NCBI GenBank assembly: GCA_016933575.1
Contig: JAFGAR010000070.1
Coordinates: forward strand, 1 to 64,000
Direction: 5' to 3'
Origin: Candidatus Thorarchaeota archaeon
GTDB taxonomy: Archaea > Asgardarchaeota > Thorarchaeia > Thorarchaeales > Thorarchaeaceae
Length of the DNA stretch: 64,000 nt
The position numbers and the translations under genes were made by a program. Positions 1 to 64,000 of this stretch are shown in pieces. Every line of letters begins with the position of its first letter. Position 1 is the first letter of the stretch. Below the pieces are notes generated by a model. The model worked only from the letters and a program-made list of their open reading frames with translations. It had not been told where the DNA came from and made no database searches.

Positions 1-1
1 A

Positions 2-1402
2 TCAGCAAATCTAGTAATCGATCAGTTAGTTCTACGGATGTCTGTTGGAACGAATGGCGGCCTCACAATCCTCTTTGATGAGATGCATTTTGTCGATGGG
101 GTTCCACCAGTTATCGATAGTGTCTCAACTTTGCCAACTGTTCCGATGTACTATGATTATGTTCAGGTGAATATCTATGCTCATGATGACCGCACAGGTA
201 TCGCAGAAGTGTATGTTGACTACTACAATGGAACGGGATGGAATCGGCTCTCAACCACAGATATGGTCACCTTCTATGCAGCAGTCATTCCTTCATTACC
301 ATACAATACTTCGGTCATCTATCTTGTAACAGCTGTGGACAATGGAGGTTTGAGTTTCACTGATAGTCGCTGGTTCTCTTACACAGTTGGAGATGATGTT
401 GCTCCGACCTTGACCATCAATGAACCCTCAGATATGGCTGATGCAGAAGACTCTGTTGTCATTGTGACGAGTCCAGATGATGATGGCGGGTCTGGAATCG
501 ACTATGTGGAATTCCGTGCTGACACAACCCTCTATAGTACAGACCATACCTTCCCATATTCAGTGATCATGGATGTTGATTCGCTATCTCTGGGGACGCA
601 TATGATTAATGTCACTGCATATGATATTGCCGGGAATGCTATCTCAGATGATGTGACTATCAATGTAGTTGATACTACGACTCCCACAATTGATTCCCCT
701 GGTGATATTTCATATAGTGAAAGTACAAGTGGTCATTGGATTGCTTGGACGCCTGATGATGCTCGACCAGATAGTTACGAAGTCTTTTTGGATGGTGTTT
801 CCACCTACTCTAATACATGGAATTCGACCTCTGAAACTATCGACATTCTTCTCGATGGGCTAAGCTTAGGTGAATACAACTATACATGTGTTGTCTATGA
901 CGATCTAGGACTCTGGATTGCAGATACTGTACTTGTCACGGTAATTGATGGTACGGTACCAACATTGGATTCTCCACCAGATGTGGAATTCACTGAAGGA
1001 ACCTCGGGTCATTTGCTAACATGGCATCCAGATGATCTGCACCCTGTTTCATACAGTATAGAGGTTGATGAGGTGGAACTGCTCTCTGGTCAATGGAACT
1101 CATCGAGCGAAATAATCACCTTTTCACTTGATGCATTGACAGTAGGTAGTCATAATGTGACTTTGATAGTGACTGATATTGGTGGCAATTCTATCAGTGA
1201 TGGCGTGTCTGTTACGGTTCTAGCTGTTGTAGTCCCTACCACTACAACAACGCCGCCAACCACCACTACAACCACTATAACGACCACTCCAACTACTCCC
1301 CCTCCATCACCTGACATAATAACGATAGCGATAATCGGAGGAGTAGGTCTTATTATTGTGGTAGTAATCGCCATTGTCTTCATGAAAAAGTCCAGCAAGT
1401 AA
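2..1402 (+). CDS. C-terminal part of a membrane-anchored Ig-like surface protein (5' end outside window)
   Basis: The frame is open to the window edge (in-frame codons from base 2), so the ATG at 38 is internal and this is the tail of a longer exported protein. About 466 residues remain. They are beta-rich and acidic and form several Ig-like/cadherin-like modules. Two neighbouring modules are clear copies, each carrying T-S-G-H-x3-W-x-P-D-D, at about residues 230 and 322 counted from the ATG. A Thr/Pro-rich linker, likely glycosylated, leads to one C-terminal membrane helix and the basic tail KKSSK. The protein is therefore probably anchored with its bulk outside the cell. The role is probably adhesion or surface coat; no enzyme motif is visible. 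Confidence 0.8.
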   Translation, partial: SANLVIDQLVLRMSVGTNGGLTILFDEMHFVDGVPPVIDSVSTLPTVPMYYDYVQVNIYAHDDRTGIAEVYVDYYNGTGWNRLSTTDMVTFYAAVIPSLPYNTSVIYLVTAVDNGGLSFTDSRWFSYTVGDDVAPTLTINEPSDMADAEDSVVIVTSPDDDGGSGIDYVEFRADTTLYSTDHTFPYSVIMDVDSLSLGTHMINVTAYDIAGNAISDDVTINVVDTTTPTIDSPGDISYSESTSGHWIAWTPDDARPDSYEVFLDGVSTYSNTWNSTSETIDILLDGLSLGEYNYTCVVYDDLGLWIADTVLVTVIDGTVPTLDSPPDVEFTEGTSGHLLTWHPDDLHPVSYSIEVDEVELLSGQWNSSSEIITFSLDALTVGSHNVTLIVTDIGGNSISDGVSVTVLAVVVPTTTTTPPTTTTTTITTTPTTPPPSPDIITIAIIGGVGLIIVVVIAIVFMKKSSK

Positions 1403-1409
1403 ATTGAGT

Positions 1410-1440
1410 GAGGAGATGTTGAATCTCCTCTTTATTTTTA
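1410..1440 (+). terminator. Hairpin terminator after the surface-protein gene
   Basis: An 8-bp perfect inverted repeat (1410-1417 with 1423-1430, loop GTTGA) lies 8 bases after the stop codon and is followed at once by a T-rich run. This is a good fit to a transcription terminator; no other role is apparent. Confidence 0.6.
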
Positions 1441-1560
1441 TTTTCCAAAAATGTAACAATTGAATGTAAACGTAAGATACTCTTGAACTCTCTAATATCT
1501 TGCAAAGGAACTAGAATCTTCTTCATACTAGGGCTTATTATTCATTCATTTTATTGTAGC

Positions 1561-1812
1561 TTATATTCCTACAACTGTTATTCCATCAGTGAGTTCCTTT
1601 GGATCTCTCGTTCCCCCACCTGCAAAATAGCAACAGAATGCAATCACGAATGCAATCATTGTACTGAAGATAATTGGCTCTACGAGTGGATGTCCTCCAA
1701 CATATAGATCTGATGAGCCAAAGTAGGATAAAGAAAAGACTACTATCCAGACGATAACAAAGAGTACAACGAATGATACTATACTGTACAGTCCTTCATG
1801 AAGTTTAAGCAT
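1561..1812 (-). CDS. Small membrane protein with two predicted helices
   Basis: An 83-residue protein with two clear hydrophobic segments (about residues 10-29 and 46-65) separated by a short polar loop, and a soluble C-terminus containing GGGTRDP. I do not recognise a family. It is included because the two-helix pattern is clean and it is the only reading frame in this stretch with protein-like composition. No strong Shine-Dalgarno sequence precedes the ATG, as in leaderless archaeal genes. Function unknown. Confidence 0.5.
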   Translation of the reverse strand: MLKLHEGLYSIVSFVVLFVIVWIVVFSLSYFGSSDLYVGGHPLVEPIIFSTMIAFVIAFCCYFAGGGTRDPKELTDGITVVGI

Positions 1813-1963
1813 TTAGCATCAATACTACTATGCCTAATGATATGAAAAATCTTGGTTTGAAGAATCGATAGTATCCTCGAATAATGAAGAATAATGCATA
1901 AGGCGCAATTACAAGAATCCTTTAGAGTATTATATCAGCCATTTCCAATTGTGTGTAAAATCA

Positions 1964-2629
1964 TCATGACAAGCCCTCACTGAGATTAATAGGAATCTCT
2001 ATCGCATGAGTACAACGGTCATCGCCTTGGAGTAGCGACTCAACCAGTTTTACTTTCACTGGTTGTTCTAAGATGCCTTCCCACAACTGCTGCACCCAAC
2101 CACCGGAACAACAACAAAAGGTCGATGAGATCTCTTCAGTACTTCCCTTAACAAGACCACAATGGCAATACGCTTTTCGTCTTTCTTCTTTTGTTGTTGC
2201 TTCTCGAAAACCTCTAGGATTGTAAGGGACCTTAGTTATATGAATCCAATTTCCTATTCTTTCTGGATAATCATAGAATGAACCGCCTCCCCATGAAGTG
2301 TCTTGTTTCATCAAATCTATGAGTGCATCAATACTTCCAAGTCGCTTGAACTGAGTTCTCATTTTCATAATTCGCGTCTTTGGATAGTTGTGTGGACACG
2401 TGTCAGCCATGATTCGATATTTCATCTCGTCATCACAATTCTCATCGAGCCTCTCCATAGCAATCTTTAGCCAACTATATCGTTTCTCTTTGGATTGTTT
2501 GCTCGAATTAGTGGGAACCTTCTCCCAATCTTCAGCAATATATTTCATGGTTTTTTTCCCAAGGTGATGAGCAACACTCTCTGAAAACTTCTCAAACCAC
2601 TTCATATCATCAACACCATCAGATACCAA
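1964..2629 (-). CDS. Cysteine-rich protein of unknown function
   Basis: A 221-residue soluble protein. The N-terminal half is helical and charged. The C-terminal half has closely spaced cysteines (YCHCGLV near residue 154 and FCCCSGGW near residue 171), then a W-E-G-I-L-E-Q-P-V-K-V segment and a final C-T-H-A-I-E-I-P. This tail resembles the ends of small-molecule-binding families such as the V4R and DUF6144-like groups, in which a late cysteine and hydrophobic strand close a ligand or metal pocket; that link is from memory and tentative. It is divergent from the NTF2-like gene that follows. Confidence 0.6.
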   Translation of the reverse strand: MVSDGVDDMKWFEKFSESVAHHLGKKTMKYIAEDWEKVPTNSSKQSKEKRYSWLKIAMERLDENCDDEMKYRIMADTCPHNYPKTRIMKMRTQFKRLGSIDALIDLMKQDTSWGGGSFYDYPERIGNWIHITKVPYNPRGFREATTKEERRKAYCHCGLVKGSTEEISSTFCCCSGGWVQQLWEGILEQPVKVKLVESLLQGDDRCTHAIEIPINLSEGLS

Positions 2630-2763
2630 AAGAAAGATTGAATCAATATAATCTATCTTTTACTATTTACGTAAGACTTGTGACAAATCAAAATTCAGAC
2701 TTTGAATACAATTCTGTTTCTGGGAAAACCTCAAGTGTGGAATTCCTACTCCATTTCTTAGCC
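2630..2763. promoter_or_regulatory. Divergent promoter region
   Basis: This 134-base AT-rich gap separates two divergently transcribed genes and contains TATA-like runs near 2645-2670. It exists only if the right-hand gene starts at 2764; the longer possible start at 2638 would leave 8 bases for two promoters, which is implausible. Confidence 0.4.
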
Positions 2764-3405
2764 ATGACCGCAGAGAAAAGACTGGCATACTTAATCTATC
2801 TACGTAATGCGTTACTATTGATTTCCAAGGTAAATTACTCCAATTGGCAAGAGATTCAGGATGACTTTGAACATTATATGACCTCTTTAGGTCCCTGGAC
2901 CACTGATGAGATCATTGCCTTCTTTGAGGGTGAGTATGGAGAAGAATCCTCTTGGATGTTCACAAAGAATCAGATCAGAAAATTCATAGCATCCGAGGTG
3001 CACATTCTACCACCATCAGGAATGAATCTTGGTGAGTTAAAATCTAAGAGTGCGACTGCCCTATGGTTCAATGAACACATTGACAAACGCAATCTAGAGG
3101 GCTTATCTTCTTTAATGACCGAGAATCACACATTCATTGATTCTTCTAATGATGCCTTTGTAGGAAAGGAAAGGATGACCCAAGGATGGCAAGACTTTTT
3201 CACAAAATACCCCGACTACAGGAATATCTTCGAAAGAGTCGAGATAAGGAATGATATTGTTGTAATGATTGGATATTCAACATGTTCATATGCCCCTCTT
3301 GATGGTCCTGCGCTATGGAGTGCAAAGATCCGCGATGATAAGGTGGTTGAATGGCGGGTCTTTCATGATACAAAGGAGAATCGCAATAGACTCGGTGTTG
3401 AATAG
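2764..3405 (+). CDS. NTF2/SnoaL-like fold protein
   Basis: A 213-residue soluble protein. The N-terminal part (about residues 1-100) is helical (M-T-A-E-K-R-L-A-Y-L onward). The C-terminal part (about 100-213) has the pattern of a SnoaL/NTF2-like domain: a helix with W-F-N-E-H-I-D-K-R-N-L-E-G-L, a strand with F-I-D-S-S, then V-G-K-E-R-M-T-Q-G-W-Q-D-F-F and strands ending in W-R-V-F-H-D. Such domains bind small hydrophobic ligands or act as isomerases; no specific substrate can be named. The frame stays open back to 2638, but those 42 codons do not look like protein and would remove the divergent promoter, so the ATG at 2764 is preferred. Confidence 0.65.
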   Translation: MTAEKRLAYLIYLRNALLLISKVNYSNWQEIQDDFEHYMTSLGPWTTDEIIAFFEGEYGEESSWMFTKNQIRKFIASEVHILPPSGMNLGELKSKSATALWFNEHIDKRNLEGLSSLMTENHTFIDSSNDAFVGKERMTQGWQDFFTKYPDYRNIFERVEIRNDIVVMIGYSTCSYAPLDGPALWSAKIRDDKVVEWRVFHDTKENRNRLGVE

Positions 3406-3412
3406 ACTGAAT

Positions 3413-4381
3413 TTACTCAGTGCAATGCTCTCCTGTTCTGACCTGATTTGATTGAATTGAGTTATTGATTCTGATGATTGATTCAGTTGCTGCTGAGGTG
3501 AAATCCATCCCAGAATATCCCCACATCTGTTCAGGATTTGGACTGTGTTTCAGGGCTTGTTGATACGCCTCTAAGGCTTCTTTCATATTCCCAAGTCTTT
3601 CGAGAGCTCGTCCCAATTGATAATACAATGAATGATTTGCAGGTTCGATTGAGAGACCCTTTCTAAATGCATCACTTGCTAAAATGCATCTTCCTTGATT
3701 AAGAACTATTAGACCAAGACTGTAATATGCATTGACATTTCGTGGATTAAGTGTGAGTGATGCTAGGAGTAGATTTTCCCCTTCTGGTTCATAGCCCTGT
3801 GCCGCTTTTGCAATTCCCAGATACATTGTAGCCTCCGCATGATATGGCTCGTGTTTGAGGACCTGATGGGCATTCAGTTCTGCAGCTCGCCATGCATGAA
3901 CTTGCACTGCTGCTCTTGCGTTCCGAAGTGCGTATTCCATCTCTCTGTCTTGGGGAACATGTTCTCTGCTGAATCGTCGCTCAAATCCTTCAAGTATCAT
4001 ATGGACAATTTCATCAAGGCCTGCAACACGAATCTCGATATACCTTGGATCTTGGTAAAATCGTAACACACGCAGTTCTAACTTCATGCCATCAGGTAGT
4101 CCTTGACAAGTGACGATCACTTCGTCCTCAGTGTTTCCATATGCTTTAGGCTCGAAACCCTTCCTATACTTAATTTCGACAATTCTGGGCTTCTCTCCAT
4201 AGTAGAAACTCACCGTATCGTACTCATATGGGACACACTCAGTTACTCTCTCTGACCAATTGTCAGTTGGTCTAAAGGATGGATCAAGTAATTGACCTCC
4301 TCGAATTGCGAATTCAACCAATATCACATATTCGCCATCAGAGGTTGAAAATGGCTGTATTCTCTCTATTTGTTCTATCAA
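3413..4381 (-). CDS. TPR-repeat protein with an N-terminal beta-rich domain
   Basis: A 322-residue protein. Residues 1-125 are beta-rich and unrecognised. Residues 145-295 hold about four tetratricopeptide repeats with the A-x-Y-x-L-G and A-x-x-A/Y-x-x-A-L-x-x-x-P spacing (for example Y-Y-S-L-G-L-I-V-L-N-Q-G and A-L-E-A-Y-Q-Q-A-L-K-H-S-P). TPR stacks act as protein-binding scaffolds. No signal peptide or membrane helix, so cytoplasmic. The start codon is TTG at 4381. The gene converges on the NTF2-like gene with a 7-base gap. Confidence 0.75.
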   Translation of the reverse strand: MIEQIERIQPFSTSDGEYVILVEFAIRGGQLLDPSFRPTDNWSERVTECVPYEYDTVSFYYGEKPRIVEIKYRKGFEPKAYGNTEDEVIVTCQGLPDGMKLELRVLRFYQDPRYIEIRVAGLDEIVHMILEGFERRFSREHVPQDREMEYALRNARAAVQVHAWRAAELNAHQVLKHEPYHAEATMYLGIAKAAQGYEPEGENLLLASLTLNPRNVNAYYSLGLIVLNQGRCILASDAFRKGLSIEPANHSLYYQLGRALERLGNMKEALEAYQQALKHSPNPEQMWGYSGMDFTSAATESIIRINNSIQSNQVRTGEHCTE

Positions 4382-4394
4382 CAGAACTCATCTG

Positions 4395-4514
4395 ATGCTA
4401 TTTATTCTGAGGGAAAAAGATTGTCCTTTTCATGATGTTGAAAACATGGTTAGAGTATTGAGAAAAACATCGGATCGATTACGTGATATTGATTTCACTG
4501 ACAGTGTTTTCTAA
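4395..4514 (+). CDS. Possible 39-residue small protein
   Basis: An ATG-to-TAA frame encoding 39 residues with natural-looking composition (begins MLFILREKDCPFHDVENM, ends in D-S-V-F). It lies in the otherwise gene-poor stretch beside the decayed gene at 4570-5120 and starts 13 bases from the divergent TPR gene. It could be a true small protein, a gene remnant or chance; no Shine-Dalgarno sequence supports it. Confidence 0.25.
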   Translation: MLFILREKDCPFHDVENMVRVLRKTSDRLRDIDFTDSVF

Positions 4515-4569
4515 GGAAAAAGTCCGGGAAATCTCTCATGAGACCGATCATGAGAGTTCCCATAATGTT

Positions 4570-5120
4570 CTACATAACAAACCAAGGATCTTCTTCACTT
4601 GGAGAGCTATCGCCAGTTGCCACAAATTGATATGCTAGTTGAACCATCTCAGTTTTGCTTTTCGTGGTGAATCTGAAAGGTGCCTCTATCTGTTTAATCA
4701 ATCCTCTCTCCACGAACTCCTGCATATCCACCAGTAACCAAATTTCACGATATTAGTCCTTCAGATCATAGTGTGTTATTTCGTCTTCTTTCTTGAGTAA
4801 TCTTATGAACGGTTCTATGAAGGTCTTCAGGTGTTAATCCAGATCGTTTTCCATCTTATCCAGAACATCTTTAATCAGTTCAAACGACTTCTTGGGAGCA
4901 TGGACAAACTCGGTGAAAATCGGTTTGAAGAATTCTGAATTAAACTCCGAAGCCTGAACAGTCGACTCTCATAGTCGTAACGACCCTATGAGATCTATTG
5001 GGCTTGATGATAGCTTGAGGTCTCTCACGATATGAGAAAGTGCTCGGACCGAGACCTGAACGGCATAAAGATGGTTCAATTTCAGTAACCGAGTGAAAAT
5101 TGGTTATTTCTTTTATGCAT
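4570..5120 (-). pseudogene. Decayed gene with three in-frame stops and a frameshift
   Basis: Reading the minus strand in one frame from about 5100 to the TAG at 4570-4572 gives about 176 codons of convincing helical protein, broken only by TGA at 4969-4971, TAA at 4834-4836 and TAA at 4753-4755. A plausible ATG at 5118-5120 is in another frame, so a frameshift near 5095-5103 must be assumed. Segments include K-S-F-E-L-I-K-D-V-L-D-K-M-E-N and a C-terminal R-F-T-T-K-S-K-T-E-M-V-Q-L-A, which recalls the wing-end of winged-helix proteins. It ends in P-S-E-E-D-P-W-F-V-M. No family can be named. Recoding is less likely because two different stop codons are involved. Confidence 0.7.
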
Positions 5121-5198
5121 GAAATATCTGCTATTCTCTACTGAATTTTACATACCATTGGATTCTTATTCTAAATTCGCGTATGATTACTGATTAAT

Positions 5199-6017
5199 AT
5201 GTCAGCAGAGGAAACGATGGAGATTCACTCTGGCTCACCGATTTCTTTTTCGTACCTGAAGAAGTTCAATCTGTATGCTGGAGTCCTTCATCTGATAACG
5301 GGAATACTAATGCTCTTCTTGGGCTTGACCCTCGAATGGGAGCAAGATGTCTATACTATTTATTTGAATTTTGAAATCATACCTCCGGATACATTCATCG
5401 TTCAACCAACACCTACAGTACTCTTCACATTGACCAATATCGGAGTCATCCTTGCATCATTTCCATTGATGTCTGCACTAGCACATTTTCTGATAGCATA
5501 TCCTTTGAATGACAAATATGTGGCTAATCTAAAGAAAGGGATGAATCCATACCGATGGTATGAATACTCGGTTTCAAGCTCAGTGATGATTTTTCTCATC
5601 ACCTTTCTATTAGGTATCTGGGATTTATGGTCGTTAGTAATGATCGTAGTACTCAATGCACTGATGATCATGTTTGGCTATCTAATGGAAGTTCTGAATC
5701 AGTACACTGAGAAAACAAAATGGAGTCCTTTCATCATAGGATGCATTTCTGGATTCACACCTTGGGTTGTACTATTCGGTTACTTCACTGCTGCAATAAG
5801 TATGGCTGAAACCGGTCCCCCAACATTCGTGTATATTATCATCTTCATGTACTTCTTCCTCTTCAACATCTTTGCGCTAAATATGGTGCTTCAATACAAG
5901 AAAGTCAGCAAGTGGAAGGATTACCTGTATGGAGAACGGATGTATATCATACTGAGTCTGATTGCTAAGACCTTGTTAGCTTGGATAGTCTTTGCGGGAA
6001 TATTTGCTCCATTCTAG
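5199..6017 (+). CDS. Heliorhodopsin (retinal-binding seven-helix photoreceptor)
   Basis: A 272-residue integral membrane protein with seven hydrophobic helices. The hallmarks of heliorhodopsin are present. Helix 3 has R-W-Y-E-Y-S-V-S-S-S-V-M with the predicted Schiff-base counterion at Glu122. Helix 7 has S-L-I-A-K-T-L-L-A-W-I-V-F-A-G with the retinal lysine at Lys257. The E-to-K spacing is 135, against 134 in the reference 48C12 protein (E107/K241). His31 and His96 match the conserved interior histidines. The long segment after helix 1 (about residues 45-72) fits the external A-B loop that forms a beta-sheet in known structures. The N-terminus is expected inside, opposite to type-1 rhodopsins. 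Family members are light sensors or regulators rather than pumps. No retinal-synthesis gene is adjacent. Confidence 0.92.
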   Translation: MSAEETMEIHSGSPISFSYLKKFNLYAGVLHLITGILMLFLGLTLEWEQDVYTIYLNFEIIPPDTFIVQPTPTVLFTLTNIGVILASFPLMSALAHFLIAYPLNDKYVANLKKGMNPYRWYEYSVSSSVMIFLITFLLGIWDLWSLVMIVVLNALMIMFGYLMEVLNQYTEKTKWSPFIIGCISGFTPWVVLFGYFTAAISMAETGPPTFVYIIIFMYFFLFNIFALNMVLQYKKVSKWKDYLYGERMYIILSLIAKTLLAWIVFAGIFAPF

Positions 6018-6049
6018 AATCATATTCGGTTCTACTTTGCAAATCAATG

Positions 6050-6084
6050 GATACCTGACTGGCTTTACTGCTTGCTCAGGTATC
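6050..6084 (+). terminator. Hairpin after the heliorhodopsin gene
   Basis: A 9-bp perfect inverted repeat (6050-6058 with 6076-6084, 17-base loop) sits 33 bases after the stop and is followed by a short AT-rich, T-containing stretch. Probably a terminator. Confidence 0.5.
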
Positions 6085-6204
6085 TAAAATCTTTCTTATG
6101 TCTATATAGGGAATCAACCGATAAAGACTATTGAATATCAACAAAAATAGAAGTTTGGTTACTATTCCCGAAAAAAGGGCCTGAATACCTTTCTTTTCAA
6201 TAAT

Positions 6205-6223
6205 CTCTGACTCTGGGTCAGAG
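6205..6223 (-). terminator. Hairpin after the GNAT gene
   Basis: A 7-bp perfect inverted repeat (6205-6211 with 6217-6223, 5-base loop) begins 6 bases downstream of the minus-strand stop at 6229. The trailing sequence is AT-rich rather than a clean T run, so this is a moderate call. Confidence 0.4.
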
Positions 6224-6228
6224 GTGTT

Positions 6229-7014
6229 TCAGAATGAGTTCTGACTCTTTGATTGATAGTAGAAAGCTTCCCAGGGTTGAGGATTATTATAACCAAGTTT
6301 TATTGCAAGTTTGACCGATGATTGATTAGCAGCGTCCCAGTGAGGTACTAGATTATTGTCTAGACCATATTCGATTAGTGCTGCAGATACTACAGTAGCG
6401 AAACCTTTCCTTCTATATTCAGGATTATTTTCTGTGTAGACTTGAACCTCAAACTCATCAATAAACGGAAAGGGAGTATATGCAACACTAACAAGCTTTT
6501 CACCATCTAAGATGCAAAATCCAATACCTTTCGCAATCAGATTCTCAGGTTTTCCGAAGAGCATTTCAATCTGCTTCTTGTACTCGTCATTGATTTGATA
6601 TATCGCACTGGTATCTAGCTTCTTAAGATTGAAATCCACTGGAAGTTCTCTCTTCAGTTTTCTAAGGTGTTCAATGTCCAGATTCTTATGACCCATATGG
6701 GTGCGTTGATTTGTGACGAGTCTTCTTCCCCATTCTTTGATGAGTAGACTCTTCCACTCATTATCTGGAACAACAAATACAGTCATTGGTGGTAGCGATC
6801 TGACCAGAGCAAGAGCATCATGAGTATCGCAATCACCTGCAAGGAAGATCATCATTGGAATCGAGTACTTTACAACGGAAGGTGTGTTTATATTGTCCAC
6901 ACTGAGGGTGCCTATCTCAGACTGAGCGCATGGAGATATAATACTCTTATAGAGTCTATGAGTTTCAAACAGGGTTTTTACTCGATTCCACTGTTTGATA
7001 TCTAGATCATGCAT
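6229..7014 (-). CDS. GNAT-family acetyltransferase
   Basis: A 261-residue protein of the two-part GNAT acetyltransferase type. The N-terminal half is a variable substrate-side domain. The C-terminal half (about residues 150-255) carries the N-acetyltransferase core: strands with G-I-G-F-C-I-L-D-G-E-K-L-V-S-V-A-Y, then E-V-Q-V-Y-T-E-N-N-P-E-Y-R-R-K-G-F-A-T-V-V-S-A, which contains the R-x-x-G-x-A acetyl-CoA pyrophosphate loop, and the late W-D-A-A-N-Q-S-S-V-K-L-A-x-K-L-G-Y segment. It transfers an acetyl group from acetyl-CoA to an unknown amine. It lies 69 bases after a small membrane-protein gene on the same strand and may share its transcript. Confidence 0.85.
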   Translation of the reverse strand: MHDLDIKQWNRVKTLFETHRLYKSIISPCAQSEIGTLSVDNINTPSVVKYSIPMMIFLAGDCDTHDALALVRSLPPMTVFVVPDNEWKSLLIKEWGRRLVTNQRTHMGHKNLDIEHLRKLKRELPVDFNLKKLDTSAIYQINDEYKKQIEMLFGKPENLIAKGIGFCILDGEKLVSVAYTPFPFIDEFEVQVYTENNPEYRRKGFATVVSAALIEYGLDNNLVPHWDAANQSSVKLAIKLGYNNPQPWEAFYYQSKSQNSF

Positions 7015-7083
7015 CGATTGACCAGCTCTCTCGGTCTTATCAGAATGCAGGCTATTTACATCCTTGGGTTGAATCAGGTTTGT

Positions 7084-7491
7084 TCATTCTTCCCATTCTA
7101 TATTCACTTTGATTGCACCTATTAGCTCCAGAAATCCTCCAAATCCACCAAGCATTGCAGACAGGACAACATTGACATCCCACCCTTCAGATAGTACTAC
7201 CAAGATAAAAGGAAATAGTGCAAAACTAGCAGCGGCTAATCCAAGCGGAAATGCAGCTGAGCCCTCTCTTGGCTTATCATAGACAAATTTGGATCTCTGA
7301 AAACTTGTTGATATTGACATATATGTTGCAGCAGTATACATTGCAGACAGTGATAAGAGAGTAGTTCCTAATAAAATAAAAGCAAAGATGCCTGTTGTTT
7401 CATAAATTACTGCAATGATGAATCCCACAAGTAGGAATAACGTTGCAATCAACAAAATCTTGCATCCAGTCGTGAAATCGTATTCTGACAA
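7084..7491 (-). CDS. Four-helix membrane protein, unknown
   Basis: A 135-residue protein made almost entirely of four hydrophobic helices (about residues 11-32, 35-55, 83-103 and 108-127) with a charged loop between helices 2 and 3 (F-Q-R-S-K-F-V-Y-D-K-P-R-E-G). No family recognised. It is upstream of, and in the same direction as, the GNAT gene. Confidence 0.65.
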   Translation of the reverse strand: MSEYDFTTGCKILLIATLFLLVGFIIAVIYETTGIFAFILLGTTLLSLSAMYTAATYMSISTSFQRSKFVYDKPREGSAAFPLGLAAASFALFPFILVVLSEGWDVNVVLSAMLGGFGGFLELIGAIKVNIEWEE

Positions 7492-7710
7492 TGAGATCCT
7501 CTCCTGTAACTGTAGCCTATCCTGATGTTAATATATGGCAATATTTCTTCGTTTTTGTTACGATTCATTTACGAACAATCACGTGGGTGTGAATGCTTCA
7601 AAATCTATCAATTGATTTTTATGGAGTTGTAACCGAGCGAAACAGCGGCGTAATTAGGCGGGATCTCTCAAATTGGAGTGTAATTTCGCTGAATCTGCTG
7701 GTGCTGTCCA

Positions 7711-9207
7711 TTGGAGCGAAAATTGGGAATTATCAGTGTCTTCGACAAGCGAGGTATTGTAGAATTCTGCGAGAGTATTTCATCACATTTCACATTCGTA
7801 AGCACTGGAAATACTGCCAAGCTCCTTGAATCCTCAAAGATTGATGTTACGACAGTTTCCTCTCTAACTGAATTTCCTGAGATACTCGGAGGGCGAGTCA
7901 AGACTCTCCATCCTAAAATAATGGGGGGCATCCTAGGAACTCTTGCGCACAAGAAAGAACTTGAAGAATTAGGAATCACTCCATTTGGTCTTGTTGTAGT
8001 GAATCTGTATCCCTTTGAAGAGGTTACTGCTCAATCACATGATTTGACGCATGCTTTGGAGAACATCGATATCGGTGGTGTGACTCTCCTACGTGCCGCT
8101 GCAAAGAACTATCAAGAAGTAATTGTGGTTTCCTCGCCTGATGACTACAGTGCTGTGTCTACTGCAATCACTAATGGAGATGTCACACAAGAATTGAGAA
8201 AGAATCTTGCAAAGAAAGCATTCTCGCGGACAGCAAGCTATGATATAGCAATTCACTCTTGGTTCTCAGAGGGTATGGATTTCCCAGAAAGATATCTATC
8301 CTCGTATAGTACTCCACAAGACCTTCGATATGGAGAAAATCTACATCAGGAAGCTAAATACTATCTCGAGTATGGCAAGTTACCATTCTACACTCAGATC
8401 CACGGTAAGAATATTTCCTATAACAATCTGGTTGATTTTTCAGCGGCAATTAGTATACTCTCCGAACATGATGCACCATCATGTGCGGTAATCAAACATA
8501 CGAGTCCTTGTGGTTTCGCTTCAGCACCTACTATAGAAACCGCTTTCGACCATGCTTTTGCTACTGATAATCTTTCAGCTTTTGGTTCTGTGATGGGCTT
8601 TAATCAGCCTATTACTGAACCCCTCGCAGAGAAACTCCATGCAATGTTTGTTGATGCGATAATTGCTCCGGAGTATGAGCGTGAGGCTCTCGCAATTCTC
8701 TCCAAGAAATCCAAACTAATCTTGTGCAGATTTAACGAGTTCACGATGCCAAAACAATCAATTAAGCTTGTACCAAATGGTGTTCTTGTCCAATCAGCTG
8801 ATTTGCATATCATTGATAGAAGTGACACCCAGGTTGTATCAAAGAGGCAACCGACATCTCAAGAGTTCGAGGATCTACTATTTGCTTGGAAAGTTGTGAA
8901 ACACACCAAATCCAATGCTGCCGTAATTAGTAAAGGTACTCGTACACTTGGGATTGGGATGGGTCAGACCTCGAGAATAGGTGCTGTAGAACTTGCCCTA
9001 AGGCGTGCAGGGAGTCGGGCTCGGGGTAGTGTAATGGCTTCAGATGCGTTCTTTCCCTATCGTGATTCTATTGATACTGCTGTCAAAGAAGGAATATCCG
9101 CGATAATCGCCCCTGGTGGTTCAATACGAGACAATGAATCAATCCTTGCTGCTGATGAAGCTGGTATAGCCTTTGTCTGGTCGAAACTCAGAGCATTCTT
9201 GCATTGA
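7711..9207 (+). CDS. purH: Bifunctional AICAR formyltransferase / IMP cyclohydrolase
   Basis: A 498-residue cytoplasmic enzyme for the last two steps of purine synthesis: formylation of AICAR, then ring closure to IMP. The N-terminal cyclohydrolase domain (about 1-195) has S-V-F-D-K-R-G-I-V-E-F, S-T-G-N-T-A-K-L-L, G-G-R-V-K-T-L-H-P-K-I-M-G-G-I-L and V-N-L-Y-P-F. The transformylase domain has the catalytic Lys-His in V-I-K-H-T-S-P-C-G-F and the R-Y-G-E-N-x-H-Q motif. The end I-I-A-P-G-G-S-I-R-D is typical. The first usable start is TTG at 7711, since an in-frame TGA lies at 7690-7692; GGTG sits about 8 bases ahead. Full-length PurH is often missing or split in archaea, so a fused copy is notable. 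Confidence 0.95.
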   Translation: MERKLGIISVFDKRGIVEFCESISSHFTFVSTGNTAKLLESSKIDVTTVSSLTEFPEILGGRVKTLHPKIMGGILGTLAHKKELEELGITPFGLVVVNLYPFEEVTAQSHDLTHALENIDIGGVTLLRAAAKNYQEVIVVSSPDDYSAVSTAITNGDVTQELRKNLAKKAFSRTASYDIAIHSWFSEGMDFPERYLSSYSTPQDLRYGENLHQEAKYYLEYGKLPFYTQIHGKNISYNNLVDFSAAISILSEHDAPSCAVIKHTSPCGFASAPTIETAFDHAFATDNLSAFGSVMGFNQPITEPLAEKLHAMFVDAIIAPEYEREALAILSKKSKLILCRFNEFTMPKQSIKLVPNGVLVQSADLHIIDRSDTQVVSKRQPTSQEFEDLLFAWKVVKHTKSNAAVISKGTRTLGIGMGQTSRIGAVELALRRAGSRARGSVMASDAFFPYRDSIDTAVKEGISAIIAPGGSIRDNESILAADEAGIAFVWSKLRAFLH

Positions 9208-9218
9208 TTGGAAAAACA

Positions 9219-9482
9219 CTATTCTTTCTTTGGCTTTTCATGTTCATTGTGGTAATAATTAATTTCTGCAATTCGTATTATAGGGATGACAACACGGACT
9301 TCTCCAACACCATACCTGGATTTTTCATCTTGATATGCTGCTCTCAAAAGTTCAATATAGTCTCTACCCACATTAGTTATGATGCCCCTTATCGAATTGT
9401 AATGACTATCATCATCACCTGTATCTATAATCACTTCAACTGGTGTTGCGCTTTCCATTAAATTCTGGAATTTATTCATCAT
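9219..9482 (-). CDS. Small beta-barrel protein, possibly LSm/SH3-like
   Basis: An 87-residue protein dominated by short strands: V-E-V-I-I-D-T-G, S-I-R-G-I-I-T-N-V-G-R-D-Y-I-E-L-L, then V-R-V-V-I-P-I-I-R-I-A-E-I-N-Y. The G-x-V-G-x-D-Y-I-E-L plus I-P-x-x-x-I order is what small Sm-like or SH3-like barrels show, though sequence alone does not prove the fold. It converges on purH with an 11-base gap. An opposite-strand frame over the same bases is a shadow with no family features. Confidence 0.6.
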   Translation of the reverse strand: MMNKFQNLMESATPVEVIIDTGDDDSHYNSIRGIITNVGRDYIELLRAAYQDEKSRYGVGEVRVVIPIIRIAEINYYHNEHEKPKKE

Positions 9483-9711
9483 TGTGGATAACCTCGCTAT
9501 AATCTCAAGAGCTATTCTAACTTATAGTTTGGGCTAGGACCAGAATGCCATTGAGATATACACTCTTGATCTCTATAGACTGTTAATTTGTTTCTCATGT
9601 TATCAGGCAATTGTCAATTGCACGTTTCCGTAATATGATATTTGTACCTGCTTCTTGGAACTTTCACGGAGATTTCTAAACACTCGATTTTCGTCTCCTA
9701 TGATAGCTGGA

Positions 9712-9720
9712 GATATATAC
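9712..9720 (+). promoter_or_regulatory. TATA box for the FKBP gene
   Basis: The sequence GATATATAC matches an archaeal TATA box. Transcription normally begins about 25 bases downstream, near 9740. This places the ATG at 9728 upstream of the transcript and favours the in-frame ATG at 9746 on an almost leaderless mRNA. Confidence 0.45.
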
Positions 9721-9745
9721 AGGAAGAATGTTCTCCGAGCTTGTT

Positions 9746-10075
9746 ATGACCGACTTAGGGATTGAAGACATAGTTGTTGGAAATGGCGAGTTTCCAAGGA
9801 CTGGACAGACAGTCATTGTTCACTACACCGGCTGGCTCACTAACGGGAAGAAATTTGATAGCTCTGTAGATCGAGATGAACCCTTTGAATTCACGATTGG
9901 TGTTGGACAAGTCATTCAAGGGTGGGATGAGGGTGTGATGTCTATGCGAGTTGGAGGCAAGCGAAAACTCACAATTCCCCCTGGACTTGCCTATGGCTCT
10001 CAAGATGTTGGTGACGGTTTGATTCCTCCAAACTCAACACTGGTCTTTGAAGTTGAGCTTCTCGGACTAAAATGA
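9746..10075 (+). CDS. FKBP-type peptidyl-prolyl cis-trans isomerase
   Basis: A compact FKBP12-like domain of about 109 residues that speeds proline isomerisation during folding. The full set of pocket motifs is present: V-H-Y-T-G-W-L, G-K-K-F-D-S-S, F-x-F-T-I-G-V-G-Q-V-I-Q-G-W-D-E-G, G-L-A-Y-G and the final L-V-F-E-V-E-L-L. It has no IF (insert-in-flap) chaperone domain and no signal peptide. It is short like eukaryotic FKBP12, whereas many archaeal FKBPs are longer with an IF insertion. The start at 9746 is chosen because of the TATA box position; the ATG at 9728 would add six residues. Confidence 0.93.
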   Translation: MTDLGIEDIVVGNGEFPRTGQTVIVHYTGWLTNGKKFDSSVDRDEPFEFTIGVGQVIQGWDEGVMSMRVGGKRKLTIPPGLAYGSQDVGDGLIPPNSTLVFEVELLGLK

Positions 10076-10133
10076 TTATTAACAGAAGAAATATCTGAAA
10101 GGTTGTTTAGATAATCATACAGGTGGCCTTAAG

Positions 10134-10406
10134 GTGAAAGAAGACGACGAAGACCCAGCTAACAAACTCATCAAACGCCTCACTGAGATACATGATGAGA
10201 TTGGTGGAAAATGTGAAGGCTGTGGCTATGAGGCTCCTGATAGTGAATTCTTCAATTGCGAGTTCTGTGGTGCCCCCATCTGTACATACTGCCACAATAT
10301 GACAGAGGATTGTTCGTTTATCTGCAGAGACTGTATTAAGAAAAAGGGATTGACAGCAGATGATGTACAATTCACTGAGGATGGTGCTGGGAGGTCCTTC
10401 TTCTAA
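10134..10406 (+). CDS. Small double zinc-binding protein
   Basis: A 90-residue acidic protein with regular Cys pairs: C-E-G-C-G-Y, C-E-F-C-G-A-P-I-C-T-Y-C-H-N-M and C-R-D-C-I. This supports one or two zinc sites of zinc-ribbon/FYVE-like or B-box-like type. The start is GTG at 10134, preceded by AGGTGG about 7 bases upstream, a good Shine-Dalgarno sequence. It probably mediates protein or nucleic-acid binding; no partner can be inferred. It converges with the small TPR gene. Confidence 0.7.
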   Translation: MKEDDEDPANKLIKRLTEIHDEIGGKCEGCGYEAPDSEFFNCEFCGAPICTYCHNMTEDCSFICRDCIKKKGLTADDVQFTEDGAGRSFF

Positions 10407-10436
10407 CTCTGCAAAGAATAGAATCACTTCTAAAAT

Positions 10437-10769
10437 CTAGAAATGACCTAGTTCTTTCTTTCGTTTTTGCGCCTCTCTAATAGTATCAGCGTAAGCCTTT
10501 GCTTTCGTTACCCGCGAATCTGATGGGTTTGCCCTGGTTGCTCGGTCGAAGGAATATGCAGCTTTGATCTTGTAAAGATTCGCTCTTGCATAGTCTCCCT
10601 CTCCCTCAATCTGCGTGCCCAAAATATTACACGCACTCGCAAGAGCCCACCATGCATCAAAAGAAGATGGATCTAGACTTGTGGCTTGGTCATAGGCCTC
10701 AATTGCCTGTTCAATCTTTCCTACCATCATTTCATTTTTACCTTTTTCTAACCACTCATTCGCATCCAT
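10437..10769 (-). CDS. Small TPR protein
   Basis: A 110-residue soluble protein with two to three tetratricopeptide-type repeats: W-L-E-K-G-K-N-E-M-M-V-G-K-I-E-Q-A-I-E-A-Y-D-Q-A, then A-W-W-A-L-A-S-A-C-N-I-L-G and A-A-Y-S-F-D-R-A-T-R-A-N-P. Likely a protein-protein adaptor. The second repeat carries an insertion (Q-I-E-G-E-G-D-Y-A-R-A-N) between its helices. Confidence 0.75.
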   Translation of the reverse strand: MDANEWLEKGKNEMMVGKIEQAIEAYDQATSLDPSSFDAWWALASACNILGTQIEGEGDYARANLYKIKAAYSFDRATRANPSDSRVTKAKAYADTIREAQKRKKELGHF

Positions 10770-10888
10770 GTCATTGACCCATCCTTCAACATCTCTATCG
10801 ACTCATAAGTTCGAGGATTGGATTCTTAGCATATGATATTGCCAATCTTCTACCCTATATTCTGATTAAACTCATAGCACCAAGTGGT

Positions 10889-11053
10889 TTATTTTTTTCC
10901 AATCACAAAGAGCGCATATCTAGCAAATTGAACACCGTCATCATCCGTCTCATACTCTGATATCTTGGAATATTTCAGAGTAATAGAATTACTCACTTAT
11001 TCCGAGAGAAGTTCCCTTAATGTCGCATGATAACCTCCTAGAACTCGGTGCAA
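10889..11053 (-). pseudogene. Truncated C-terminal remnant of a gene (methyltransferase-like end)
   Basis: The minus strand reads as about 54 codons of protein ending at TAA 10889-10891, with one in-frame TAA at 10997-10999. Before that stop it reads G-G-Y-H-A-T-L-R-E-L-L-S-E. After it comes Y-E-T-D-D-D-G-V-Q-F-A-R-Y-A-L-F-V-I-G-K-K. The F-A-R-Y-A-L-F-V-I-G-K-K end is what many class I methyltransferases have at their C-terminus; that is an inference. The upstream part is missing and the remnant abuts the start of the neighbouring oxidoreductase, so the gene seems to have been cut by rearrangement and then to have decayed. Confidence 0.55.
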
Positions 11054-11057
11054 AATA

Positions 11058-11906
11058 ATGCGATATGGTATTTCAGTCCCTAACTTTGGAATCTTTGGAA
11101 ATATTGACACTCTTGTTGAAATTGCCGTTGAAGCTGAGGAATGCGGTTGGGATGGATTCTTTATGTGGGATCACATGTTAATATTCAGGGAAGAGCCTAT
11201 CCTTGAGTTTGTTGACCCTTGGATTGCGATGACTGCCATAGCATGCAATACGAAGAAGATGAAGTTGGGTCCCTTAGTCACTCCATTACCGAGAAGAAGA
11301 CCTTGGAAACTTGCTAGAGAAGCAGTGACCCTTGACCATCTCTCAAAAGGTAGACTTGTGCTTGGAGTTGGTATTGGCGCACCTCCTGAGGCGGAATATG
11401 TTGCTTTCAATGAAGAGGGAAACGCAGGAATAAGAGCTGAGAAACTTGATGAGTGTCTGGAAATTATTACTGGGCTTTGGTCTGGAGAAAAGTTCTCTTT
11501 CTCAGGAAAACATTACAATCTTGAAGAGATGACATTCCTACCCAGACCCTGCCAAAGACCCAGAATTCCGATTTGGGTGGGTGGTGGTTGGCCATTCACT
11601 GCACCATTCAAGCGAGCAGCTCGTTTTGATGGAGTTGCACCAGTCCATTCAAAATGGCCTAAGCAACTTGAAACTGCAAATCTTGTAGAAATACTAAAGG
11701 TTGTGAAATCGGAACGACAGAGTCTGGAAAACTATGATATAGTGGTCTGTGGATACACATCAGGAACTGATAGTACTAAGGATCGCGAAACAATAGCGTC
11801 TTGGGCAAACTTGGGTGTTACATGGTGGACCGAAGAAATCAGTGATATACGAGCAAAATTGGATGAATTGAGAAATAGAATTCGTGCAGGTCCTCCATCT
11901 GAGTAA
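11058..11906 (+). CDS. Luciferase-like (LLM) F420/flavin-dependent oxidoreductase
   Basis: A 282-residue single-domain enzyme of the bacterial luciferase-like superfamily, which in archaea usually uses coenzyme F420. Diagnostic segments are M-R-Y-G-I-S-V-P-N-F-G at the start, A-E-E-C-G-W-D-G-F-F-M-W-D-H near residue 30, L-G-P-L-V-T-P-L-P-R-R-R-P near 75, L-D-H-L-S-K-G-R-L-V-L-G-V-G-I-G near 95, and P-I-W-V-G-G-G near 175. The substrate is not predictable from sequence. The protein is close to full length and stands alone. Confidence 0.88.
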   Translation: MRYGISVPNFGIFGNIDTLVEIAVEAEECGWDGFFMWDHMLIFREEPILEFVDPWIAMTAIACNTKKMKLGPLVTPLPRRRPWKLAREAVTLDHLSKGRLVLGVGIGAPPEAEYVAFNEEGNAGIRAEKLDECLEIITGLWSGEKFSFSGKHYNLEEMTFLPRPCQRPRIPIWVGGGWPFTAPFKRAARFDGVAPVHSKWPKQLETANLVEILKVVKSERQSLENYDIVVCGYTSGTDSTKDRETIASWANLGVTWWTEEISDIRAKLDELRNRIRAGPPSE

Positions 11907-12012
11907 TTAGAATTCTAGACTCTATCGTTTGATAGCATTGGATTTGTCGGTTTGATGAAATCCTGCGTCGAACATATCCTTTAATTCACGAATGCATATC
12001 TGCATAGAAGCT

Positions 12013-12819
12013 ATGCCTATTCAAAACAATGTCCGTACTTTTGGGATAATAGCTATTCTACTGATAGGAGTTGCCGCAACTGCAGTTGTTGCAGTGCAGT
12101 TCATGAACAATTCATCACAAGATGGTCCATTACCTGGCACACTAGATGTCATGCTTCTCACAAATGCTGGTGTGATGTTGGAGACATCCGATACTCGGAT
12201 ATACATTGACCCCATTTCACTAAATGAAAGCTTTGAATCATATCCAGCTGATATCGTGCTAGTGACTCATCCTTATGGAGATCACTATGAACCTGATTCA
12301 CTTGATATCATAAAAACAAATGATACTGTATTCATCTTCCCAGCAAATATGTCTGCAGAAGTAGCTCTGTATGGTGCTATCGGCGTAGTGCCTGGAGAAA
12401 CAGTACTTGTAGGTGATATCAATATCACTGCATTCTATATGTACACACTTCCGGTTGATATCTATCCTGCTAGTCATCCAGCTGAAGCGAACTGGACCAG
12501 TTACATTATCCAAATAGATGGATTCACAATATTTCATGCAGGCGATTCGAAGAATATTGTTGAATACTATCAAATTGCTGATCTAATTGATCTTGCATTT
12601 CTCCCTCTCGGTCCTGGTTGCCAGACTATGTATGGGTATGAAGTAGTCCAAGCAATTGAACGTATCGACCCAGAATACTTCATTCCTATTCACTATGGCG
12701 ATGGAGTTCAAGACTCGTGGACTGCCTCTTATGGGGACGATGTTGAGGAATTGACTGACTGCACCCTAATTGTCTTGGATTATTGGACTATGCATACATT
12801 TGACTTGATGTCACCATAA
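12013..12819 (+). CDS. Membrane-anchored UlaG-like metallo-beta-lactamase-fold protein
   Basis: A 268-residue protein with one N-terminal membrane helix (about residues 8-30, followed by N-N-S-S-Q), so the catalytic domain is predicted outside the cell. The rest is a UlaG-type metallo-beta-lactamase fold: I-Y-I-D-P near 65, the metal motif V-T-H-P-Y-G-D-H-Y-E near 85, A-S-H-P near 155, F-H-A-G-D and finally I-P-I-H-Y-G-D. The canonical H-x-H-x-D-H reads H-P-Y-G-D-H here, so one metal-binding histidine is a tyrosine and activity may be altered. The in-frame ATG at 11992 would add seven residues; the 12013 start suits an AT-rich promoter near 11972-11985. Confidence 0.75.
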   Translation: MPIQNNVRTFGIIAILLIGVAATAVVAVQFMNNSSQDGPLPGTLDVMLLTNAGVMLETSDTRIYIDPISLNESFESYPADIVLVTHPYGDHYEPDSLDIIKTNDTVFIFPANMSAEVALYGAIGVVPGETVLVGDINITAFYMYTLPVDIYPASHPAEANWTSYIIQIDGFTIFHAGDSKNIVEYYQIADLIDLAFLPLGPGCQTMYGYEVVQAIERIDPEYFIPIHYGDGVQDSWTASYGDDVEELTDCTLIVLDYWTMHTFDLMSP

Positions 12820-12828
12820 TATTATCTA

Positions 12829-12857
12829 TGAGCTGATGAATCACATTCACCAGCTCA
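12829..12857 (+). terminator. Hairpin after the metallo-beta-lactamase-fold gene
   Basis: A 7-bp inverted repeat (12829-12835 with 12851-12857) encloses a second small stem (TGAA/TTCA) and is followed by a T-rich stretch. Likely terminator. Confidence 0.5.
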
Positions 12858-12986
12858 ATGATTTTCTTGTCTGAAAGACAACTGCATTGTTTAAGTATTA
12901 GTCACAATCTATTCTAGATTCATAGGCTCCTTTGGAATTTTCAAATCTATCAAATTCTAGGCGCATCTTCATCCGAGGTCTCAGTT

Positions 12987-13676
12987 ATGAATGATGAAAA
13001 CAGGATTCCAGACAAGCGACCAATACTCTTTGAATTGTTCTGTCCAATTTGTGGTGGGTCAGTTTATGCTATTGATGAGGAGGTTGCATATATTGGAAGG
13101 CTTGAGGTCGGTCTTCACCCAGAAGGATTCACAATTACGAAATTGGAATGTGTACTATGTCGTGAAACCTTCCAGGTTAAAGGTATCGGACTGAAGTATG
13201 AGCAGAGTATTGCAGATGAATTAGGTTGGCCATTCCCAACGGAGATTGAAGACGGACCGAGTGCCATTCCACCACATGTGGAGAAACGAATGCGACTCCG
13301 TGAACAAGGCAGTGATTCTCATGACCTGTCTATTGATGACTTCTATGCAGACAACTTTGATCGTTATCCATATCCTTTGGAAAAAGATGTGTTACGGTAT
13401 CTATTGAGACGAAAGTGTCGTTTCATTCATGATATGAATGCAATTTGCGAAATTACTGTGCACATAGGGGAAGGTTCCCATCTCGCACGAATCTTAGGAC
13501 TCTCCAGCCAGTTTGGACTTGAACGCGAATGGTTATCCGAAAAAATTTCAGCTGAAAATTTCTCTGTTGGTGATATCATTGAGTCAAGTCAAAAACAGCC
13601 TGGTGGAAAGACCGTTCGCATCTATTTTATTCTCCATAAAGATGAGTTCGTACCTATTGCTTCCCAAAAGAAATGA
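12987..13676 (+). CDS. Zinc-ribbon protein, unknown
   Basis: A 229-residue soluble protein. An N-terminal zinc ribbon is evident from F-C-P-I-C-G-G near residue 19 and C-V-L-C near residue 55. The middle is acidic and helical. The C-terminal part (about 125-225) has helices and strands ending in R-I-Y-F-I-L-H-K-D-E-F, which could be a winged-helix-like domain; this is only an impression. A gene regulator or RNA-associated factor is possible, but no family is recognised. Confidence 0.65.
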   Translation: MNDENRIPDKRPILFELFCPICGGSVYAIDEEVAYIGRLEVGLHPEGFTITKLECVLCRETFQVKGIGLKYEQSIADELGWPFPTEIEDGPSAIPPHVEKRMRLREQGSDSHDLSIDDFYADNFDRYPYPLEKDVLRYLLRRKCRFIHDMNAICEITVHIGEGSHLARILGLSSQFGLEREWLSEKISAENFSVGDIIESSQKQPGGKTVRIYFILHKDEFVPIASQKK

Positions 13677-13708
13677 ATCATATTTCCGTAGAGATCAAGA
13701 AAAAATCT

Positions 13709-13729
13709 GGCCATATCACTTGTATGGCC
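13709..13729 (+). terminator. Hairpin after the zinc-ribbon gene
   Basis: A 7-bp perfect inverted repeat (13709-13715 with 13723-13729, 7-base loop) lies 33 bases after the stop. No long T run follows, so it could be a terminator or another RNA structure. Confidence 0.4.
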
Positions 13730-13772
13730 GATAGGAACCTAGGTTTTAAAGATTTCAAAGTAAATAGGCGGT

Positions 13773-13892
13773 TTATCTTCTGAACGAAGCCCTATAGAGT
13801 TCGACTCTTACATCGCTCTTGAAGGATTTCAATTTCTCTAGATTTTCCTCGCCTGTGTTACTTTCCCTTTTGAATGATTTAGCAAATGCCAT
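13773..13892 (-). CDS. Possible 39-residue basic small protein
   Basis: Within the 495-base gap before the large kinase gene, the minus strand holds one ATG frame of 39 residues, rich in Lys, Arg and Glu (begins MAFAKSFKRESNTGEENLEK, ends in R-A-S-F-R-R). GTGA lies about 8 bases upstream as a weak ribosome site. The composition looks coding, but length and lack of a family make this uncertain. The rest of the gap (13893-14097) shows nothing but AT-rich sequence. Confidence 0.3.
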   Translation of the reverse strand: MAFAKSFKRESNTGEENLEKLKSFKSDVRVELYRASFRR

Positions 13893-14097
13893 TGTATTTC
13901 ACTGAAATCTAAGCAATATCAATAGCATATCTATTCACGTTAGAACGCAAGTTGCTTTTTTTGCAAATTTGCATGACATACATGCAAGAAACCGAAAAAG
14001 CTGGTTCATTTTTTTACAATCAATCTATGATTCTATCAATATTGTTATTTTGCAAGATTTACTAGAAAAATATTAAGCAAATCAAGGACCGACTTGT

Positions 14098-14106
14098 ACT
14101 ATATAC
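14098..14106 (+). promoter_or_regulatory. TATA box for the sensor-kinase operon
   Basis: The sequence ACTATATAC is a good archaeal TATA box 66 bases before the ATG at 14172, predicting a leader of about 40 bases. The leader ends with GGTGAGTGA at 14158-14166, a strong Shine-Dalgarno match, so translation of this operon is leader-dependent. Confidence 0.5.
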
Positions 14107-14171
14107 AGTCCAGATTACTCTATTTACAAAATCTGGGAATTGTTTTCTCAATTAATGGTGAGTGACTGATT

Positions 14172-17100
14172 ATGGCTCAAATCTCATGGACTGATCACTT
14201 CAAAATTAAGGAATTCGTAGAGGATATCGGGATTGGATTTGTAGTATTAACTGAAGATGGTCAGATTCTTCATTCTAATTCACAATTTTTGCATATGTTA
14301 GATTACACGCAAGAAGAGATTGTTGGGCTCAATTTTGAGTCATTACAAACAAATGAACCAAAATTAGTGATTCATGATATCACTAGTGGGGATAAAGAGA
14401 TCACACTATCGTCCAGAACTGGGTCTGATGTTTCTGTTATCGTAAAGGGCCGTAAATTGGATGAACAAAAATCAATCTTCTATCTTCTTATTTCGCAAAG
14501 CGATGAAGATCAACCGCGATTCACACCGAGGTTTCTACAAGCCCTAGAACTAGCATCTCCTCGAATGATCATTGTTGACCCAGAGCTGAAAATTCAATAT
14601 GTAAATCATGTAGTAGCAAGTTTGCAGTCAGTCAAAATGATCGGACGTTCAGCTCTTGATGGAGTTGAGTCACAATATCGTGATGGTCTTCGTGATGCGA
14701 TAGAAGCTGTTTTCCAAGATTGTGTCCCCGGATCTATTGAGATCTCGGAAACAGAACCTAATCAATCAACATCATGGTATGTTCTACGAATTAGTCCAAT
14801 CATAGAGCATGCAAAAGTAGCATCCGTTATACTTACTGCAACTGATATTACCGAGCGTGTGCTCGCAGAGAGAGCACTTAGAGAAGAAGAATCAAAGTAC
14901 CGTAGTATCATTGAACAATCTCTCATCGGAATTGCTATACTTCCTCCTGAACTTACTAGCATTTTGTTTTCTAATAACCAGCTTAGCGCAATCCTTGGAT
15001 ATTCACAAAGCGAATTATCTTCTATGACTGGTCAGATATTGTCTAAACTCGTGTGTGATGAAGATCGAGATAGTCTTGTAAAGTATCTCGAGACTTGTAC
15101 TCGTGGTGAGAAAACAGGAGAATTACTCCGAATCCGATTAAATCATAAAACTGGATCAACAGCTTGGGTCGAGCTTTCAACAGGTAGAATCGAGTATCAG
15201 GGGCAGATAGCTTTGCAGATCTCACTAGTAGATATTACACGACGGCTTGAGATGGAAGAAGGGCTTGTTGAAAGTGCTGTTCGTGAAAAGACATTGCTAC
15301 AATCCTTGAATGATCTCGTAATTGTTCATGATGAGAATGATCGATATCTTGAATTATATACAGGCAATACAGAGATGCTTCTCGGTAAACCAGAAAACAT
15401 CCTTGGTAGACATATATCCGATGTGCTTCCTGAAGAAATAGCGCTGATATATCTTGATTGCATCCATGAAGTCAGGAGTTCTCGCAAGACTAAGTCGATT
15501 GACTATTCTCTGAAAATCAATGATGAAATTCGATGGTTTTCTACAATAATGAGTCCTCACGAGAAAGAAGGCAGTATCATCAGTGTTGTTAGAGACATCA
15601 CAGATCGGTATATTGCTGAAATAACAAATCAAAGAGATCGAAGAATCTTTCGAGATATTGCACATGAACTATTGAATACAAGGGATTACAATCAACTGAC
15701 AATCAATATTCTGAATAGCATAAAAGAGAACTTTGAATTTGATCTAGGGCTCTTTATCTATTATGATCCAGAAAGAGAGGTCTTAGTTAAGGCAGCATCT
15801 GTTGGAGATATGAAGGGACCTAATCCTCCAGAAATCTCCCTCTCCGATAAAATAGCAGATTCCTACGTGGTTATCCATGCCTTCAAGACCAAACAACCCC
15901 TCTTTATTTCTCATATTGAGAAAGAGCGACAAGAGCTTGACTTTCTAAATCGCTTACGAGAACAAGGCGCACAATCTGCCATTGCTATACCGATTCTTGA
16001 CGACAATCATGATGCTATAGCAGTAATAAGTTTTGCATCAACCAAGCCTAGATTATTTACAGATGGTGACTTGGAGTTATTTTCAACAATATCAGGGATG
16101 ATTGCAACTCTAACCGATCGACAAAAAGTTGAACTTCAGAGACAAATCGCTCAAGAAACTCTGGAAAGAGAACGCAGAGCATTTCAGACAATCGCTAATG
16201 CAGCAATAGCAAGTTCTGATACTTTAGATTTAGGTACAAATATTATGCAGGGTCTCATTGAAACCCTTGGTTTTGACTTCGGCACCCTTCGGCTTTTCGA
16301 TGCGAATGAACAGGTTCTAAAACCAACTGCAATTGTTGGTATCAATGTCTCGAACTTAACAACACAGATTCCCTGTCGCTTTGATGAAAAACCATCACAC
16401 CTTGTTTCACATGTTGCATTGACAAGGGAAAAAATAATTGCTCCTGATACCTATCAACATGAGTCCACACTTCTTTTCAAAAAGAGGTTAGATGAACTGA
16501 ATGTGAAGTCGATTGTGGTCTGGCCAATATTGAATGCGAAAGAAGATATGATTGGAGTCATGAGCATAGGATCTTATGAACACAGAGCAATTCCTGAATC
16601 TACTGAACCTTTCTTTGATGCTCTTTCAGGAATGTTATCAACTGTTATAGAACGTAAGAAGACAGAACAAGCTCTGATTATTAGTAAACGGAGATATCAG
16701 GAGCTCATCACTGATATCTCTGAAGGGATTGGAATAGCAGACTTGGAAGAAAATCTTCTTTTCGTAAATGACTCCTTCGCAGAGATGTTGGGTCACACAA
16801 GAGCAGAACTAATTGGTATGAACTTGCGCGAGATTGTTGCTCCTGAGGATATACCGACAATAGTAATGAACACAAAGCTTAGACTAGAAGGAAAGACATC
16901 AAGCTATATTCATAGTTTCATTCGAAAGAACGGCGAACAAATAGTAGTCAGAGTTTCTGGTGTGCCATCTAGAGATGATAGTGGTACAATCGATGGTACT
17001 ATAGCTATAGTTACTGATATTACTGAAATGGTCAAAGCAGAAGAAGCTCTAAGAGAATCAGAGATTCGATTCAGAAGTGTTTTTGAAACATCTCCGGTTG

Positions 17101-18179
17101 GAATGCATCTTCATGAGATGTCTGATTCTGGAGAGATCATCCTAGTGGATGCTAATCCAGCTGCAGATGTGGTTCTAAGGGCAAAACATGATGAGCTAAT
17201 TGGAAAACCCATACAATTAGCTGTACCAGAGAGGTATCATGAAAATGGATTGATAGAAAGATACTATGATATCATAAGAACAGGAATCCCTTGGAGTACT
17301 GAACGATTGATGGAACGCGATGGCAATGTTTTTGGAGCATTGCAGATTCAAATCTATCGAACCTCTCCACGTACCCTAGTCACCTCTTTCTTGGATATCT
17401 CAGAGCGTGTCATCGCGGAAAGGGAAATTCGCAAACTGAATGAAGAACTTTCAAATCGTGTCGAGGAGCGGACAGCAGAACTTGCTGCAGTAAACAAGGA
17501 ACTAGAGGCTTTTGCGTATTCCGTATCACATGATCTTCGAGCTCCGCTTCGTACAATTGATGGGTTCAGTCAAGCTCTACTTGAAGACTACTATAACGCT
17601 GTTGATGAAACGGGACAAGACTATCTTCAACGAGTAAGATCCGCTGCTATTAGGATGGGTCTACTAATCGAGGATATACTTTCTCTCTCACGAGTGACAA
17701 GATCTGATATGGATCGCATTTCGGTCAATCTATCAGATCTCGTTAATGAGATCATAAAGGAAATCAAAGATAGAGACCCAGAACGTGAGGTTGAAGTAAG
17801 AGTGTCTGAAACAGGAGATATTCGATGTGACCGACGACTTATGAAAATTGCATTACAGAATCTACTTGAGAACTCATGGAAATTCACTCATAATGTTGAG
17901 AATCCTAAAATCCAGTTTGGAACCAAGAAAATTGATGAGAAGACCGTATACTTTGTCCAAGATAATGGTGCTGGATTTGATATGAAAAATAAGGATAAAC
18001 TATTTGTACCGTTTCAACGATTGCACATGGAAGAGGAGTTTGAAGGATCTGGGATAGGTCTTGCAACTGTTCAGCGAATTCTGAACAGACACGGAGGATT
18101 AATTTGGGCGGAAAGCCAAGTCGGCAAAGGTTCAACCTTCTATTTCACAATACCCGAGAAAAGTGAGGCTGAAAATTGA
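14172..18179 (+). CDS. Large PAS/GAF hybrid sensor histidine kinase
   Basis: A 1335-residue cytoplasmic sensor kinase without membrane helices. Domain order: about four PAS domains (residues 15-480), two GAF domains (about 490-650 and 665-830), two more PAS domains (about 840-960 and 965-1085), a short coiled linker with E-E-R-T-A-E-L-A, a HisKA phosphoacceptor domain with S-V-S-H-D-L-R-A-P-L (His1120), and a HATPase domain with L-Q-N-L-L-E-N-S-W-K-F (N box), D-N-G-A-G-F-D (G1) and G-S-G-I-G-L-A-T-V (G2). The end is phytochrome-kinase-like. Signals are probably small molecules, redox state or light through PAS/GAF cofactors; no phytochrome cysteine motif was evident. It overlaps the following receiver gene by four bases. 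Confidence 0.93.
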   Translation: MAQISWTDHFKIKEFVEDIGIGFVVLTEDGQILHSNSQFLHMLDYTQEEIVGLNFESLQTNEPKLVIHDITSGDKEITLSSRTGSDVSVIVKGRKLDEQKSIFYLLISQSDEDQPRFTPRFLQALELASPRMIIVDPELKIQYVNHVVASLQSVKMIGRSALDGVESQYRDGLRDAIEAVFQDCVPGSIEISETEPNQSTSWYVLRISPIIEHAKVASVILTATDITERVLAERALREEESKYRSIIEQSLIGIAILPPELTSILFSNNQLSAILGYSQSELSSMTGQILSKLVCDEDRDSLVKYLETCTRGEKTGELLRIRLNHKTGSTAWVELSTGRIEYQGQIALQISLVDITRRLEMEEGLVESAVREKTLLQSLNDLVIVHDENDRYLELYTGNTEMLLGKPENILGRHISDVLPEEIALIYLDCIHEVRSSRKTKSIDYSLKINDEIRWFSTIMSPHEKEGSIISVVRDITDRYIAEITNQRDRRIFRDIAHELLNTRDYNQLTINILNSIKENFEFDLGLFIYYDPEREVLVKAASVGDMKGPNPPEISLSDKIADSYVVIHAFKTKQPLFISHIEKERQELDFLNRLREQGAQSAIAIPILDDNHDAIAVISFASTKPRLFTDGDLELFSTISGMIATLTDRQKVELQRQIAQETLERERRAFQTIANAAIASSDTLDLGTNIMQGLIETLGFDFGTLRLFDANEQVLKPTAIVGINVSNLTTQIPCRFDEKPSHLVSHVALTREKIIAPDTYQHESTLLFKKRLDELNVKSIVVWPILNAKEDMIGVMSIGSYEHRAIPESTEPFFDALSGMLSTVIERKKTEQALIISKRRYQELITDISEGIGIADLEENLLFVNDSFAEMLGHTRAELIGMNLREIVAPEDIPTIVMNTKLRLEGKTSSYIHSFIRKNGEQIVVRVSGVPSRDDSGTIDGTIAIVTDITEMVKAEEALRESEIRFRSVFETSPVGMHLHEMSDSGEIILVDANPAADVVLRAKHDELIGKPIQLAVPERYHENGLIERYYDIIRTGIPWSTERLMERDGNVFGALQIQIYRTSPRTLVTSFLDISERVIAEREIRKLNEELSNRVEERTAELAAVNKELEAFAYSVSHDLRAPLRTIDGFSQALLEDYYNAVDETGQDYLQRVRSAAIRMGLLIEDILSLSRVTRSDMDRISVNLSDLVNEIIKEIKDRDPEREVEVRVSETGDIRCDRRLMKIALQNLLENSWKFTHNVENPKIQFGTKKIDEKTVYFVQDNGAGFDMKNKDKLFVPFQRLHMEEEFEGSGIGLATVQRILNRHGGLIWAESQVGKGSTFYFTIPEKSEAEN

Positions 18180-18625
18180 GTAGCAGAAAGATACTCCTCG
18201 TTGAGGATAGCACTGATGACGTTTTATTGACATTAAGAGCACTTCAAAGAGCGAATATCCTAAACGAAGTGATTGTTACCCGTGATGGACAAGAGGCTTT
18301 CGAGTATCTCACCGCTGATGGTCAGTATGCAGGAAGAAACATTTCTGAGCAACCTGTTGTTGTCTTGCTGGACCTAAAGATGCCACGGATGGGAGGTCTG
18401 GAACTACTGCAACGAATACGCTCAATCAAGACATTGAAGTTGTTACCTGTAGTCATTCTCACCTCCTCAAAAGAGGATAAAGACATCTGCGAGAGCTATA
18501 ATCTTGGAGCAAATAGCTACATTCAGAAACCTGTAGATTTCGATCAATTTGTACAAGCAATCCGCACACTAGGTCTCTACTGGCTTGTCCTCAATGTTAG
18601 TCCACTTGGAGGGAGTGCAGACTGA
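18176..18625 (+). CDS. Stand-alone response regulator receiver (Rcp1-like)
   Basis: A 149-residue single receiver domain, the predicted phosphate acceptor for the upstream kinase. The acidic pocket V-E-D-S-T-D-D (10-15), phosphorylation site Asp66 in L-L-D-L-K-M-P, Thr96 in I-L-T-S-S and Lys118 in Y-I-Q-K-P are all present. The long loop after beta-2 (E-Y-L-T-A-D-G-Q-Y) is typical of the Rcp1-type regulators that partner phytochrome-like kinases. No DNA-binding domain, so it probably relays phosphate or binds a protein. The start is TTG, sharing bases with the kinase stop (TTGA overlap). Confidence 0.92.
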   Translation: MSSRKILLVEDSTDDVLLTLRALQRANILNEVIVTRDGQEAFEYLTADGQYAGRNISEQPVVVLLDLKMPRMGGLELLQRIRSIKTLKLLPVVILTSSKEDKDICESYNLGANSYIQKPVDFDQFVQAIRTLGLYWLVLNVSPLGGSAD

Positions 18626-20040
18626 CCAAGACATTACGGATTCTTCTTATTGAAGACTCCGAGGATGATGCCTTGCTTCTAGAACGTGTAGTTAAGAAAG
18701 GCTGGGTGGATTTTGAGATAAAGCGTGTGTGGACTTCATCTGACCTCATAAATGCCTTAGAATCCGAGACCTGGGATGCTGTGCTCTGTGACTATATGAT
18801 GCCTGAATTCAGCGTATCTGATGCAATGGATGTGATACGCAAAAGAGACCTCGATCTCCCCTTCATAATTGTATCCGGAACCATCTCAGATGAAACTGCT
18901 GTAGCTATGATGAAAGCAGGAGCTCATGATTATTTGACTAAAAATAATCTAAGTAGACTAGTTCCTGCCCTTGAACGAGAAATCAATGAAGCCGAGCATC
19001 GCCATAAACGTCGCGTTGCTGAGGAGCAACTTCGATTGAGCGAACGAAAACACAGGATGCTTGTGGAATCACTTACAGATACAGTCCTTGTGCTGACATC
19101 TGATGGGACTATATCAGAATTCTACTCTCAAAACTCGATATCTGATAGTTTCCGTGGGAATGATTATCTTTCGAAAAGAATTACTACAGTCTTCACACCA
19201 ATTGTTGCTCAGAAAATTAACTTCCTTCTCACTGAGGTTCTTCGGAACAAAGTCAATTCGACCTTTGAATATCCTCTGCATGGTAGATGGTATTCTGCAA
19301 GAATCAGCCCTCACGAGGATCATGAAAGAGTTGTCATGGTCATTCGAGATGTTACAGACTTGAAAGAGGCGGAGGAGGAAGCTCGGCAAGCACACGCAGT
19401 AGCTATGCTCTATCAAGACATTACAGGTCATGACATTCGAAATCTTCTCCAAGCTATTATGATCGCTTCAGATTTACTGCAAGCAGATGAAACTGATAAA
19501 TCCAAGATTAGTCTGATTCATCATATATCAGAAGCTGTCACTGAAGCAAGTGAGCTTATCTCAGCAGTGCAAGCAACTGCTACTCTTCTCTCTACACCTT
19601 TAGAAAAGACTTCACTTGACTTTACCTTGAAGAGCTGTATTCGACTATTTAATGAGGAGAATAAAGATGTGTCAGTCACCTCGGATATGGAGGTTTCCGA
19701 AGCTGTTGTCAATGCAGACCGATTTCTTTGTCATCTACTCATGAACGTATTCTCAAATGCAGTCAAACACAACAACTCCAACGAAAAGAAGATTTGGACA
19801 CATCTTGGCGAGGATGATGATGGCTATGAATTGACTGTTGCGGATAATGGTCCTGGAATTAAAGACGGTCAAAAGAAAAATCTCCTTAATCCTGAACGTC
19901 GGTCAGGAGGCGTTGGAATCCTTCAATGTATCCAGATTGCTAGCAAGTATGGTGGCAAGTTTGAGCTCTTAGATAGGGTCGATGGCGACTCAAGTCAAGG
20001 TGCAAAGGTGCGACTATGGATCCCGAAGGCTGAGGTGTGA
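18622..20040 (+). CDS. Receiver-PAS-histidine kinase hybrid
   Basis: A 472-residue protein: receiver (1-125), PAS (about 135-250), then a kinase with Y-Q-D-I-T-G-H-D-I-R-N-L-L-Q (phosphoacceptor His) and an ATPase domain with D-N-G-P-G-I and G-G-V-G-I-L-Q. The start matters: the first ATG/GTG/TTG codon in frame is TTG 18673, which would cut off the first strand and acidic residues of the receiver. Reading back gives R-I-L-L-I-E-D-S-E-D-D, and the only candidate before the in-frame upstream sequence loses homology is CTG at 18622. That CTG overlaps the previous stop as CTGA and has GGAGGGAG about 7 bases ahead. Asp57 is the predicted phosphorylation site. Confidence 0.85.
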   Translation: MTKTLRILLIEDSEDDALLLERVVKKGWVDFEIKRVWTSSDLINALESETWDAVLCDYMMPEFSVSDAMDVIRKRDLDLPFIIVSGTISDETAVAMMKAGAHDYLTKNNLSRLVPALEREINEAEHRHKRRVAEEQLRLSERKHRMLVESLTDTVLVLTSDGTISEFYSQNSISDSFRGNDYLSKRITTVFTPIVAQKINFLLTEVLRNKVNSTFEYPLHGRWYSARISPHEDHERVVMVIRDVTDLKEAEEEARQAHAVAMLYQDITGHDIRNLLQAIMIASDLLQADETDKSKISLIHHISEAVTEASELISAVQATATLLSTPLEKTSLDFTLKSCIRLFNEENKDVSVTSDMEVSEAVVNADRFLCHLLMNVFSNAVKHNNSNEKKIWTHLGEDDDGYELTVADNGPGIKDGQKKNLLNPERRSGGVGILQCIQIASKYGGKFELLDRVDGDSSQGAKVRLWIPKAEV

Positions 20041-20829
20041 CTATATTCTCGGATTTGGCCGTGGAAGTGGTTCTCTCTTATGTTGTGAATTCTTCATCAT
20101 CTTCCAAATCCTTTGAACTTTCGATCTCTCTATACCCCATTCAACAATCTCATCTTCGCTCAATTTCTTTTCAAGAGTCAAGAAGAGAATTGAATCAAGT
20201 TCCGAATATGTGATTCCAATCTCCCCCTCATCTGTTTGTCCTTCCCATAGACCCGCTGATGGTGCCTTCTCAACAATGGACTTTGGAATTCCAACATGAC
20301 GTGACAGGTCCCAGACATTTTCCTTGTACAATTCTCCAATCGGAAGTATGTCAGATCCTCCATCACCATACTTTGTGAAATACCCAATCATCAATTCACT
20401 CTTGTTACCTGTTCCAAGTACCAGTCTGTTCTCTTTGTTTGCGCGTGCATACCAAGTGACCATTCTGAGTCGTGCGGTCAAATTGCCCAAGGCTAATCTA
20501 TCAAGTTCTAGAGAATCATAGGCGGCTATCGCCTTTTTCAGCTCAAATATCTCATGATGCATTCCCAAGGACTCAGCAAGCATCTCTGCATCAGCAATAT
20601 TTCTTCTGTCTTTTTTTATATCGACAGGAAGCATGATTCCAAGGACATTATCAGCTCCTAAGGCTTCGCAGGCTAGACTAGCAACAAGACTTGAATCAAC
20701 GCCTCCACTTAGACCAAGTACTGCCCCTTTGGCTCTAGTATTTTTAATGTAGCTCTTGATGAACTCAACAATGATTTTTCTCACTCTTTCATAGTCATCA
20801 AACTTGAAACCGTTGGGTAGTTGCATCAT
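20041..20829 (-). CDS. nadE: NH3-dependent NAD+ synthetase
   Basis: A 262-residue enzyme amidating deamido-NAD to NAD with ATP. The PP-loop V-L-G-L-S-G-G-V-D-S-S is at residues 37-47. Other family segments are G-N-L-T-A-R-L-R-M, L-V-L-G-T-G-N-K-S-E-L, G-Y-F-T-K-Y-G-D-G-G-S-D-I-L-P-I-G and K-E-N-V-W-D-L-S-R. There is no N-terminal glutaminase domain, so ammonia is the nitrogen donor, as usual in archaea. The stop codon directly abuts the stop of the convergent kinase gene, leaving no space between the two genes. Confidence 0.95.
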   Translation of the reverse strand: MMQLPNGFKFDDYERVRKIIVEFIKSYIKNTRAKGAVLGLSGGVDSSLVASLACEALGADNVLGIMLPVDIKKDRRNIADAEMLAESLGMHHEIFELKKAIAAYDSLELDRLALGNLTARLRMVTWYARANKENRLVLGTGNKSELMIGYFTKYGDGGSDILPIGELYKENVWDLSRHVGIPKSIVEKAPSAGLWEGQTDEGEIGITYSELDSILFLTLEKKLSEDEIVEWGIERSKVQRIWKMMKNSQHKREPLPRPNPRI

Positions 20830-20921
20830 GGAACCTCACTTTTACCTCCAATATTCTCCTTTTGTACATTACTTGCGAGGTAATATCTGCCTGATACGTG
20901 CAATTCAGGCAAAGTTCACAT

Positions 20922-21617
20922 TCATGCTCCGAGGAGGAGTGTTTCAATGATGAAATAGAAGAATGATGCATTACCAATATAGAGGATCATAACTGTCAAA
21001 GCACCTAGAATCTTCATCCAAATCTTTTTCTCACGTACGATGTTATAGCAGATAAATGCAGAAAGGCCTAGAATGAGTTCTGGGAGGATGATGTACCAAG
21101 CAAGATTTCCAGTCATACCAATGACTGTAGCAGACCATGACGGAAGGTTGACCAGAGTCAACTCTGCAACTGCAAAGATTACGACGGAAAGTAATGATAC
21201 AACACCATAGGATACTTGTAAGCTTTTCCTATTCCGGACCTCATCCCCTATGAACAGAATGATAACGAAGGGAATTGCCCAGAGTCCTCCCATGTAGAAA
21301 GGAATTGAGTTGCCTATCATTGGAAATCCATCATCTGGAAACTGCAGAGCTCCCAGAGTTTCAGCAAGATACCAATCTGGAAATATCATGAGCAAACTGA
21401 GAATAATTGCAAAGATCCAGATATTTTTCCAATTTTCATATCCTTTGCCATAGAATTCAATGACGACAAGTCCATTATATATCAAGACCAGGGTTAGAAG
21501 TTTTCCATTCACCGTTGCTTGTGGGAACGGAAAAAGAAGTGTCAATGCTGCTATTATTACAAAAATCACATGAACAATAAGAAAGTCCTTGATTGATTTC
21601 TCTTTGAGAACTTGCAT
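20922..21617 (-). CDS. Seven-helix membrane protein, unknown
   Basis: A 231-residue integral membrane protein with about seven hydrophobic helices and a basic N-terminus (M-Q-V-L-K-E-K-S-I-K). A distinctive conserved-looking stretch near residues 79-117 contains P-D-W-Y-L-A-E-T-L-G-A-L-Q-F-P and Y-M-G-G-L-W-A-I-P. I do not place it in a characterised family. It is not a rhodopsin: no lysine sits in the last helix. It is 92 bases upstream of nadE on the same strand and could share its transcript. Confidence 0.7.
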   Translation of the reverse strand: MQVLKEKSIKDFLIVHVIFVIIAALTLLFPFPQATVNGKLLTLVLIYNGLVVIEFYGKGYENWKNIWIFAIILSLLMIFPDWYLAETLGALQFPDDGFPMIGNSIPFYMGGLWAIPFVIILFIGDEVRNRKSLQVSYGVVSLLSVVIFAVAELTLVNLPSWSATVIGMTGNLAWYIILPELILGLSAFICYNIVREKKIWMKILGALTVMILYIGNASFFYFIIETLLLGA

Positions 21618-21764
21618 ATCACCTTAATCATTCTACGGCCCTATAAACTGTAGGAAAATCATGCTAAGACTTATCTTCGCTCGTGACAGGGTCTTGCGAA
21701 GCGTATAGGAAATGCCACTACCAAACACTGTCTTATCCTTATACGAACTTCAGGAGATTAGACT

Positions 21765-22658
21765 ATGTCAGAAAAATTAGGACAACTTGATCTCGTATTC
21801 ATTGTTGATAATACTGGTTCTATGGGACCATATATTCAAAATGTGAAGACAAAGATACTCGAGATTATCCGTACAATAAAGAAAGAGGAGCTCTGCCACA
21901 GACTGAGGGTTGGTCTGGTTTGCTATCGTGATCATCCCCCTGAGGAAGCTACCTATGTCACGCAAAAGTTTGAGCTCACACCTGATACATCAAAAATAGA
22001 AACGAATGTCATGCAGATGGATGCTTCAGGAGGCGGTGATGGTCCCGAGGCAGTATCAACTGCTCTCCAGATAATGAATAGAATGGAGTTCATCAATGAC
22101 GCCGCCAAAGTTGCTGTTCTTATTGGTGATGCACCGCCCCATGGTGTTGAAGATGGGGATCGTTGGCCTCAGGGAACCCCTGATGGGGCAAAGTGGGACA
22201 AGGAAGCAAAAGTGGCTTTCGAAAAAGGTATTGTCATCCATACAGTTGGATGCTTTCCTGAGATTGCTGGCTATAAGAAAGGAGTAGCAACCTATGAGAA
22301 GATTGCTGCTGATTCTCAAGGGAGATTCTTCCCACTTGAGAAAGCAGAGATTCTAGTGAATCTTATCACTGGAATTGCAGTTGAGGAAATTGATAAGATT
22401 GCCATACAGAAGTCAATCTTAGAAGATCTTGGTGTTTCAATGGAAGAATTTCCAGCAGACGAAGAATTCACTGAAGCGAAGATCTCAGATATTGTGAGTA
22501 AAGTCAGAGCTCGTGGTGTCACAAAAAGAGCAATGGCAATGAGACCCTCTGGTACTCCAGCAAGTGCTGCAGCTGATCTTGAGTTGGAAGAACAATCTAT
22601 CAGTGAAGATGATGTTCGTGAGGCTGTCAGGCAACTTAAGATGAAATCTAAGAAATAG
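21765..22658 (+). CDS. von Willebrand factor A domain protein (VwkA-like)
   Basis: A 297-residue soluble protein. Residues 8-205 form a vWA domain beginning with L-V-F-I-V-D-N-T-G-S-M-G, a metal-ion-dependent adhesion site of D-x-T-x-S type at Asp15/Thr17/Ser19, followed by A-S-G-G-G-D-G-P-E-A-V and V-L-I-G-D-A-P-P-H-G. This version resembles the vWA part of eukaryotic alpha-kinases of the VwkA type more than bacterial surface vWA proteins. No alpha-kinase domain is attached. The last 90 residues are charged and helical (V-R-E-A-V-R-Q-L-K-M-K-S-K-K). No signal peptide, so probably an intracellular protein-binding module. Confidence 0.82.
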   Translation: MSEKLGQLDLVFIVDNTGSMGPYIQNVKTKILEIIRTIKKEELCHRLRVGLVCYRDHPPEEATYVTQKFELTPDTSKIETNVMQMDASGGGDGPEAVSTALQIMNRMEFINDAAKVAVLIGDAPPHGVEDGDRWPQGTPDGAKWDKEAKVAFEKGIVIHTVGCFPEIAGYKKGVATYEKIAADSQGRFFPLEKAEILVNLITGIAVEEIDKIAIQKSILEDLGVSMEEFPADEEFTEAKISDIVSKVRARGVTKRAMAMRPSGTPASAAADLELEEQSISEDDVREAVRQLKMKSKK

Positions 22659-22667
22659 TTCTTTCTA

Positions 22668-22687
22668 GGTGCTGCAATTGCAGCACC
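22668..22687. terminator. Perfect 20-base palindrome between convergent genes
   Basis: A fully self-complementary 20-base sequence lies 9 bases past the vWA stop and 25 bases before the stop of the convergent zinc/membrane gene. Its position fits a bidirectional terminator. With no loop it would fold as a short stem with the central AATT open; a dimeric protein site is the alternative. Confidence 0.5.
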
Positions 22688-22712
22688 ACTATCTTCTCTA
22701 TTAGGCAAGAAC

Positions 22713-23111
22713 TTACTCTTTCTTGAGGCCTTGCGTACTCCTTGAATTCTTTGATACCTGTGAACGTACCTTTCTGGATTCGTAGGTATAGCATATTCCT
22801 GCCACAAGTCCTATAGCAAAAGCATAGAATAGGAATTCAGCAAACTGCCTGTATTCTTCAAGATTCAATGTAAAATATGCAATAATGCTCGTAGGAAATC
22901 CGATTACACTCACTATCAACATGAGTACATAGAACCGGTAGTACGCTGCATCACAGCAATTATCTGAACAATATGACTTGCCAGTTCCAATGACATATTT
23001 CCAGTTATGACTAGTATCTGTTCCACACCACTGACATGTAGGTGTATGTTGCCTATCCGTGACTATTTTGGATTGTTGTGTTTTTTTCTCACACTCTTCC
23101 CAAGCAGTCAT
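22713..23111 (-). CDS. Zinc-finger membrane protein with two helices
   Basis: A 132-residue protein. The N-terminal 55 residues carry a zinc site (C-Q-W-C-G-T, then Y-C-S-D-N-C-C), and two membrane helices follow (about residues 62-82 and 90-110) before a basic tail R-K-V-R-S-Q-V-S-K. The zinc domain is predicted cytoplasmic. Function unknown. An overlapping longer minus-strand frame at 22316-22807 lies antisense to the vWA gene and is not credible. Confidence 0.65.
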   Translation of the reverse strand: MTAWEECEKKTQQSKIVTDRQHTPTCQWCGTDTSHNWKYVIGTGKSYCSDNCCDAAYYRFYVLMLIVSVIGFPTSIIAYFTLNLEEYRQFAEFLFYAFAIGLVAGICYTYESRKVRSQVSKNSRSTQGLKKE

Positions 23112-23197
23112 AGATTGATCATTAAATAGTTCGAGATATTTGCATAAATGGATTTAGCATAATAAGGCATATCACTTGCATCACCTCTCTCTTGGTT

Positions 23198-23824
23198 ATG
23201 CCAAGCAAAGAATGGGAATATTTCATGGACAATTTCTTTGGCAATCCCTACATGATGTGGCATGATGGAATCAATCCAAAATCTGTCTGTTATTTGAAGG
23301 GTGAAGAAAGAGATCGAGCGGAAATCATGCTCATTGAGTCAATGGAGGATGGGAGTCACTATGCTGCAATGGGACTTAGAGAGCTAAAGTCGCAGAAAGC
23401 AATCCCTATTATGAAAGAACTCCTCAAGAAAGTTGGTTCTGATTTGAAAATTCAAATTGCACTAGCTCTCAATACAATCGAGGATACAACTGAATATGTT
23501 CCAGATATCATTGATGTTCTTCAGTATAATGGTAGTCCATACGTTCGGCTTAAAGCAGCAATGGTCTTACGGAACTATCCAACTATAGAGGTGATTGAAT
23601 CTCTTTTTACTGCTATAGAAAAAGATCCAGATTATCTAGTTCGGTATCATGCATCCGAGTCGCTCCTTCACATTCATGGATTCAGACCAAACATATCTGA
23701 ATACAAGGAAATTTTCCATTTGATATGCGTAGAGTTTGATAGTGATCATCCTGACTCGTACAGAGAAGCTGTCAAGCAATACACCAAAGCTGCAGATATG
23801 CTCAGAGATCTCTTCGCAAAATAA
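23198..23824 (+). CDS. HEAT-repeat-like protein
   Basis: A 208-residue soluble helical protein. From about residue 45 it shows paired helices typical of HEAT/ARM repeats: A-A-M-G-L-R-E-L-K-S-Q-K-A-I-P-I-M-K-E-L-L, then Y-V-R-L-K-A-A-M-V-L-R-N-Y-P and L-V-R-Y-H-A-S-E-S-L-L-H-I. Such solenoids bind proteins or serve as scaffolds. An in-frame TTG at 23192 would add two residues; the ATG at 23198 is preferred. Confidence 0.7.
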   Translation: MPSKEWEYFMDNFFGNPYMMWHDGINPKSVCYLKGEERDRAEIMLIESMEDGSHYAAMGLRELKSQKAIPIMKELLKKVGSDLKIQIALALNTIEDTTEYVPDIIDVLQYNGSPYVRLKAAMVLRNYPTIEVIESLFTAIEKDPDYLVRYHASESLLHIHGFRPNISEYKEIFHLICVEFDSDHPDSYREAVKQYTKAADMLRDLFAK

Positions 23825-23860
23825 TGAGATTCTATCATACTACTATTTTTGCTCAGAAAG

Positions 23861-23966
23861 AGGGTGGTGGTTAGTACCAGCAGGACAACGGTAGGAGGGG
23901 GGGGAGTTATGAGGGCATGTTACAGAAAATGTGTGCCCTGCGAGCCACCTAACCACCATGTGTGGT
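23861..23966 (+). ncRNA. Candidate structured RNA in a G-rich island
   Basis: The gap before the osmC-like gene contains a stretch much richer in G and C than its AT-rich flanks. It has a perfect 10-bp long-range pairing (23865-23874 with 23949-23958) enclosing 74 bases. Inside that is a second stem (AGGGCA at 23912-23917, TGCCCT at 23934-23939), and there is an alternative pairing of GCAGG with CCTGC. A run of eight G lies at 23897-23904. GC-rich folded islands in AT-rich genomes are often non-coding RNA, but no known family was recognised. It overlaps a possible micro-ORF, so this may instead be a structured mRNA. Confidence 0.35.
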
Positions 23967-23983
23967 ATGAACAAGGTTCCTAA
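23909..23983 (+). CDS. Possible 24-residue Cys/His microprotein
   Basis: An ATG preceded by GGAGG in a long purine run is followed by 24 codons and TAA at 23981-23983. The peptide has C-x3-C-x2-C at residues 4-11 and a His-His pair at 16-17, enough ligands for one metal ion, and ends W-Y-E-Q-G-S. The unusually strong ribosome site is the main support. The same bases also form a long stem, so a chance frame within an RNA gene is equally possible. Confidence 0.3.
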   Translation: MRACYRKCVPCEPPNHHVWYEQGS

Positions 23984-24061
23984 TAAGCATCACTCTTGTA
24001 TGTCAAATATTAATAATTACCTATCAAAAGGCTCTAAAATGCCAAATATACGCATTTCAAT

Positions 24062-24505
24062 ATGTCTGAAGAAGAACATAGATATGCAATGAGTAGCCAT
24101 TGGGTACGAGAAAAGATTGTAACAATCGAGATTGAAGGAAAACCCGCCTTTGAGGTAGCTACTCCTCTTGATTTTTGGCCAGAGGGTCCATCTGAAATTG
24201 TATCTCCCGAGGATCTTTTTGTTGCATCAGCTGTTTCATGTTATGGTGTATCTTTATCAGGAGTTTCCAAAAGATTCCATGCGGAATTGAAGAATTTTCA
24301 AGTTAGAGGGATTGGTACTCTTAAGAAGGGCGAGTTTGGGTGGGAGTTTGATCAGATCACATTAGAAACTCGGATTATTGTCCCTACAATGAAAGACAAG
24401 AAGAGAATGGAAAAAGCTGCTGAACGCGCTCACACATATTGTGTTGTCTCCAATTCGATGAAATGTCCTGTGCATCTTAGATATGAGATTCTTGTGGAGA
24501 ACTGA
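24062..24505 (+). CDS. OsmC-family peroxiredoxin-like protein
   Basis: A 147-residue OsmC/Ohr-fold protein. The two conserved cysteines are at Cys60 (S-P-E-D-L-F-V-A-S-A-V-S-C) and Cys127 (A-H-T-Y-C-V-V-S-N), close to the positions in E. coli OsmC (60 and 125). The family reduces organic hydroperoxides as a dimer using a thiol cycle. The later cysteine in M-K-C-P-V-H-L is an extra. Probably cytoplasmic defence against peroxides. It converges on the zinc-ribbon gene with a 4-base gap. Confidence 0.88.
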   Translation: MSEEEHRYAMSSHWVREKIVTIEIEGKPAFEVATPLDFWPEGPSEIVSPEDLFVASAVSCYGVSLSGVSKRFHAELKNFQVRGIGTLKKGEFGWEFDQITLETRIIVPTMKDKKRMEKAAERAHTYCVVSNSMKCPVHLRYEILVEN

Positions 24506-24509
24506 TTCT

Positions 24510-24893
24510 TTATAGGGTCTCTATCTGAGGTAATTCAATCTCAACAGAGTATTGCTTTCCACATTGACAATCCAAATTCACTGACCATCTTTTAGGCAAG
24601 GGAATATTGAATTCTTTGACTACTCCAGTAAGGCTGTTTTTAATAGCTGCTATCAGCTTAACATATGTCGATGCTAAGGTTGTCATCTCTTGAGGAAAAT
24701 CAAGGTCCGATAGAAAATATTTGAATGCACTATTGCAATGCGGACAAGCAGTAAGAAGGAGATTGGTCACATCTCCACAGTTAGTACAGGTTATTTCATC
24801 TCTACTCATTTTTGGTGCATTTGGAATATTCAGAATCAGATCATTTTGGTGCCCACATACATAGCAAAAGTAACGCAATGGCAATTCTGGCAT
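24510..24893 (-). CDS. Multi-zinc-ribbon protein
   Basis: A 127-residue protein with at least three Cys pairs: F-C-Y-V-C-G-H near residue 10, T-C-T-N-C-G-D and A-C-P-H-C-N-S around 36-52, and C-Q-C-G near 110. These form two to three zinc ribbons linked by a helical stretch. Likely nucleic-acid or protein binding; no family recognised. Confidence 0.65.
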   Translation of the reverse strand: MPELPLRYFCYVCGHQNDLILNIPNAPKMSRDEITCTNCGDVTNLLLTACPHCNSAFKYFLSDLDFPQEMTTLASTYVKLIAAIKNSLTGVVKEFNIPLPKRWSVNLDCQCGKQYSVEIELPQIETL

Positions 24894-24970
24894 TCTCTAT
24901 TACTCCTTATTTAATCTGAGTATGAGAATAGTCCACACACTGCTAAAAGTCTAGCTGGAATGTGTATTAC

Positions 24971-25216
24971 CTATTTCGCAAGGGTGATTTTCTTTGCGTT
25001 CATGACCTTTTCTGTGCCTATAGACTCCAGTTCGATAGTGACCTTTTCACCGAGATCTAGGGTATCATATTTGGTAAATGCAGTTACTTTGATTTTGAGA
25101 TGTTCTTTCTCATCTGTTTCGATTCCCAAGTAACCATATCGCATTTTGCCCATTTCGCTAATATTTGATGATATAATTGTTCCCTGAATTTCCAAAGACA
25201 AAGGATATTTCACCAA
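24971..25216 (-). CDS. Small barrel-like protein, copy B of a tandem pair
   Basis: An 81-residue strand-rich protein: I-Q-G-T-I-I-S-S, G-Y-L-G-I-E-T, H-L-K-I-K-V-T-A-F, Y-D-T-L-D-L-G-E-K-V-T-I-E-L and A-K-K-I-T-L. This order suggests an OB-fold-like five-stranded barrel. It is a clear paralogue of the next gene upstream (shared G-Y-L-G-I-E, H-L-x-I-K, T-L-x-x-G-E-x-V, A-K/R-K-I). Its function is unknown; nucleic-acid binding is possible for such barrels. Confidence 0.65.
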   Translation of the reverse strand: MVKYPLSLEIQGTIISSNISEMGKMRYGYLGIETDEKEHLKIKVTAFTKYDTLDLGEKVTIELESIGTEKVMNAKKITLAK

Positions 25217-25310
25217 TTTCGGGTCCGTTTTTTTTCCCGTATAACCTATTCTATTCAGTAGCTTTTATTCAAACGAAAGGTTATGCTAATCTTTTTAGAG
25301 AAAATGTTTC

Positions 25311-25589
25311 TCATGAGCTTGCGCTGACAACGTTTTCTGAATGTGAAATCAAGTCCGAGTTTGATTTTAGACTGATTTTCCTCGCAACAATGATATTTGT
25401 TGTTCCCAGCTTTGACGCTTCAATTATCACATGTTCTCCGATCTCAAGAGTTTCATACCAGCTATAGGAATCAATCTTGATTGCTAAATGATTGCCTTGA
25501 GTATCTTCAATTCCCAGGTATCCATATAGAATTCCATCTTTTCCAAATTCACCTAACTGGCTTGAAATGATCTTTCCTTCAATGATCAT
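25311..25589 (-). CDS. Small barrel-like protein, copy A of a tandem pair
   Basis: A 92-residue paralogue of the downstream neighbour with the same strand pattern (I-I-E-G-K-I-I-S-S, Y-G-Y-L-G-I-E, H-L-A-I-K-I-D, Y-E-T-L-E-I-G-E-H-V-I-I-E, A-R-K-I-S-L). It carries an extra 15-residue Ser-rich tail that may be disordered. Both genes run in the same direction with a 94-base gap. The pair probably arose by local duplication; function unknown. Confidence 0.65.
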   Translation of the reverse strand: MIIEGKIISSQLGEFGKDGILYGYLGIEDTQGNHLAIKIDSYSWYETLEIGEHVIIEASKLGTTNIIVARKISLKSNSDLISHSENVVSASS

Positions 25590-25649
25590 ATTGTTATTCC
25601 CTTCTGCAATTAACTATAATGAATATACATATAAGGTCTGGGATAGTGG

Positions 25650-26195
25650 TCATTCTTCTTCCAAGACTCGAAGATATTTAGGGTATGCCTTGGCATTCTC
25701 AACATACGAATCAACATAGACATCAATAGCCTTCCTGGCTTGATCGTCAGGTCTGATATCTCTCATATACTTCGCTGGAATTCCTGCGTAGACTTTGAAT
25801 GGTTCAGTCATCGTCTTATCGTGAAGAAGTGCTGAGTTTCCGATAAGAACCCCTTTAGCTACTCTACTACCAAGCATTAGGACTGCTCCCATACCAATTG
25901 CAGCACCATCATCTATTGACTCTGCATGAATTGTCGCATTATGTCCAATATTGACCCGCCTGCCAATCCTAGTAGTAAATCGAGGGTCTGAGTGAATGAC
26001 AGAACCATCTTGGATGTTGGTTTCATCTCCAATAATTATTGATCCCCTATCTCCTCGAATTGAGACCATAGGCGCCACAAATACTCGTTCGCCAATGGTG
26101 ACATCTCCGATTATAGATGCTTGGGGATGCACATACGCTGTGGATGCAATCTTGGGTGTTTTGTCTTTGAATGCATAGATTGTCATGTTATTCAA
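25650..26195 (-). CDS. Gamma-carbonic anhydrase / hexapeptide-repeat protein
   Basis: A 181-residue left-handed beta-helix protein. Successive hexapeptide turns are visible from about residue 22 (A-Y-V-H-P-Q-A-S-I-I-G-D-V-T-I-G) to residue 125. The likely metal-site histidines are in S-V-I-H-S-D-P and N-I-G-H-N-A-T-I-H. A C-terminal helix follows, as in the YrdA/CaiE/Cam group. Family members act as trimers, with zinc or iron between subunits; some hydrate CO2 and others are inactive. Its start codon overlaps the stop of the upstream methyltransferase (ATGA), so the two are translationally coupled. Confidence 0.88.
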   Translation of the reverse strand: MNNMTIYAFKDKTPKIASTAYVHPQASIIGDVTIGERVFVAPMVSIRGDRGSIIIGDETNIQDGSVIHSDPRFTTRIGRRVNIGHNATIHAESIDDGAAIGMGAVLMLGSRVAKGVLIGNSALLHDKTMTEPFKVYAGIPAKYMRDIRPDDQARKAIDVYVDSYVENAKAYPKYLRVLEEE

Positions 26196-26911
26196 CTCTT
26201 CACAAGGAGTCCAACATAAGGACCGCCCCTTTGATATTTTCTATCTAATCTCCAACCTGATCTTTCAGCAAGCACGCTCATTTCATTCGGACTTGCCAAT
26301 CGTAATTCTACCCAATCATCGATAAATCCCTTATACTTCACCCTCAATCGAATGAGTCCCTTTGGCTTGTTTCTTGATACGTTCAATTCATGATATCTTA
26401 GATGTCCCGTATCATCGGTTTTCTCGACTTCAGCGCTACCTGCAAGAATGATTCCATCTGGAGTAGTAATCCGGTGAAGTTCTTGAAGCATGGATATTAT
26501 CTTCTCGTCATCCCCCAATAGACCAAAATTATTCCCAAACATGATCACTGTGTCAAATGTTGACTCTGGAAAATTTAACCCCGCTACAGACATGATATGC
26601 GCATCCCTCAATCCCCGCATCTTACAGGCTTCAACTGCCCCTGGAGCCATGTCAATTCCAACCACCCTATGTCCAAGATTTTGTAGATAGATTGCAACTC
26701 TACCAGCTCCACAACCAATATCAAGGACATTCCCCTTTGCATGTTGTATTGCAAGACGTTCGAGTTCATTCCATTCCAATATGGGCCTTACATAATCAAG
26801 AGTAGACAGTGTTTCAAGCCTTCCATCATCTCTCTCGATATAATATTCTCCAGAGATGCCTAATGCAGCATCTCTCATTATCTCACTCCAAGCATCAGAC
26901 ATACAAGCCAA
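26192..26911 (-). CDS. Class I SAM-dependent methyltransferase
   Basis: A 239-residue Rossmann-fold methyltransferase. Motif I is V-L-D-I-G-C-G-A-G-R-V near residue 62, the acidic residue ending strand 2 is in V-V-G-I-D-M-A-P-G, and motif post-II includes D-T-V-I-M-F-G-N-N-F-G-L-L-G. The C-terminal strands (V-E-L-R-L-A-S-P-N-E-M) fit a small-molecule or protein methyltransferase. Substrate unknown. It is the first gene of a two-gene operon with the carbonic-anhydrase-like gene. Confidence 0.88.
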   Translation of the reverse strand: MACMSDAWSEIMRDAALGISGEYYIERDDGRLETLSTLDYVRPILEWNELERLAIQHAKGNVLDIGCGAGRVAIYLQNLGHRVVGIDMAPGAVEACKMRGLRDAHIMSVAGLNFPESTFDTVIMFGNNFGLLGDDEKIISMLQELHRITTPDGIILAGSAEVEKTDDTGHLRYHELNVSRNKPKGLIRLRVKYKGFIDDWVELRLASPNEMSVLAERSGWRLDRKYQRGGPYVGLLVKS

Positions 26912-27018
26912 GGAAATTCACTCACGGAAAAGGAATTCGGTCCCGTGATTGATTTATGCAGTAAGAGGTATTAAATCCAATTTTTCTTTCCAGGACTGAT
27001 GTTGAGGGAGTTCTTTTC

Positions 27019-27753
27019 ATGAGCACAAACGAAAAGGAAGAAATCGTTCCAAAGACAACTATCCGAGTCTATGGAGGTAAGAAGGAAACGGTCGGAGAGT
27101 CAGTAAACCAGACTCTTGGTCTCAGGGACGACCAATATTATAGCACTTGGATAAGTCTTGGAGTAATGAAACGATTCGCCTTTCTCTTCGAAGGTGGAGT
27201 CGAGAGTGCAGGAAGTATCGGTGGATTAGTTCTGATGTTCATCGTTCTGGTTATTACACTATTATTCTTTGCACTATGGCAGTTTGTTGTGTTCTTTCTT
27301 GTCATTGCAGTCTTGACTCTATTGAGTGGAGGTGCTGCTGCGAAATTTCTACGAGCGACCTACATTACTACACCACTCGATAACATTGATGTCGTAAAAA
27401 TTCAGGAATTTGTGAAAATTCAAGTCAGAGAAGGACATTTCGTTCGTGTTGATGAAGACCCTCGAATCGAAGGTAAGGATGACACGATTCATCGAATTTC
27501 TCAAGCTACTAAGATCTTCAAAAATGGTATACAGTTCTCACTTGTGGTGGCAACAATCTTTCTAATCGTTCAGGTACTATACTGGTTCATGAACCATCAT
27601 TGGATAACTGGAAGTCACCCAATCACTGGCGAATCCGAAATTCTAATATTGGTTGCATTTGGCATATTCTTCCTAGCGGGTGTTCTAGCAATGGATCTTG
27701 GTGTCCTGTTGAGAAGGAGAATAGCAAACAGTCTTCAAAGGCCTCTTGAGTGA
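27019..27753 (+). CDS. Four-helix membrane protein, unknown
   Basis: A 244-residue protein with a charged N-terminus of about 60 residues, a helical hairpin at about 67-110, a soluble segment of about 60 residues (T-P-L-D-N-I-D-V-V-K-I-Q-E-F-V-K-I-Q-V-R-E), and a second hairpin at about 172-232, ending in a basic tail L-L-R-R-R-I-A-N. No family recognised. It stands alone and converges on the synthase gene. Confidence 0.65.
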   Translation: MSTNEKEEIVPKTTIRVYGGKKETVGESVNQTLGLRDDQYYSTWISLGVMKRFAFLFEGGVESAGSIGGLVLMFIVLVITLLFFALWQFVVFFLVIAVLTLLSGGAAAKFLRATYITTPLDNIDVVKIQEFVKIQVREGHFVRVDEDPRIEGKDDTIHRISQATKIFKNGIQFSLVVATIFLIVQVLYWFMNHHWITGSHPITGESEILILVAFGIFFLAGVLAMDLGVLLRRRIANSLQRPLE

Positions 27754-27756
27754 TTT

Positions 27757-29022
27757 CTAGATCACGTCAAACACGATTTCCCAAAACTCACGTTCAGAGA
27801 CCCCAGTTCTTAGGCTTCGCAGCTCACTCTTGATCTTCTCAAAAGCCATATCTGAATGGAGTTTCTTTTTGTCCTCATGTGTAATCTTCACTCTGTCAGT
27901 AATCTCACGGGCTTGTTCTGGACTAGCTTTAATGCCCCCCATTTTTAGCAGATACTCAACAAAATGCCTGCCTACAAATTTTCCAAGATGGAATTCTCGT
28001 GTCCTTCCAACTCTCATGGGGCTAATAGGTTCATAGGTCATTGAATGGGTCAATTGCCCATGGGAATGTATACCACTAGAATGTGTGAATGCGTTATCCC
28101 CACTGATTGACTTATGAAGCGGAAGTGGAATGACGAAGTTCTTTTCTACTAGACCCGATAGTCTATACAATTTCTCTGTCTTAACACCTGTATCAATTCC
28201 ATAGAGTTCCTCTAGAGCCATCACTACTTCCTCAAAGGCTGCATTTCCAGCTCTCTCCCCATATGCATTGACACAGACCTGTGGATATGTAGCTCCTTCT
28301 TCTATTGCAGTCAGTGTATTTGCTGTAGCGAGACCGAAATCATCATGACAATGGACTGCAATTGGGACTCTGTATTTTTGTTCATTCCAAAGTCGTGATT
28401 TCACTTCCCGCATTATATGTCGCATTACCTCCGGACGTACAAATCCTACAGTGTCTGCTACACAGATTTTATCCGCTCCCGCATCGATAGCTGTTCTGTA
28501 TGCCTCACAGAGGAAATCCATATTGCTTCTTGTAGAGTCCTCAGCAATGTAATCAACAATCAATCCATGCTCCCTACCGTGCTCCACACACTCAGTCAAT
28601 CGTTCTAAGACCTGTTCTCTGGTCATTCGTAGCTGATACTTTAATCTAAAGTCAGAAGTAGCAATGAATATTGGCACCTCATCGACATCTGCTTCTATAC
28701 AAGCATCGATGTCTTCGATAACTGCACGAGCAGGGGCTGCGACCTTAGCGTTTGAGAGTCCCTCTTTGGCAATTGCCGCGACTGCATTTTTCTCGGCTTC
28801 ACTCACAGCAGGGAATCCGACAGCAACAATTGCTGTCCCAACTTCATCGAGCATTTTAGCTATCTCGATCTTCTCATCGATTGTCAGAGCCACCCCTGGG
28901 GTCTGTTCTCCATCTCTCAAAGTTTCATCCCAGATGAACACCTTCCTAGGTAAGTATTCAGGTTTAGTACTAGGTACCTTGTTGTAGTTGACTGCAAGTC
29001 CTGCTTTCTCGAGAGTTTCCAT
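27757..29022 (-). CDS. Homocitrate/isopropylmalate synthase family enzyme
   Basis: A 421-residue member of the acetyl-CoA-dependent Claisen condensing family. The catalytic barrel starts D-E-T-L-R-D-G-E-Q-T-P-G-V at residue 32, with the metal motif H-C-H-D-D-F-G near residue 225 and the loop V-N-A-Y-G-E-R-A-G-N-A. The final domain (about 320-421) matches the accessory helical subdomains, and there is no C-terminal leucine-feedback domain as in full LeuA (about 510 residues). HDDFG rather than HNDFG is more typical of homocitrate synthase (NifV/AksA) than of LeuA, so homocitrate or related 2-oxoacid elongation is favoured. Isopropylmalate or citramalate synthesis cannot be excluded. Confidence 0.88.
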   Translation of the reverse strand: METLEKAGLAVNYNKVPSTKPEYLPRKVFIWDETLRDGEQTPGVALTIDEKIEIAKMLDEVGTAIVAVGFPAVSEAEKNAVAAIAKEGLSNAKVAAPARAVIEDIDACIEADVDEVPIFIATSDFRLKYQLRMTREQVLERLTECVEHGREHGLIVDYIAEDSTRSNMDFLCEAYRTAIDAGADKICVADTVGFVRPEVMRHIMREVKSRLWNEQKYRVPIAVHCHDDFGLATANTLTAIEEGATYPQVCVNAYGERAGNAAFEEVVMALEELYGIDTGVKTEKLYRLSGLVEKNFVIPLPLHKSISGDNAFTHSSGIHSHGQLTHSMTYEPISPMRVGRTREFHLGKFVGRHFVEYLLKMGGIKASPEQAREITDRVKITHEDKKKLHSDMAFEKIKSELRSLRTGVSEREFWEIVFDVI

Positions 29023-29066
29023 AGGTCTCAGCCCTGCTTTTCTGCGTATTCAAGCACATCATACAA

Positions 29067-29615
29067 TCATTCGAAGAGATAATGACCATGCTTTGCGATA
29101 TCTTCTACGCTCTTTTCAAGCATAACTATTTGGTTATTGTACTCTTCTTTGGTTATTTTGCCACTTTCAAGTGCTTTCTTTGCCTTTGATTTCTTGTACT
29201 CAATCTTTGCAGACTCGATATGCAATAGTCTTAGAGATGTATCAAAGACTGGTTTAGTGCCTGTTTTTTCACCAATTCCTTCCAACAGAGGCATCCAACA
29301 TATCTCTTCCACATGGAAAGAAAACTCTAATCCACGTTCAAGGATTCTATTCCAAATGGGACATCTCTTGATATAGAGCTCTTTGTCCTTTACTTCAATA
29401 TCCAAACCAATAGCTCGAAGGACTGATCCTGCAATCTCTGCCGCTTTTTCTGGACCTTTGCCATCGAATGTTTCCGCAGCCTCGCTACCCATTTGTTTGA
29501 ATCCACCACTATACCCCTCATACATGGAGAGTGGTCCTGTATTGTTTCGGAGTCCCCACCAGAGTCCATCGATGAATGATACGAATCCTTTCTGAAGAAT
29601 CTCCAGATCGCTCAT
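29067..29615 (-). CDS. Unknown protein with a SHOCT-like tail
   Basis: A 182-residue soluble protein. The N-terminal domain (about 1-125) has W-W-G-L-R-N-N-T-G-P and a C-P-I-W-N-R-I-L-E-R-G-L-E-F-S-F-H-V-E-E-I-C-W segment with two cysteines, recalling V4R-like ligand-binding domains; this is tentative. The end (about 145-172) has A-L-E-S-G-K-I-T-K-E-E-Y-N-N-Q, the pattern of a SHOCT-type short C-terminal helix pair. Its start overlaps the stop of the upstream nitroreductase by four bases, so the two are coupled and may work together. Confidence 0.65.
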   Translation of the reverse strand: MSDLEILQKGFVSFIDGLWWGLRNNTGPLSMYEGYSGGFKQMGSEAAETFDGKGPEKAAEIAGSVLRAIGLDIEVKDKELYIKRCPIWNRILERGLEFSFHVEEICWMPLLEGIGEKTGTKPVFDTSLRLLHIESAKIEYKKSKAKKALESGKITKEEYNNQIVMLEKSVEDIAKHGHYLFE

Positions 29616-30379
29616 TTCTTTTCCTCCTTAACGAATGGACTTCCCCATTTGTTGAGAAAAGCAATCTCCTCCGGCCCCTGTCTTGGTGGTCCAAGTGTCC
29701 GCTCATTTATGGCATAACCCAGGGTTAGACAGAGAATTGGAACCCAGTGTGGGAATGGAATGCTAAGCTTTTCTGAGATTGCACCAACATCATCAAAATG
29801 GTCCAGTTGAACTGATGAAACACAGCTTCCTATTCCTAATGATGCTGCAGCGAGAGCCATGTTTTCCATCATCATAGAACCTGCAATGACTGCGTGTCTC
29901 GGTCCAGACCAACCATAGACACCTCCAGTACCTCGAAGAGTTGCCTGTGAGTTTCCGACATGTGTTTGGTCCACTGCGAGTACAAGAAGCACTGGAGCTC
30001 CATTAGTTTCAGGTTTGCCCTTGATATACTCAAAACGTTGACCGGAAATGAGTATATCGATTGTACGTTCTAAACTTGCTTTTGACTCAATATAACTAAG
30101 TCTTCTCTCCAGCTCTTCTCTCGGTGTTGCACGACCAAAAAGGAGGACTGTTCTGTCAACTGCAATCTGTCCAATAAATTCCTGCAGTTTTTTGTCGCGA
30201 ACAACAATGATTCTCCATGGCTGTTGGTTCTCTGCACTAGGTGCAAAACCTCCTGCTTCAATAACCTTGTAGATCAATTCGTCAGGGACATCTCTGGACG
30301 TATCATAGTCACGTATTGCCCGTCGGTTCTTGATCACCTTGATGGCTTCGTTATCTTCCAAGGTGTTGTCTCCAGTCAA
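29612..30379 (-). CDS. Nitroreductase-family flavoprotein
   Basis: A 255-residue FMN-dependent nitroreductase-like protein: N-R-R-A-I-R-D-Y near residue 18, A-P-S-A-E-N-Q-Q-P-W-R-I near 51, then G-S-M-M-M-E-N-M-A-L-A-A-A-S-L-G-I-G-S-C near 167 and the final L-T-L-G-Y-A. These contact FMN and form the dimer. The physiological substrate is unknown. The start appears to be TTG at 30379, with GAGG about 12 bases upstream. It is the first gene of a coupled pair. Confidence 0.87.
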   Translation of the reverse strand: MTGDNTLEDNEAIKVIKNRRAIRDYDTSRDVPDELIYKVIEAGGFAPSAENQQPWRIIVVRDKKLQEFIGQIAVDRTVLLFGRATPREELERRLSYIESKASLERTIDILISGQRFEYIKGKPETNGAPVLLVLAVDQTHVGNSQATLRGTGGVYGWSGPRHAVIAGSMMMENMALAAASLGIGSCVSSVQLDHFDDVGAISEKLSIPFPHWVPILCLTLGYAINERTLGPPRQGPEEIAFLNKWGSPFVKEEKK

Positions 30380-30450
30380 TGATGTTTTGGCCTCAACATC
30401 TCCCGCTTAAGTAAGTAACTCATTGGGAGAAAAAGAATAAAACAGAAAGT

Positions 30451-30484
30451 GAATAGCTGCGTTTCTTCGGGAACACAGCTATTC
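30451..30484 (-). terminator. Strong hairpin after the acyl-CoA dehydrogenase gene
   Basis: A 9-bp perfect stem (30451-30459 with 30476-30484) is extended after one mismatch by a 5-bp inner stem (one G-U pair) closed by a four-base loop. It begins 18 bases past the stop, and on the minus strand it is followed by T-rich sequence. This is the best-formed terminator in the window. Confidence 0.65.
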
Positions 30485-30501
30485 GAACTTTTAAAGTGTC
30501 A

Positions 30502-31704
30502 TTACATTACCGGAGCGTCGCGACCATCATACTTCACATGAAATCCTGTGTCAAGATTTGCGCTCTCACGAAGGATGTTTGAACTTGCAACAAGTCGTTG
30601 AATCTGGTTTGTGCCTTCATAGATCTGTAGTAGTTTTGCATCTCTCATTAGCTTCTCTACAGGATACTCACTAAGATAGCCATATCCACCCATGATCTGT
30701 ACTGCATCTGTGGCATTCTGCATTGCTGCATCGGAAGCAAAGAATTTGGCAAATGCAGAATCCTTGGAATTGCGTATTCCTTGATCAGCAAGCCAAGCAG
30801 CAAACCTCGTTAGTTGCCTTGCAGCAGCAGCTCTAGCACCCATGTCGGCAAGCATGAAACTTATTCCTTGGAAGTTACCTATTGGTTGCCCAAATTGATG
30901 TCGGATGTTAGCAAATTTTGCAGCCTCGTCAACTGCTCTTTGAGCGACGCCAGTGGCAATTGCGGCTATTCCTGCTCTTGTCTTATCAAGGGTGGTCATT
31001 GCAATCTTGAATCCGTCGCCTTCCTTTCCGACCAGGCAGTCCTTTGGAACTCGTGCATCCTCAAAGATGACTTCACTCTGGACTGAGTTCTTCTGTCCCA
31101 TCTTGCTCTCAATGACACCAATCTTGACTGCTTTGCTCTTAGGAACCATGAATACAGAAAGCCCCTTGGTCTTCAGCTCTGGTTGCGTTGAAGCAAAGAC
31201 GGTGAAGAGCGATGCTTGAGGTGCATTTGTAATAAAGCACTTGATACCGTTGATGATGTATTCATCACCATCACGCTCGGCTCTGGTTGCGACAGCACCA
31301 GCATCTGAACCAGCTCCACGTTCTGTAAGACAGAAAGCTCCAAACTTAGGCTCTTTTCCTGTAATCAATGGCTCTACATAGGTCTGCAGTTGTTCAATAG
31401 TAGCTCCAATCACAAGTGGTGCAAATGCTAAATTGTTGCACATGATTGAAGTTGCTATCCCTGCACAACCATAACCAGTAGCTTCAGAAACAAAGGTCTC
31501 TGCTAGTAAGGATAATCCTGGTCCACCTGCCTCAGTGGGTATGTGCAGGTTCATTAGACCTGCTTCAAAGGCTTTGTGAACAATTTCTTTTGGAAATTCA
31601 TCCCGTTTCTCTAGTTCTTGGGCTCGTGGGGTAATGTTCTCTCGAGTGAAAGTTTTGGCTCTCTCGAAGAGTTTTTCCTCTTTTTCAGATAGTGCGAAGT
31701 CCAT
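30502..31704 (-). CDS. Acyl-CoA dehydrogenase
   Basis: A 400-residue FAD enzyme that makes the alpha-beta double bond of an acyl-CoA. The N-terminal helical domain starts M-D-F-A-L-S-E-K-E-E-K-L-F. The middle has C-L-T-E-R-G-A-G-S-D-A-G and Y-I-I-N-G-I-K-C-F-I-T-N-A. The C-terminal domain holds Q-I-M-G-G-Y-G-Y and the catalytic glutamate (Glu363) in I-Y-E-G-T-N-Q-I-Q-R. The frame stays open to 31788, but those 28 codons do not fit the family, so the ATG at 31704 is chosen. It is divergent from the thiolase, suggesting shared control of acyl-CoA degradation. Confidence 0.94.
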   Translation of the reverse strand: MDFALSEKEEKLFERAKTFTRENITPRAQELEKRDEFPKEIVHKAFEAGLMNLHIPTEAGGPGLSLLAETFVSEATGYGCAGIATSIMCNNLAFAPLVIGATIEQLQTYVEPLITGKEPKFGAFCLTERGAGSDAGAVATRAERDGDEYIINGIKCFITNAPQASLFTVFASTQPELKTKGLSVFMVPKSKAVKIGVIESKMGQKNSVQSEVIFEDARVPKDCLVGKEGDGFKIAMTTLDKTRAGIAAIATGVAQRAVDEAAKFANIRHQFGQPIGNFQGISFMLADMGARAAAARQLTRFAAWLADQGIRNSKDSAFAKFFASDAAMQNATDAVQIMGGYGYLSEYPVEKLMRDAKLLQIYEGTNQIQRLVASSNILRESANLDTGFHVKYDGRDAPVM

Positions 31705-31865
31705 CGTCAATCCCGAGTGGTCGTCATTTACCGGCTTATTATCTCTTCGGAGTAAACAATTAACTCCAAAGAACACCTTTGCACACACTAAAGTGCCTAA
31801 TCCATCACTATTTTTATAGTCGTATTATTGCTGTTCCTCATCTTAGAACGAGGTGGTAACACTAC
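31705..31865. promoter_or_regulatory. Divergent promoter region for acyl-CoA dehydrogenase and thiolase
   Basis: A 161-base region between two divergent acyl-CoA genes. For the thiolase direction a TATA-like TTTTTATA lies at 31811-31818 and AGGTGG at 31851-31856, 9 bases before the TTG start. It is the natural place for a shared regulator of the two genes; no clear palindromic operator was found. Confidence 0.45.
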
Positions 31866-33038
31866 TTGCCCCTAAATAATACTAACATAGTAAGTGCTGC
31901 ACAAACAAAATTCGGAGCCTTAGAGGGCGTGAGTCTGAGAGAGATGTTCTCAGAGGCTGTTGATAAGGCTACGGTTGGTTCAGGTATTCCTAAGAAGGAC
32001 ATTCAAGCTGCATTCATTGGAACCTTCATTCCTGAGATGCTTGTCCATCAAGGTCATTCTGCTCCACTACTGCTTGATTTTGCTGGAATGAAAGGTCTAC
32101 CAGCAACGAGACACGAAGATGCATGTGCGTCTGGAGCTACAGCTCTTCGGGCGGCAGTAATGGCAATCGAATCTGGAATGTATAATACAGTTCTTGTGGC
32201 TGGTGTTGAAAAGATGACTTCTGTTTCAACAAATAAGGCTACAGAAGCACTAGCTGCCGCCGCTGATGACCAATTCGAATCAGGTATTGGTCTCACATTT
32301 CCTGGCGTCTTTGGCATTGCTGCTGTGGCTCACATGCAAAAATACGGAACGACGGAAGAGGATATGGCTCTAGTTGCTGTCAAAGCCCACAAGAATGCTT
32401 CAACCAATCCATATGCTCAATTCCAGAAAGAGATATCCTTGGAAAAGGCGATGACACCCAGATACATTGCATGGCCATTGAAGCTATTTGACTGTTCACC
32501 AATATCTGATGGTGCAGCTGCATTAGTGCTAACATCAAATGAGAAGGCAAAGCAGTATACTGACCTCCCGGTGAAGATTATTGGGTCTGGTCAAGCCTCA
32601 GCATCAATGAATCTATGCAATAGAGCAGATCTCACATCCTTCAGTTCTTCGGTAGATGCAAGTAGACAGGCATACAAGATGGCTGGTCTCCAAGCGAAAG
32701 ACATGGACTTTGCAGTTGTCCATGACTGCTTCACAATTGCTGAGATTATTGCTAGTGAGGATATTGGATTCTTCAAGCCTGGTGAAGCTACAAAGGCCGT
32801 TCGGGATGGTGTGACTGCCTTAGATGGCGATAGACCAATCAATCCTATGGGTGGTCTAAAGGCAGTGGGACATCCTGTTGGAGCTACCGGAGTCAAACAG
32901 GCTGTGGTTGTGTATCGCGAGCTGATTGGCGATGCTGGACCTAATCAAGTATCAAATCATGATACAGCAATCGTGCATAATTTCGGGGGAACTGGTGCAA
33001 CATGTGTTGTCAACATCATGAGGAGGGCTGACGCATGA
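31866..33038 (+). CDS. Archaeal thiolase (acetyl-CoA acetyltransferase / SCP2-type)
   Basis: A 390-residue thiolase-fold protein. The nucleophile is Cys87 in H-E-D-A-C-A-S-G. The catalytic histidine is His336 in A-V-G-H-P-V-G-A-T-G. The final motif is H-N-F-G-G-T-G-A-T-C (Cys380), as in SCP2-type and archaeal thiolases. It joins or cleaves acyl-CoAs. The start is TTG with AGGTGG upstream. The stop overlaps the DUF35 gene (ATGA). In other archaea thiolase and DUF35 form a complex with HMG-CoA synthase, which is not in this window. Here the divergent acyl-CoA dehydrogenase points to beta-oxidation-like use. Confidence 0.92.
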   Translation: MPLNNTNIVSAAQTKFGALEGVSLREMFSEAVDKATVGSGIPKKDIQAAFIGTFIPEMLVHQGHSAPLLLDFAGMKGLPATRHEDACASGATALRAAVMAIESGMYNTVLVAGVEKMTSVSTNKATEALAAAADDQFESGIGLTFPGVFGIAAVAHMQKYGTTEEDMALVAVKAHKNASTNPYAQFQKEISLEKAMTPRYIAWPLKLFDCSPISDGAAALVLTSNEKAKQYTDLPVKIIGSGQASASMNLCNRADLTSFSSSVDASRQAYKMAGLQAKDMDFAVVHDCFTIAEIIASEDIGFFKPGEATKAVRDGVTALDGDRPINPMGGLKAVGHPVGATGVKQAVVVYRELIGDAGPNQVSNHDTAIVHNFGGTGATCVVNIMRRADA

Positions 33039-33424
33039 GTGAAAAACCATCAGTTGAGGCCTATCTAAATAATATCCAGGATGGTCATTTCAAAGCTTAC
33101 AAGTGTGTTGACTGTGGTATGGTCATTGCACCTCCCTCAGGTAGCTGCTATGGTTGTGGAAGTAGCAATATGTCATGGACTGAGGTAAGCGGGAAAGGCA
33201 AGTTAATCGCTTTCACGGTCATTCACATTGCTCCAGATGAGTTCGCAGAGGAAGTACCATACTATGTAGCAATTGTCGAGCTTGCAGAGGGTACTCGGGT
33301 GAGTGCTCGGTTGCTTGGTTACGACCCTCTGAAACCTGAAGATGTCAAGATTGGAATCGATGTCAAGCTAGACTATGAGATGGGCAAATCCGGTAGAAAC
33401 TATCTGGCATTTAGACCCATTTAA
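33035..33424 (+). CDS. DUF35 OB-fold / zinc-ribbon acyl-CoA-binding partner
   Basis: A 129-residue protein with an N-terminal rubredoxin-like zinc ribbon (Cys24, Cys27, Cys38, Cys41) and a C-terminal OB fold (G-K-L-I-A-F-T-V-I-H through V-S-A-R-L-L-G-Y). DUF35 proteins bind thiolase and shuttle CoA intermediates between active sites in archaeal HMG-CoA synthase complexes. The four-base overlap with the thiolase gene strongly suggests these two form such a complex. Confidence 0.92.
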   Translation: MSEKPSVEAYLNNIQDGHFKAYKCVDCGMVIAPPSGSCYGCGSSNMSWTEVSGKGKLIAFTVIHIAPDEFAEEVPYYVAIVELAEGTRVSARLLGYDPLKPEDVKIGIDVKLDYEMGKSGRNYLAFRPI

Positions 33425-33433
33425 TTCCCAGAG

Positions 33434-33454
33434 GGGTTTCTATAAAAGAAACCC
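33434..33454 (+). terminator. Hairpin after the thiolase-DUF35 operon
   Basis: An 8-bp stem (33434-33441 with 33447-33454, loop ATAAA) starts 10 bases after the stop and can be extended by a G-U pair. The following bases are pyrimidine-rich (TCTCCTCC). Likely terminator. Confidence 0.5.
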
Positions 33455-33518
33455 TTCTCCTCCATTTCACAATCTCTATAATCCGTTCTCTACTGCCAAT
33501 GTAGTGAGGTAGTCAGAT

Positions 33519-34508
33519 GTGATTGAGAAGAAATACTCTGAATTACTACGTATAAAGCCCAAACCTGACAAGATGACATTCTCTGAATGTTCATCAGGGT
33601 TGAGAGCTCGTTTTGATCGAGGTCTTCTCGAAAAGCATCTACCTGTAACCTCCGGTGTTCAAAAAGGAGACCAGAGTCTACTTGAAGTACTCGGGGTAGT
33701 GATTCCTGAAAGTACTCGTGAAGCGTTGAAGGCTACAGAGTTTATCGGAGTCTATGGTCGAATAGTCACTTCCGAGGATTTTCCAAATCTTCTCTGTTTG
33801 CAGTATCTATACGTCTGGGACTATCAAGCAGTTCCAGCTCATGAGGCTGATTATGAGCCTATCTTTGTATACGTTGACAAACGAAGAGAATATGCTATCT
33901 ATGACCTTGCTCATTATTGTTCAAGAAGAATTGACCTCTCTGCTCCAATCAAAGGAACTCTTGGTCTTCGAATGATTCCGGGTTGGCATTCTTTTCTCCC
34001 TGCATATATCACCGATGGCTCTAGGGATAATAATCTGAACATACAACCTCTCTCTGATCAACATCTTCGCAGCTGGTGGTCAATTCCTGAGGAGGCTCCA
34101 AGATTGAAGATAGTCAATCATCTAAGAGACCCCTTTCAGCTACAGGCACCTGGTCATTTCATGGATGCTCCTGATGAGAATGCAAAGACAATGTGCTGTT
34201 CATTTCTTCAAATCGAGAATGCAATGGCTGAGTTTGATGATCCTCGACAAGGTATCATTGAAGGTGTTAAACGAGCATTTGCCAATTGCGTTGGTCTTCT
34301 GGCTTTCTATAGAATCGGCGCATTTATTCAACTATTAACAGAGATGAGTGATATCGGAATGCTCAAAGTTCCACTAACATCAAAGGGAATCGATTTGGTA
34401 GCAATAAGTAACCTACTCCGAGATGGTCTTGTTTCGCTGACCAATGCAGGTCGACAGTTCTTCGAAGATTTCTATATGAGGCAACCCTCGGAAGATGAAC
34501 CAGAGTGA
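33519..34508 (+). CDS. Unknown soluble protein with a W-D-Y/H-x-x-D-Y-E-P motif
   Basis: A 329-residue protein without membrane segments. The start is GTG at 33519 with GAGGT about 10 bases upstream. A central region near residues 97-125 reads L-Q-Y-L-Y-V-W-D-Y-Q, then H-E-A-D-Y-E-P-I-F-V-Y-V-D. This recalls the H-x-x-D-W-E pattern of necrosis-inducing-like/Vps62-like folds; the likeness is only at motif level. The C-terminal 90 residues are helical, with a possible winged helix ending in L-V-S-L-T-N-A-G-R-Q-F-F-E-D-F. No function can be assigned. It converges on the DedA-like gene with no gap. Confidence 0.65.
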   Translation: MIEKKYSELLRIKPKPDKMTFSECSSGLRARFDRGLLEKHLPVTSGVQKGDQSLLEVLGVVIPESTREALKATEFIGVYGRIVTSEDFPNLLCLQYLYVWDYQAVPAHEADYEPIFVYVDKRREYAIYDLAHYCSRRIDLSAPIKGTLGLRMIPGWHSFLPAYITDGSRDNNLNIQPLSDQHLRSWWSIPEEAPRLKIVNHLRDPFQLQAPGHFMDAPDENAKTMCCSFLQIENAMAEFDDPRQGIIEGVKRAFANCVGLLAFYRIGAFIQLLTEMSDIGMLKVPLTSKGIDLVAISNLLRDGLVSLTNAGRQFFEDFYMRQPSEDEPE

Positions 34509-35255
34509 TTACTCTGTTGCTTGTATATCCGCTTTTCTAATTTTCTTGCCTACCTGTGCCCAGTCTAAGCGGACAGCAAGATATACGGTCACAATGAGTA
34601 ACACAATACCCAGGACTTCCACTGTTGCTGAGATTGGAGTGACAGGTCCTCCGACTCCTAATAGCTCAATGAACCAGTCCAAGCTAAGACGTCCAGCCCA
34701 CGAAACAGCTGAGAGAAAGATAATCTCACCAATAAGACATGGCCAAAATAACTTCCACCATGAATATCTGGCTACACCCAAAGCAACCACTGCAGGGTCT
34801 AGAGGAAGTGGTGTGGATGCTAGAAGAAAGATTGCAGCTGGTGTGGCTCTAGGATAGGTTTCAATGAATCTACTGAATCCCTTAGTATTAGCATCATCAA
34901 CTAGACGTCTTCCCGCATAACCCAGAGCATAGCTTGTCATATCGCCAATCGTTGCTCCAATACCTGACAAGATCCCCACTACCCAGGGATCGAATATGAA
35001 AGGACCAACAATTCCATCGCGCAAACCTCCAAGTACAAATGGAACGCCAGCAAACGGAATCTCGACAACAACACTTGCACTTCCCAGCAGACACACGAGG
35101 AATGTTCCTGGGTAGCCCAAAACAACTGCAAAATCAGCGACCCATTGAAAGAAATTAGCTAGTGGACTAACAGCAGAAGGATACACCAAGAGGACTATCC
35201 AATACATGAAAGCAATTATCATAGAAGACGCAAATACTTGATCTGCACGTCTCAT
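34509..35255 (-). CDS. DedA/VTT-domain membrane protein, copy 2
   Basis: A 248-residue membrane protein of the DedA/VTT (SNARE-associated) family. An N-terminal helix is followed by the VTT core with the re-entrant loop region E-I-P-F-A-G-V-P-F-V-L-G-G, G-A-T-I-G-D-M-T-S-Y-A-L-G-Y-A-G-R-R near 110, and F-L-L-A-S-T-P-L-P-L-D-P near 145, then two C-terminal helices. Relatives such as TMEM41B, VMP1, DedA and YqjA are lipid scramblases or flippases or support proton-dependent membrane homeostasis. It overlaps its paralogue by four bases. Confidence 0.82.
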   Translation of the reverse strand: MRRADQVFASSMIIAFMYWIVLLVYPSAVSPLANFFQWVADFAVVLGYPGTFLVCLLGSASVVVEIPFAGVPFVLGGLRDGIVGPFIFDPWVVGILSGIGATIGDMTSYALGYAGRRLVDDANTKGFSRFIETYPRATPAAIFLLASTPLPLDPAVVALGVARYSWWKLFWPCLIGEIIFLSAVSWAGRLSLDWFIELLGVGGPVTPISATVEVLGIVLLIVTVYLAVRLDWAQVGKKIRKADIQATE

Positions 35256-35986
35256 TGATCTTTGTCCTCCTCCTTTGGTATGAGCATAGACCAGTTAATC
35301 GTAACTAGAAAATAGATTGCTATAATAATCAACAAAACACTTGATACCTCAATAGCCCTCGAAATAATGCTTGTCGGATCGGTACTGCCTATCAATGAAC
35401 CAATGAAATCCAACCCAATTCTACCCGACCATGCTACTCCAATCATGAACATTGTCTTTCCAAGGAATTGGGGCATCATCACCTTCCACCATGGATATCT
35501 TGCTGCTCCTAGTGGGACAATTAGGACATCATCAGGAAACGGTGTCACAGCAAGGAACCATAATACAAATGGTGTCGCCTTTGGATGTCTTTCCACATAT
35601 TTCCTGAAAGCATCCCTCTGGTTCTCTTCTATAAGCTGACCTCCACCATAACCCACAAAATAACTTATCATCTCTCCGAGCATTGCACCAAACCCAGAAA
35701 GGAGACCTACCAGCCATGGATCAAAAAGGAATTGACCAGTCATTTCGTCAGTCAATCCTCCAAGAATGAAAGTCACTCCCATATACGGGAATGGGAAGAG
35801 TACTGTAGCGTTTCCGATAAAGGAGATCAGCAGATCACCAGAGTATCCAAGTAGTAGGGAAAAATCTAGAAACCAGTTGTATACAAGTACTATCGGACTA
35901 GCTATCCCTGGAATTATGATTGAAATTACAAAATACGCTGCCAATGAGATGATCGCAAGTAGAAGGAATTTATCAGCTCTTCTCAT
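35252..35986 (-). CDS. DedA/VTT-domain membrane protein, copy 1
   Basis: A 244-residue paralogue of the next gene, sharing the start M-R-R-A-D, the V-P-F/V-T-F-I-L-G-G-L loop, G-A-M-L-G-E-M-I-S-Y-F-V-G-Y-G-G and W-F-L-A-V-T-P-F-P-D-D. Where copy 2 has D-M-T-S-Y, this one has E-M-I-S-Y, so the acidic residue in the core is kept. The tandem, overlapping arrangement implies both are made together and may form a heteromer for lipid movement. Confidence 0.82.
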   Translation of the reverse strand: MRRADKFLLLAIISLAAYFVISIIIPGIASPIVLVYNWFLDFSLLLGYSGDLLISFIGNATVLFPFPYMGVTFILGGLTDEMTGQFLFDPWLVGLLSGFGAMLGEMISYFVGYGGGQLIEENQRDAFRKYVERHPKATPFVLWFLAVTPFPDDVLIVPLGAARYPWWKVMMPQFLGKTMFMIGVAWSGRIGLDFIGSLIGSTDPTSIISRAIEVSSVLLIIIAIYFLVTINWSMLIPKEEDKDQ

Positions 35987-36058
35987 CTTACTCTAGTCCG
36001 TCAGATGTCCATTATTGATTGAATATGAAGATTGTCACAGACAAATGCTGGTAACTTT

Positions 36059-36078
36059 AAGTGGTACGCAGACCACTT
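36059..36078. promoter_or_regulatory. Inverted repeat in the promoter of the LarA-like gene
   Basis: A 7-bp inverted repeat (36059-36065 with 36072-36078, 6-base spacer) lies just after the TATA-like CTTTAA at 36055-36060 and about 20 bases before the GTG start. Its position over the expected transcription start suits a repressor operator or a small leader hairpin. Confidence 0.3.
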
Positions 36079-36096
36079 CACATAGGGTAATCTCTC

Positions 36097-37365
36097 GTGA
36101 GAATCGATTTGCGTTATGGTGACGGATCTCTTCCATTAGAACTGCCGCGAAGGTTTGATGTCAATATTATCCAACCACGGTCAACCATTGATGCTCCTAG
36201 TTATCCTGAAGAAGTTGTCAGAGCGATTGAGAACCCTGTTAATGCAAATCCTCTCTCACAGTTACATAATGCACCATCTACGACTTCCATAGTGGTGAAT
36301 GGATCTCAAGATATCAATATCACAAAAAGACTTCTTGATACCCTTCTCGACTTACTTCGAACCTTCATATCTGACTCTCAAAATATTGCAATCATTTTTC
36401 CAATTGATGGCAAACAGAAATCTGATGTGAAGAACATCGATAGGTTGCATAAGACTATCTTGAAAGAAGGCTATGAGTTAGTATTTCATGATTCAAGGGA
36501 ATCTGATTCAGTACAAAATATTGGTACGACTCCCACTCATTCAACTCCAGTGTCTGTGAATAAGAGATTTTTAGAATCAGATATCAGAATTGGACTTGGA
36601 ACGATTCGACCCAACATCTTTACTGGAGTCACTGGAGGACCCATGTCTGTTCTCCCCTTTGCTTGTGGAATTAAGACAATTATACGAAATGCAAAACTTC
36701 AAGCTACTCGACCAACCGGTCCACTCAATCTGAAAAATGCAGCATCTATTGACATGATGGAAGCAAGTAAGATTGCAGGGCTACAGTATGTTCTCAATGC
36801 GATACCTGACTATAATGGTACAATCTCTAAGATTATTGCAGGTAGCCCATCTGATGTCTGGGAAAGTAGTATAAATTTGGTTCGAACTCTTACAGAAGCT
36901 CCTATTCGTCAAAAGGCGGATATCGCAATTGTCAGCGCTGGGGGATCTGGATGGGATAAGTCGCTCTATGATGCAGTAGATTGTCTCTATGCCGCACATG
37001 AGGCAACTGAACATGGAGGTGTCATTGTCCTAATTGCTGAATGCTCTGATGGTCCTGGACCAACCGGTTTTGTTAGAGGTGTTTCCGATTGTTCATCTGA
37101 AAATGAAATAGATACAATGGCTGAAACAAGTTTCGAGTTGGGAATGGAAAGAGCACGATTCTTTTGGCGAGTTCTTTCATCCAAGAAATTAGTGTTATGC
37201 AGTAGATTAAGAGAGTCAATTGTTACAGAACGTTTTCACAGCCACGCAGTCAGAGACCCTCAAGAAGGTCTTGAATTAGCAAAGGGTCTACTAGTTTCTA
37301 CATCAAAGATTGCTCTCATCCCAAATGGTAATACAACCATCCCAATTCAGACCAATTCAATATGA
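36097..37365 (+). CDS. LarA-family protein lacking the catalytic residues
   Basis: A 422-residue relative of nickel-pincer lactate racemase LarA (DUF2088 fold), recognisable by R-I-D-L-R-Y-G at the start, I-G-L-G-T-I-R-P-N-I-F-T-G-V-T-G-G near 165-181, and the C-terminal A-D-I-A-I-V-S-A-G-G region. In L. plantarum LarA the cofactor and catalytic residues are His108, His174, Lys184 and His200. The aligned positions here appear to be Gln107, Asn173, Met183 and Asn198. It is therefore unlikely to hold the nickel pyridinium cofactor or to racemise lactate. The role may be regulatory, or it may use a different chemistry. The start is GTG. Confidence 0.75.
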   Translation: MRIDLRYGDGSLPLELPRRFDVNIIQPRSTIDAPSYPEEVVRAIENPVNANPLSQLHNAPSTTSIVVNGSQDINITKRLLDTLLDLLRTFISDSQNIAIIFPIDGKQKSDVKNIDRLHKTILKEGYELVFHDSRESDSVQNIGTTPTHSTPVSVNKRFLESDIRIGLGTIRPNIFTGVTGGPMSVLPFACGIKTIIRNAKLQATRPTGPLNLKNAASIDMMEASKIAGLQYVLNAIPDYNGTISKIIAGSPSDVWESSINLVRTLTEAPIRQKADIAIVSAGGSGWDKSLYDAVDCLYAAHEATEHGGVIVLIAECSDGPGPTGFVRGVSDCSSENEIDTMAETSFELGMERARFFWRVLSSKKLVLCSRLRESIVTERFHSHAVRDPQEGLELAKGLLVSTSKIALIPNGNTTIPIQTNSI

Positions 37366-37668
37366 TTACTTCTCATCAAAGAGGGCATCTACAGCACCAA
37401 TAGCTCCTCGTGCCTCTTCACTAGTAAACTCGCCTAGTGAACCTGATTTTGCGATCTGTATTGTAACAACAGCTTGTTCATCTCTGGGTTGCATCTCCCA
37501 CGAAACATCGAACCCTGGTTGTTCAGCAATGAATTGCTTTAGCATATCGAGCCATGCTTCCTTGACGTCGTCTATCGTGATGTAAATGAACTCTATGAGT
37601 GGGATTGATATTTCGACCCTAAGAATACGTCCATCAAGGATGTAGTAGTTTTCAATGTCCCATGGCAT
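37366..37668 (-). CDS. Small protein of unknown function
   Basis: A 100-residue soluble protein with an alternating strand/helix pattern: L-R-V-E-I-S-I-P-L-I-E-F-I, a helix E-A-W-L-D-M-L-K-Q-F-I-A, then A-V-V-T-I-Q-I-A-K and a C-terminal helix A-R-G-A-I-G-A-V-D-A-L-F. A ferredoxin-like alpha-beta fold is possible. No family recognised. Its stop abuts the stop of the convergent LarA-like gene. Confidence 0.6.
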   Translation of the reverse strand: MPWDIENYYILDGRILRVEISIPLIEFIYITIDDVKEAWLDMLKQFIAEQPGFDVSWEMQPRDEQAVVTIQIAKSGSLGEFTSEEARGAIGAVDALFDEK

Positions 37669-37730
37669 AGGATTGCCTCGCAGTGAATTCGCATTGTCTG
37701 ATAGATAAGTGTTCTTAGCCTGTTTGATAT

Positions 37731-40700
37731 CTATTCTTCTGTTGTGTTATCTTTTTTGGGCTCTTCATCTTTCTTTGCCGTTAAGAGCGATTCAACATCC
37801 TTAACGAAGGCTTCCATTGGGTCAATCTCTTTCTCAGACTCAGAAGGTGGAGGTTCGATATCTACGTCCTTGTCGTGAGTTGGTTCTTCTTCTTTCTCTT
37901 CTTCTATATCCTCAGGCTCTTCTTCTGTAATCTCATCCTCTGGAACTGGTTCCATGTCTTCCTCAGACTCTTCGGTTGAAGGCCCTTCCATGATTTCTGT
38001 TGGCTCTCCATTAGAGAGACCCATCCCCTGTCGTTGAAGGACAGTCTGCACGCCGACTGGGACTATTGCGCCTTTGTCTTGAAGGGCTAACAGTCTATCC
38101 AGGATTTTAGCTTCGGATTCTTCGAGCATCTCAGAGAGTGGTGTCAACAGATTTCTGATGAAGAACTCTCCCCGTTCATCCCTGACTGCTGCAATGTAAT
38201 CAAGAATTCTTGCTTCAGTTTTCGAGACCTTTTGTGTTGGTCCAAACCTGTGCGGGAGCAGCCATGAATAATTGAATGCTGAATTCAATGTTGATACGAC
38301 CCATTCTGGGTCGAAGCAGTCGATAAGCCCAGTCCACCCATCAAGGTCTCTCTCATATTGATTCTCGAATAGTTCAACAAAGAATTGCAATCGGTCTTTT
38401 AGGAGGGGCGTCATCTCTCCCTCCAAAATGAGGATTCCTATGATCTTATCACCGCTATAGCTGTTCAATCGAAGTCCATGATATTGGATCTCTTCAAGAG
38501 TTCCACGTACGCCATCACCTTTGATTTCACCATATACACTCGTTATTGCTGCAATGAATCCGCTGATTAGGTCTGGTTGAATTCTTTCGTCAGTGAATGG
38601 ATGGTAGAAGACACAAGTTCCTCTATCGAGGTAAACTGCCATGAAATGTCGAAGTGACTCTAGGTCAACAAACATCTGAAGCTGGTTGTCAAGCGAAGAG
38701 CGAGCTGCACGCTTCTTTGGTTTAATCTTACGATTATATGTGGCAGCTACAATTCCAAGGACTACAAATGAGATTAGTATGAGTCGTCCTATATTGTCCA
38801 TGAAAAAGAAGTTGAAGAGAATTAGTAGTGGATTGGTTCCTGCTCCAACAGTTATTGCCTTTTCAGCGCTCCATAGTAGTCTACTTCCGTGATAATACGC
38901 TTCAGCTTGAATCGACTCGATACTTCCAGATGGAATCTCAAAATTCCATGTTGCAATACCATTTGTGTTTGTTGAGTCGTATTGTGAACTATCGTCTCTA
39001 ACGAGTTGAGTACCATTTACGAATGTAATTCTAACAACAAAATAGATGTCTTGTCCAACTACAGGCGTTCCTGTGTCATTATAACGTAATGTGGCAATTA
39101 GGCTTACAATTTGTCCCTCTATACTTGGGTCTCCCTCAGAAGTCAATTCAAGATTAACAGAACGTTTACCCTGAACGAGTAGTGAGAATGTGTCAGAGGC
39201 TGAGTTAGCCAAAGGTGCACTTGCCGCAATAGCTACCGTATAAGTTCCAGGCGTAAGATCGAGTAAAATTTCAATGCTGTAAACACCTGCTGAGTATGCT
39301 AATGTATAATCGACACCATCAAGGGTCATCACTACATTTGCTCCAGTTATTGGAGTGCTATAAAGCGAGTCTGAATACGTCACTGTAACTGTGAGATTCC
39401 ATTGTTCGTATTCTTGGTCGAGTGCGTCGATAGAGATAGTAGTAGTTGCTCGCACACTCAGGGTGAGAAAGACTGTAGTTGTTTCATATCCATATCTGAC
39501 CATGGTCACATTGACTTGATAAATCCCTGCAGTCTGAGGTGGTGCAATATTGACTGAATATTCTCCGACTGCATATACTGTTTCAATTCCATTGACTGTG
39601 ATATACAAGATAGCATCACTGATTATTGTACCAATCGAATCTCTTACAGTCATAGCCAGAGGCGCGTCTGTTGCATAATCTGTGGTCGCTGCGGAACTTG
39701 TCCACGAGTTTTCTAGCGAGGGAATATCCTCTGTCACATAGAGAGTCTGTGTTTCTTGTCCTTGGTCATAGCCATCTCTACTAGCTCGCACAGTGAGTGT
39801 TGTGGTACCAAGGTAATCACTACCATCCAGTGTGACTTCCCACTGCTCAGAAAGGGGATTATAGGTCATGTTTACTAGTGGATATCCAACGAATGTAACT
39901 CTGACCCAAGCATCGCTAATCGGGACAGAGTTGAAATTATATGTGACAGTTATCGTGATCTGTTCTATGTAGGTGATATTTCGATCTGTTGGGTTCCAAT
40001 CAACAGAGAATACAACTCCTGTCTCACTACTTACAGAGATCGTCAGTGTGTCATTATACTGAGGTGCATATCCTATCTTCCATGCACTAACGTTTAGTGA
40101 GATAATACCTGGGACACCAGTGAAATTCTCGCCATGCAATTCAATCCAATAGACCTCTGCTATACCGTCCCATGTGAGATTGTAGGTATGCGATTCAAAG
40201 GTGACATTCACCCATGCACCTGGAATACGTATATCATTCACATCCACGTAGGAAACTGTGAGATTTGTACTTTCCAAGTAAGAAATGTCATTACCCTGCA
40301 ACCAAGTCCAGTTAATCGGTTTAGTTTCATAGGTTAGGTCAATAGCGATTATTAGACTCTGATTTTCCAAAGCATACCCTTCTGCATAGATGTAAAGAAG
40401 ATGAATACATGATGACATCCCTGTTGTGTCTATATCCTTCGTCCACCTCCCATTTCCCTGATCATCCATAGTCGCATTGATTATCGCACCAAATGAATAT
40501 GTGACATCTGATAGGGAATCATCTATTCCTAGAAACGGAAATATGCAATCAAAATCAACACCTATTGAGAATGCTGAAGATGTATCAGCGTATGCTGAGA
40601 TACTATAATCATCAGCAACAAGAGTTGTTGAGTAGAACACGAAGACTTCTGTCACCAGATAGCCTGCTTCCAAACCGTTTGACCAGAACACTTCAATTGA

Positions 40701-42263
40701 ATATGTTCCATTATAATCTGCAATTGAGTCTATATTCCAGAGATAGTTTGTAAGACCTCCAGACACTGATACATTTGCAGGTGTATATGTAACCACGCCT
40801 CCGTACCAAATTGTGAGATTTGTCATTCCGCTTTCCTGAGGAGTGCCAATTCCATCTTCAACTGAAACATCAATATCGACGTCTGTGAGAATACTTACTT
40901 TATCTAGGATGGGAATTCCCGTAGAAGAATCAGAAAGATCTATTGCAGTGACATAATTATCTGCAGTATTGGTTAGAATCCAAGTGCCATTCGTCAAGTC
41001 CGTACAGTAAACTAGACTTCCAATCTTTGTGAAATGTCCATAATCAATACTAGTGCTATTGTATAGTCCGATTGGAGTCCAATCTGACGGTATTGAAACA
41101 TTCGCGAAATAAGTTGTTGTACCTGATGCTACTGGAAAGTCTAAAATCATTGAAACATTCCAATATACTTGATCTCCTGAATTTATCACATTCCAAATAG
41201 TTGATGCAGTGCTCTCTTTCTTATATTGGAGGGTTATGTTATAATCTATGGTAATCGACTGGTTCGATTGAAAATTAATTAATGCCATGTCATCATTTGA
41301 TGTGAATGACCAAGATGTTCCACTTAAGCTGGTTCCATTGCCTGTTAGGGCAATTTGCTCTGCGGTGGCATAAGTAAGAGGCGCATTTTCAGTCTTATTC
41401 CAAGGTGTATATGTATAGTTGAGTTCAGCTTCTCTTATTTGCCCTGCGTCATAGACATCCCAATCATTTGGAGGTGCTACGTCACGTAAGTGATAGCCAG
41501 TCTGAAGACCTGCATAGGGATACCTTGCTTCCCACCAGATTGAATTGAACACCCATTCATCCACTGGAAAAGGTAAGTATTGACCTATCATATTTGTCCC
41601 ATCTATAACTACATAGTAGAACGTACTCGCATTCATAATAGCTCCGTCTGGAGAACAATCGTGAGTTATTACTTGGTAAAAAGCAGTTTGACTGAATGGT
41701 GTTACCCATCCAGTGACATTAGTTTGTTTATCAGAAAAATTACTTCTCACAACGAGATATGCATGACCCAGAGTGGCTTCGTATTCTGGTGATCGGTAGG
41801 TAAGAGAGTAATTTTCCAGTTTTCCATCGTGAGGCTGATTGTAAAATTCTTGATACAATGCATCTGTTATCAATCCTGTATTATTCTCTATTTTGATGGC
41901 ATCATTAGGATTGATGTTGAATGTCTTACGTTCCGCTGTAGCATTGATATCACTTGCATTGATTTCTATACTAAATAGTGTCCATCCTGGAATTTGATAG
42001 GATGAAAGGTCCAATTGTTCTTGATGGAGTGCATTGTTATATGAGTTCAAAATACTCATTGACTGCCCATTAATGAATCGAGTCATTGATAACACGAGAT
42101 TAGTATCGACTCCATCATTTCCCACATCTGCAATTATTGAATGATCATAAAATGGATTTGAGGTATTAGTAATCGGAGTCACTGTTGAGGGATTAATATC
42201 TGCAATAACGGGAATTATCAGTATTAGCATAAATAAGATGATTGAACTCCGGGTCTTTCTCAT
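37731..42263 (-). CDS. Giant surface receptor with Ig-like repeats and a longin-like cytoplasmic domain
   Basis: A 1510-residue type I membrane protein. There is a signal peptide (1-21), then an N-terminal domain (about 30-330) shared with the 2863-residue neighbour, then about eight Ig-like repeats (about 440-1130) rich in N-x-S/T sites. A membrane helix follows at about 1145-1170 with K-I-K-P-K-K-R on the inner side. The cytoplasmic part begins with a longin/roadblock-like domain (about 1190-1330: L-R-H-F-M-A-V-Y-L-D-R-G-T-C-V-F-Y and P-D-L-I-S-G-F-I-A-A-I). Next is a possible winged helix (about 1345-1405, A-K-I-L-D-R-L-L-A-L-Q-D-K-G-A-I), then a very acidic tail (about 1410-1500). It probably binds outside and recruits small-GTPase-type partners inside. 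GTGAGG precedes the ATG. Confidence 0.8.
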   Translation of the reverse strand: MRKTRSSIILFMLILIIPVIADINPSTVTPITNTSNPFYDHSIIADVGNDGVDTNLVLSMTRFINGQSMSILNSYNNALHQEQLDLSSYQIPGWTLFSIEINASDINATAERKTFNINPNDAIKIENNTGLITDALYQEFYNQPHDGKLENYSLTYRSPEYEATLGHAYLVVRSNFSDKQTNVTGWVTPFSQTAFYQVITHDCSPDGAIMNASTFYYVVIDGTNMIGQYLPFPVDEWVFNSIWWEARYPYAGLQTGYHLRDVAPPNDWDVYDAGQIREAELNYTYTPWNKTENAPLTYATAEQIALTGNGTSLSGTSWSFTSNDDMALINFQSNQSITIDYNITLQYKKESTASTIWNVINSGDQVYWNVSMILDFPVASGTTTYFANVSIPSDWTPIGLYNSTSIDYGHFTKIGSLVYCTDLTNGTWILTNTADNYVTAIDLSDSSTGIPILDKVSILTDVDIDVSVEDGIGTPQESGMTNLTIWYGGVVTYTPANVSVSGGLTNYLWNIDSIADYNGTYSIEVFWSNGLEAGYLVTEVFVFYSTTLVADDYSISAYADTSSAFSIGVDFDCIFPFLGIDDSLSDVTYSFGAIINATMDDQGNGRWTKDIDTTGMSSCIHLLYIYAEGYALENQSLIIAIDLTYETKPINWTWLQGNDISYLESTNLTVSYVDVNDIRIPGAWVNVTFESHTYNLTWDGIAEVYWIELHGENFTGVPGIISLNVSAWKIGYAPQYNDTLTISVSSETGVVFSVDWNPTDRNITYIEQITITVTYNFNSVPISDAWVRVTFVGYPLVNMTYNPLSEQWEVTLDGSDYLGTTTLTVRASRDGYDQGQETQTLYVTEDIPSLENSWTSSAATTDYATDAPLAMTVRDSIGTIISDAILYITVNGIETVYAVGEYSVNIAPPQTAGIYQVNVTMVRYGYETTTVFLTLSVRATTTISIDALDQEYEQWNLTVTVTYSDSLYSTPITGANVVMTLDGVDYTLAYSAGVYSIEILLDLTPGTYTVAIAASAPLANSASDTFSLLVQGKRSVNLELTSEGDPSIEGQIVSLIATLRYNDTGTPVVGQDIYFVVRITFVNGTQLVRDDSSQYDSTNTNGIATWNFEIPSGSIESIQAEAYYHGSRLLWSAEKAITVGAGTNPLLILFNFFFMDNIGRLILISFVVLGIVAATYNRKIKPKKRAARSSLDNQLQMFVDLESLRHFMAVYLDRGTCVFYHPFTDERIQPDLISGFIAAITSVYGEIKGDGVRGTLEEIQYHGLRLNSYSGDKIIGILILEGEMTPLLKDRLQFFVELFENQYERDLDGWTGLIDCFDPEWVVSTLNSAFNYSWLLPHRFGPTQKVSKTEARILDYIAAVRDERGEFFIRNLLTPLSEMLEESEAKILDRLLALQDKGAIVPVGVQTVLQRQGMGLSNGEPTEIMEGPSTEESEEDMEPVPEDEITEEEPEDIEEEKEEEPTHDKDVDIEPPPSESEKEIDPMEAFVKDVESLLTAKKDEEPKKDNTTEE

Positions 42264-42486
42264 ACTTCAGCCTCACATTGAAAGGTTCAACTATAGTTTG
42301 AACGTCTTAGAATTACTGAATCAATGGTTATTACATTTTGATTGTACGGACTATTAAGCCACTAACCATTAGTACAATTTCAATCTGCTATTGGTTTGCT
42401 AATTATATATAGATATCCTGATTCACTCAACCCTAAGTTATTCCGATTTTTAGAATAAACTGTCTATTTATTTCATATGTGCCAAT

Positions 42487-45400
42487 TTAATCCTTCTTCT
42501 TAATCAACCTCTTTGAGCCCTGGCGAACTTCCTCCAAACTGGAATCTGATTCTAACAAATCTTTTACAATAGACCCTGTCTTGCTAGAAGATAATCCCAA
42601 GCGTTCTGATATTTCCGCACGGGTTAATCCAGTATCACTATTCAATATCTCCTGCCTGGCACGATTTATTGGATCTGTTAATGATATTGATTCAACGGGA
42701 CTAACATTTGGTGTGGTTACTGGTGATGAGACATCTACAATTCCTGGTCCCCTTTTTCGTTTCATCAATGCTATAGCAAGAAGTGGAAATGAAACGCCTC
42801 CAGCTATTACTGCTATCATTACTGGATTGTTCAAGATTATGTCTAAGATACCAGAGTTTGGAGCTGTGATAGCTATGTGTCGGGGCGAAGATAATGCTAG
42901 CCACGTTGATAATGAGCCATTATATTGAACGACAATATCTAACGCAATTGCATCCAATGGCACAGTGAATTCGATTGTAGCCACTCCATCGCTGGAGGTC
43001 GATGCACCCATGATAGTAATTCGAGAACCATCTTCTGTAATAACAGTAATTGAGAATACTAGTTGAATACCACTAACTGGAGTACTTTGTTGATGAACTG
43101 TAGCTGTTACAAGAAGTACTTCGCCTGTCTGTATCTCTTCCACAGCAGATACTGAAATCGTATAGGTTGCTTTTTCCAGTATAACAAGATCAATGTATGC
43201 GATCTGAGTTTCGCAATCACTGGCTATTACTTCAAGCGACAGGTTGTATGTTCCTGGTACAAAAGTACTGAGCCAGATTGAAGTCGAATAATTCTGAGAG
43301 CCTGCTGAGTATACCAGCGAGTATTCAACACTATTTAGAACCACTTTCACATTGGCCCAATCAATTGGAATCATATTGTTCGTATCTGCTAACTTAATCG
43401 TGATTAGGATTGTTTCGTTTTCGTATTGGGAAATCTGTGAAGTGAATTCAATTTGGGTTGGTATTGGCATAACATCAATAATGACTTGACCAGTTCCGTT
43501 ATCATATCCTGCACACTCAAGAAGTATATTCAAAGTATAGCTTCCAGTGTGTACTGATCCACCTCCAATCTCAACAATATATGTCCCATTCCCTAAGTCT
43601 ATCACGTTACTAGTACTAATCCAGTCAATAGATGAGAGAGCCCCACTAATTCCACTATTTGTTCTTGTATCGAGGAATGTGAATCTAATGGAAGTAGACT
43701 CTCTTGCAAACATCACTAGAGGTTCGGGATTCACTACAATAGTGGGAATGAGTAAGATAGTAATTTCTAACATGTACGAATGTGTGGAATAGCCATAGGC
43801 TAATGTCGTGATGTTGAACGTATGTATACCAACGCCTAGGTCTTGTCCCTCAATATTTAGAACCCAATGGTCTGTACTCCACACTACACTCTGAGTCACT
43901 TCTTCTAGAGTGACAACACAAATGGCTCCTTGAATGATGCTCAAATTACTCATTCTATAGTAGATATCCGCCAGTTCATTTTCATCAAAATAGAACGTGC
44001 TTGTGGATGGTAAGACGCTCAATGTTGTGGATTCCTGAATGACTGTTAGAATGTTCGAATACCATCCGTCACTGTAACCCGTCATATTTGCAGTAACTGT
44101 AACATTCCATGTACCAAGGTCAATTTCCGATGCCAGAATACTAAAATGCCATTTCTTATCAATTGAATTATAGACAAGGTCATAGACTGTACCGTTGATT
44201 GAGAGTCGCACGGTTGCCCCAACTATTGGTTGAAAATCTTCAGTGTAAATGACCGTTAGATTTACAGTATCTGTATAGCTTGGTTGTAAGTTTCCCGGCT
44301 CCCAAGTCACAATAAATGAGTTTGCGGCAAGTGTCACATTTACTCCCAAAGTAAGGTTGGCTCGATGAGTGTAGCCATATAGCCATGCACTGATTGTAGC
44401 TTCGTAATAGCCTATGCCTAACTCATTACCGGAAATACTTATTCTCCAAGCATTTGATGAGTAAGTAAGATTGTAAATGTGCGTATCAATGGTCATATTG
44501 ACTATTGCTGTATCAGGAACATCTCCTCCATAGTATGTATAATCAACTACTAACGTCAGTACGCCTGTGTATTCGATTGTCACATTGCTTGGGTCCCAAA
44601 TCACGCTAAGTTGATCTGTAATCACTTCACTGACCATCAAGGTTTCTAGAGCTTCTGCATAAGTATAACCATAGGCATCTGCTCGAATGATAACTGTATG
44701 TTCACCTAAGTCAAGATTGATACCGGTCAAATTGAAGTACCAAAGATCTCCAGATGATAGTAATGGAATTGGAGTAGTTCCGTCGATTGAGATATTGATA
44801 TTAACTCCTGTTGGAACTGCTTGACCTGTTAGAACATAGAAGTAGTTAGCAGTGAGGTCTATCTGACCTAGATAGTCAATTGTAATTGAATTCCAATCAA
44901 GATCTAGATTAGTTATAGCCTCAATTATATTGAATTCAATTGAGGCGTTTACTGCAAACTGATACCCATATTTACTGATGTTTACAACAACGACATGATT
45001 ACCGAGATTAAATGAGTTGTTGAATTCAAACCAATAGACACCATTTGTTCCATGTAACACGTAAAGCGTTCCATTAATACTGATTGTCTTAAGCGTCGCG
45101 TTCTCGATGAGTGAACCATGGGAGTCTCGATATTCAATCTCAAGGATGATGCTCTCAGTCCAATCTATAGTATCTGTAAGCCAGGAAGCAATTGCTAGAG
45201 TTGGTTCTTCATCAACAGCAAGAGTTGTGGTTGCAAATTGACTTGAGTATACGTCCCCTGAAGCAAGTATACTCATGCTATAGTTACCTAATCCTGGAGG
45301 ATTCATATTTCCATAGAATTTATACTGATAACCTCCTATAGAACCATTCCATATTAGTGACCAATTATCAAACCCAATCGTGACATTTAGAATCCCTGTT

Positions 45401-48400
45401 GATATGCTAGTTCCATTACTCATCCTGTAGTAGACAGTTAAAGTTGTAGATTCAATAAAGGTGATTGAATTGCCATTGGACCATGTCACTTGGATAGTTG
45501 TCGGATCTTTGGTCAGAGTGAGGTACTCTGATGTGTTATGAGCGATTTTGAAACCATACTTTTTAGCATCAACCACAACTGTGTATGTTCCAAATCCCGG
45601 TGGAATATCCGATCCATTGAAGCAGATACCATATGAACCTTCAGTTGCATTCCATAGGAGATTCCAAGTTTCAATCTCGATAGTAACATTGACCGATGCT
45701 CCCAGAATTGGTGATGAATTACTCATCAGATAGTCTACAAACAAGTATGTGTATTCAAAATATGACACATTATTCTGATTTGGAGAACTCCATCTGGGTA
45801 TCAAAGTTGTTATTTCTTCGTTTATGTGGAGATTCAGATAATTGTCAGTCAGCCCAACAAATCCAAATCTTTCTGCTTTAATCTTCAATTCATGTGTTCC
45901 GAATCCAGGCAATGAGTCAAATCCATTGAAAACTAAACGATATGTTTCACTTAGACTATGCCAATGTAGCTCCCAGAACATAGTTGTATCGATGGTGACA
46001 TTGACAGTTGCAAGAGCGATTGGTGTACCATCCGATGTTGTATAGTTCACAACGAGGATTGTTGATTCAACATAAGAAATATTGTCTCCACCAATCCAAT
46101 AACAATCAATCATCACTGACTCGGATAGTATTCGTAATGTCTCTAAGTTATATTCAGCATCCTTATACCCTTCATGTAATATGTAAGTGCTAGAAATATA
46201 GAGTCTATGTGTTCCTAGACCTGGGGGATCCATATTACCAGTGAATGTGAATACATAGAGGTGTAGGTCTGAGTCGTACGTTGCTTCCCAGATATCCGTT
46301 CCAATTCGAATAGTCACGTACGCATCTTCAACAGGAGAACCATCTGATATGGAATAATTGATGTGGATTGTTGCACTCTCTGTGAAAGTAATGGTATTAT
46401 TTCCGTCCAACCATATGGCATGAAGTGTTGTTGCTTCTTGATTGAATGTGATGGACTGCGAAATGTCAATTTGAGAGAGATAGTTTGATTTCCATGCTTG
46501 GGCTAGCAAAGTATGAGGTCCAATCACAGGAATGGGGAAAGTATCCCCTGTGAAGACCACCTCATATGCTTTTTCCGCCTCATTCCAATTTGCAGGCCAA
46601 GTCAAGACATATGTAACATTCACTGTTGCCCCTAGTACTGCAGCACCACTTTCCAATCGGTAATATATCCTGAGTATTGTTGTTTCGAGGTATGTTATTG
46701 TATCGCTTGGTACCCATTCAAAGGAAATGGTCGTGTCTTCTCGTCGTATTGTGAATTTTTCTTCTAAATCGACAGATGGAAGATAGCCATAGCCAGAAGC
46801 ATTGATTAATACGTCAAAAGTATCAAAGTAAAAACTACTATCATTACCTCTAAACTCCCTTTCATACGCATTGCTAGTACTATTCCAGACGAGGTCCCAG
46901 AGAGTCCCATCTATCGTCACATTGAGCATTCCTGTTGTAATTGGTGTTGAGTTACTCATGATGTACTGAACAGATAGGATCGTTGTACTATAGTAGGTGA
47001 TATTATTACCATTAGTCCAAAAGATAACAAGACTGGTGGGTTCTAAGCCAATTGTCAGCGTTTCTGTATTATTTGATTGGTATTGGAAATCACTCTTTGA
47101 GGCATTGATGACTAGTGAATAGGTCATGAAATCTAGCGAGCTATCCGACCCTGAGAAAGTTCCTTCATAAGCGTGCGATTGAGAGTTCCATGTAAGATTC
47201 CACGTGACACTGTTTATTGTGACATTGACAACAGCATCGAGAATCCAAGTATCGTTATACATCATATAGAAGACTTGCAAAGTTGTATCTTCAACATAGG
47301 TGATATTATCACCATTGGTCCAAGTAATTGTCAATTTAGTCGGAATGACTGGAATTATCAATTCTTCATCGTTATTTGTCTGGTAACCGAATCCGTAACT
47401 CCAAGCTTGGACAATTACAGTATAGGTTCCAACTCCAGGATATACATCCGAACCATTGAATCTCAGTTGATAATATTCCGCAGACTCGTTCCAATACATC
47501 AACCATGTTCTTGAATTAACTGTTGCATTGATGTATTCTAACACTACTGGTTCATCATTGTCATAGTTGTACTCAGCAATCAGGTAAGTATACTCATAGA
47601 ATCCTGGGTTATTTACTCCATTTGCCCAGTAGACATACAGAGAAGTTGGTTCCTCAACAAGAGTGACTCTCTCAGTTGGATCCAATACTGCTTCAAATCC
47701 TAATCTTGATGCGTGAATAATTACGGTAAATGAGCCAAGTGCTGGTAGATCTTCAGATCCTTCAATATAGAGGTAGAATTTCTGCGCTGTTGAATTCCAT
47801 ACCATTGGCTTCAGAACACCTGCTACAGTTGCGTTGACAATGGCATCAGATATCGCACTATTGTTGTTATTCATGATATAATTTACAGTCAGGACACATC
47901 TACCCATGTAAGTAGTTTCATTCGTAGGAATCCATTGAACTATGAGTGTTGTTGCTTCATTTTCAATAGTAAGGGAATCGTTATCAAATACAGTAATGAA
48001 TCCATATCGAGAAGCGTTAATTGCAAGAGAGTGTGTTCCTAAGCCGGGCGGTGCATCACTTCCTGAGAATTCCCATCTATATGTCTGAGTTCCTCCATCC
48101 CAAGTAAGGTTCCATGTTGATACGCCAATCGTAATGTATACTATAGCACCTGAAATTGGTGTTCCATTAGACATTGTGTAATTGATTGAGATAATCGTTG
48201 ATTCAACATATGTTATTGTTGACGGACCTATCCATTGCGTATCAATGGTTGTTGGTTCTGGTCTTAATATCAGATCTTCATCTATATTCTCTTTATTGGC
48301 AAAACCGTACTTATCTGCTTTAATTGTCAGCTTATGCGTTCCAAAGCCTGGAGGCAAATCCGAACCATTGAATATCAAGATGTATGATTCTGATCCATCC

Positions 48401-51078
48401 CAAATTAGATTCCACGAAGGATATCCGCTGATTGTTACATTCACCATAGCTCCTTCAATAGGTGAACCATCACTCATATTGTAGGAAACGATTAGAGTAG
48501 TCTGCTGTACAAATGTGATATTGTAATCTGAGGACCATTTGATTGTTAATGAGGTTGACTCAATATTAATAGTAAATGAAGTAGTGCTGTTTGAATGGTT
48601 TTCAAATCCGAATTTTCCAGCCGCAATATTGATGCTATGTGTTCCCAATCCTGGAAGTACGTCACTACCATTAACAGTCAGATAGTATAGCTTTGAAATT
48701 GGATTCCAGTGTAGTTCCCAAGGTGTTGTATCAATTGTTACATTTACGATAGCATCCAGTACTGGTTGACCATCAGACATTGTATAATTTACAATTAACA
48801 TGGAGTCCTGTACATAGGTGATAACATCTCCATTTAACCAAGAAAATGTGAGAGAAGTGTACTCCTTATGAATCGTAAGTGTCTGAGTTGTGTCACTCTG
48901 TTCTCTATATCCTTCCCGCCAAGCCTCTATCTCGAGATTGAAGGCTCCAAATCCTGGGAATACATCAGTTCCATTGAACGTGATTCTATAGAGGCTTAGG
49001 TCTCCATCCCAATGGAGTGAATAAGGTGTTCCATCAATCGTTACATTGACAGTTGCATCAGTAACCGGGATTCCACCAACTCGATTGTAAGTCACTAACA
49101 GACTTGTTGTTTGGACATAAGAGATGTTGTTTGTATTCGACCATTGTACAAAAAGCGGTTGTGTATCATGAATGAGTAATGCATCAATAATTAAACTCTG
49201 GTTTTCTATTGCATACCCTTCAGCATAGACTCTAACAGTATAAATCCCTGAAGATTTTCCTGATGTATCAATAGATGCTGTCCAAATTCCATTACTCAAA
49301 TCTATCAGACTTGTATTAGTGCCTCCATCAAATGAATACATGACCATAGCATAAGCACCATCCAGTCCTTGAGGCGTGAATGTATCTGTTAGATTGACAC
49401 TAATGGAAAAACTACTGTCAGTATATGCATCTATTTGATATGACGAAGCAGAGAAACTAGTAGGATAATAAAGGACCAGCTCTTTAGTTCTGTATCCTGC
49501 TTCTGTGCCATTACACCAGTATTCAGTAATTGTATACTGACCATTTGAAAGTGTAGTTGAACTAATGTCCCATAAGTAATGTGATTTTCCAGTGACTACT
49601 GACTGATTATTTGGAGCCCATATTTTGGAACTAAGATGAAAGATCGTGAGATTCGTAGTACCTGTACCCACGGGATTTAGATCTATATCTGTCAAAGTTG
49701 AATTGATATTAATTTCAGAATCTATGGAAGTCTTCGTAAAAACCTCAATATCATTTTCTGCATCATAAGTCTGTATTGAAGTTAGATAATTTCGAGATGA
49801 GGATATCAGAGTCCAAGTATCGTTGCTTAATTCAGAGCATTGGATGACACTTTGAAGTCTTTCATAGCTCGAGTGGTTTGTAGATGGTGCTGATGATTTG
49901 TAGAGTCCTGACACAATCCATGTTGTTGGTATTGTTAGATTGAGAAATTTCCGTTCAGCTATCATTGGATATTCAATAGCAGTTGATACATTCCATTCTA
50001 TATCTTGTCCCGACTCGGTGGCAAACCAATTTGAAGGCGATGATACTGATTTTCTGTAAGAAAGTACCATTGTATAGGAAATCTCAACAGACTGACTTGA
50101 GTCAAATTCTATGCAATCAATATTATCTTCATCAGAAAAAATCCATGTTAATCCTGAAAGCGCTGATGTGTTACCCCTAATATTTACACTCGTTGGATCC
50201 AAGTAGACAAGAGCATTGTTACTGGTCTTATTCCATGGTGTGTATGTATAGTTGAGTTCGGCTTCTCTCATCTGCCCAGAATCATATTGATCCCAAATAC
50301 CATCTCTAATGTGATATCCTGTTTCAAGTCCGAGATAGGGATATTGTGCCCTCCAGTATATTTTATTGAATTTCCATTGACCATCGTAAATCCCCTCCAT
50401 TCCAGTCCCATCGATAACAACATAGTATTTAGTACTAGCATTTAGAATTGCATTATCAAGTGAGCACTCATGAGTGATTGTCACCCAAGACAATCCTTGT
50501 TGAAACGGAGTTATCCATGAAGTGATATTTGTCTGTTTATCTGAATAATCACTCCTTACCACGAGGTAAGCATGTCCAAGATCCGGATAGTATGGATATA
50601 CTAGTGCACCAAATGTGTAATTTTCTAATTTTCCATCGTGTGGTTGACTATAAAATTCCTGATATAATGCATCGTATACGAGCCCTGAAACGTTTTGAGT
50701 ATTAATGTAGTTATTTGGATTCACACTGAGCCTTTCATGCTCTGCAACAGCAGTGATCGAACCAACTTCTATTGAAACCTCATACAGTTCCCATGATGGA
50801 ATATAATATTCTAAAAGGTTCAACTCTCCTACATGCTGATTAATGTTAGAATAGGAGTTTACAATATGCAAGGATTGTGTACTAATGTTACGTGTCATGA
50901 AAGCTATTGAGTCTGATATACTTCCTAATCCTTCGACCGATGCTAAGGTTGAAAAATTGTGAAAAGTACTATCCTGATTAAATTCACTGGCATAGCTGTT
51001 TTCTAAAGTCGTATTTCCTGTTGGAACAGATAATAAGCTAATCATAAGGAAGACCATTAAAACAGCCAAACGTTTCAT
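42487..51078 (-). CDS. Giant surface protein with about 20 Ig-like repeats and a cytoplasmic winged-helix domain
   Basis: A 2863-residue type I membrane protein. There is a signal peptide (1-24), then an N-terminal domain (about 30-400) nearly matching the neighbour's (both contain D-A-L-Y-Q-E-F-Y, Q-P-H-D-G-K-L-E-N-Y, L-G-H-A-Y-L-V-V-R-S, Y-T-Y-T-P-W-N-K-T). About 21 Ig-like repeats of 95-100 residues follow (about 640-2735), each with T-Y-x-E-x-T-x-L, G-x-x-V-N-V-T-I, W-x-L-x-W and F-x-G-S-D-x-x-P-G-x-G-T-H. One membrane helix is at about 2740-2765 with K-R-K-R inside. The last 65 residues form a MarR/ArsR-type winged helix (R-A-E-I-S-E-R-L-G-L-S-S-S-K-T-G). A surface protein ending in a DNA-binding domain suggests a direct membrane-tethered transcription regulator. 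Confidence 0.82.
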   Translation of the reverse strand: MKRLAVLMVFLMISLLSVPTGNTTLENSYASEFNQDSTFHNFSTLASVEGLGSISDSIAFMTRNISTQSLHIVNSYSNINQHVGELNLLEYYIPSWELYEVSIEVGSITAVAEHERLSVNPNNYINTQNVSGLVYDALYQEFYSQPHDGKLENYTFGALVYPYYPDLGHAYLVVRSDYSDKQTNITSWITPFQQGLSWVTITHECSLDNAILNASTKYYVVIDGTGMEGIYDGQWKFNKIYWRAQYPYLGLETGYHIRDGIWDQYDSGQMREAELNYTYTPWNKTSNNALVYLDPTSVNIRGNTSALSGLTWIFSDEDNIDCIEFDSSQSVEISYTMVLSYRKSVSSPSNWFATESGQDIEWNVSTAIEYPMIAERKFLNLTIPTTWIVSGLYKSSAPSTNHSSYERLQSVIQCSELSNDTWTLISSSRNYLTSIQTYDAENDIEVFTKTSIDSEININSTLTDIDLNPVGTGTTNLTIFHLSSKIWAPNNQSVVTGKSHYLWDISSTTLSNGQYTITEYWCNGTEAGYRTKELVLYYPTSFSASSYQIDAYTDSSFSISVNLTDTFTPQGLDGAYAMVMYSFDGGTNTSLIDLSNGIWTASIDTSGKSSGIYTVRVYAEGYAIENQSLIIDALLIHDTQPLFVQWSNTNNISYVQTTSLLVTYNRVGGIPVTDATVNVTIDGTPYSLHWDGDLSLYRITFNGTDVFPGFGAFNLEIEAWREGYREQSDTTQTLTIHKEYTSLTFSWLNGDVITYVQDSMLIVNYTMSDGQPVLDAIVNVTIDTTPWELHWNPISKLYYLTVNGSDVLPGLGTHSINIAAGKFGFENHSNSTTSFTINIESTSLTIKWSSDYNITFVQQTTLIVSYNMSDGSPIEGAMVNVTISGYPSWNLIWDGSESYILIFNGSDLPPGFGTHKLTIKADKYGFANKENIDEDLILRPEPTTIDTQWIGPSTITYVESTIISINYTMSNGTPISGAIVYITIGVSTWNLTWDGGTQTYRWEFSGSDAPPGLGTHSLAINASRYGFITVFDNDSLTIENEATTLIVQWIPTNETTYMGRCVLTVNYIMNNNNSAISDAIVNATVAGVLKPMVWNSTAQKFYLYIEGSEDLPALGSFTVIIHASRLGFEAVLDPTERVTLVEEPTSLYVYWANGVNNPGFYEYTYLIAEYNYDNDEPVVLEYINATVNSRTWLMYWNESAEYYQLRFNGSDVYPGVGTYTVIVQAWSYGFGYQTNNDEELIIPVIPTKLTITWTNGDNITYVEDTTLQVFYMMYNDTWILDAVVNVTINSVTWNLTWNSQSHAYEGTFSGSDSSLDFMTYSLVINASKSDFQYQSNNTETLTIGLEPTSLVIFWTNGNNITYYSTTILSVQYIMSNSTPITTGMLNVTIDGTLWDLVWNSTSNAYEREFRGNDSSFYFDTFDVLINASGYGYLPSVDLEEKFTIRREDTTISFEWVPSDTITYLETTILRIYYRLESGAAVLGATVNVTYVLTWPANWNEAEKAYEVVFTGDTFPIPVIGPHTLLAQAWKSNYLSQIDISQSITFNQEATTLHAIWLDGNNTITFTESATIHINYSISDGSPVEDAYVTIRIGTDIWEATYDSDLHLYVFTFTGNMDPPGLGTHRLYISSTYILHEGYKDAEYNLETLRILSESVMIDCYWIGGDNISYVESTILVVNYTTSDGTPIALATVNVTIDTTMFWELHWHSLSETYRLVFNGFDSLPGFGTHELKIKAERFGFVGLTDNYLNLHINEEITTLIPRWSSPNQNNVSYFEYTYLFVDYLMSNSSPILGASVNVTIEIETWNLLWNATEGSYGICFNGSDIPPGFGTYTVVVDAKKYGFKIAHNTSEYLTLTKDPTTIQVTWSNGNSITFIESTTLTVYYRMSNGTSISTGILNVTIGFDNWSLIWNGSIGGYQYKFYGNMNPPGLGNYSMSILASGDVYSSQFATTTLAVDEEPTLAIASWLTDTIDWTESIILEIEYRDSHGSLIENATLKTISINGTLYVLHGTNGVYWFEFNNSFNLGNHVVVVNISKYGYQFAVNASIEFNIIEAITNLDLDWNSITIDYLGQIDLTANYFYVLTGQAVPTGVNINISIDGTTPIPLLSSGDLWYFNLTGINLDLGEHTVIIRADAYGYTYAEALETLMVSEVITDQLSVIWDPSNVTIEYTGVLTLVVDYTYYGGDVPDTAIVNMTIDTHIYNLTYSSNAWRISISGNELGIGYYEATISAWLYGYTHRANLTLGVNVTLAANSFIVTWEPGNLQPSYTDTVNLTVIYTEDFQPIVGATVRLSINGTVYDLVYNSIDKKWHFSILASEIDLGTWNVTVTANMTGYSDGWYSNILTVIQESTTLSVLPSTSTFYFDENELADIYYRMSNLSIIQGAICVVTLEEVTQSVVWSTDHWVLNIEGQDLGVGIHTFNITTLAYGYSTHSYMLEITILLIPTIVVNPEPLVMFARESTSIRFTFLDTRTNSGISGALSSIDWISTSNVIDLGNGTYIVEIGGGSVHTGSYTLNILLECAGYDNGTGQVIIDVMPIPTQIEFTSQISQYENETILITIKLADTNNMIPIDWANVKVVLNSVEYSLVYSAGSQNYSTSIWLSTFVPGTYNLSLEVIASDCETQIAYIDLVILEKATYTISVSAVEEIQTGEVLLVTATVHQQSTPVSGIQLVFSITVITEDGSRITIMGASTSSDGVATIEFTVPLDAIALDIVVQYNGSLSTWLALSSPRHIAITAPNSGILDIILNNPVMIAVIAGGVSFPLLAIALMKRKRGPGIVDVSSPVTTPNVSPVESISLTDPINRARQEILNSDTGLTRAEISERLGLSSSKTGSIVKDLLESDSSLEEVRQGSKRLIKKKD
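42865..49165 (-). repeat. Tandem Ig-like repeat array within the giant surface protein
   Basis: About 21 consecutive coding repeats of roughly 290-300 bases each. Repeats 2-4, 7, 8 and 11-13 are most alike (shared M-S-N/D-G-x-P-I and G-S-D-x-P-P-G-x-G-T-H). The last seven diverge strongly, which suggests expansion in the membrane-distal part. Repeats differ at the DNA level, so the array is old rather than a recent slippage product. Confidence 0.75.
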
Positions 51079-51201
51079 CTTATTTTTCCTCAGGCAACAA
51101 ACGGTCGATGAACTGCACGACAGATATACATATCTTCCTCATTTTGTTTGAAAAGGTGAGCTGTTATGTACTACTTTTCATTTAAAGAAGGGTTCGTCGA
51201 A

Positions 51202-51711
51202 TTACGTATAGTATGATGGACCTGTTTCGGTTGATTCAACAGGTTTTGCTCCTTGTTGACCTGTGATATCATTGAGCAATGCAATCACCATGTCAATGGC
51301 ACTATGGAGTCTTCTTACTGTATTCCATAGTATCTGTTCGGAGAATGCATCATCATAGATTCTATCCGAAACAACAAAACCCGGACCCTGTGGTTGAGGT
51401 CCTTGTTGTCCAGGTCGTGGTTGGACAAATCCCAGATTGATATTCTGTGTGAAGCTGAACTTCAATGCATCCATCTGGAACTGACGGAGCTTCTCTGCAG
51501 TCAACAATTTCTGGTGTTGCGGTGATATCATGATTTGCGACTCAAACTGGATATACTTCTGATCATTTGGTCGCACAACAGTGAAGAAGAAGCGCATGAA
51601 CTTGACTTTGTAAAGAAACTCAGCTCTCGGGTTGGAGATACTCTCGACTTTTGTGCCTTCTCTCGAGAACCATTCTCTTATTGCTTCCTTGTAGTAATCT
51701 GAACCTTCCAC
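51202..51711 (-). CDS. DUF2299-like archaeal protein
   Basis: A 169-residue soluble protein fitting the archaeal DUF2299 pattern: Y-K-E-A-I-R-E-W-F near the start, a beta-strand section with F-L-Y-K-V-K-F and K-Y-I-Q-F-E-S-Q-I-M-I-S-P-Q-H-Q-K-L-L, a helix R-Q-F-Q-M-D-A-L-K-F, then R-I-Y-D-D-A-F-S-E-Q-I-L-W-N-T-V-R-R. A Pro/Gln/Gly loop (about 97-110) interrupts it. The family's function is unknown. It lies 52 bases downstream of the amidase gene on the same strand. Confidence 0.7.
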   Translation of the reverse strand: MEGSDYYKEAIREWFSREGTKVESISNPRAEFLYKVKFMRFFFTVVRPNDQKYIQFESQIMISPQHQKLLTAEKLRQFQMDALKFSFTQNINLGFVQPRPGQQGPQPQGPGFVVSDRIYDDAFSEQILWNTVRRLHSAIDMVIALLNDITGQQGAKPVESTETGPSYYT

Positions 51712-51763
51712 TTGTTGTCCTCCGTCATAATACGATGGAGTGTGTTCTCACTTAACGCTTGTG

Positions 51764-52567
51764 CTAGTCGGGAAATCTCTGGACAGTATCATACCCAGTA
51801 CGTGCCCTATCAAGATAGCAGGTTATCTGTTTCCTCACAGAAGAGAGCATATCCGTATTTCCTTTTGTATGTATTATCCGTTCTTCGGAGTTACACCTGG
51901 TCAATACAAGTCCCCAAGGATCCACAATCTGGCTATGACCAAAATAGATCTTCTTGTCAAATCCAAGACCTATTCTATTGGCTGCAGCTACATACAATTG
52001 ATTCTCAATAGCTCGTGCTTGAACTAATGCATTCCAATGAGCACTTCGCGGATCAGGAAACGCAGCTGATACAACCAGAATCTCTGCCCCTTCGAGTGCG
52101 AGCTTTCTTGACACCTCTGGAAATCGGATATCATAGCAGATCTGTACACCGACTTTGATTCCACCGCAGTCCATCAGGACAATCTTTGTTCCTCCGTCAA
52201 ACACATCATGTTCTTCTTGAAATGGGTGTATTTTTCTATATGTACCAAGTATCTCGCCAGATGGTGTCGCTGCAGCTAGAGTGTTGTAGTATCTCTTTTC
52301 GCTCTTCTCTATTCCAGTTCCAAATACATAGGCTTCATGTTTTTTGGCAATTCTAGAAAGGAAATCGCTTGTGGGACCAGGAATCCCTGCGCTTATTCTG
52401 TCATAGTCCTCATGACGGAATCCAACTGCAAATAGTTCTGGTAGGACAATAAGGTTCACGCAATCAGTTGGTCTTAATTCTTTAAGTACCCTCTCTACTG
52501 TTTTATAATTCGATTCCCTATCTCCTTCCCTACATGCTATCTGAACAAGAGTAATTGTGAATTCCAT
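51764..52567 (-). CDS. Carbon-nitrogen hydrolase (nitrilase superfamily, omega-amidase-like)
   Basis: A 267-residue enzyme with the Glu-Lys-Cys catalytic triad in its family motifs: L-P-E-L-F-A-V-G-F near residue 45, Y-R-K-I-H-P-F near 115 and Q-I-C-Y-D-I-R-F-P-E near 148. It also has G-H-S-Q-I-V-D-P-W-G. The Y-R-K-I-H-P-F-x-E-E sequence resembles omega-amidase/Nit branches that hydrolyse 2-oxoacid amides or deaminated glutathione. The frame extends to 52630, but M-E-F-T-I-T-L-V-Q is the conserved start, so the ATG at 52567 is used. Confidence 0.9.
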   Translation of the reverse strand: MEFTITLVQIACREGDRESNYKTVERVLKELRPTDCVNLIVLPELFAVGFRHEDYDRISAGIPGPTSDFLSRIAKKHEAYVFGTGIEKSEKRYYNTLAAATPSGEILGTYRKIHPFQEEHDVFDGGTKIVLMDCGGIKVGVQICYDIRFPEVSRKLALEGAEILVVSAAFPDPRSAHWNALVQARAIENQLYVAAANRIGLGFDKKIYFGHSQIVDPWGLVLTRCNSEERIIHTKGNTDMLSSVRKQITCYLDRARTGYDTVQRFPD

Positions 52568-52768
52568 TAGTGAATCCTTCTCCTTATGTCTACATCTTTG
52601 AATACATTGTTGTTGATAAGCAAACCGCAATTTGGAGGCACTTTCAAATTAACAACACACATCATAACGCTTAATTGTACGTCTCTGACTAGCGAGCTTG
52701 ACGGCTCACAGCGGACGTGTTTCTTGTTGGTAAACGAAGTAAATACCGAGCCAAAGAGCAGGAAGGAT

Positions 52769-53047
52769 ATGCCAAAGACCTCTTACTCAAAACCCACGAT
52801 TGGGGCAACGGGTGAGACCGGTAGCTGGCGCACATTTGACCCAGTGGTCAACTACGATGAGTGCAACAGATGCCGAACCTGTTGGCTACACTGCCCTGAG
52901 GCTGTGATAAGCTTGGACGAGGATGGTACTCCTCACACAGATTATGATTACTGTAAGGGCTGCGGAATTTGTGCTGCGGTGTGTCCCAAACAGTGCATTG
53001 AGATGGTTCGTACTGACGAACGTAAGAGGAGGACTGGTGAAGTATGA
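52769..53047 (+). CDS. porD: Pyruvate:ferredoxin oxidoreductase delta subunit
   Basis: A 92-residue ferredoxin-like subunit with two 4Fe-4S sites: Cys32/35/38 with Cys42 (C-N-R-C-R-T-C-W-L-H-C-P) and Cys62/65/68 with Cys72 (C-K-G-C-G-I-C-A-A-V-C-P). It carries electrons from the catalytic subunits to ferredoxin. The ATG at 52769 follows AGGAAGG closely and matches the family N-terminus; the frame is open to 52586, but that stretch is the divergent promoter region. It overlaps porA by four bases. Confidence 0.93.
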   Translation: MPKTSYSKPTIGATGETGSWRTFDPVVNYDECNRCRTCWLHCPEAVISLDEDGTPHTDYDYCKGCGICAAVCPKQCIEMVRTDERKRRTGEV

Positions 53048-54222
53048 AGACTGAACTTATGAGTGCTAATTATGCAGCGGCACGATCTGCGGTTTCCGCT
53101 CGGGTTGAAGTTGTAGCTGCATATCCTATTACACCAGCTACAACAGTACCTGAGCAGATTGCATTGCTGAACGAAAAAGGCATCTTCAAAGGTCAATTTA
53201 TTCGGGTCGAGTCTGAACATTCCGCAATGTTCGCTTGTATCGGTGCCAGTTCTACTGGTGCGAGAGCTTTCACTGCGACATCATCCAATGGACTCTTACT
53301 AATGGATGAAGCTCTACACTGGGCAGCAGCAGCTCGCCTTCCTATTGTCTTGAACAACGTTAATCGTTCAGTATCACCAAGTTGGAACATTCATGTGACC
53401 CATGATGATTCTTATTCAAAACGCGATACAGGCTGGATTCAATTCTACGTTTCAAGCGTGGATGAGTTGTATCACACGATTATTCAATCTTTCAAACTTG
53501 CTGAGGATGAACGTGTTTTGATGCCTGTGATGGTGAACGCTGACGGGTTTGTACTTAGCCATACATTATCTACCTTCGATTACTTGGAGCCAGAAGAGGT
53601 TGACAAGTTCCTTCCTCCCTATTCACCACCGCATTGGGTCATGGATCCTAAGAACCCAGTCTCTCATGGTAACATTGTCTTCCCTGAATATTATCAGGAG
53701 TTTAGATACATGATGCATGAAGGGACACTGAATGCTTTGAAGGTCTATGAAGAGGTTGAGAAGGACTACAGGAAACATTTTGGGAAATACTTTGGCGGTC
53801 CCATTGATTGCTACAAGTGCGACGATGCTGAAGTAGTGTTTACATCTCAAGGATCAATGGCTGCTGAGGCTAAGGATGCAATAGATGAGCTCCGAAAAGA
53901 AGGCTACAAAGTTGGCAATGCGCGAGTTAGAATGATGCGTCCGTTCCCAGTTGAAAAGATCCGTGAACTTGGTAGCCGCGTCAAAGCATTTGCTAGCTTT
54001 GACCGAGGTGTTTCATATGGCTTTGGAGGACCAGTAGCCAATGACATTCGTGCATCAATGTATCATACTGATTATCGTCCAATGATCAAGAGCTATATTG
54101 GAGGTCTTGGTGGTAGGGACATGACTGTGCCTGACATTAAAGCTGTAATTTTGGATACATTCAATGCTGTAGAGAGCGGCAAGTTGGGTCCTGAGGAGAC
54201 CTGGCATAATTTGATGGAGTGA
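53044..54222 (+). CDS. porA: Pyruvate/2-oxoacid:ferredoxin oxidoreductase alpha subunit
   Basis: A 392-residue alpha subunit of the CoA-acylating 2-oxoacid:ferredoxin oxidoreductase. It shows A-Y-P-I-T-P-A-T-T-V-P-E at about 20, V-E-S-E-H-S-A-M-F-A-C-I-G-A-S near 56, T-A-T-S-S-N-G-L-L-L near 77 and the C-terminal V-R-M-M-R-P-F-P-V. It binds substrate and CoA together with PorB. It could serve pyruvate or a branched-chain 2-oxoacid; sequence alone does not decide. It sits between porD and porB with four-base overlaps. Confidence 0.94.
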   Translation: MKTELMSANYAAARSAVSARVEVVAAYPITPATTVPEQIALLNEKGIFKGQFIRVESEHSAMFACIGASSTGARAFTATSSNGLLLMDEALHWAAAARLPIVLNNVNRSVSPSWNIHVTHDDSYSKRDTGWIQFYVSSVDELYHTIIQSFKLAEDERVLMPVMVNADGFVLSHTLSTFDYLEPEEVDKFLPPYSPPHWVMDPKNPVSHGNIVFPEYYQEFRYMMHEGTLNALKVYEEVEKDYRKHFGKYFGGPIDCYKCDDAEVVFTSQGSMAAEAKDAIDELRKEGYKVGNARVRMMRPFPVEKIRELGSRVKAFASFDRGVSYGFGGPVANDIRASMYHTDYRPMIKSYIGGLGGRDMTVPDIKAVILDTFNAVESGKLGPEETWHNLME

Positions 54223-54227
54223 TAAAA

Positions 54228-55133
54228 ATGGTAGCAACAAGAGAAATGCCACTCAAGGAATACGTACTGAAAGGTAATGCTGCATGTGCAGGCTGCCAAG
54301 ATATGGTTGCCTTGCGTCACGCTCACAAGGCTCTGGAAGGAGATGTGATTCAAGTTGTTCCCGCATGTTGTACCAGTGTTGTTCAATCACTCTGGCCAAA
54401 AAGCGGACTTGCAATACCTGTTCTCAATACCGCATTCATGGCTGCAGCAGCTACCGCCTCTGGGGTGAAAGCTGCATTGAAAGCAAAAGGGAATGATCAT
54501 ACCATGGTAATGGTCTGGGCTGGCGATGGAGGTACCTTTGACATAGGTATCCAAGCTTTAAGCGGTGCCTTTGAACGACGAACTAATTTTCTGTATATCT
54601 GCTACAACAACCAGGTGTACAGCAATACTGGTACGCAACGTTCTGGTGCAACACCCCTTCATGCTCAAACAACAACAACTTGGTTCGGTAAGACTGAGCC
54701 TGAAAAGTTGTTGGATCTCATAGTAGCAGCTCATGAACCTGTGTATCAGTTCACAGCAAATACTGCATATCCTCGAGACCTCTATGATAAATTCAGAAAG
54801 GCTCGTGATTTTACTGGTCCAAAATTTGGCCATATCTTCTTACCATGTCCTCAAGCGTGGAATTATCCAGTCGAAAAAGGTGTGGAGATAGGTAAACTTG
54901 CAGTAGAAACTGGATATTGGATTCAATGGGAGCGAATCGGTAACGAATTCACTCTAGGTCGAGAAAGTAAGAGATTCGAAGATCCCGAGAAACGAAAACC
55001 AATCGACGAATTTCTGAAATTGCAGGGTAGATTCTCACACCTGTATAAACCTACCCGAGATGATAGGAAGATCAAGGAAATAGAAGAATTCATTCAGCAT
55101 CGTTGGGATGTTGTAATGAAGACTCTTGCATAG
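54228..55133 (+). CDS. porB: Pyruvate/2-oxoacid:ferredoxin oxidoreductase beta subunit
   Basis: A 301-residue thiamine-diphosphate subunit. It has cluster cysteines in A-C-A-G-C and V-V-P-A-C, the TPP motif G-D-G-G-T-F-D-I-G through C-Y-N-N-Q-V-Y-S-N-T-G-T-Q, and the downstream cysteine in L-P-C-P-Q-A-W-N. It performs decarboxylation and feeds electrons into 4Fe-4S clusters. A GTG at 54219 overlaps the porA stop, but the ATG at 54228 has GGAGTGA about 6 bases upstream and is preferred. A separate gamma subunit gene is absent from this operon. Confidence 0.94.
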   Translation: MVATREMPLKEYVLKGNAACAGCQDMVALRHAHKALEGDVIQVVPACCTSVVQSLWPKSGLAIPVLNTAFMAAAATASGVKAALKAKGNDHTMVMVWAGDGGTFDIGIQALSGAFERRTNFLYICYNNQVYSNTGTQRSGATPLHAQTTTTWFGKTEPEKLLDLIVAAHEPVYQFTANTAYPRDLYDKFRKARDFTGPKFGHIFLPCPQAWNYPVEKGVEIGKLAVETGYWIQWERIGNEFTLGRESKRFEDPEKRKPIDEFLKLQGRFSHLYKPTRDDRKIKEIEEFIQHRWDVVMKTLA

Positions 55134-55195
55134 ACTCACATTACACATCTGTTGCAATGGTTCTGTAGTTAATCGCTATGGAACCCTTCCCTCTC

Positions 55196-55202
55196 TTTTT
55201 TT
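55196..55202 (+). terminator. Poly-T terminator after porB
   Basis: A run of seven T, after a pyrimidine-rich stretch 63 bases downstream of the porB stop, fits the oligo-T terminators used by archaeal RNA polymerase. It lies just before the end of the convergent gene. Confidence 0.5.
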
Positions 55203-55211
55203 AGAGAATAT

Positions 55212-56735
55212 CTATTTGCGGGACTGTAGAACTAAGTATACGACTCCTCCAGAGAAGGCTGAAACGATTCTTCTCATTCTATATTGATCGCCAAGGCTAT
55301 CAATCTCACCTTGTGAGATCTTGGCTCGTGCAACTTCTTCAGCTATGAATCTCGAGACCCATGGTAAATCTACTAAGGCAGACCCAATTCCTGTAAGCTC
55401 AAGAATTCGAAATGAAGTCTCAAAACAGAGTTCCTCTGTGAATTTATCAACTTGATTTCCAAGGGTTTCAGTGTGTTTTTCAATCAAATCAGATATGGCA
55501 TTGAAAGCTTCAACGATTTCTTCGATTAATTCTTCTGAAGATATCGTATCGGTCTTGGATTCTCCAAGATGTTGTTTAAGATTTGTAAGAACAACTCGAA
55601 ATCGCCTCTCTGGGGATATGTGAGGCTTTTCACCAATGCGTGCACGTCGTTTACAATCTGTGAATTCTTCATAGAGCATTAGTGCTCTGTCATCGGACTC
55701 TTTTACGGCATTTGTGATTTCGATATTCTCGCCATTCAATAGATTGATGAATGCATCAAGTTCCTCATTCTTTCCCTTTCCAAACCGACTTCTAAGTAAG
55801 TCATTATAGTAATCTGTAATCTTCTTCACTAGGAATGATAGATAATCCCATTCAGTCCAAGACTCTGTTATTCCCTGACTCTGTGTCGTATAAAGTGAAC
55901 AAGTAGTCATTTGTGATGCTGCTCTTCGTAGAACATCGAGAGTTGCTATCAGTCTTGTGAAAACCCTAGCTGTTCCAACTAATGGCCAATCAAATGGTTT
56001 GCTTGAACCGCTGCCTGCAATTTGATATGTAAGCGACGTTTGTGCATGCATTGCAATGATATACAATGTTGTTTCTTCGACAAGTTTTGAATCCTGAAGA
56101 CTAAAGACTAAATCAAGATCGAACGGGAAATCGCAAGCTTTCATTAAAATGAGCGAAACTAAAGATCTCAATCGGATTGTTCTAATTGTTTCATCAATAG
56201 AGAGACCCCTGACAATACCTGAAATATCGAAGAATTCGTCACTAATCCCCCGATTTACAAGCTCCAAGGAAATAAATCGGCTAAGATCTGCTCTTGATTC
56301 GTCAGAGCGAAGAAGATAGTCGACTAGAATTTCTATATGCTGTTTTTCAATCTCACTTGGCAGTGTTGTTGGACTTATCGATACTTTGGGTAGAATCATC
56401 AACCACAACATAGCAAGTGCATTTCGTTTTCCGGTAAGAATCGCTTGTTCTCCTGTTTCAAGTGTTTCACTTACCTGTCTGAATCCAACCCAACTTGGAA
56501 TTGCCATTAAGAATTCAACAATATCGTCATTGTCCAGAGCCTTGTATAGGATATGTTTCTTCACTAAATTAAGAATCTCGAATGGATTTGTCATGACTTC
56601 TGAAAAACCTACAATCTGCAATTCTTCTCTTATCTCGAGTGCATCTTTCTTTTGCCAATCTGCGAGCACCCGATAGATATAGCTTTGATGAAGGTTACTC
56701 ACGATGGATTTAGCAATCGCTGCAAGTTCGTTCAA
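55212..56735 (-). CDS. Large unknown protein, last gene of the peptidase operon
   Basis: A 507-residue mostly helical protein without a signal peptide. No motif is recognised. Near the end (about 485-502) a weakly hydrophobic stretch, V-S-A-F-S-G-G-V-V-Y-L-V-L, precedes Q-S-R-K and could touch the membrane. The ATG overlaps the stop of the 372-residue gene upstream (ATGA). It is the last of four same-strand genes starting at 61611, which links it to the secreted M28 peptidase pair by position only. Function unknown. Confidence 0.65.
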   Translation of the reverse strand: MNELAAIAKSIVSNLHQSYIYRVLADWQKKDALEIREELQIVGFSEVMTNPFEILNLVKKHILYKALDNDDIVEFLMAIPSWVGFRQVSETLETGEQAILTGKRNALAMLWLMILPKVSISPTTLPSEIEKQHIEILVDYLLRSDESRADLSRFISLELVNRGISDEFFDISGIVRGLSIDETIRTIRLRSLVSLILMKACDFPFDLDLVFSLQDSKLVEETTLYIIAMHAQTSLTYQIAGSGSSKPFDWPLVGTARVFTRLIATLDVLRRAASQMTTCSLYTTQSQGITESWTEWDYLSFLVKKITDYYNDLLRSRFGKGKNEELDAFINLLNGENIEITNAVKESDDRALMLYEEFTDCKRRARIGEKPHISPERRFRVVLTNLKQHLGESKTDTISSEELIEEIVEAFNAISDLIEKHTETLGNQVDKFTEELCFETSFRILELTGIGSALVDLPWVSRFIAEEVARAKISQGEIDSLGDQYRMRRIVSAFSGGVVYLVLQSRK

Positions 56736-57850
56736 GAGGATGCCTCCTTAGATAATATGTCGAGAACATTCTCTTGAGTGGTACTCCCCTCTAGACCAAT
56801 CTCTATGAAATGGAGCATCTCCATTATTGCTCCTTCCACATTTGTTTCTATTCCAGAACCCATAAGTTTAGTGAATGTGAGTTTGTTTAGTTGAACTTCT
56901 GTATCCACTTCAAGGGGGCATGAGATTCCTGATTCGGTGCCAAGATCAAGGACACCATCAAGCCCTCTATATTCAACCTCTATCACAGTACCATATGGAT
57001 GTTTCCTATTTCTAAGGTAAATTCGTCTACGTGGATTCAATCCAAAGAAATCAATATCATCCAATAGCTTGACAAGTCTTGTTCTTAGGAAGGAGCTAGC
57101 TGCATATGCCTTCATCAGGTTCCCGTATGGTATTTGCTCGGAGATTCGTCGTGCCAGTTCTATCTCTTGACTGTAGTTCACATCTTTTTTGGATATGCCA
57201 GTATCTCTCAGGAAATCTTGAAAGTGAAAGGTCCCAAGATTTTTGAAATCAATTTGAATCGACATCTTACCACCTTTCTGACCCCGTACAAATCCCTTTG
57301 TTACATCAAGCGTTCGGACATCTTCAGGTCGAAAACTAGAAAGTGTCATTCCAAATTTCTCGTTCTGAATGACTTCTATTAGAACTGCATCTACGGATGT
57401 TTGTTGTGTCGAGCAATAAAATAGTCCTGGAATAAAGGCATAGAGATTCTGATCATCTAGACTTGCTGCAAGACTATCAGTAAGGATAGATGAATAAGAG
57501 GGATCGATATGTAGTCCTTCTTCTTGTTTTCCTGCTGACGCAATCAGAGCATCTTCTCTGTGTTTGTAGATATCCGATAATAAAGCATCACTTACGTCAG
57601 AAAGAGCATCAGTAAATTTCAGGGGATCATCGAGGTTTGAACTAGCTGTTAAATCTGAAGTAGCCTTTCCTCCAATCAAAAGACTATCACTCGGTTCTTT
57701 GATATCAATTGCATTTTGTAATGATGGCATCGAATATCCGACACCATTGAAATAATCAGGAACTGATATCCCGATAAGCCATTCATCTTCAGGAAGTACA
57801 CTCTCTTGTATCTCAATCAATCTGAGTCGTTTCTTCCTGTTCGTTGTCAA
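56732..57850 (-). CDS. Unknown protein, third gene of the peptidase operon
   Basis: A 372-residue soluble protein. It begins with a basic stretch (R-K-K-R-L-R-L-I-E-I-Q-E) and has mixed strand/helix content; the C-terminal 100 residues look beta-rich (T-V-I-E-V-E-Y-R-G-L-D-G-V-L-D-L-G). No enzyme motif was found. The start is TTG at 57850 because an in-frame TAG precedes it directly; GGTG lies about 10 bases upstream. It is coupled to the 507-residue gene by overlap, suggesting a two-protein complex. Confidence 0.65.
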   Translation of the reverse strand: MTTNRKKRLRLIEIQESVLPEDEWLIGISVPDYFNGVGYSMPSLQNAIDIKEPSDSLLIGGKATSDLTASSNLDDPLKFTDALSDVSDALLSDIYKHREDALIASAGKQEEGLHIDPSYSSILTDSLAASLDDQNLYAFIPGLFYCSTQQTSVDAVLIEVIQNEKFGMTLSSFRPEDVRTLDVTKGFVRGQKGGKMSIQIDFKNLGTFHFQDFLRDTGISKKDVNYSQEIELARRISEQIPYGNLMKAYAASSFLRTRLVKLLDDIDFFGLNPRRRIYLRNRKHPYGTVIEVEYRGLDGVLDLGTESGISCPLEVDTEVQLNKLTFTKLMGSGIETNVEGAIMEMLHFIEIGLEGSTTQENVLDILSKEASS

Positions 57851-57900
57851 CTACGCGCACCAGTCCCACTCTTCGGCAAGTACCATTTAGTTTTGAATCT

Positions 57901-59730
57901 TTATCGAGTGTATCTATATCCTGTTTTTTTCTTCCAAAGAATGACTGCTGCTCCAAGAAGAAATCCTATTCCACTCATTATTGGAATTACATATCTCTCC
58001 AAACGAAGCTCTGCAACAAGCGGATTTGTTCCCTCTAAGTACTCTCTTAGATTTGATACTTGATCGTTATCCGGGTCCTCTTGAGAATCATCGGTACCTG
58101 GGTCAAGTCCATTCTGAACTTCCCACAGGTCTGGTATGGTATCCTGATCAGAGTCAAGTGAAAACGGATTGGAATTCGCCAGATACTCCTGAAGATTCGT
58201 CAATGTATCGCCGTCTTCGTCATTGAGGGCATCGGTTGGGTCTAAAGGATTAAGGTGGTATTGCAACTCCCAATTATCTGGAATCATATCTTGGTCTGAA
58301 TCACTATTTGTCCATGATGTTCCTAGTATCATTTCTTCTGCATCGGAGATTGTATCAGAATCACTATCAATTGAGAAATACTCTTGACCAATCCAGAATT
58401 CTTCACTATCCGATACCATATTACCATCTATGTCTGATTCATATTCGCAAGACATCTCAAAACCGGTACTTGTTCCTCCCTGATTGTATATTTGAATACG
58501 ATATATTCCATTAGACATCAAATACTGCTGGAGAACCACAGTTGGTTCCCAAGGGGAACCATGATTATACTCAACTTCTTTCAGGAGGATATTATCTGGA
58601 TCATAAATAGCAAAGGTTGCGGATCCCCCATACCACCTGCAGGAGACATTAACGGTTGTTGGGTTGGTATTGACAAGGTAGTAATTTCTTTGAGCTCCAG
58701 GAATTATTACTGACTTTCTCTCTCCTATGGTATTCTGATTGTATGCTCTTGCCATCGTAAATGCGATGCTTGCCCCAATTGATTTGACTCCCTCAATTGC
58801 TACATTGTAATCATAATTAGGATTATCCCAGACATCATTCGCAGTATGGTAGGCTCCATCAATGTTGAAGCCACTCTCATGAGCGAAGAGAGATCTTTCA
58901 AATCCCTGAATTATAAACGAGTAATGGTCCGAAGCAGTCCATCCAGGAAAGTCGCTTTCGCTGACTGGTTCAATCATATCCTGTCCAAAATTCTTGCTCA
59001 TTGCACATGGTAGGTCTGCCCAGTACTTGCCATTATGATATGCTGCAAACGGATATGCCATCAATACAGTAGCATCATGTGGTGAGGGAACAAGTAACAT
59101 ATCGATATTATAGTGAACGAGGAGTTCTACATCTCTGTCATCAAGAATTTCAGCGACTTCATTTGATCCCCTCAATCCAATCTCTTCCGCGTTCCATGCA
59201 CCAAAGTAAATATCGAGAGGCCATTGATACTGTGAAAGAACACGAGCTAGCTCAAGCATAGTAGCTACTCCAGAGCCATCATCATTTGCTCCAGGACCTT
59301 CTATTACGCTATCAAAATGCCCTCCAACAAGAAAAGCGGGAGCATCAATGGGAAGGTATCCGGGAAGTCTACCAAGAACAGACTGATAGTCCCCAAGGAT
59401 TTCGACCTCGATTCTTCCATTTGACACTCTATACATCTCCTGAGCAATCCAGTTCTTCGCAGCAATATTGGCATCGCTCATTGTATTTGGTGACAATATC
59501 CATCTTGAACCATTCTCAGTAAGCTTGATAATATAGTTCTGAAAAGAAGTCTTGGAGATGGATTCAAAGATTATCTCTGAGTAATCCTCTCCATAGACTC
59601 TATTTGCTATCAGTGATTGTATCACCTGTGGAGTGTGTACATTTTGTTTTGCCACTGAGATTGCTGTGACTCCGGTCTGTGAGGTCAAGAGAGTGAAACA
59701 GATGATTACTGTTAATATGAGTCGCCTCAT
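57901..59730 (-). CDS. Secreted M28 metallo-aminopeptidase with EF-hand-like calcium repeats
   Basis: A 609-residue exported zinc peptidase: signal peptide (1-23), M28 catalytic domain (about 100-335), a beta-sandwich (about 345-425), four to five D-x-D-x-D-x-x-x-D calcium loops of thrombospondin-3/EF-hand type (about 430-575), and a C-terminal membrane helix before K-K-K-T-G-Y-R. All zinc and catalytic residues can be seen: His138 (G-G-H-F-D-S), the Asp in N-D-D-G-S-G, Glu182-Glu183 (N-A-E-E-I-G), Asp210 (Y-N-I-D-M) and the His in Y-H-T-A-N-D-V-W. It probably digests extracellular peptides while anchored to the cell. It is 12 bases downstream of its paralogue. Confidence 0.9.
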   Translation of the reverse strand: MRRLILTVIICFTLLTSQTGVTAISVAKQNVHTPQVIQSLIANRVYGEDYSEIIFESISKTSFQNYIIKLTENGSRWILSPNTMSDANIAAKNWIAQEMYRVSNGRIEVEILGDYQSVLGRLPGYLPIDAPAFLVGGHFDSVIEGPGANDDGSGVATMLELARVLSQYQWPLDIYFGAWNAEEIGLRGSNEVAEILDDRDVELLVHYNIDMLLVPSPHDATVLMAYPFAAYHNGKYWADLPCAMSKNFGQDMIEPVSESDFPGWTASDHYSFIIQGFERSLFAHESGFNIDGAYHTANDVWDNPNYDYNVAIEGVKSIGASIAFTMARAYNQNTIGERKSVIIPGAQRNYYLVNTNPTTVNVSCRWYGGSATFAIYDPDNILLKEVEYNHGSPWEPTVVLQQYLMSNGIYRIQIYNQGGTSTGFEMSCEYESDIDGNMVSDSEEFWIGQEYFSIDSDSDTISDAEEMILGTSWTNSDSDQDMIPDNWELQYHLNPLDPTDALNDEDGDTLTNLQEYLANSNPFSLDSDQDTIPDLWEVQNGLDPGTDDSQEDPDNDQVSNLREYLEGTNPLVAELRLERYVIPIMSGIGFLLGAAVILWKKKTGYRYTR

Positions 59731-59742
59731 AGTTTTTCCTCA

Positions 59743-61611
59743 TTATTCCTTAGAATTCTTTAATCTTCGAATATAAAGAAACACTACGATAGGCGCAATG
59801 ACAACAATCGGTGATATTGTCAGTAAAATCTGCATGGAATTATATTCTAGGGCATAAGGATTCGTTCCATCTAAGTACTCTTGGAGATTGCTCTTTCCAT
59901 CTACGTCAGGATCGAGTTCAGCATCATTGATCAGTGGATTAAGGCCATTTTCAAGCTCCCATAAGTCTGGTATCATATCGGAATCTGAATCTTCGGAGTA
60001 TGGATTAGTTCCAACTGAGTATTCTTGAGCATTGCTCAAGCCATCTTCATCAACATCGAGACTTCCATCAGCGGGATCTGTTGGATTGAAACCCCAATCG
60101 ACTTCATACTTATCATCCATGATATCAAGATCAGAGTCAGTAAGAGTAACATCAGTACCTAGGAATATTTCTTCTGCGTCGGACAGACCATCGTTATCTT
60201 GATCTAAATTGAAATATGCCTGATTCAACCAATACTCTTGACTATCAAGCACGTTATTTCCATCGATATCAGACTCAAAGGTCATTGAGATCTCGTAGCC
60301 TATTGAATTATAATAGGCGTTTTCAATAACGAATGCGTAAAGTCCATTGCTGGTCACTTGGGTGTTAAAGACATCTGTTGGAAACCACGCTGAAGTATGA
60401 TTATATAATGCACTATCAATAATATTGAGGTTTGGATCATAGAGATAGAAGTTGGCAGGTCCTCCGAACCATCTTACACTGATATTGACTGAAGTAGGCG
60501 TTGTTACAGGAATGTAATAATACGCAATTCTTCCAGAACGTACCGTGTCTTCGAATACTAGGGCATTGGGCTCTCCATATCGGCGGCTCATCGTATAAGC
60601 TAAGATTGCGGCAATTGTTCCCCCTGTTTCCTGCGCAAGTATGTAGTCGTACTCAACATTGTTCCATCTATCGTTTGATGTTAAGTAATTTCCATCAACA
60701 CTACGTCCCGATTCAAAGGCACAAACAATGTTAGTATATCCTTCAGCGACGAAAGAGTAATGATCTGATCCTGTCCAAAGGAAGAAGGAGTTTGATGCAA
60801 TTGGTACAAATGCTCCCATTCCATAATTTTGACTAATTGCTCGTGTGAGATCGCCCCAATATTGTCCCTCATGATATTGCGAAGTTGCTCCTTCGAGATA
60901 CCCTATCTGAATATATTCATCTCGCGGGAGGGCAAGGTTGGGCACAAGAATCGAATCAATATTGTATAAGGTAAGAATATCTATTTCTCTATCGACAAAT
61001 TCCTCAGCGACTTCCTGACTTCCTCTCCTGACAGGGACTGAACTGTCACTCAGAAGATCATAGACATAGAGCGCGTTGAATGCAATGAAATAGATATCAA
61101 GTGGCCAATCATAAAATGAAAATATCCTTGCGAGTTCCAGCATAACTGCAATACCAACGCCATCGGAATTCGCCCCAGGCGAATTCGGTACTGCGTCATA
61201 ATGAGCTGAGATAACAAATACCGGATTGTTACCTGGCAAGTAGCCTGCTAATCTGCCTACGACATTCTTGTAGTCACCAATTATTTCAATCTCTATTTTA
61301 CCTCTAGTTTTTTGATATAACTCTTGAATGATATAGTTTCGTAGATACATATTTGCTCCTACGTTCACATCGCCTAGCTCTTGCACATCCCTTGAACCAT
61401 TCTCTGTTAATTTTTGGACAAGTGATTCAATAGTGGAGGAACTGAGTTGTTGATAGAGTTCTTCTGCAATATTCTTGCCATAAATACGGTTTCCCACAGA
61501 TTCTGGAGAAGCTGAAGGACTAGCAGCATCAATTGGCACTTCATTGGCAGTACTATTTAATGGACTGATTAAAATCAAGCCAAGTATGATAATGGGCCAT
61601 AGATGCTTCAT
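59743..61611 (-). CDS. Secreted M28-like paralogue with a broken active site
   Basis: A 622-residue paralogue of the next gene with the same layout: signal peptide (1-22), M28-like domain, beta-sandwich, calcium loops (D-I-D-G-N-N-V-L-D, D-Q-D-N-D-G-L-S-D, D-V-D-E-D-G-L-S-N) and a C-terminal membrane helix. His137 and the aspartates in N-S-D-G-V-G and Y-N-I-D-S remain. The catalytic Glu-Glu (N-A-E-E in the partner) is replaced by N-A-L-Y-V-Y-D-L with about ten inserted residues, and the last zinc histidine (H-T-A-N-D in the partner) is L-T-S-N-D. It is probably a pseudopeptidase acting as a binding or regulatory partner. First gene of the operon. Confidence 0.85.
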   Translation of the reverse strand: MKHLWPIIILGLILISPLNSTANEVPIDAASPSASPESVGNRIYGKNIAEELYQQLSSSTIESLVQKLTENGSRDVQELGDVNVGANMYLRNYIIQELYQKTRGKIEIEIIGDYKNVVGRLAGYLPGNNPVFVISAHYDAVPNSPGANSDGVGIAVMLELARIFSFYDWPLDIYFIAFNALYVYDLLSDSSVPVRRGSQEVAEEFVDREIDILTLYNIDSILVPNLALPRDEYIQIGYLEGATSQYHEGQYWGDLTRAISQNYGMGAFVPIASNSFFLWTGSDHYSFVAEGYTNIVCAFESGRSVDGNYLTSNDRWNNVEYDYILAQETGGTIAAILAYTMSRRYGEPNALVFEDTVRSGRIAYYYIPVTTPTSVNISVRWFGGPANFYLYDPNLNIIDSALYNHTSAWFPTDVFNTQVTSNGLYAFVIENAYYNSIGYEISMTFESDIDGNNVLDSQEYWLNQAYFNLDQDNDGLSDAEEIFLGTDVTLTDSDLDIMDDKYEVDWGFNPTDPADGSLDVDEDGLSNAQEYSVGTNPYSEDSDSDMIPDLWELENGLNPLINDAELDPDVDGKSNLQEYLDGTNPYALEYNSMQILLTISPIVVIAPIVVFLYIRRLKNSKE

Positions 61612-61680
61612 GATTTTTCACCGAGCAATGCTATTGAATAAGGTATTCCTAGCAGCAATTGTGACTATGTATTTCAGACA

Positions 61681-61690
61681 CTTTTATACA
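61681..61690 (+). promoter_or_regulatory. TATA box for the HD-like gene
   Basis: The sequence CTTTTATACA is a TATA-like element about 40 bases before the ATG at 61725, predicting a leader of about 15 bases. The in-frame TTG at 61698 would lie upstream of the transcription start, which supports the ATG. Confidence 0.45.
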
Positions 61691-61724
61691 CAATTAGTTG
61701 TATAGATATTTGGTTGGATTAAGA

Positions 61725-62999
61725 ATGCCTTTGACGGATTTTCCTTCAGATCTTCAAATCAAAGATCCCATTCATGGGTACATAGATCTATCCGATGTGG
61801 AACACGCATTGATTGATTTGCCTATTACTCAACGATTGCGTTACATCAAAGGTCCTGCAGGTCTTTCTCTTGTGTACCCGGGCGCAGATATTGCACTTCT
61901 TGGAAGAACGCTCGGTTTTCTTCATATGACTCGGATATTCCTAGAATATCTGGGCGGAACAATCGAAGAGATTCAGAAAGGGCGACTTGCTTCCTTCTTA
62001 CTGATGTTGACCAATGGTCCTTGGGCAAATGTCATGGAGGAATATCTATCCATTCGAGGCGCTAATCCACTAAAACTAACAAAGGCTATTCTAGACAATA
62101 CTGAAGTTGGAGATGTAATTGAACAATATAGTTTTACAAAAGCCGAAATCTACAATGTTCTGGAACATGGTGTTCCGATAAAAGGCCTGCAATTGAACAT
62201 TAGGGATTGCCCTATAAATGCAGAGCTAATAGACGATCTTGAACGGGACTCTTACTTCGCAGGAGTTGATTACGCTCAATTAGAGTTCCATCGTCTCTTC
62301 GCCGCAACAAGAATTGCTAAGAACAAGATTGCAGTTGAACGTGGCTCACTGTTTACCCTTGAATCATATCTCTCTGCAGCTGTCAATATGTTTGATGCTA
62401 TCTATTTTCACAAGACAGTTAGAGCTTCAGAACTTATGTTATTACGAGTACTTGAAGAGGCTGGTTCCCAGTTGTTCCCATTTCCCTTGGATGATACACA
62501 GGGCTTCTACAAATTCGATGACCTCTCTTTTCTATATCGACTTCTTAATGTGTCAGACAACGAGTCTGAGGAGTTCAAAGAAGCAAGTCGTATCTTCTCA
62601 GACTTCAATAAACGCTATTTGATTAAACTTGTGAGTGCAAGATCCATCTCCGATCCATCTTTCTTAAACAAGTTATCAACACCCGATGGGCTCTTTGCGA
62701 TAGAGCAAGAGATAGCAGATGATGCGGGTATCGATTCTCGAAATGTGTACCTGGATTTTCCAGATAGGATTTCAGTCACCTTCTATCCTGGAAAATTGGA
62801 TCTTGACGGTCTTGTTCTTTTTGAAAGAGGGTCCAGTGGTTATGAGTTCTGGAAAGTCAATGATTCAAGTCCAATGGCAAGAAGCTTCACACGGATTTTG
62901 AAACCTGTTCGTGTGTATACGACAAGAGGTTATAGATCAAAACTAAAGAAGTCTGCTGACCGAGTTCTAGAAAGTGTGGATGTGCAAGGCGCAGCCTGA
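61725..62999 (+). CDS. SAMHD1-like HD-domain protein without the catalytic histidines
   Basis: A 424-residue protein clearly related to HD phosphohydrolases of the SAMHD1/dGTPase-like type: I-K-D-P-I-H-G-Y-I-D-L near residue 12, then I-T-Q-R-L-R-Y-I-K-G-P-A-G-L-S-L-V-Y-P-G-A. The usual H-T-R-F-E-H-S-L-G is I-A-L-L-G-R-T-L-G here, and the usual L-L-H-D-I-G-H-G-P-F-S-H is L-L-M-L-T-N-G-P-W-A-N-V. The metal-binding His/Asp residues of the HD motif are therefore gone. It is unlikely to hydrolyse nucleotides and may bind a nucleotide or a partner instead. The ATG at 61725 is chosen because the TATA box lies at 61681. Confidence 0.75.
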   Translation: MPLTDFPSDLQIKDPIHGYIDLSDVEHALIDLPITQRLRYIKGPAGLSLVYPGADIALLGRTLGFLHMTRIFLEYLGGTIEEIQKGRLASFLLMLTNGPWANVMEEYLSIRGANPLKLTKAILDNTEVGDVIEQYSFTKAEIYNVLEHGVPIKGLQLNIRDCPINAELIDDLERDSYFAGVDYAQLEFHRLFAATRIAKNKIAVERGSLFTLESYLSAAVNMFDAIYFHKTVRASELMLLRVLEEAGSQLFPFPLDDTQGFYKFDDLSFLYRLLNVSDNESEEFKEASRIFSDFNKRYLIKLVSARSISDPSFLNKLSTPDGLFAIEQEIADDAGIDSRNVYLDFPDRISVTFYPGKLDLDGLVLFERGSSGYEFWKVNDSSPMARSFTRILKPVRVYTTRGYRSKLKKSADRVLESVDVQGAA

Positions 63000-63120
63000 A
63001 AAAAGAGATATCTCAGTACTCCCAAGTTGTTAAAAGATAGCCATCTACAATTCCCTTAAGAATCAAGAATATCCACCAAGATATAATCAACAGATTAATC
63101 CCAGAATCAGGTGCATCATA

Positions 63121-64000
63121 GTGTTCTCTTGCAATAACTGTCGTGAACCCCTGTTCATTCTAAATGCTGATATTAAGGACCATATATTAACCCTCGAAAC
63201 CCAATGTCTTAATGGTCACAGGAGCACAAGACGAATTGCAGAGCATCAGATTAAAGATATGGGATTAGAGGTTTTCAAGAAACTCTTTGTCTGTACCGAT
63301 TGTGGTTCAAACATGACACTAGTGGATATACCTACTCATGGAATTAGAATCGAAGGAATCTTCCTATGCCCAAAACACGGAATTCAGAAGCGCGATTTTC
63401 CTCGAGAATTCATTTCTACAGTCCAGCTTGCTGCTGCTGAGGTTGATAGTCCTCGATCCATCATTGACTCATTCAGATGTCCACAGTGTGGTCTTGTCTA
63501 TGCTATCAGTAACATTGAAGAAAGACGTGGGGTTATCGAAGTTGATGCAAGGTGTGCAAATGGACATAAGACGGATCTATACCTGCCCGGAAATATTGAA
63601 TCGACACTGTTAAAGCGAATCCTTCAACGAGTTGTTCACTGCGATAGATGCGGACTACCTGGGCATATTGTCAATGTTGAGAAGCGAGGAAATTCTGTTC
63701 GTATCTATTCATCATGCCCTGTTCACGGTGTGACTAAGAAAGATATTCCTTCAATGTTCATGGACTTATTGAATGAAGCTGTTTCCGAAATACCTGAGGA
63801 TGCAGTCCTTCGCGCAACATTGACATCACGGGATTGCCGACAGCATCTGGCTATCCGTTCTATTGAAGATGACAAATCCGGTTACAAATTGAGGTGTGTA
63901 TGTCCAGGCACTAACCAAATTACTGATGTAATCCTACCATTGACATGGAATGAGGCAATCGCAAGTAGGATTACATCTGCAATGTTGACATGTGACGTAT
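63121..64000 (+). CDS. Protein with repeated zinc ribbons (3' end outside window)
   Basis: An open frame of 293 codons runs off the window end. It starts at GTG 63121 with AGGTG about 7 bases upstream. At least four zinc-ribbon units alternate: C-N-N-C with C-L-N-G-H, C-T-D-C with C-P-K-H-G, C-P-Q-C with C-A-N-G-H and C-D-R-C with C-P-V-H-G; a degenerate fifth has C-V-C-P-G. The spacing between a Cys pair and its partner is about 25-30 residues. The protein is soluble and likely binds nucleic acid or protein. No family recognised; the full length is unknown. Confidence 0.75.
   Translation, partial: MFSCNNCREPLFILNADIKDHILTLETQCLNGHRSTRRIAEHQIKDMGLEVFKKLFVCTDCGSNMTLVDIPTHGIRIEGIFLCPKHGIQKRDFPREFISTVQLAAAEVDSPRSIIDSFRCPQCGLVYAISNIEERRGVIEVDARCANGHKTDLYLPGNIESTLLKRILQRVVHCDRCGLPGHIVNVEKRGNSVRIYSSCPVHGVTKKDIPSMFMDLLNEAVSEIPEDAVLRATLTSRDCRQHLAIRSIEDDKSGYKLRCVCPGTNQITDVILPLTWNEAIASRITSAMLTCDV

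Follow-up and report, generated by a model that had tools for sequence, protein, structure and literature searches.

Bacterial regulators of the ToxR/CadC family combine a membrane-tethered winged helix with an extracytoplasmic domain, the DNA-binding domain being N-terminal and of the OmpR type. Such a combination has been described for CadC (PMC5430869). In archaea, a survey of transmembrane transcription regulators (TTRs) recovered 1,384 of these proteins in 404 species, an average of about 4 per archaeal genome, with single-pass proteins being the commonest form at about 56% of all (Demey et al. 2023, PMC10269533); the word "Asgard" is absent from the main text of this survey. Among the better-studied archaeal cases, ArnR and ArnR1 of Sulfolobus acidocaldarius are membrane-bound one-component HTH regulators that have been shown to bind promoters, and in them the HTH is N-terminal, HAMP and sensor domains come next, and a pair of membrane helices lies at the C-terminus, with no large ectodomain (PMC6396743).

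Here we analyze a gene, P0001, found in a window of 64,000 nucleotides (the whole stretch of DNA that was analyzed) from the contig JAFGAR010000070.1 of a Candidatus Thorarchaeota archaeon (assembly GCA_016933575.1). For this gene we computed the layout, the topology signals, the winged-helix fold of the tail, the tandem arrangement, the distribution across lineages and the nearest relatives of the tail. The original prediction, made from the letters of this DNA, had placed at 42487-51078 an open reading frame coding for a surface protein with a signal peptide and about 21 Ig-like repeats. The reading frame is borne out, with 2863 codons from an ATG start on the minus strand, and its exported part comprises the following features:

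42487..51078, minus strand: whole gene P0001, 2863 aa, stop codon counted in (ORF call)
51013..51078, minus strand: signal peptide, residues 1-22, boundary approximate (hydrophobic residues 4-22 after MKR)
49762..51009, minus strand: family-specific N-terminal domain, residues 24-439 (alignment A1)
43711..49146, minus strand: 18 strong tandem repeats of ~101 residues each, residues 645-2456 (iterated profile search, alignment A10)
43210..43704, minus strand: two further repeat copies, residues 2459-2623 (iterated profile search)

The signal peptide is upheld by the hydrophobic N-terminus following MKR, and similar hydrophobic N-termini recur throughout the family alignment. The N-terminal domain, ~415 residues in size, could be aligned in 30 homologues with 17 invariant columns (A1); a Pfam scan of this domain matched no family, and profile searches detect its C-terminal part across Asgard archaea. 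About 200 residues lacking recognized repeats separate it from the repeat array, which iterated profile searches extend to a total of about 20 copies spaced at ~101 residues (residues 645-2620); the strong copies were located at 645-2430, the last two being one weak (2474-2525) and one good copy (2555-2620). This total is close to the predicted 21; the label "Ig-like" is unconfirmed because none of the 18 repeats matched a Pfam family and searches against PDB profiles gave no meaningful match to a solved structure, though by eye the repeats look all-beta. A weak match to Invasin_D3 at residues 541-625 lies below the Pfam cut-off.

The remainder of the protein consists of a membrane helix and a cytoplasmic tail of 91 residues:

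42763..42825, minus strand: single transmembrane helix PVMIAVIAGGVSFPLLAIALM, residues 2752-2772 (hydropathy 2.2)
42751..42762, minus strand: KRKR stop-transfer cluster, residues 2773-2776 (K/R counts in homologues)
42673..42750, minus strand: linker, residues 2777-2802, predicted disordered (low pLDDT, AlphaFold)
42496..42672, minus strand: winged helix, residues 2803-2861 (AlphaFold, Foldseek, Pfam HTH_24)

The helix, with KRKR directly after it as had been read from the sequence, has a counterpart in 11/11 homologues, all of which also show 2-6 lysines or arginines per 15 residues after the helix versus 0-2 before it. Sequons (N-x-S/T) are 2-3 fold more frequent than in shuffled sequence in every ectodomain of the 11; that of P0001 contains 98 against 41 +/- 6 in shuffled sequence, while the reversed pattern [ST]xN occurs 50 times without comparable enrichment. 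Tails of ~90-105 residues have 0 or 1 sequon, and the longer tails of the G015 and G016 copies have 2. This positive-inside pattern and the distribution of sequons in the 11 homologues support a predicted topology with the N-terminus outside and the C-terminus inside, which is the orientation originally proposed.

To model the tail with AlphaFold we used an alignment of ten homologous tails (A2) as input, and obtained three helices followed by a two-stranded wing (H1-H2-H3 and wing, tail residues 27-85) with pLDDT >90. Foldseek searches of the PDB with this model recovered winged helices at probability 1.00, including ArsR, SmtB, MarR/MepR and RbkR; the top match was the winged helix of the RNA polymerase III subunit 39K, and several ribosomal or condensin subunits, including ScpB, were also recovered. 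Since the domain is short, no match attained an E-value below 0.001. In Pfam, a scan of the tail alone gave HTH_24 a score of 24.7 bits (cut-off 21.9), and a scan of the whole of P0001 gave 18.5 bits. Scores for MarR_2 (17.1 bits, cut-off 27.0; MarR family, PF12802/PF01047) and for DUF7343 (PF24034; 17.5 bits, cut-off 27.6) fall short of the curated thresholds; MarR_2 gave a best E of 3.2e-10 among the set of tails taken together with their soluble coiled-coil/winged-helix relatives, and EAP30 matched weakly in 4/14 tail relatives (best E 3.7e-4). The winged helix is a minimal one that lacks a dimerization helix, and the net charge of the last 62 residues ranges only from -2 to +5 among the homologues. 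Winged helices usually contact DNA at the starts of helix 2 and of the recognition helix. Among the conserved residues (numbered along the tail, A2) are R44, which opens helix 2, and S54 and K57, with which the recognition helix begins; they favor a role in DNA binding, even though the fold by itself does not imply sequence-specific binding, given that winged helices of 39K, ribosomal and condensin proteins are among its matches. We reject an assembly artefact or a chance fusion, given that 11 genomes, each assembled separately, have conserved the tail. The high-confidence model, the HTH_24 score and this conservation place the C-terminal winged helix that had been proposed beyond chance.

The original prediction overlooked a paralogue that adjoins P0001 and has a different cytoplasmic tail:

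37731..42263, minus strand: P0002, 1510 aa, directly downstream of P0001 (41% identity over P0001 residues 8-887)
38016..38720, minus strand: cytoplasmic part of P0002, residues 1182-1416, a longin domain and then a helical/winged-helix-like region (AlphaFold pTM 0.74)

P0002 shares the ectodomain plan of P0001 and likewise has one membrane helix, after which it displays a longin tail in place of the winged helix; the longin region is followed by a winged-helix-like region and then by an acidic tail. Foldseek searches with the model of this tail recovered as best PDB matches the sigma subunits of AP complexes, zeta-COP, Sec22b, TRAPP and VAMP7, on which basis the modeled cytoplasmic domain is a longin fold; a PDB profile search with the P0002 tail gave no significant match, and the longin is recognized by fold only. 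The acidic C-termini of the Thorarchaeal longin copies (37731-37900, minus strand, and homologues in A4) terminate in a helix-like motif, DPMEAFVKDVESLL / AEQFIEEVERLL, that is conserved, in some cases repeated, and might serve as a short binding motif. In the longin-tail alignment, two members, probably L118:4855-6180 and L119:6401-7735 with their TPR-like C-terminal extension, showed weak matches to the MIT domain (best E 0.0015), a possible link to ESCRT.

The longin-tailed, one-pass exported proteins constitute an Asgard-wide family (P0002 and L117-L119, L123-L147, L151, L152), which might prove more broadly interesting than the winged-helix copy. P0001 belongs with them by its N-terminal domain (E 2e-159 with the A1 profile, in which P0001 is itself included; 41-45% identity to the longin-tailed sibling) and departs from them in its 91-aa tail, which holds the winged helix only. 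A search of genome contigs with the whole P0001 protein found no relatives, and the N-terminal alignment was used instead; its profile recovered relatives in 75/228 Asgard genomes. We then took the 30 full-size ORFs that matched the longin-tail profile at loci of other Asgard families, seven of which had contributed to that profile and the others being independent of it. All but one (29/30) have a membrane helix directly before the longin tail, so that a tail of this type is the rule in the family. Only 11 genomes yielded the winged-helix tail, all Thorarchaeal, nine belonging to the genus of the window and two to another. The longin tail of P0002 implies that the winged helix of P0001 would have replaced another output.

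Both the tandem order and the flanking genes of the locus are conserved. The winged-helix copy lies directly upstream of the longin copy in G000, G015, G017, G019, G021, G024, G029 and G030, as judged where the two genes share a contig and were read to the tail, and several other genera have a single longin-tailed gene between the same flanks (a DUF2299 gene and a gene for a 100-aa protein). Two adjacent genes for VTT-domain (PF09335) membrane proteins (34509-35986, minus strand) adjoin the locus and are neighbors in many Thorarchaeota. Upstream of P0001 there is also a short conserved element:

51151..51162, minus strand: AGCTCACCTTTT, 73-84 bases upstream of the P0001 start (similar position in 4/4 core same-genus genomes)

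In the 4/4 core same-genus genomes, AGCTCNNCTTTT, in one variant AGCTTGACTTTT, starts 74-85 bases upstream of the winged-helix gene, and none of the longin copies examined has it upstream; AGCTCACCTTTT is a possible promoter or operator element.

With regard to the source of the winged helix, its nearest relative is a soluble coiled-coil/winged-helix protein of 124-184 aa (hhalign probability 95%, E 2.7e-8), which occurs in most Thorarchaeal genomes, usually once in each. Exemplars of this protein are G000 C212:31375-31548 (L179), from the genome of P0001, and L092, L093, L095, L096, L181 and L184; its recognition-helix motif, SRSRTSEVLNKL, is highly conserved, and it is probably a transcription regulator. 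The DUF7343 winged helix is a more moderate match (hhalign 79%), and the winged-helix-like region of the sibling is not detectably related to the P0001 tail (2.3%), which rules out the tail being a leftover of that region. This ranking favors a captured module over an eroded ancestral tail. In G015 and G016 the C-terminal winged helix comes after a further cytoplasmic stretch; that of G015 can be aligned with longin tails, and the two genomes represent an intermediate state. A single clade of winged-helix copies is unsupported by the N-terminal domain; instead, each is placed with longin copies from its own lineage, with three changes on the tree. Either gene conversion between the tandem copies or duplication on several occasions would be consistent with this pattern.

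We somewhat favor, at slightly better than even confidence, the interpretation that P0001 is a membrane-tethered one-component regulator derived from a tandem duplicate, in which a longin output was rewired to a DNA-binding output. Under this proposal a longin-tailed surface protein would have been duplicated in tandem, and in the upstream copy a winged helix akin to that of the soluble Thorarchaeal protein would have taken the place of the cytoplasmic longin module. With a winged helix in place of the longin tail, the surface protein may therefore act on genes directly from the membrane. The sequon-rich and probably glycosylated ectodomain would project from the cell, its ~20 repeats forming a stalk that carries the N-terminal domain. 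We infer that it would recognize a ligand at the surface, the S-layer or another cell, that binding or clustering would gather several tails beneath the membrane, that the gathered winged helices on their ~26-residue flexible linkers would bind DNA cooperatively, and that the DNA-bound tails would alter transcription near the membrane. The DUF7343 proteins of the same genome, which share this layout, count in support of such a regulator; against it speak the minimal winged helix, the low net charge at the end of the tail, the fold matches to 39K, ribosomal and condensin proteins, and the need for a signal to cross an ectodomain of ~2700 residues.

The tail might instead be a protein-protein module of the sort seen in ESCRT-II or in subunits of RNA polymerase III; it would then link the surface protein with a complex in the cytoplasm and bind no DNA. 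This would agree with the fold matches to 39K, ScpB and ribosomal proteins, with the weak EAP30 matches and with the longin, a protein-interaction fold, in the tail of the sibling; we regard it as a serious rival but rather unlikely, as the nearest relatives in sequence are small proteins resembling transcription regulators, HTH_24 scores above its cut-off, and Arg, Lys and Ser are conserved at the predicted DNA-facing helix starts. Tethered bacterial regulators such as CadC function without cleavage. Release of the P0001 tail by intramembrane proteolysis upon ectodomain binding or shedding, yielding a soluble transcription factor in the manner of Notch or SREBP, is a further serious rival, though it appears improbable to us: the nearest tail relatives are soluble, and several homologues have GG and Pro in their membrane helices, but without a nuclear-type barrier release would be unnecessary, and the two Peptidase_M50 (site-2 protease family) genes above cut-off in the P0001 genome say little because all 14 control genomes have M50 proteases. 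A purely structural adhesin or S-layer-like component, with a tail that tethers it to the nucleoid or a cytoplasmic partner and regulates no genes, would account for the very large, repetitive, sequon-rich ectodomain and for the longin tails, rather than winged helices of the P0001 type, of its pan-Asgard relatives. We consider this very improbable, since a discrete tail domain has been kept in 11 genomes while the N-terminal domain diverged to about 34% identity, and a simple tether would have no need of a conserved recognition-helix start.

If P0001 is indeed a tethered regulator, it offers a testable case of cell contact reaching genes without a kinase in an Asgard archaeon, and of a surface receptor acquiring a new output through a tail swap. 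Conventional kinase signaling is also present in this genome, as indicated by a histidine kinase of 1335 aa that contains several PAS and several GAF domains (14172-18179, plus strand). In eukaryotes the longin is a fold associated with trafficking and GTPases, and the longin-tailed family ties the Asgard cell surface to a fold central in eukaryotic membrane traffic. More speculatively, and with considerable doubt, one may picture a receptor-like Asgard surface family with an ancestral longin output, of which a tandem copy in one Thorarchaeal lineage captured a new domain and so came to act directly on DNA, such that a single locus with two ectodomains would address both membrane traffic and transcription.

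Compared with known systems, P0001 resembles the TTRs in that a single polypeptide contains both a predicted transmembrane region (the helix at residues 2752-2772) and a predicted DNA-binding domain (HTH_24 with the tail alone, and the winged-helix model), and in the predicted placement of that domain on the cytoplasmic side (positive-inside pattern and sequons in 11 homologues), and differs from them in its ectodomain of ~2750 residues, made up of an N-terminal domain and repeats. Closer in organization are the DUF7343 (PF24034) membrane proteins of ~320-340 aa in Thorarchaeota, including L155 (~320 residues) in the same genome, in which an exported ectodomain is likewise followed by one helix and, in the cytoplasm, by a C-terminal winged helix; the orientation is the same, but the ectodomain is small. 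As TTRs are widespread and L155 has the same orientation, the layout of P0001 is of a known kind; of the architecture once predicted to be unusual, the giant ectodomain remains so, as does its history, whereas the layout is ordinary in archaea. Unlike ToxR/CadC, P0001 has its winged helix at the C-terminus, with no OmpR-type model among the Pfam matches listed; ArnR and ArnR1 are likewise archaeal and membrane-bound but are without a large ectodomain. The pan-Asgard longin-tailed proteins share with P0001 the N-terminal domain family, the repeat ectodomain, the single helix and the locus, and differ in having a longin tail, to which its winged helix is unrelated. In the open-licence literature we found no paper on P0001 or its longin-tailed sibling. 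Relative to these systems, the novelty of P0001 lies in its giant ectodomain built of repeats, in the longin-tailed sibling next to it in tandem, and in the evidence that a tail was exchanged.
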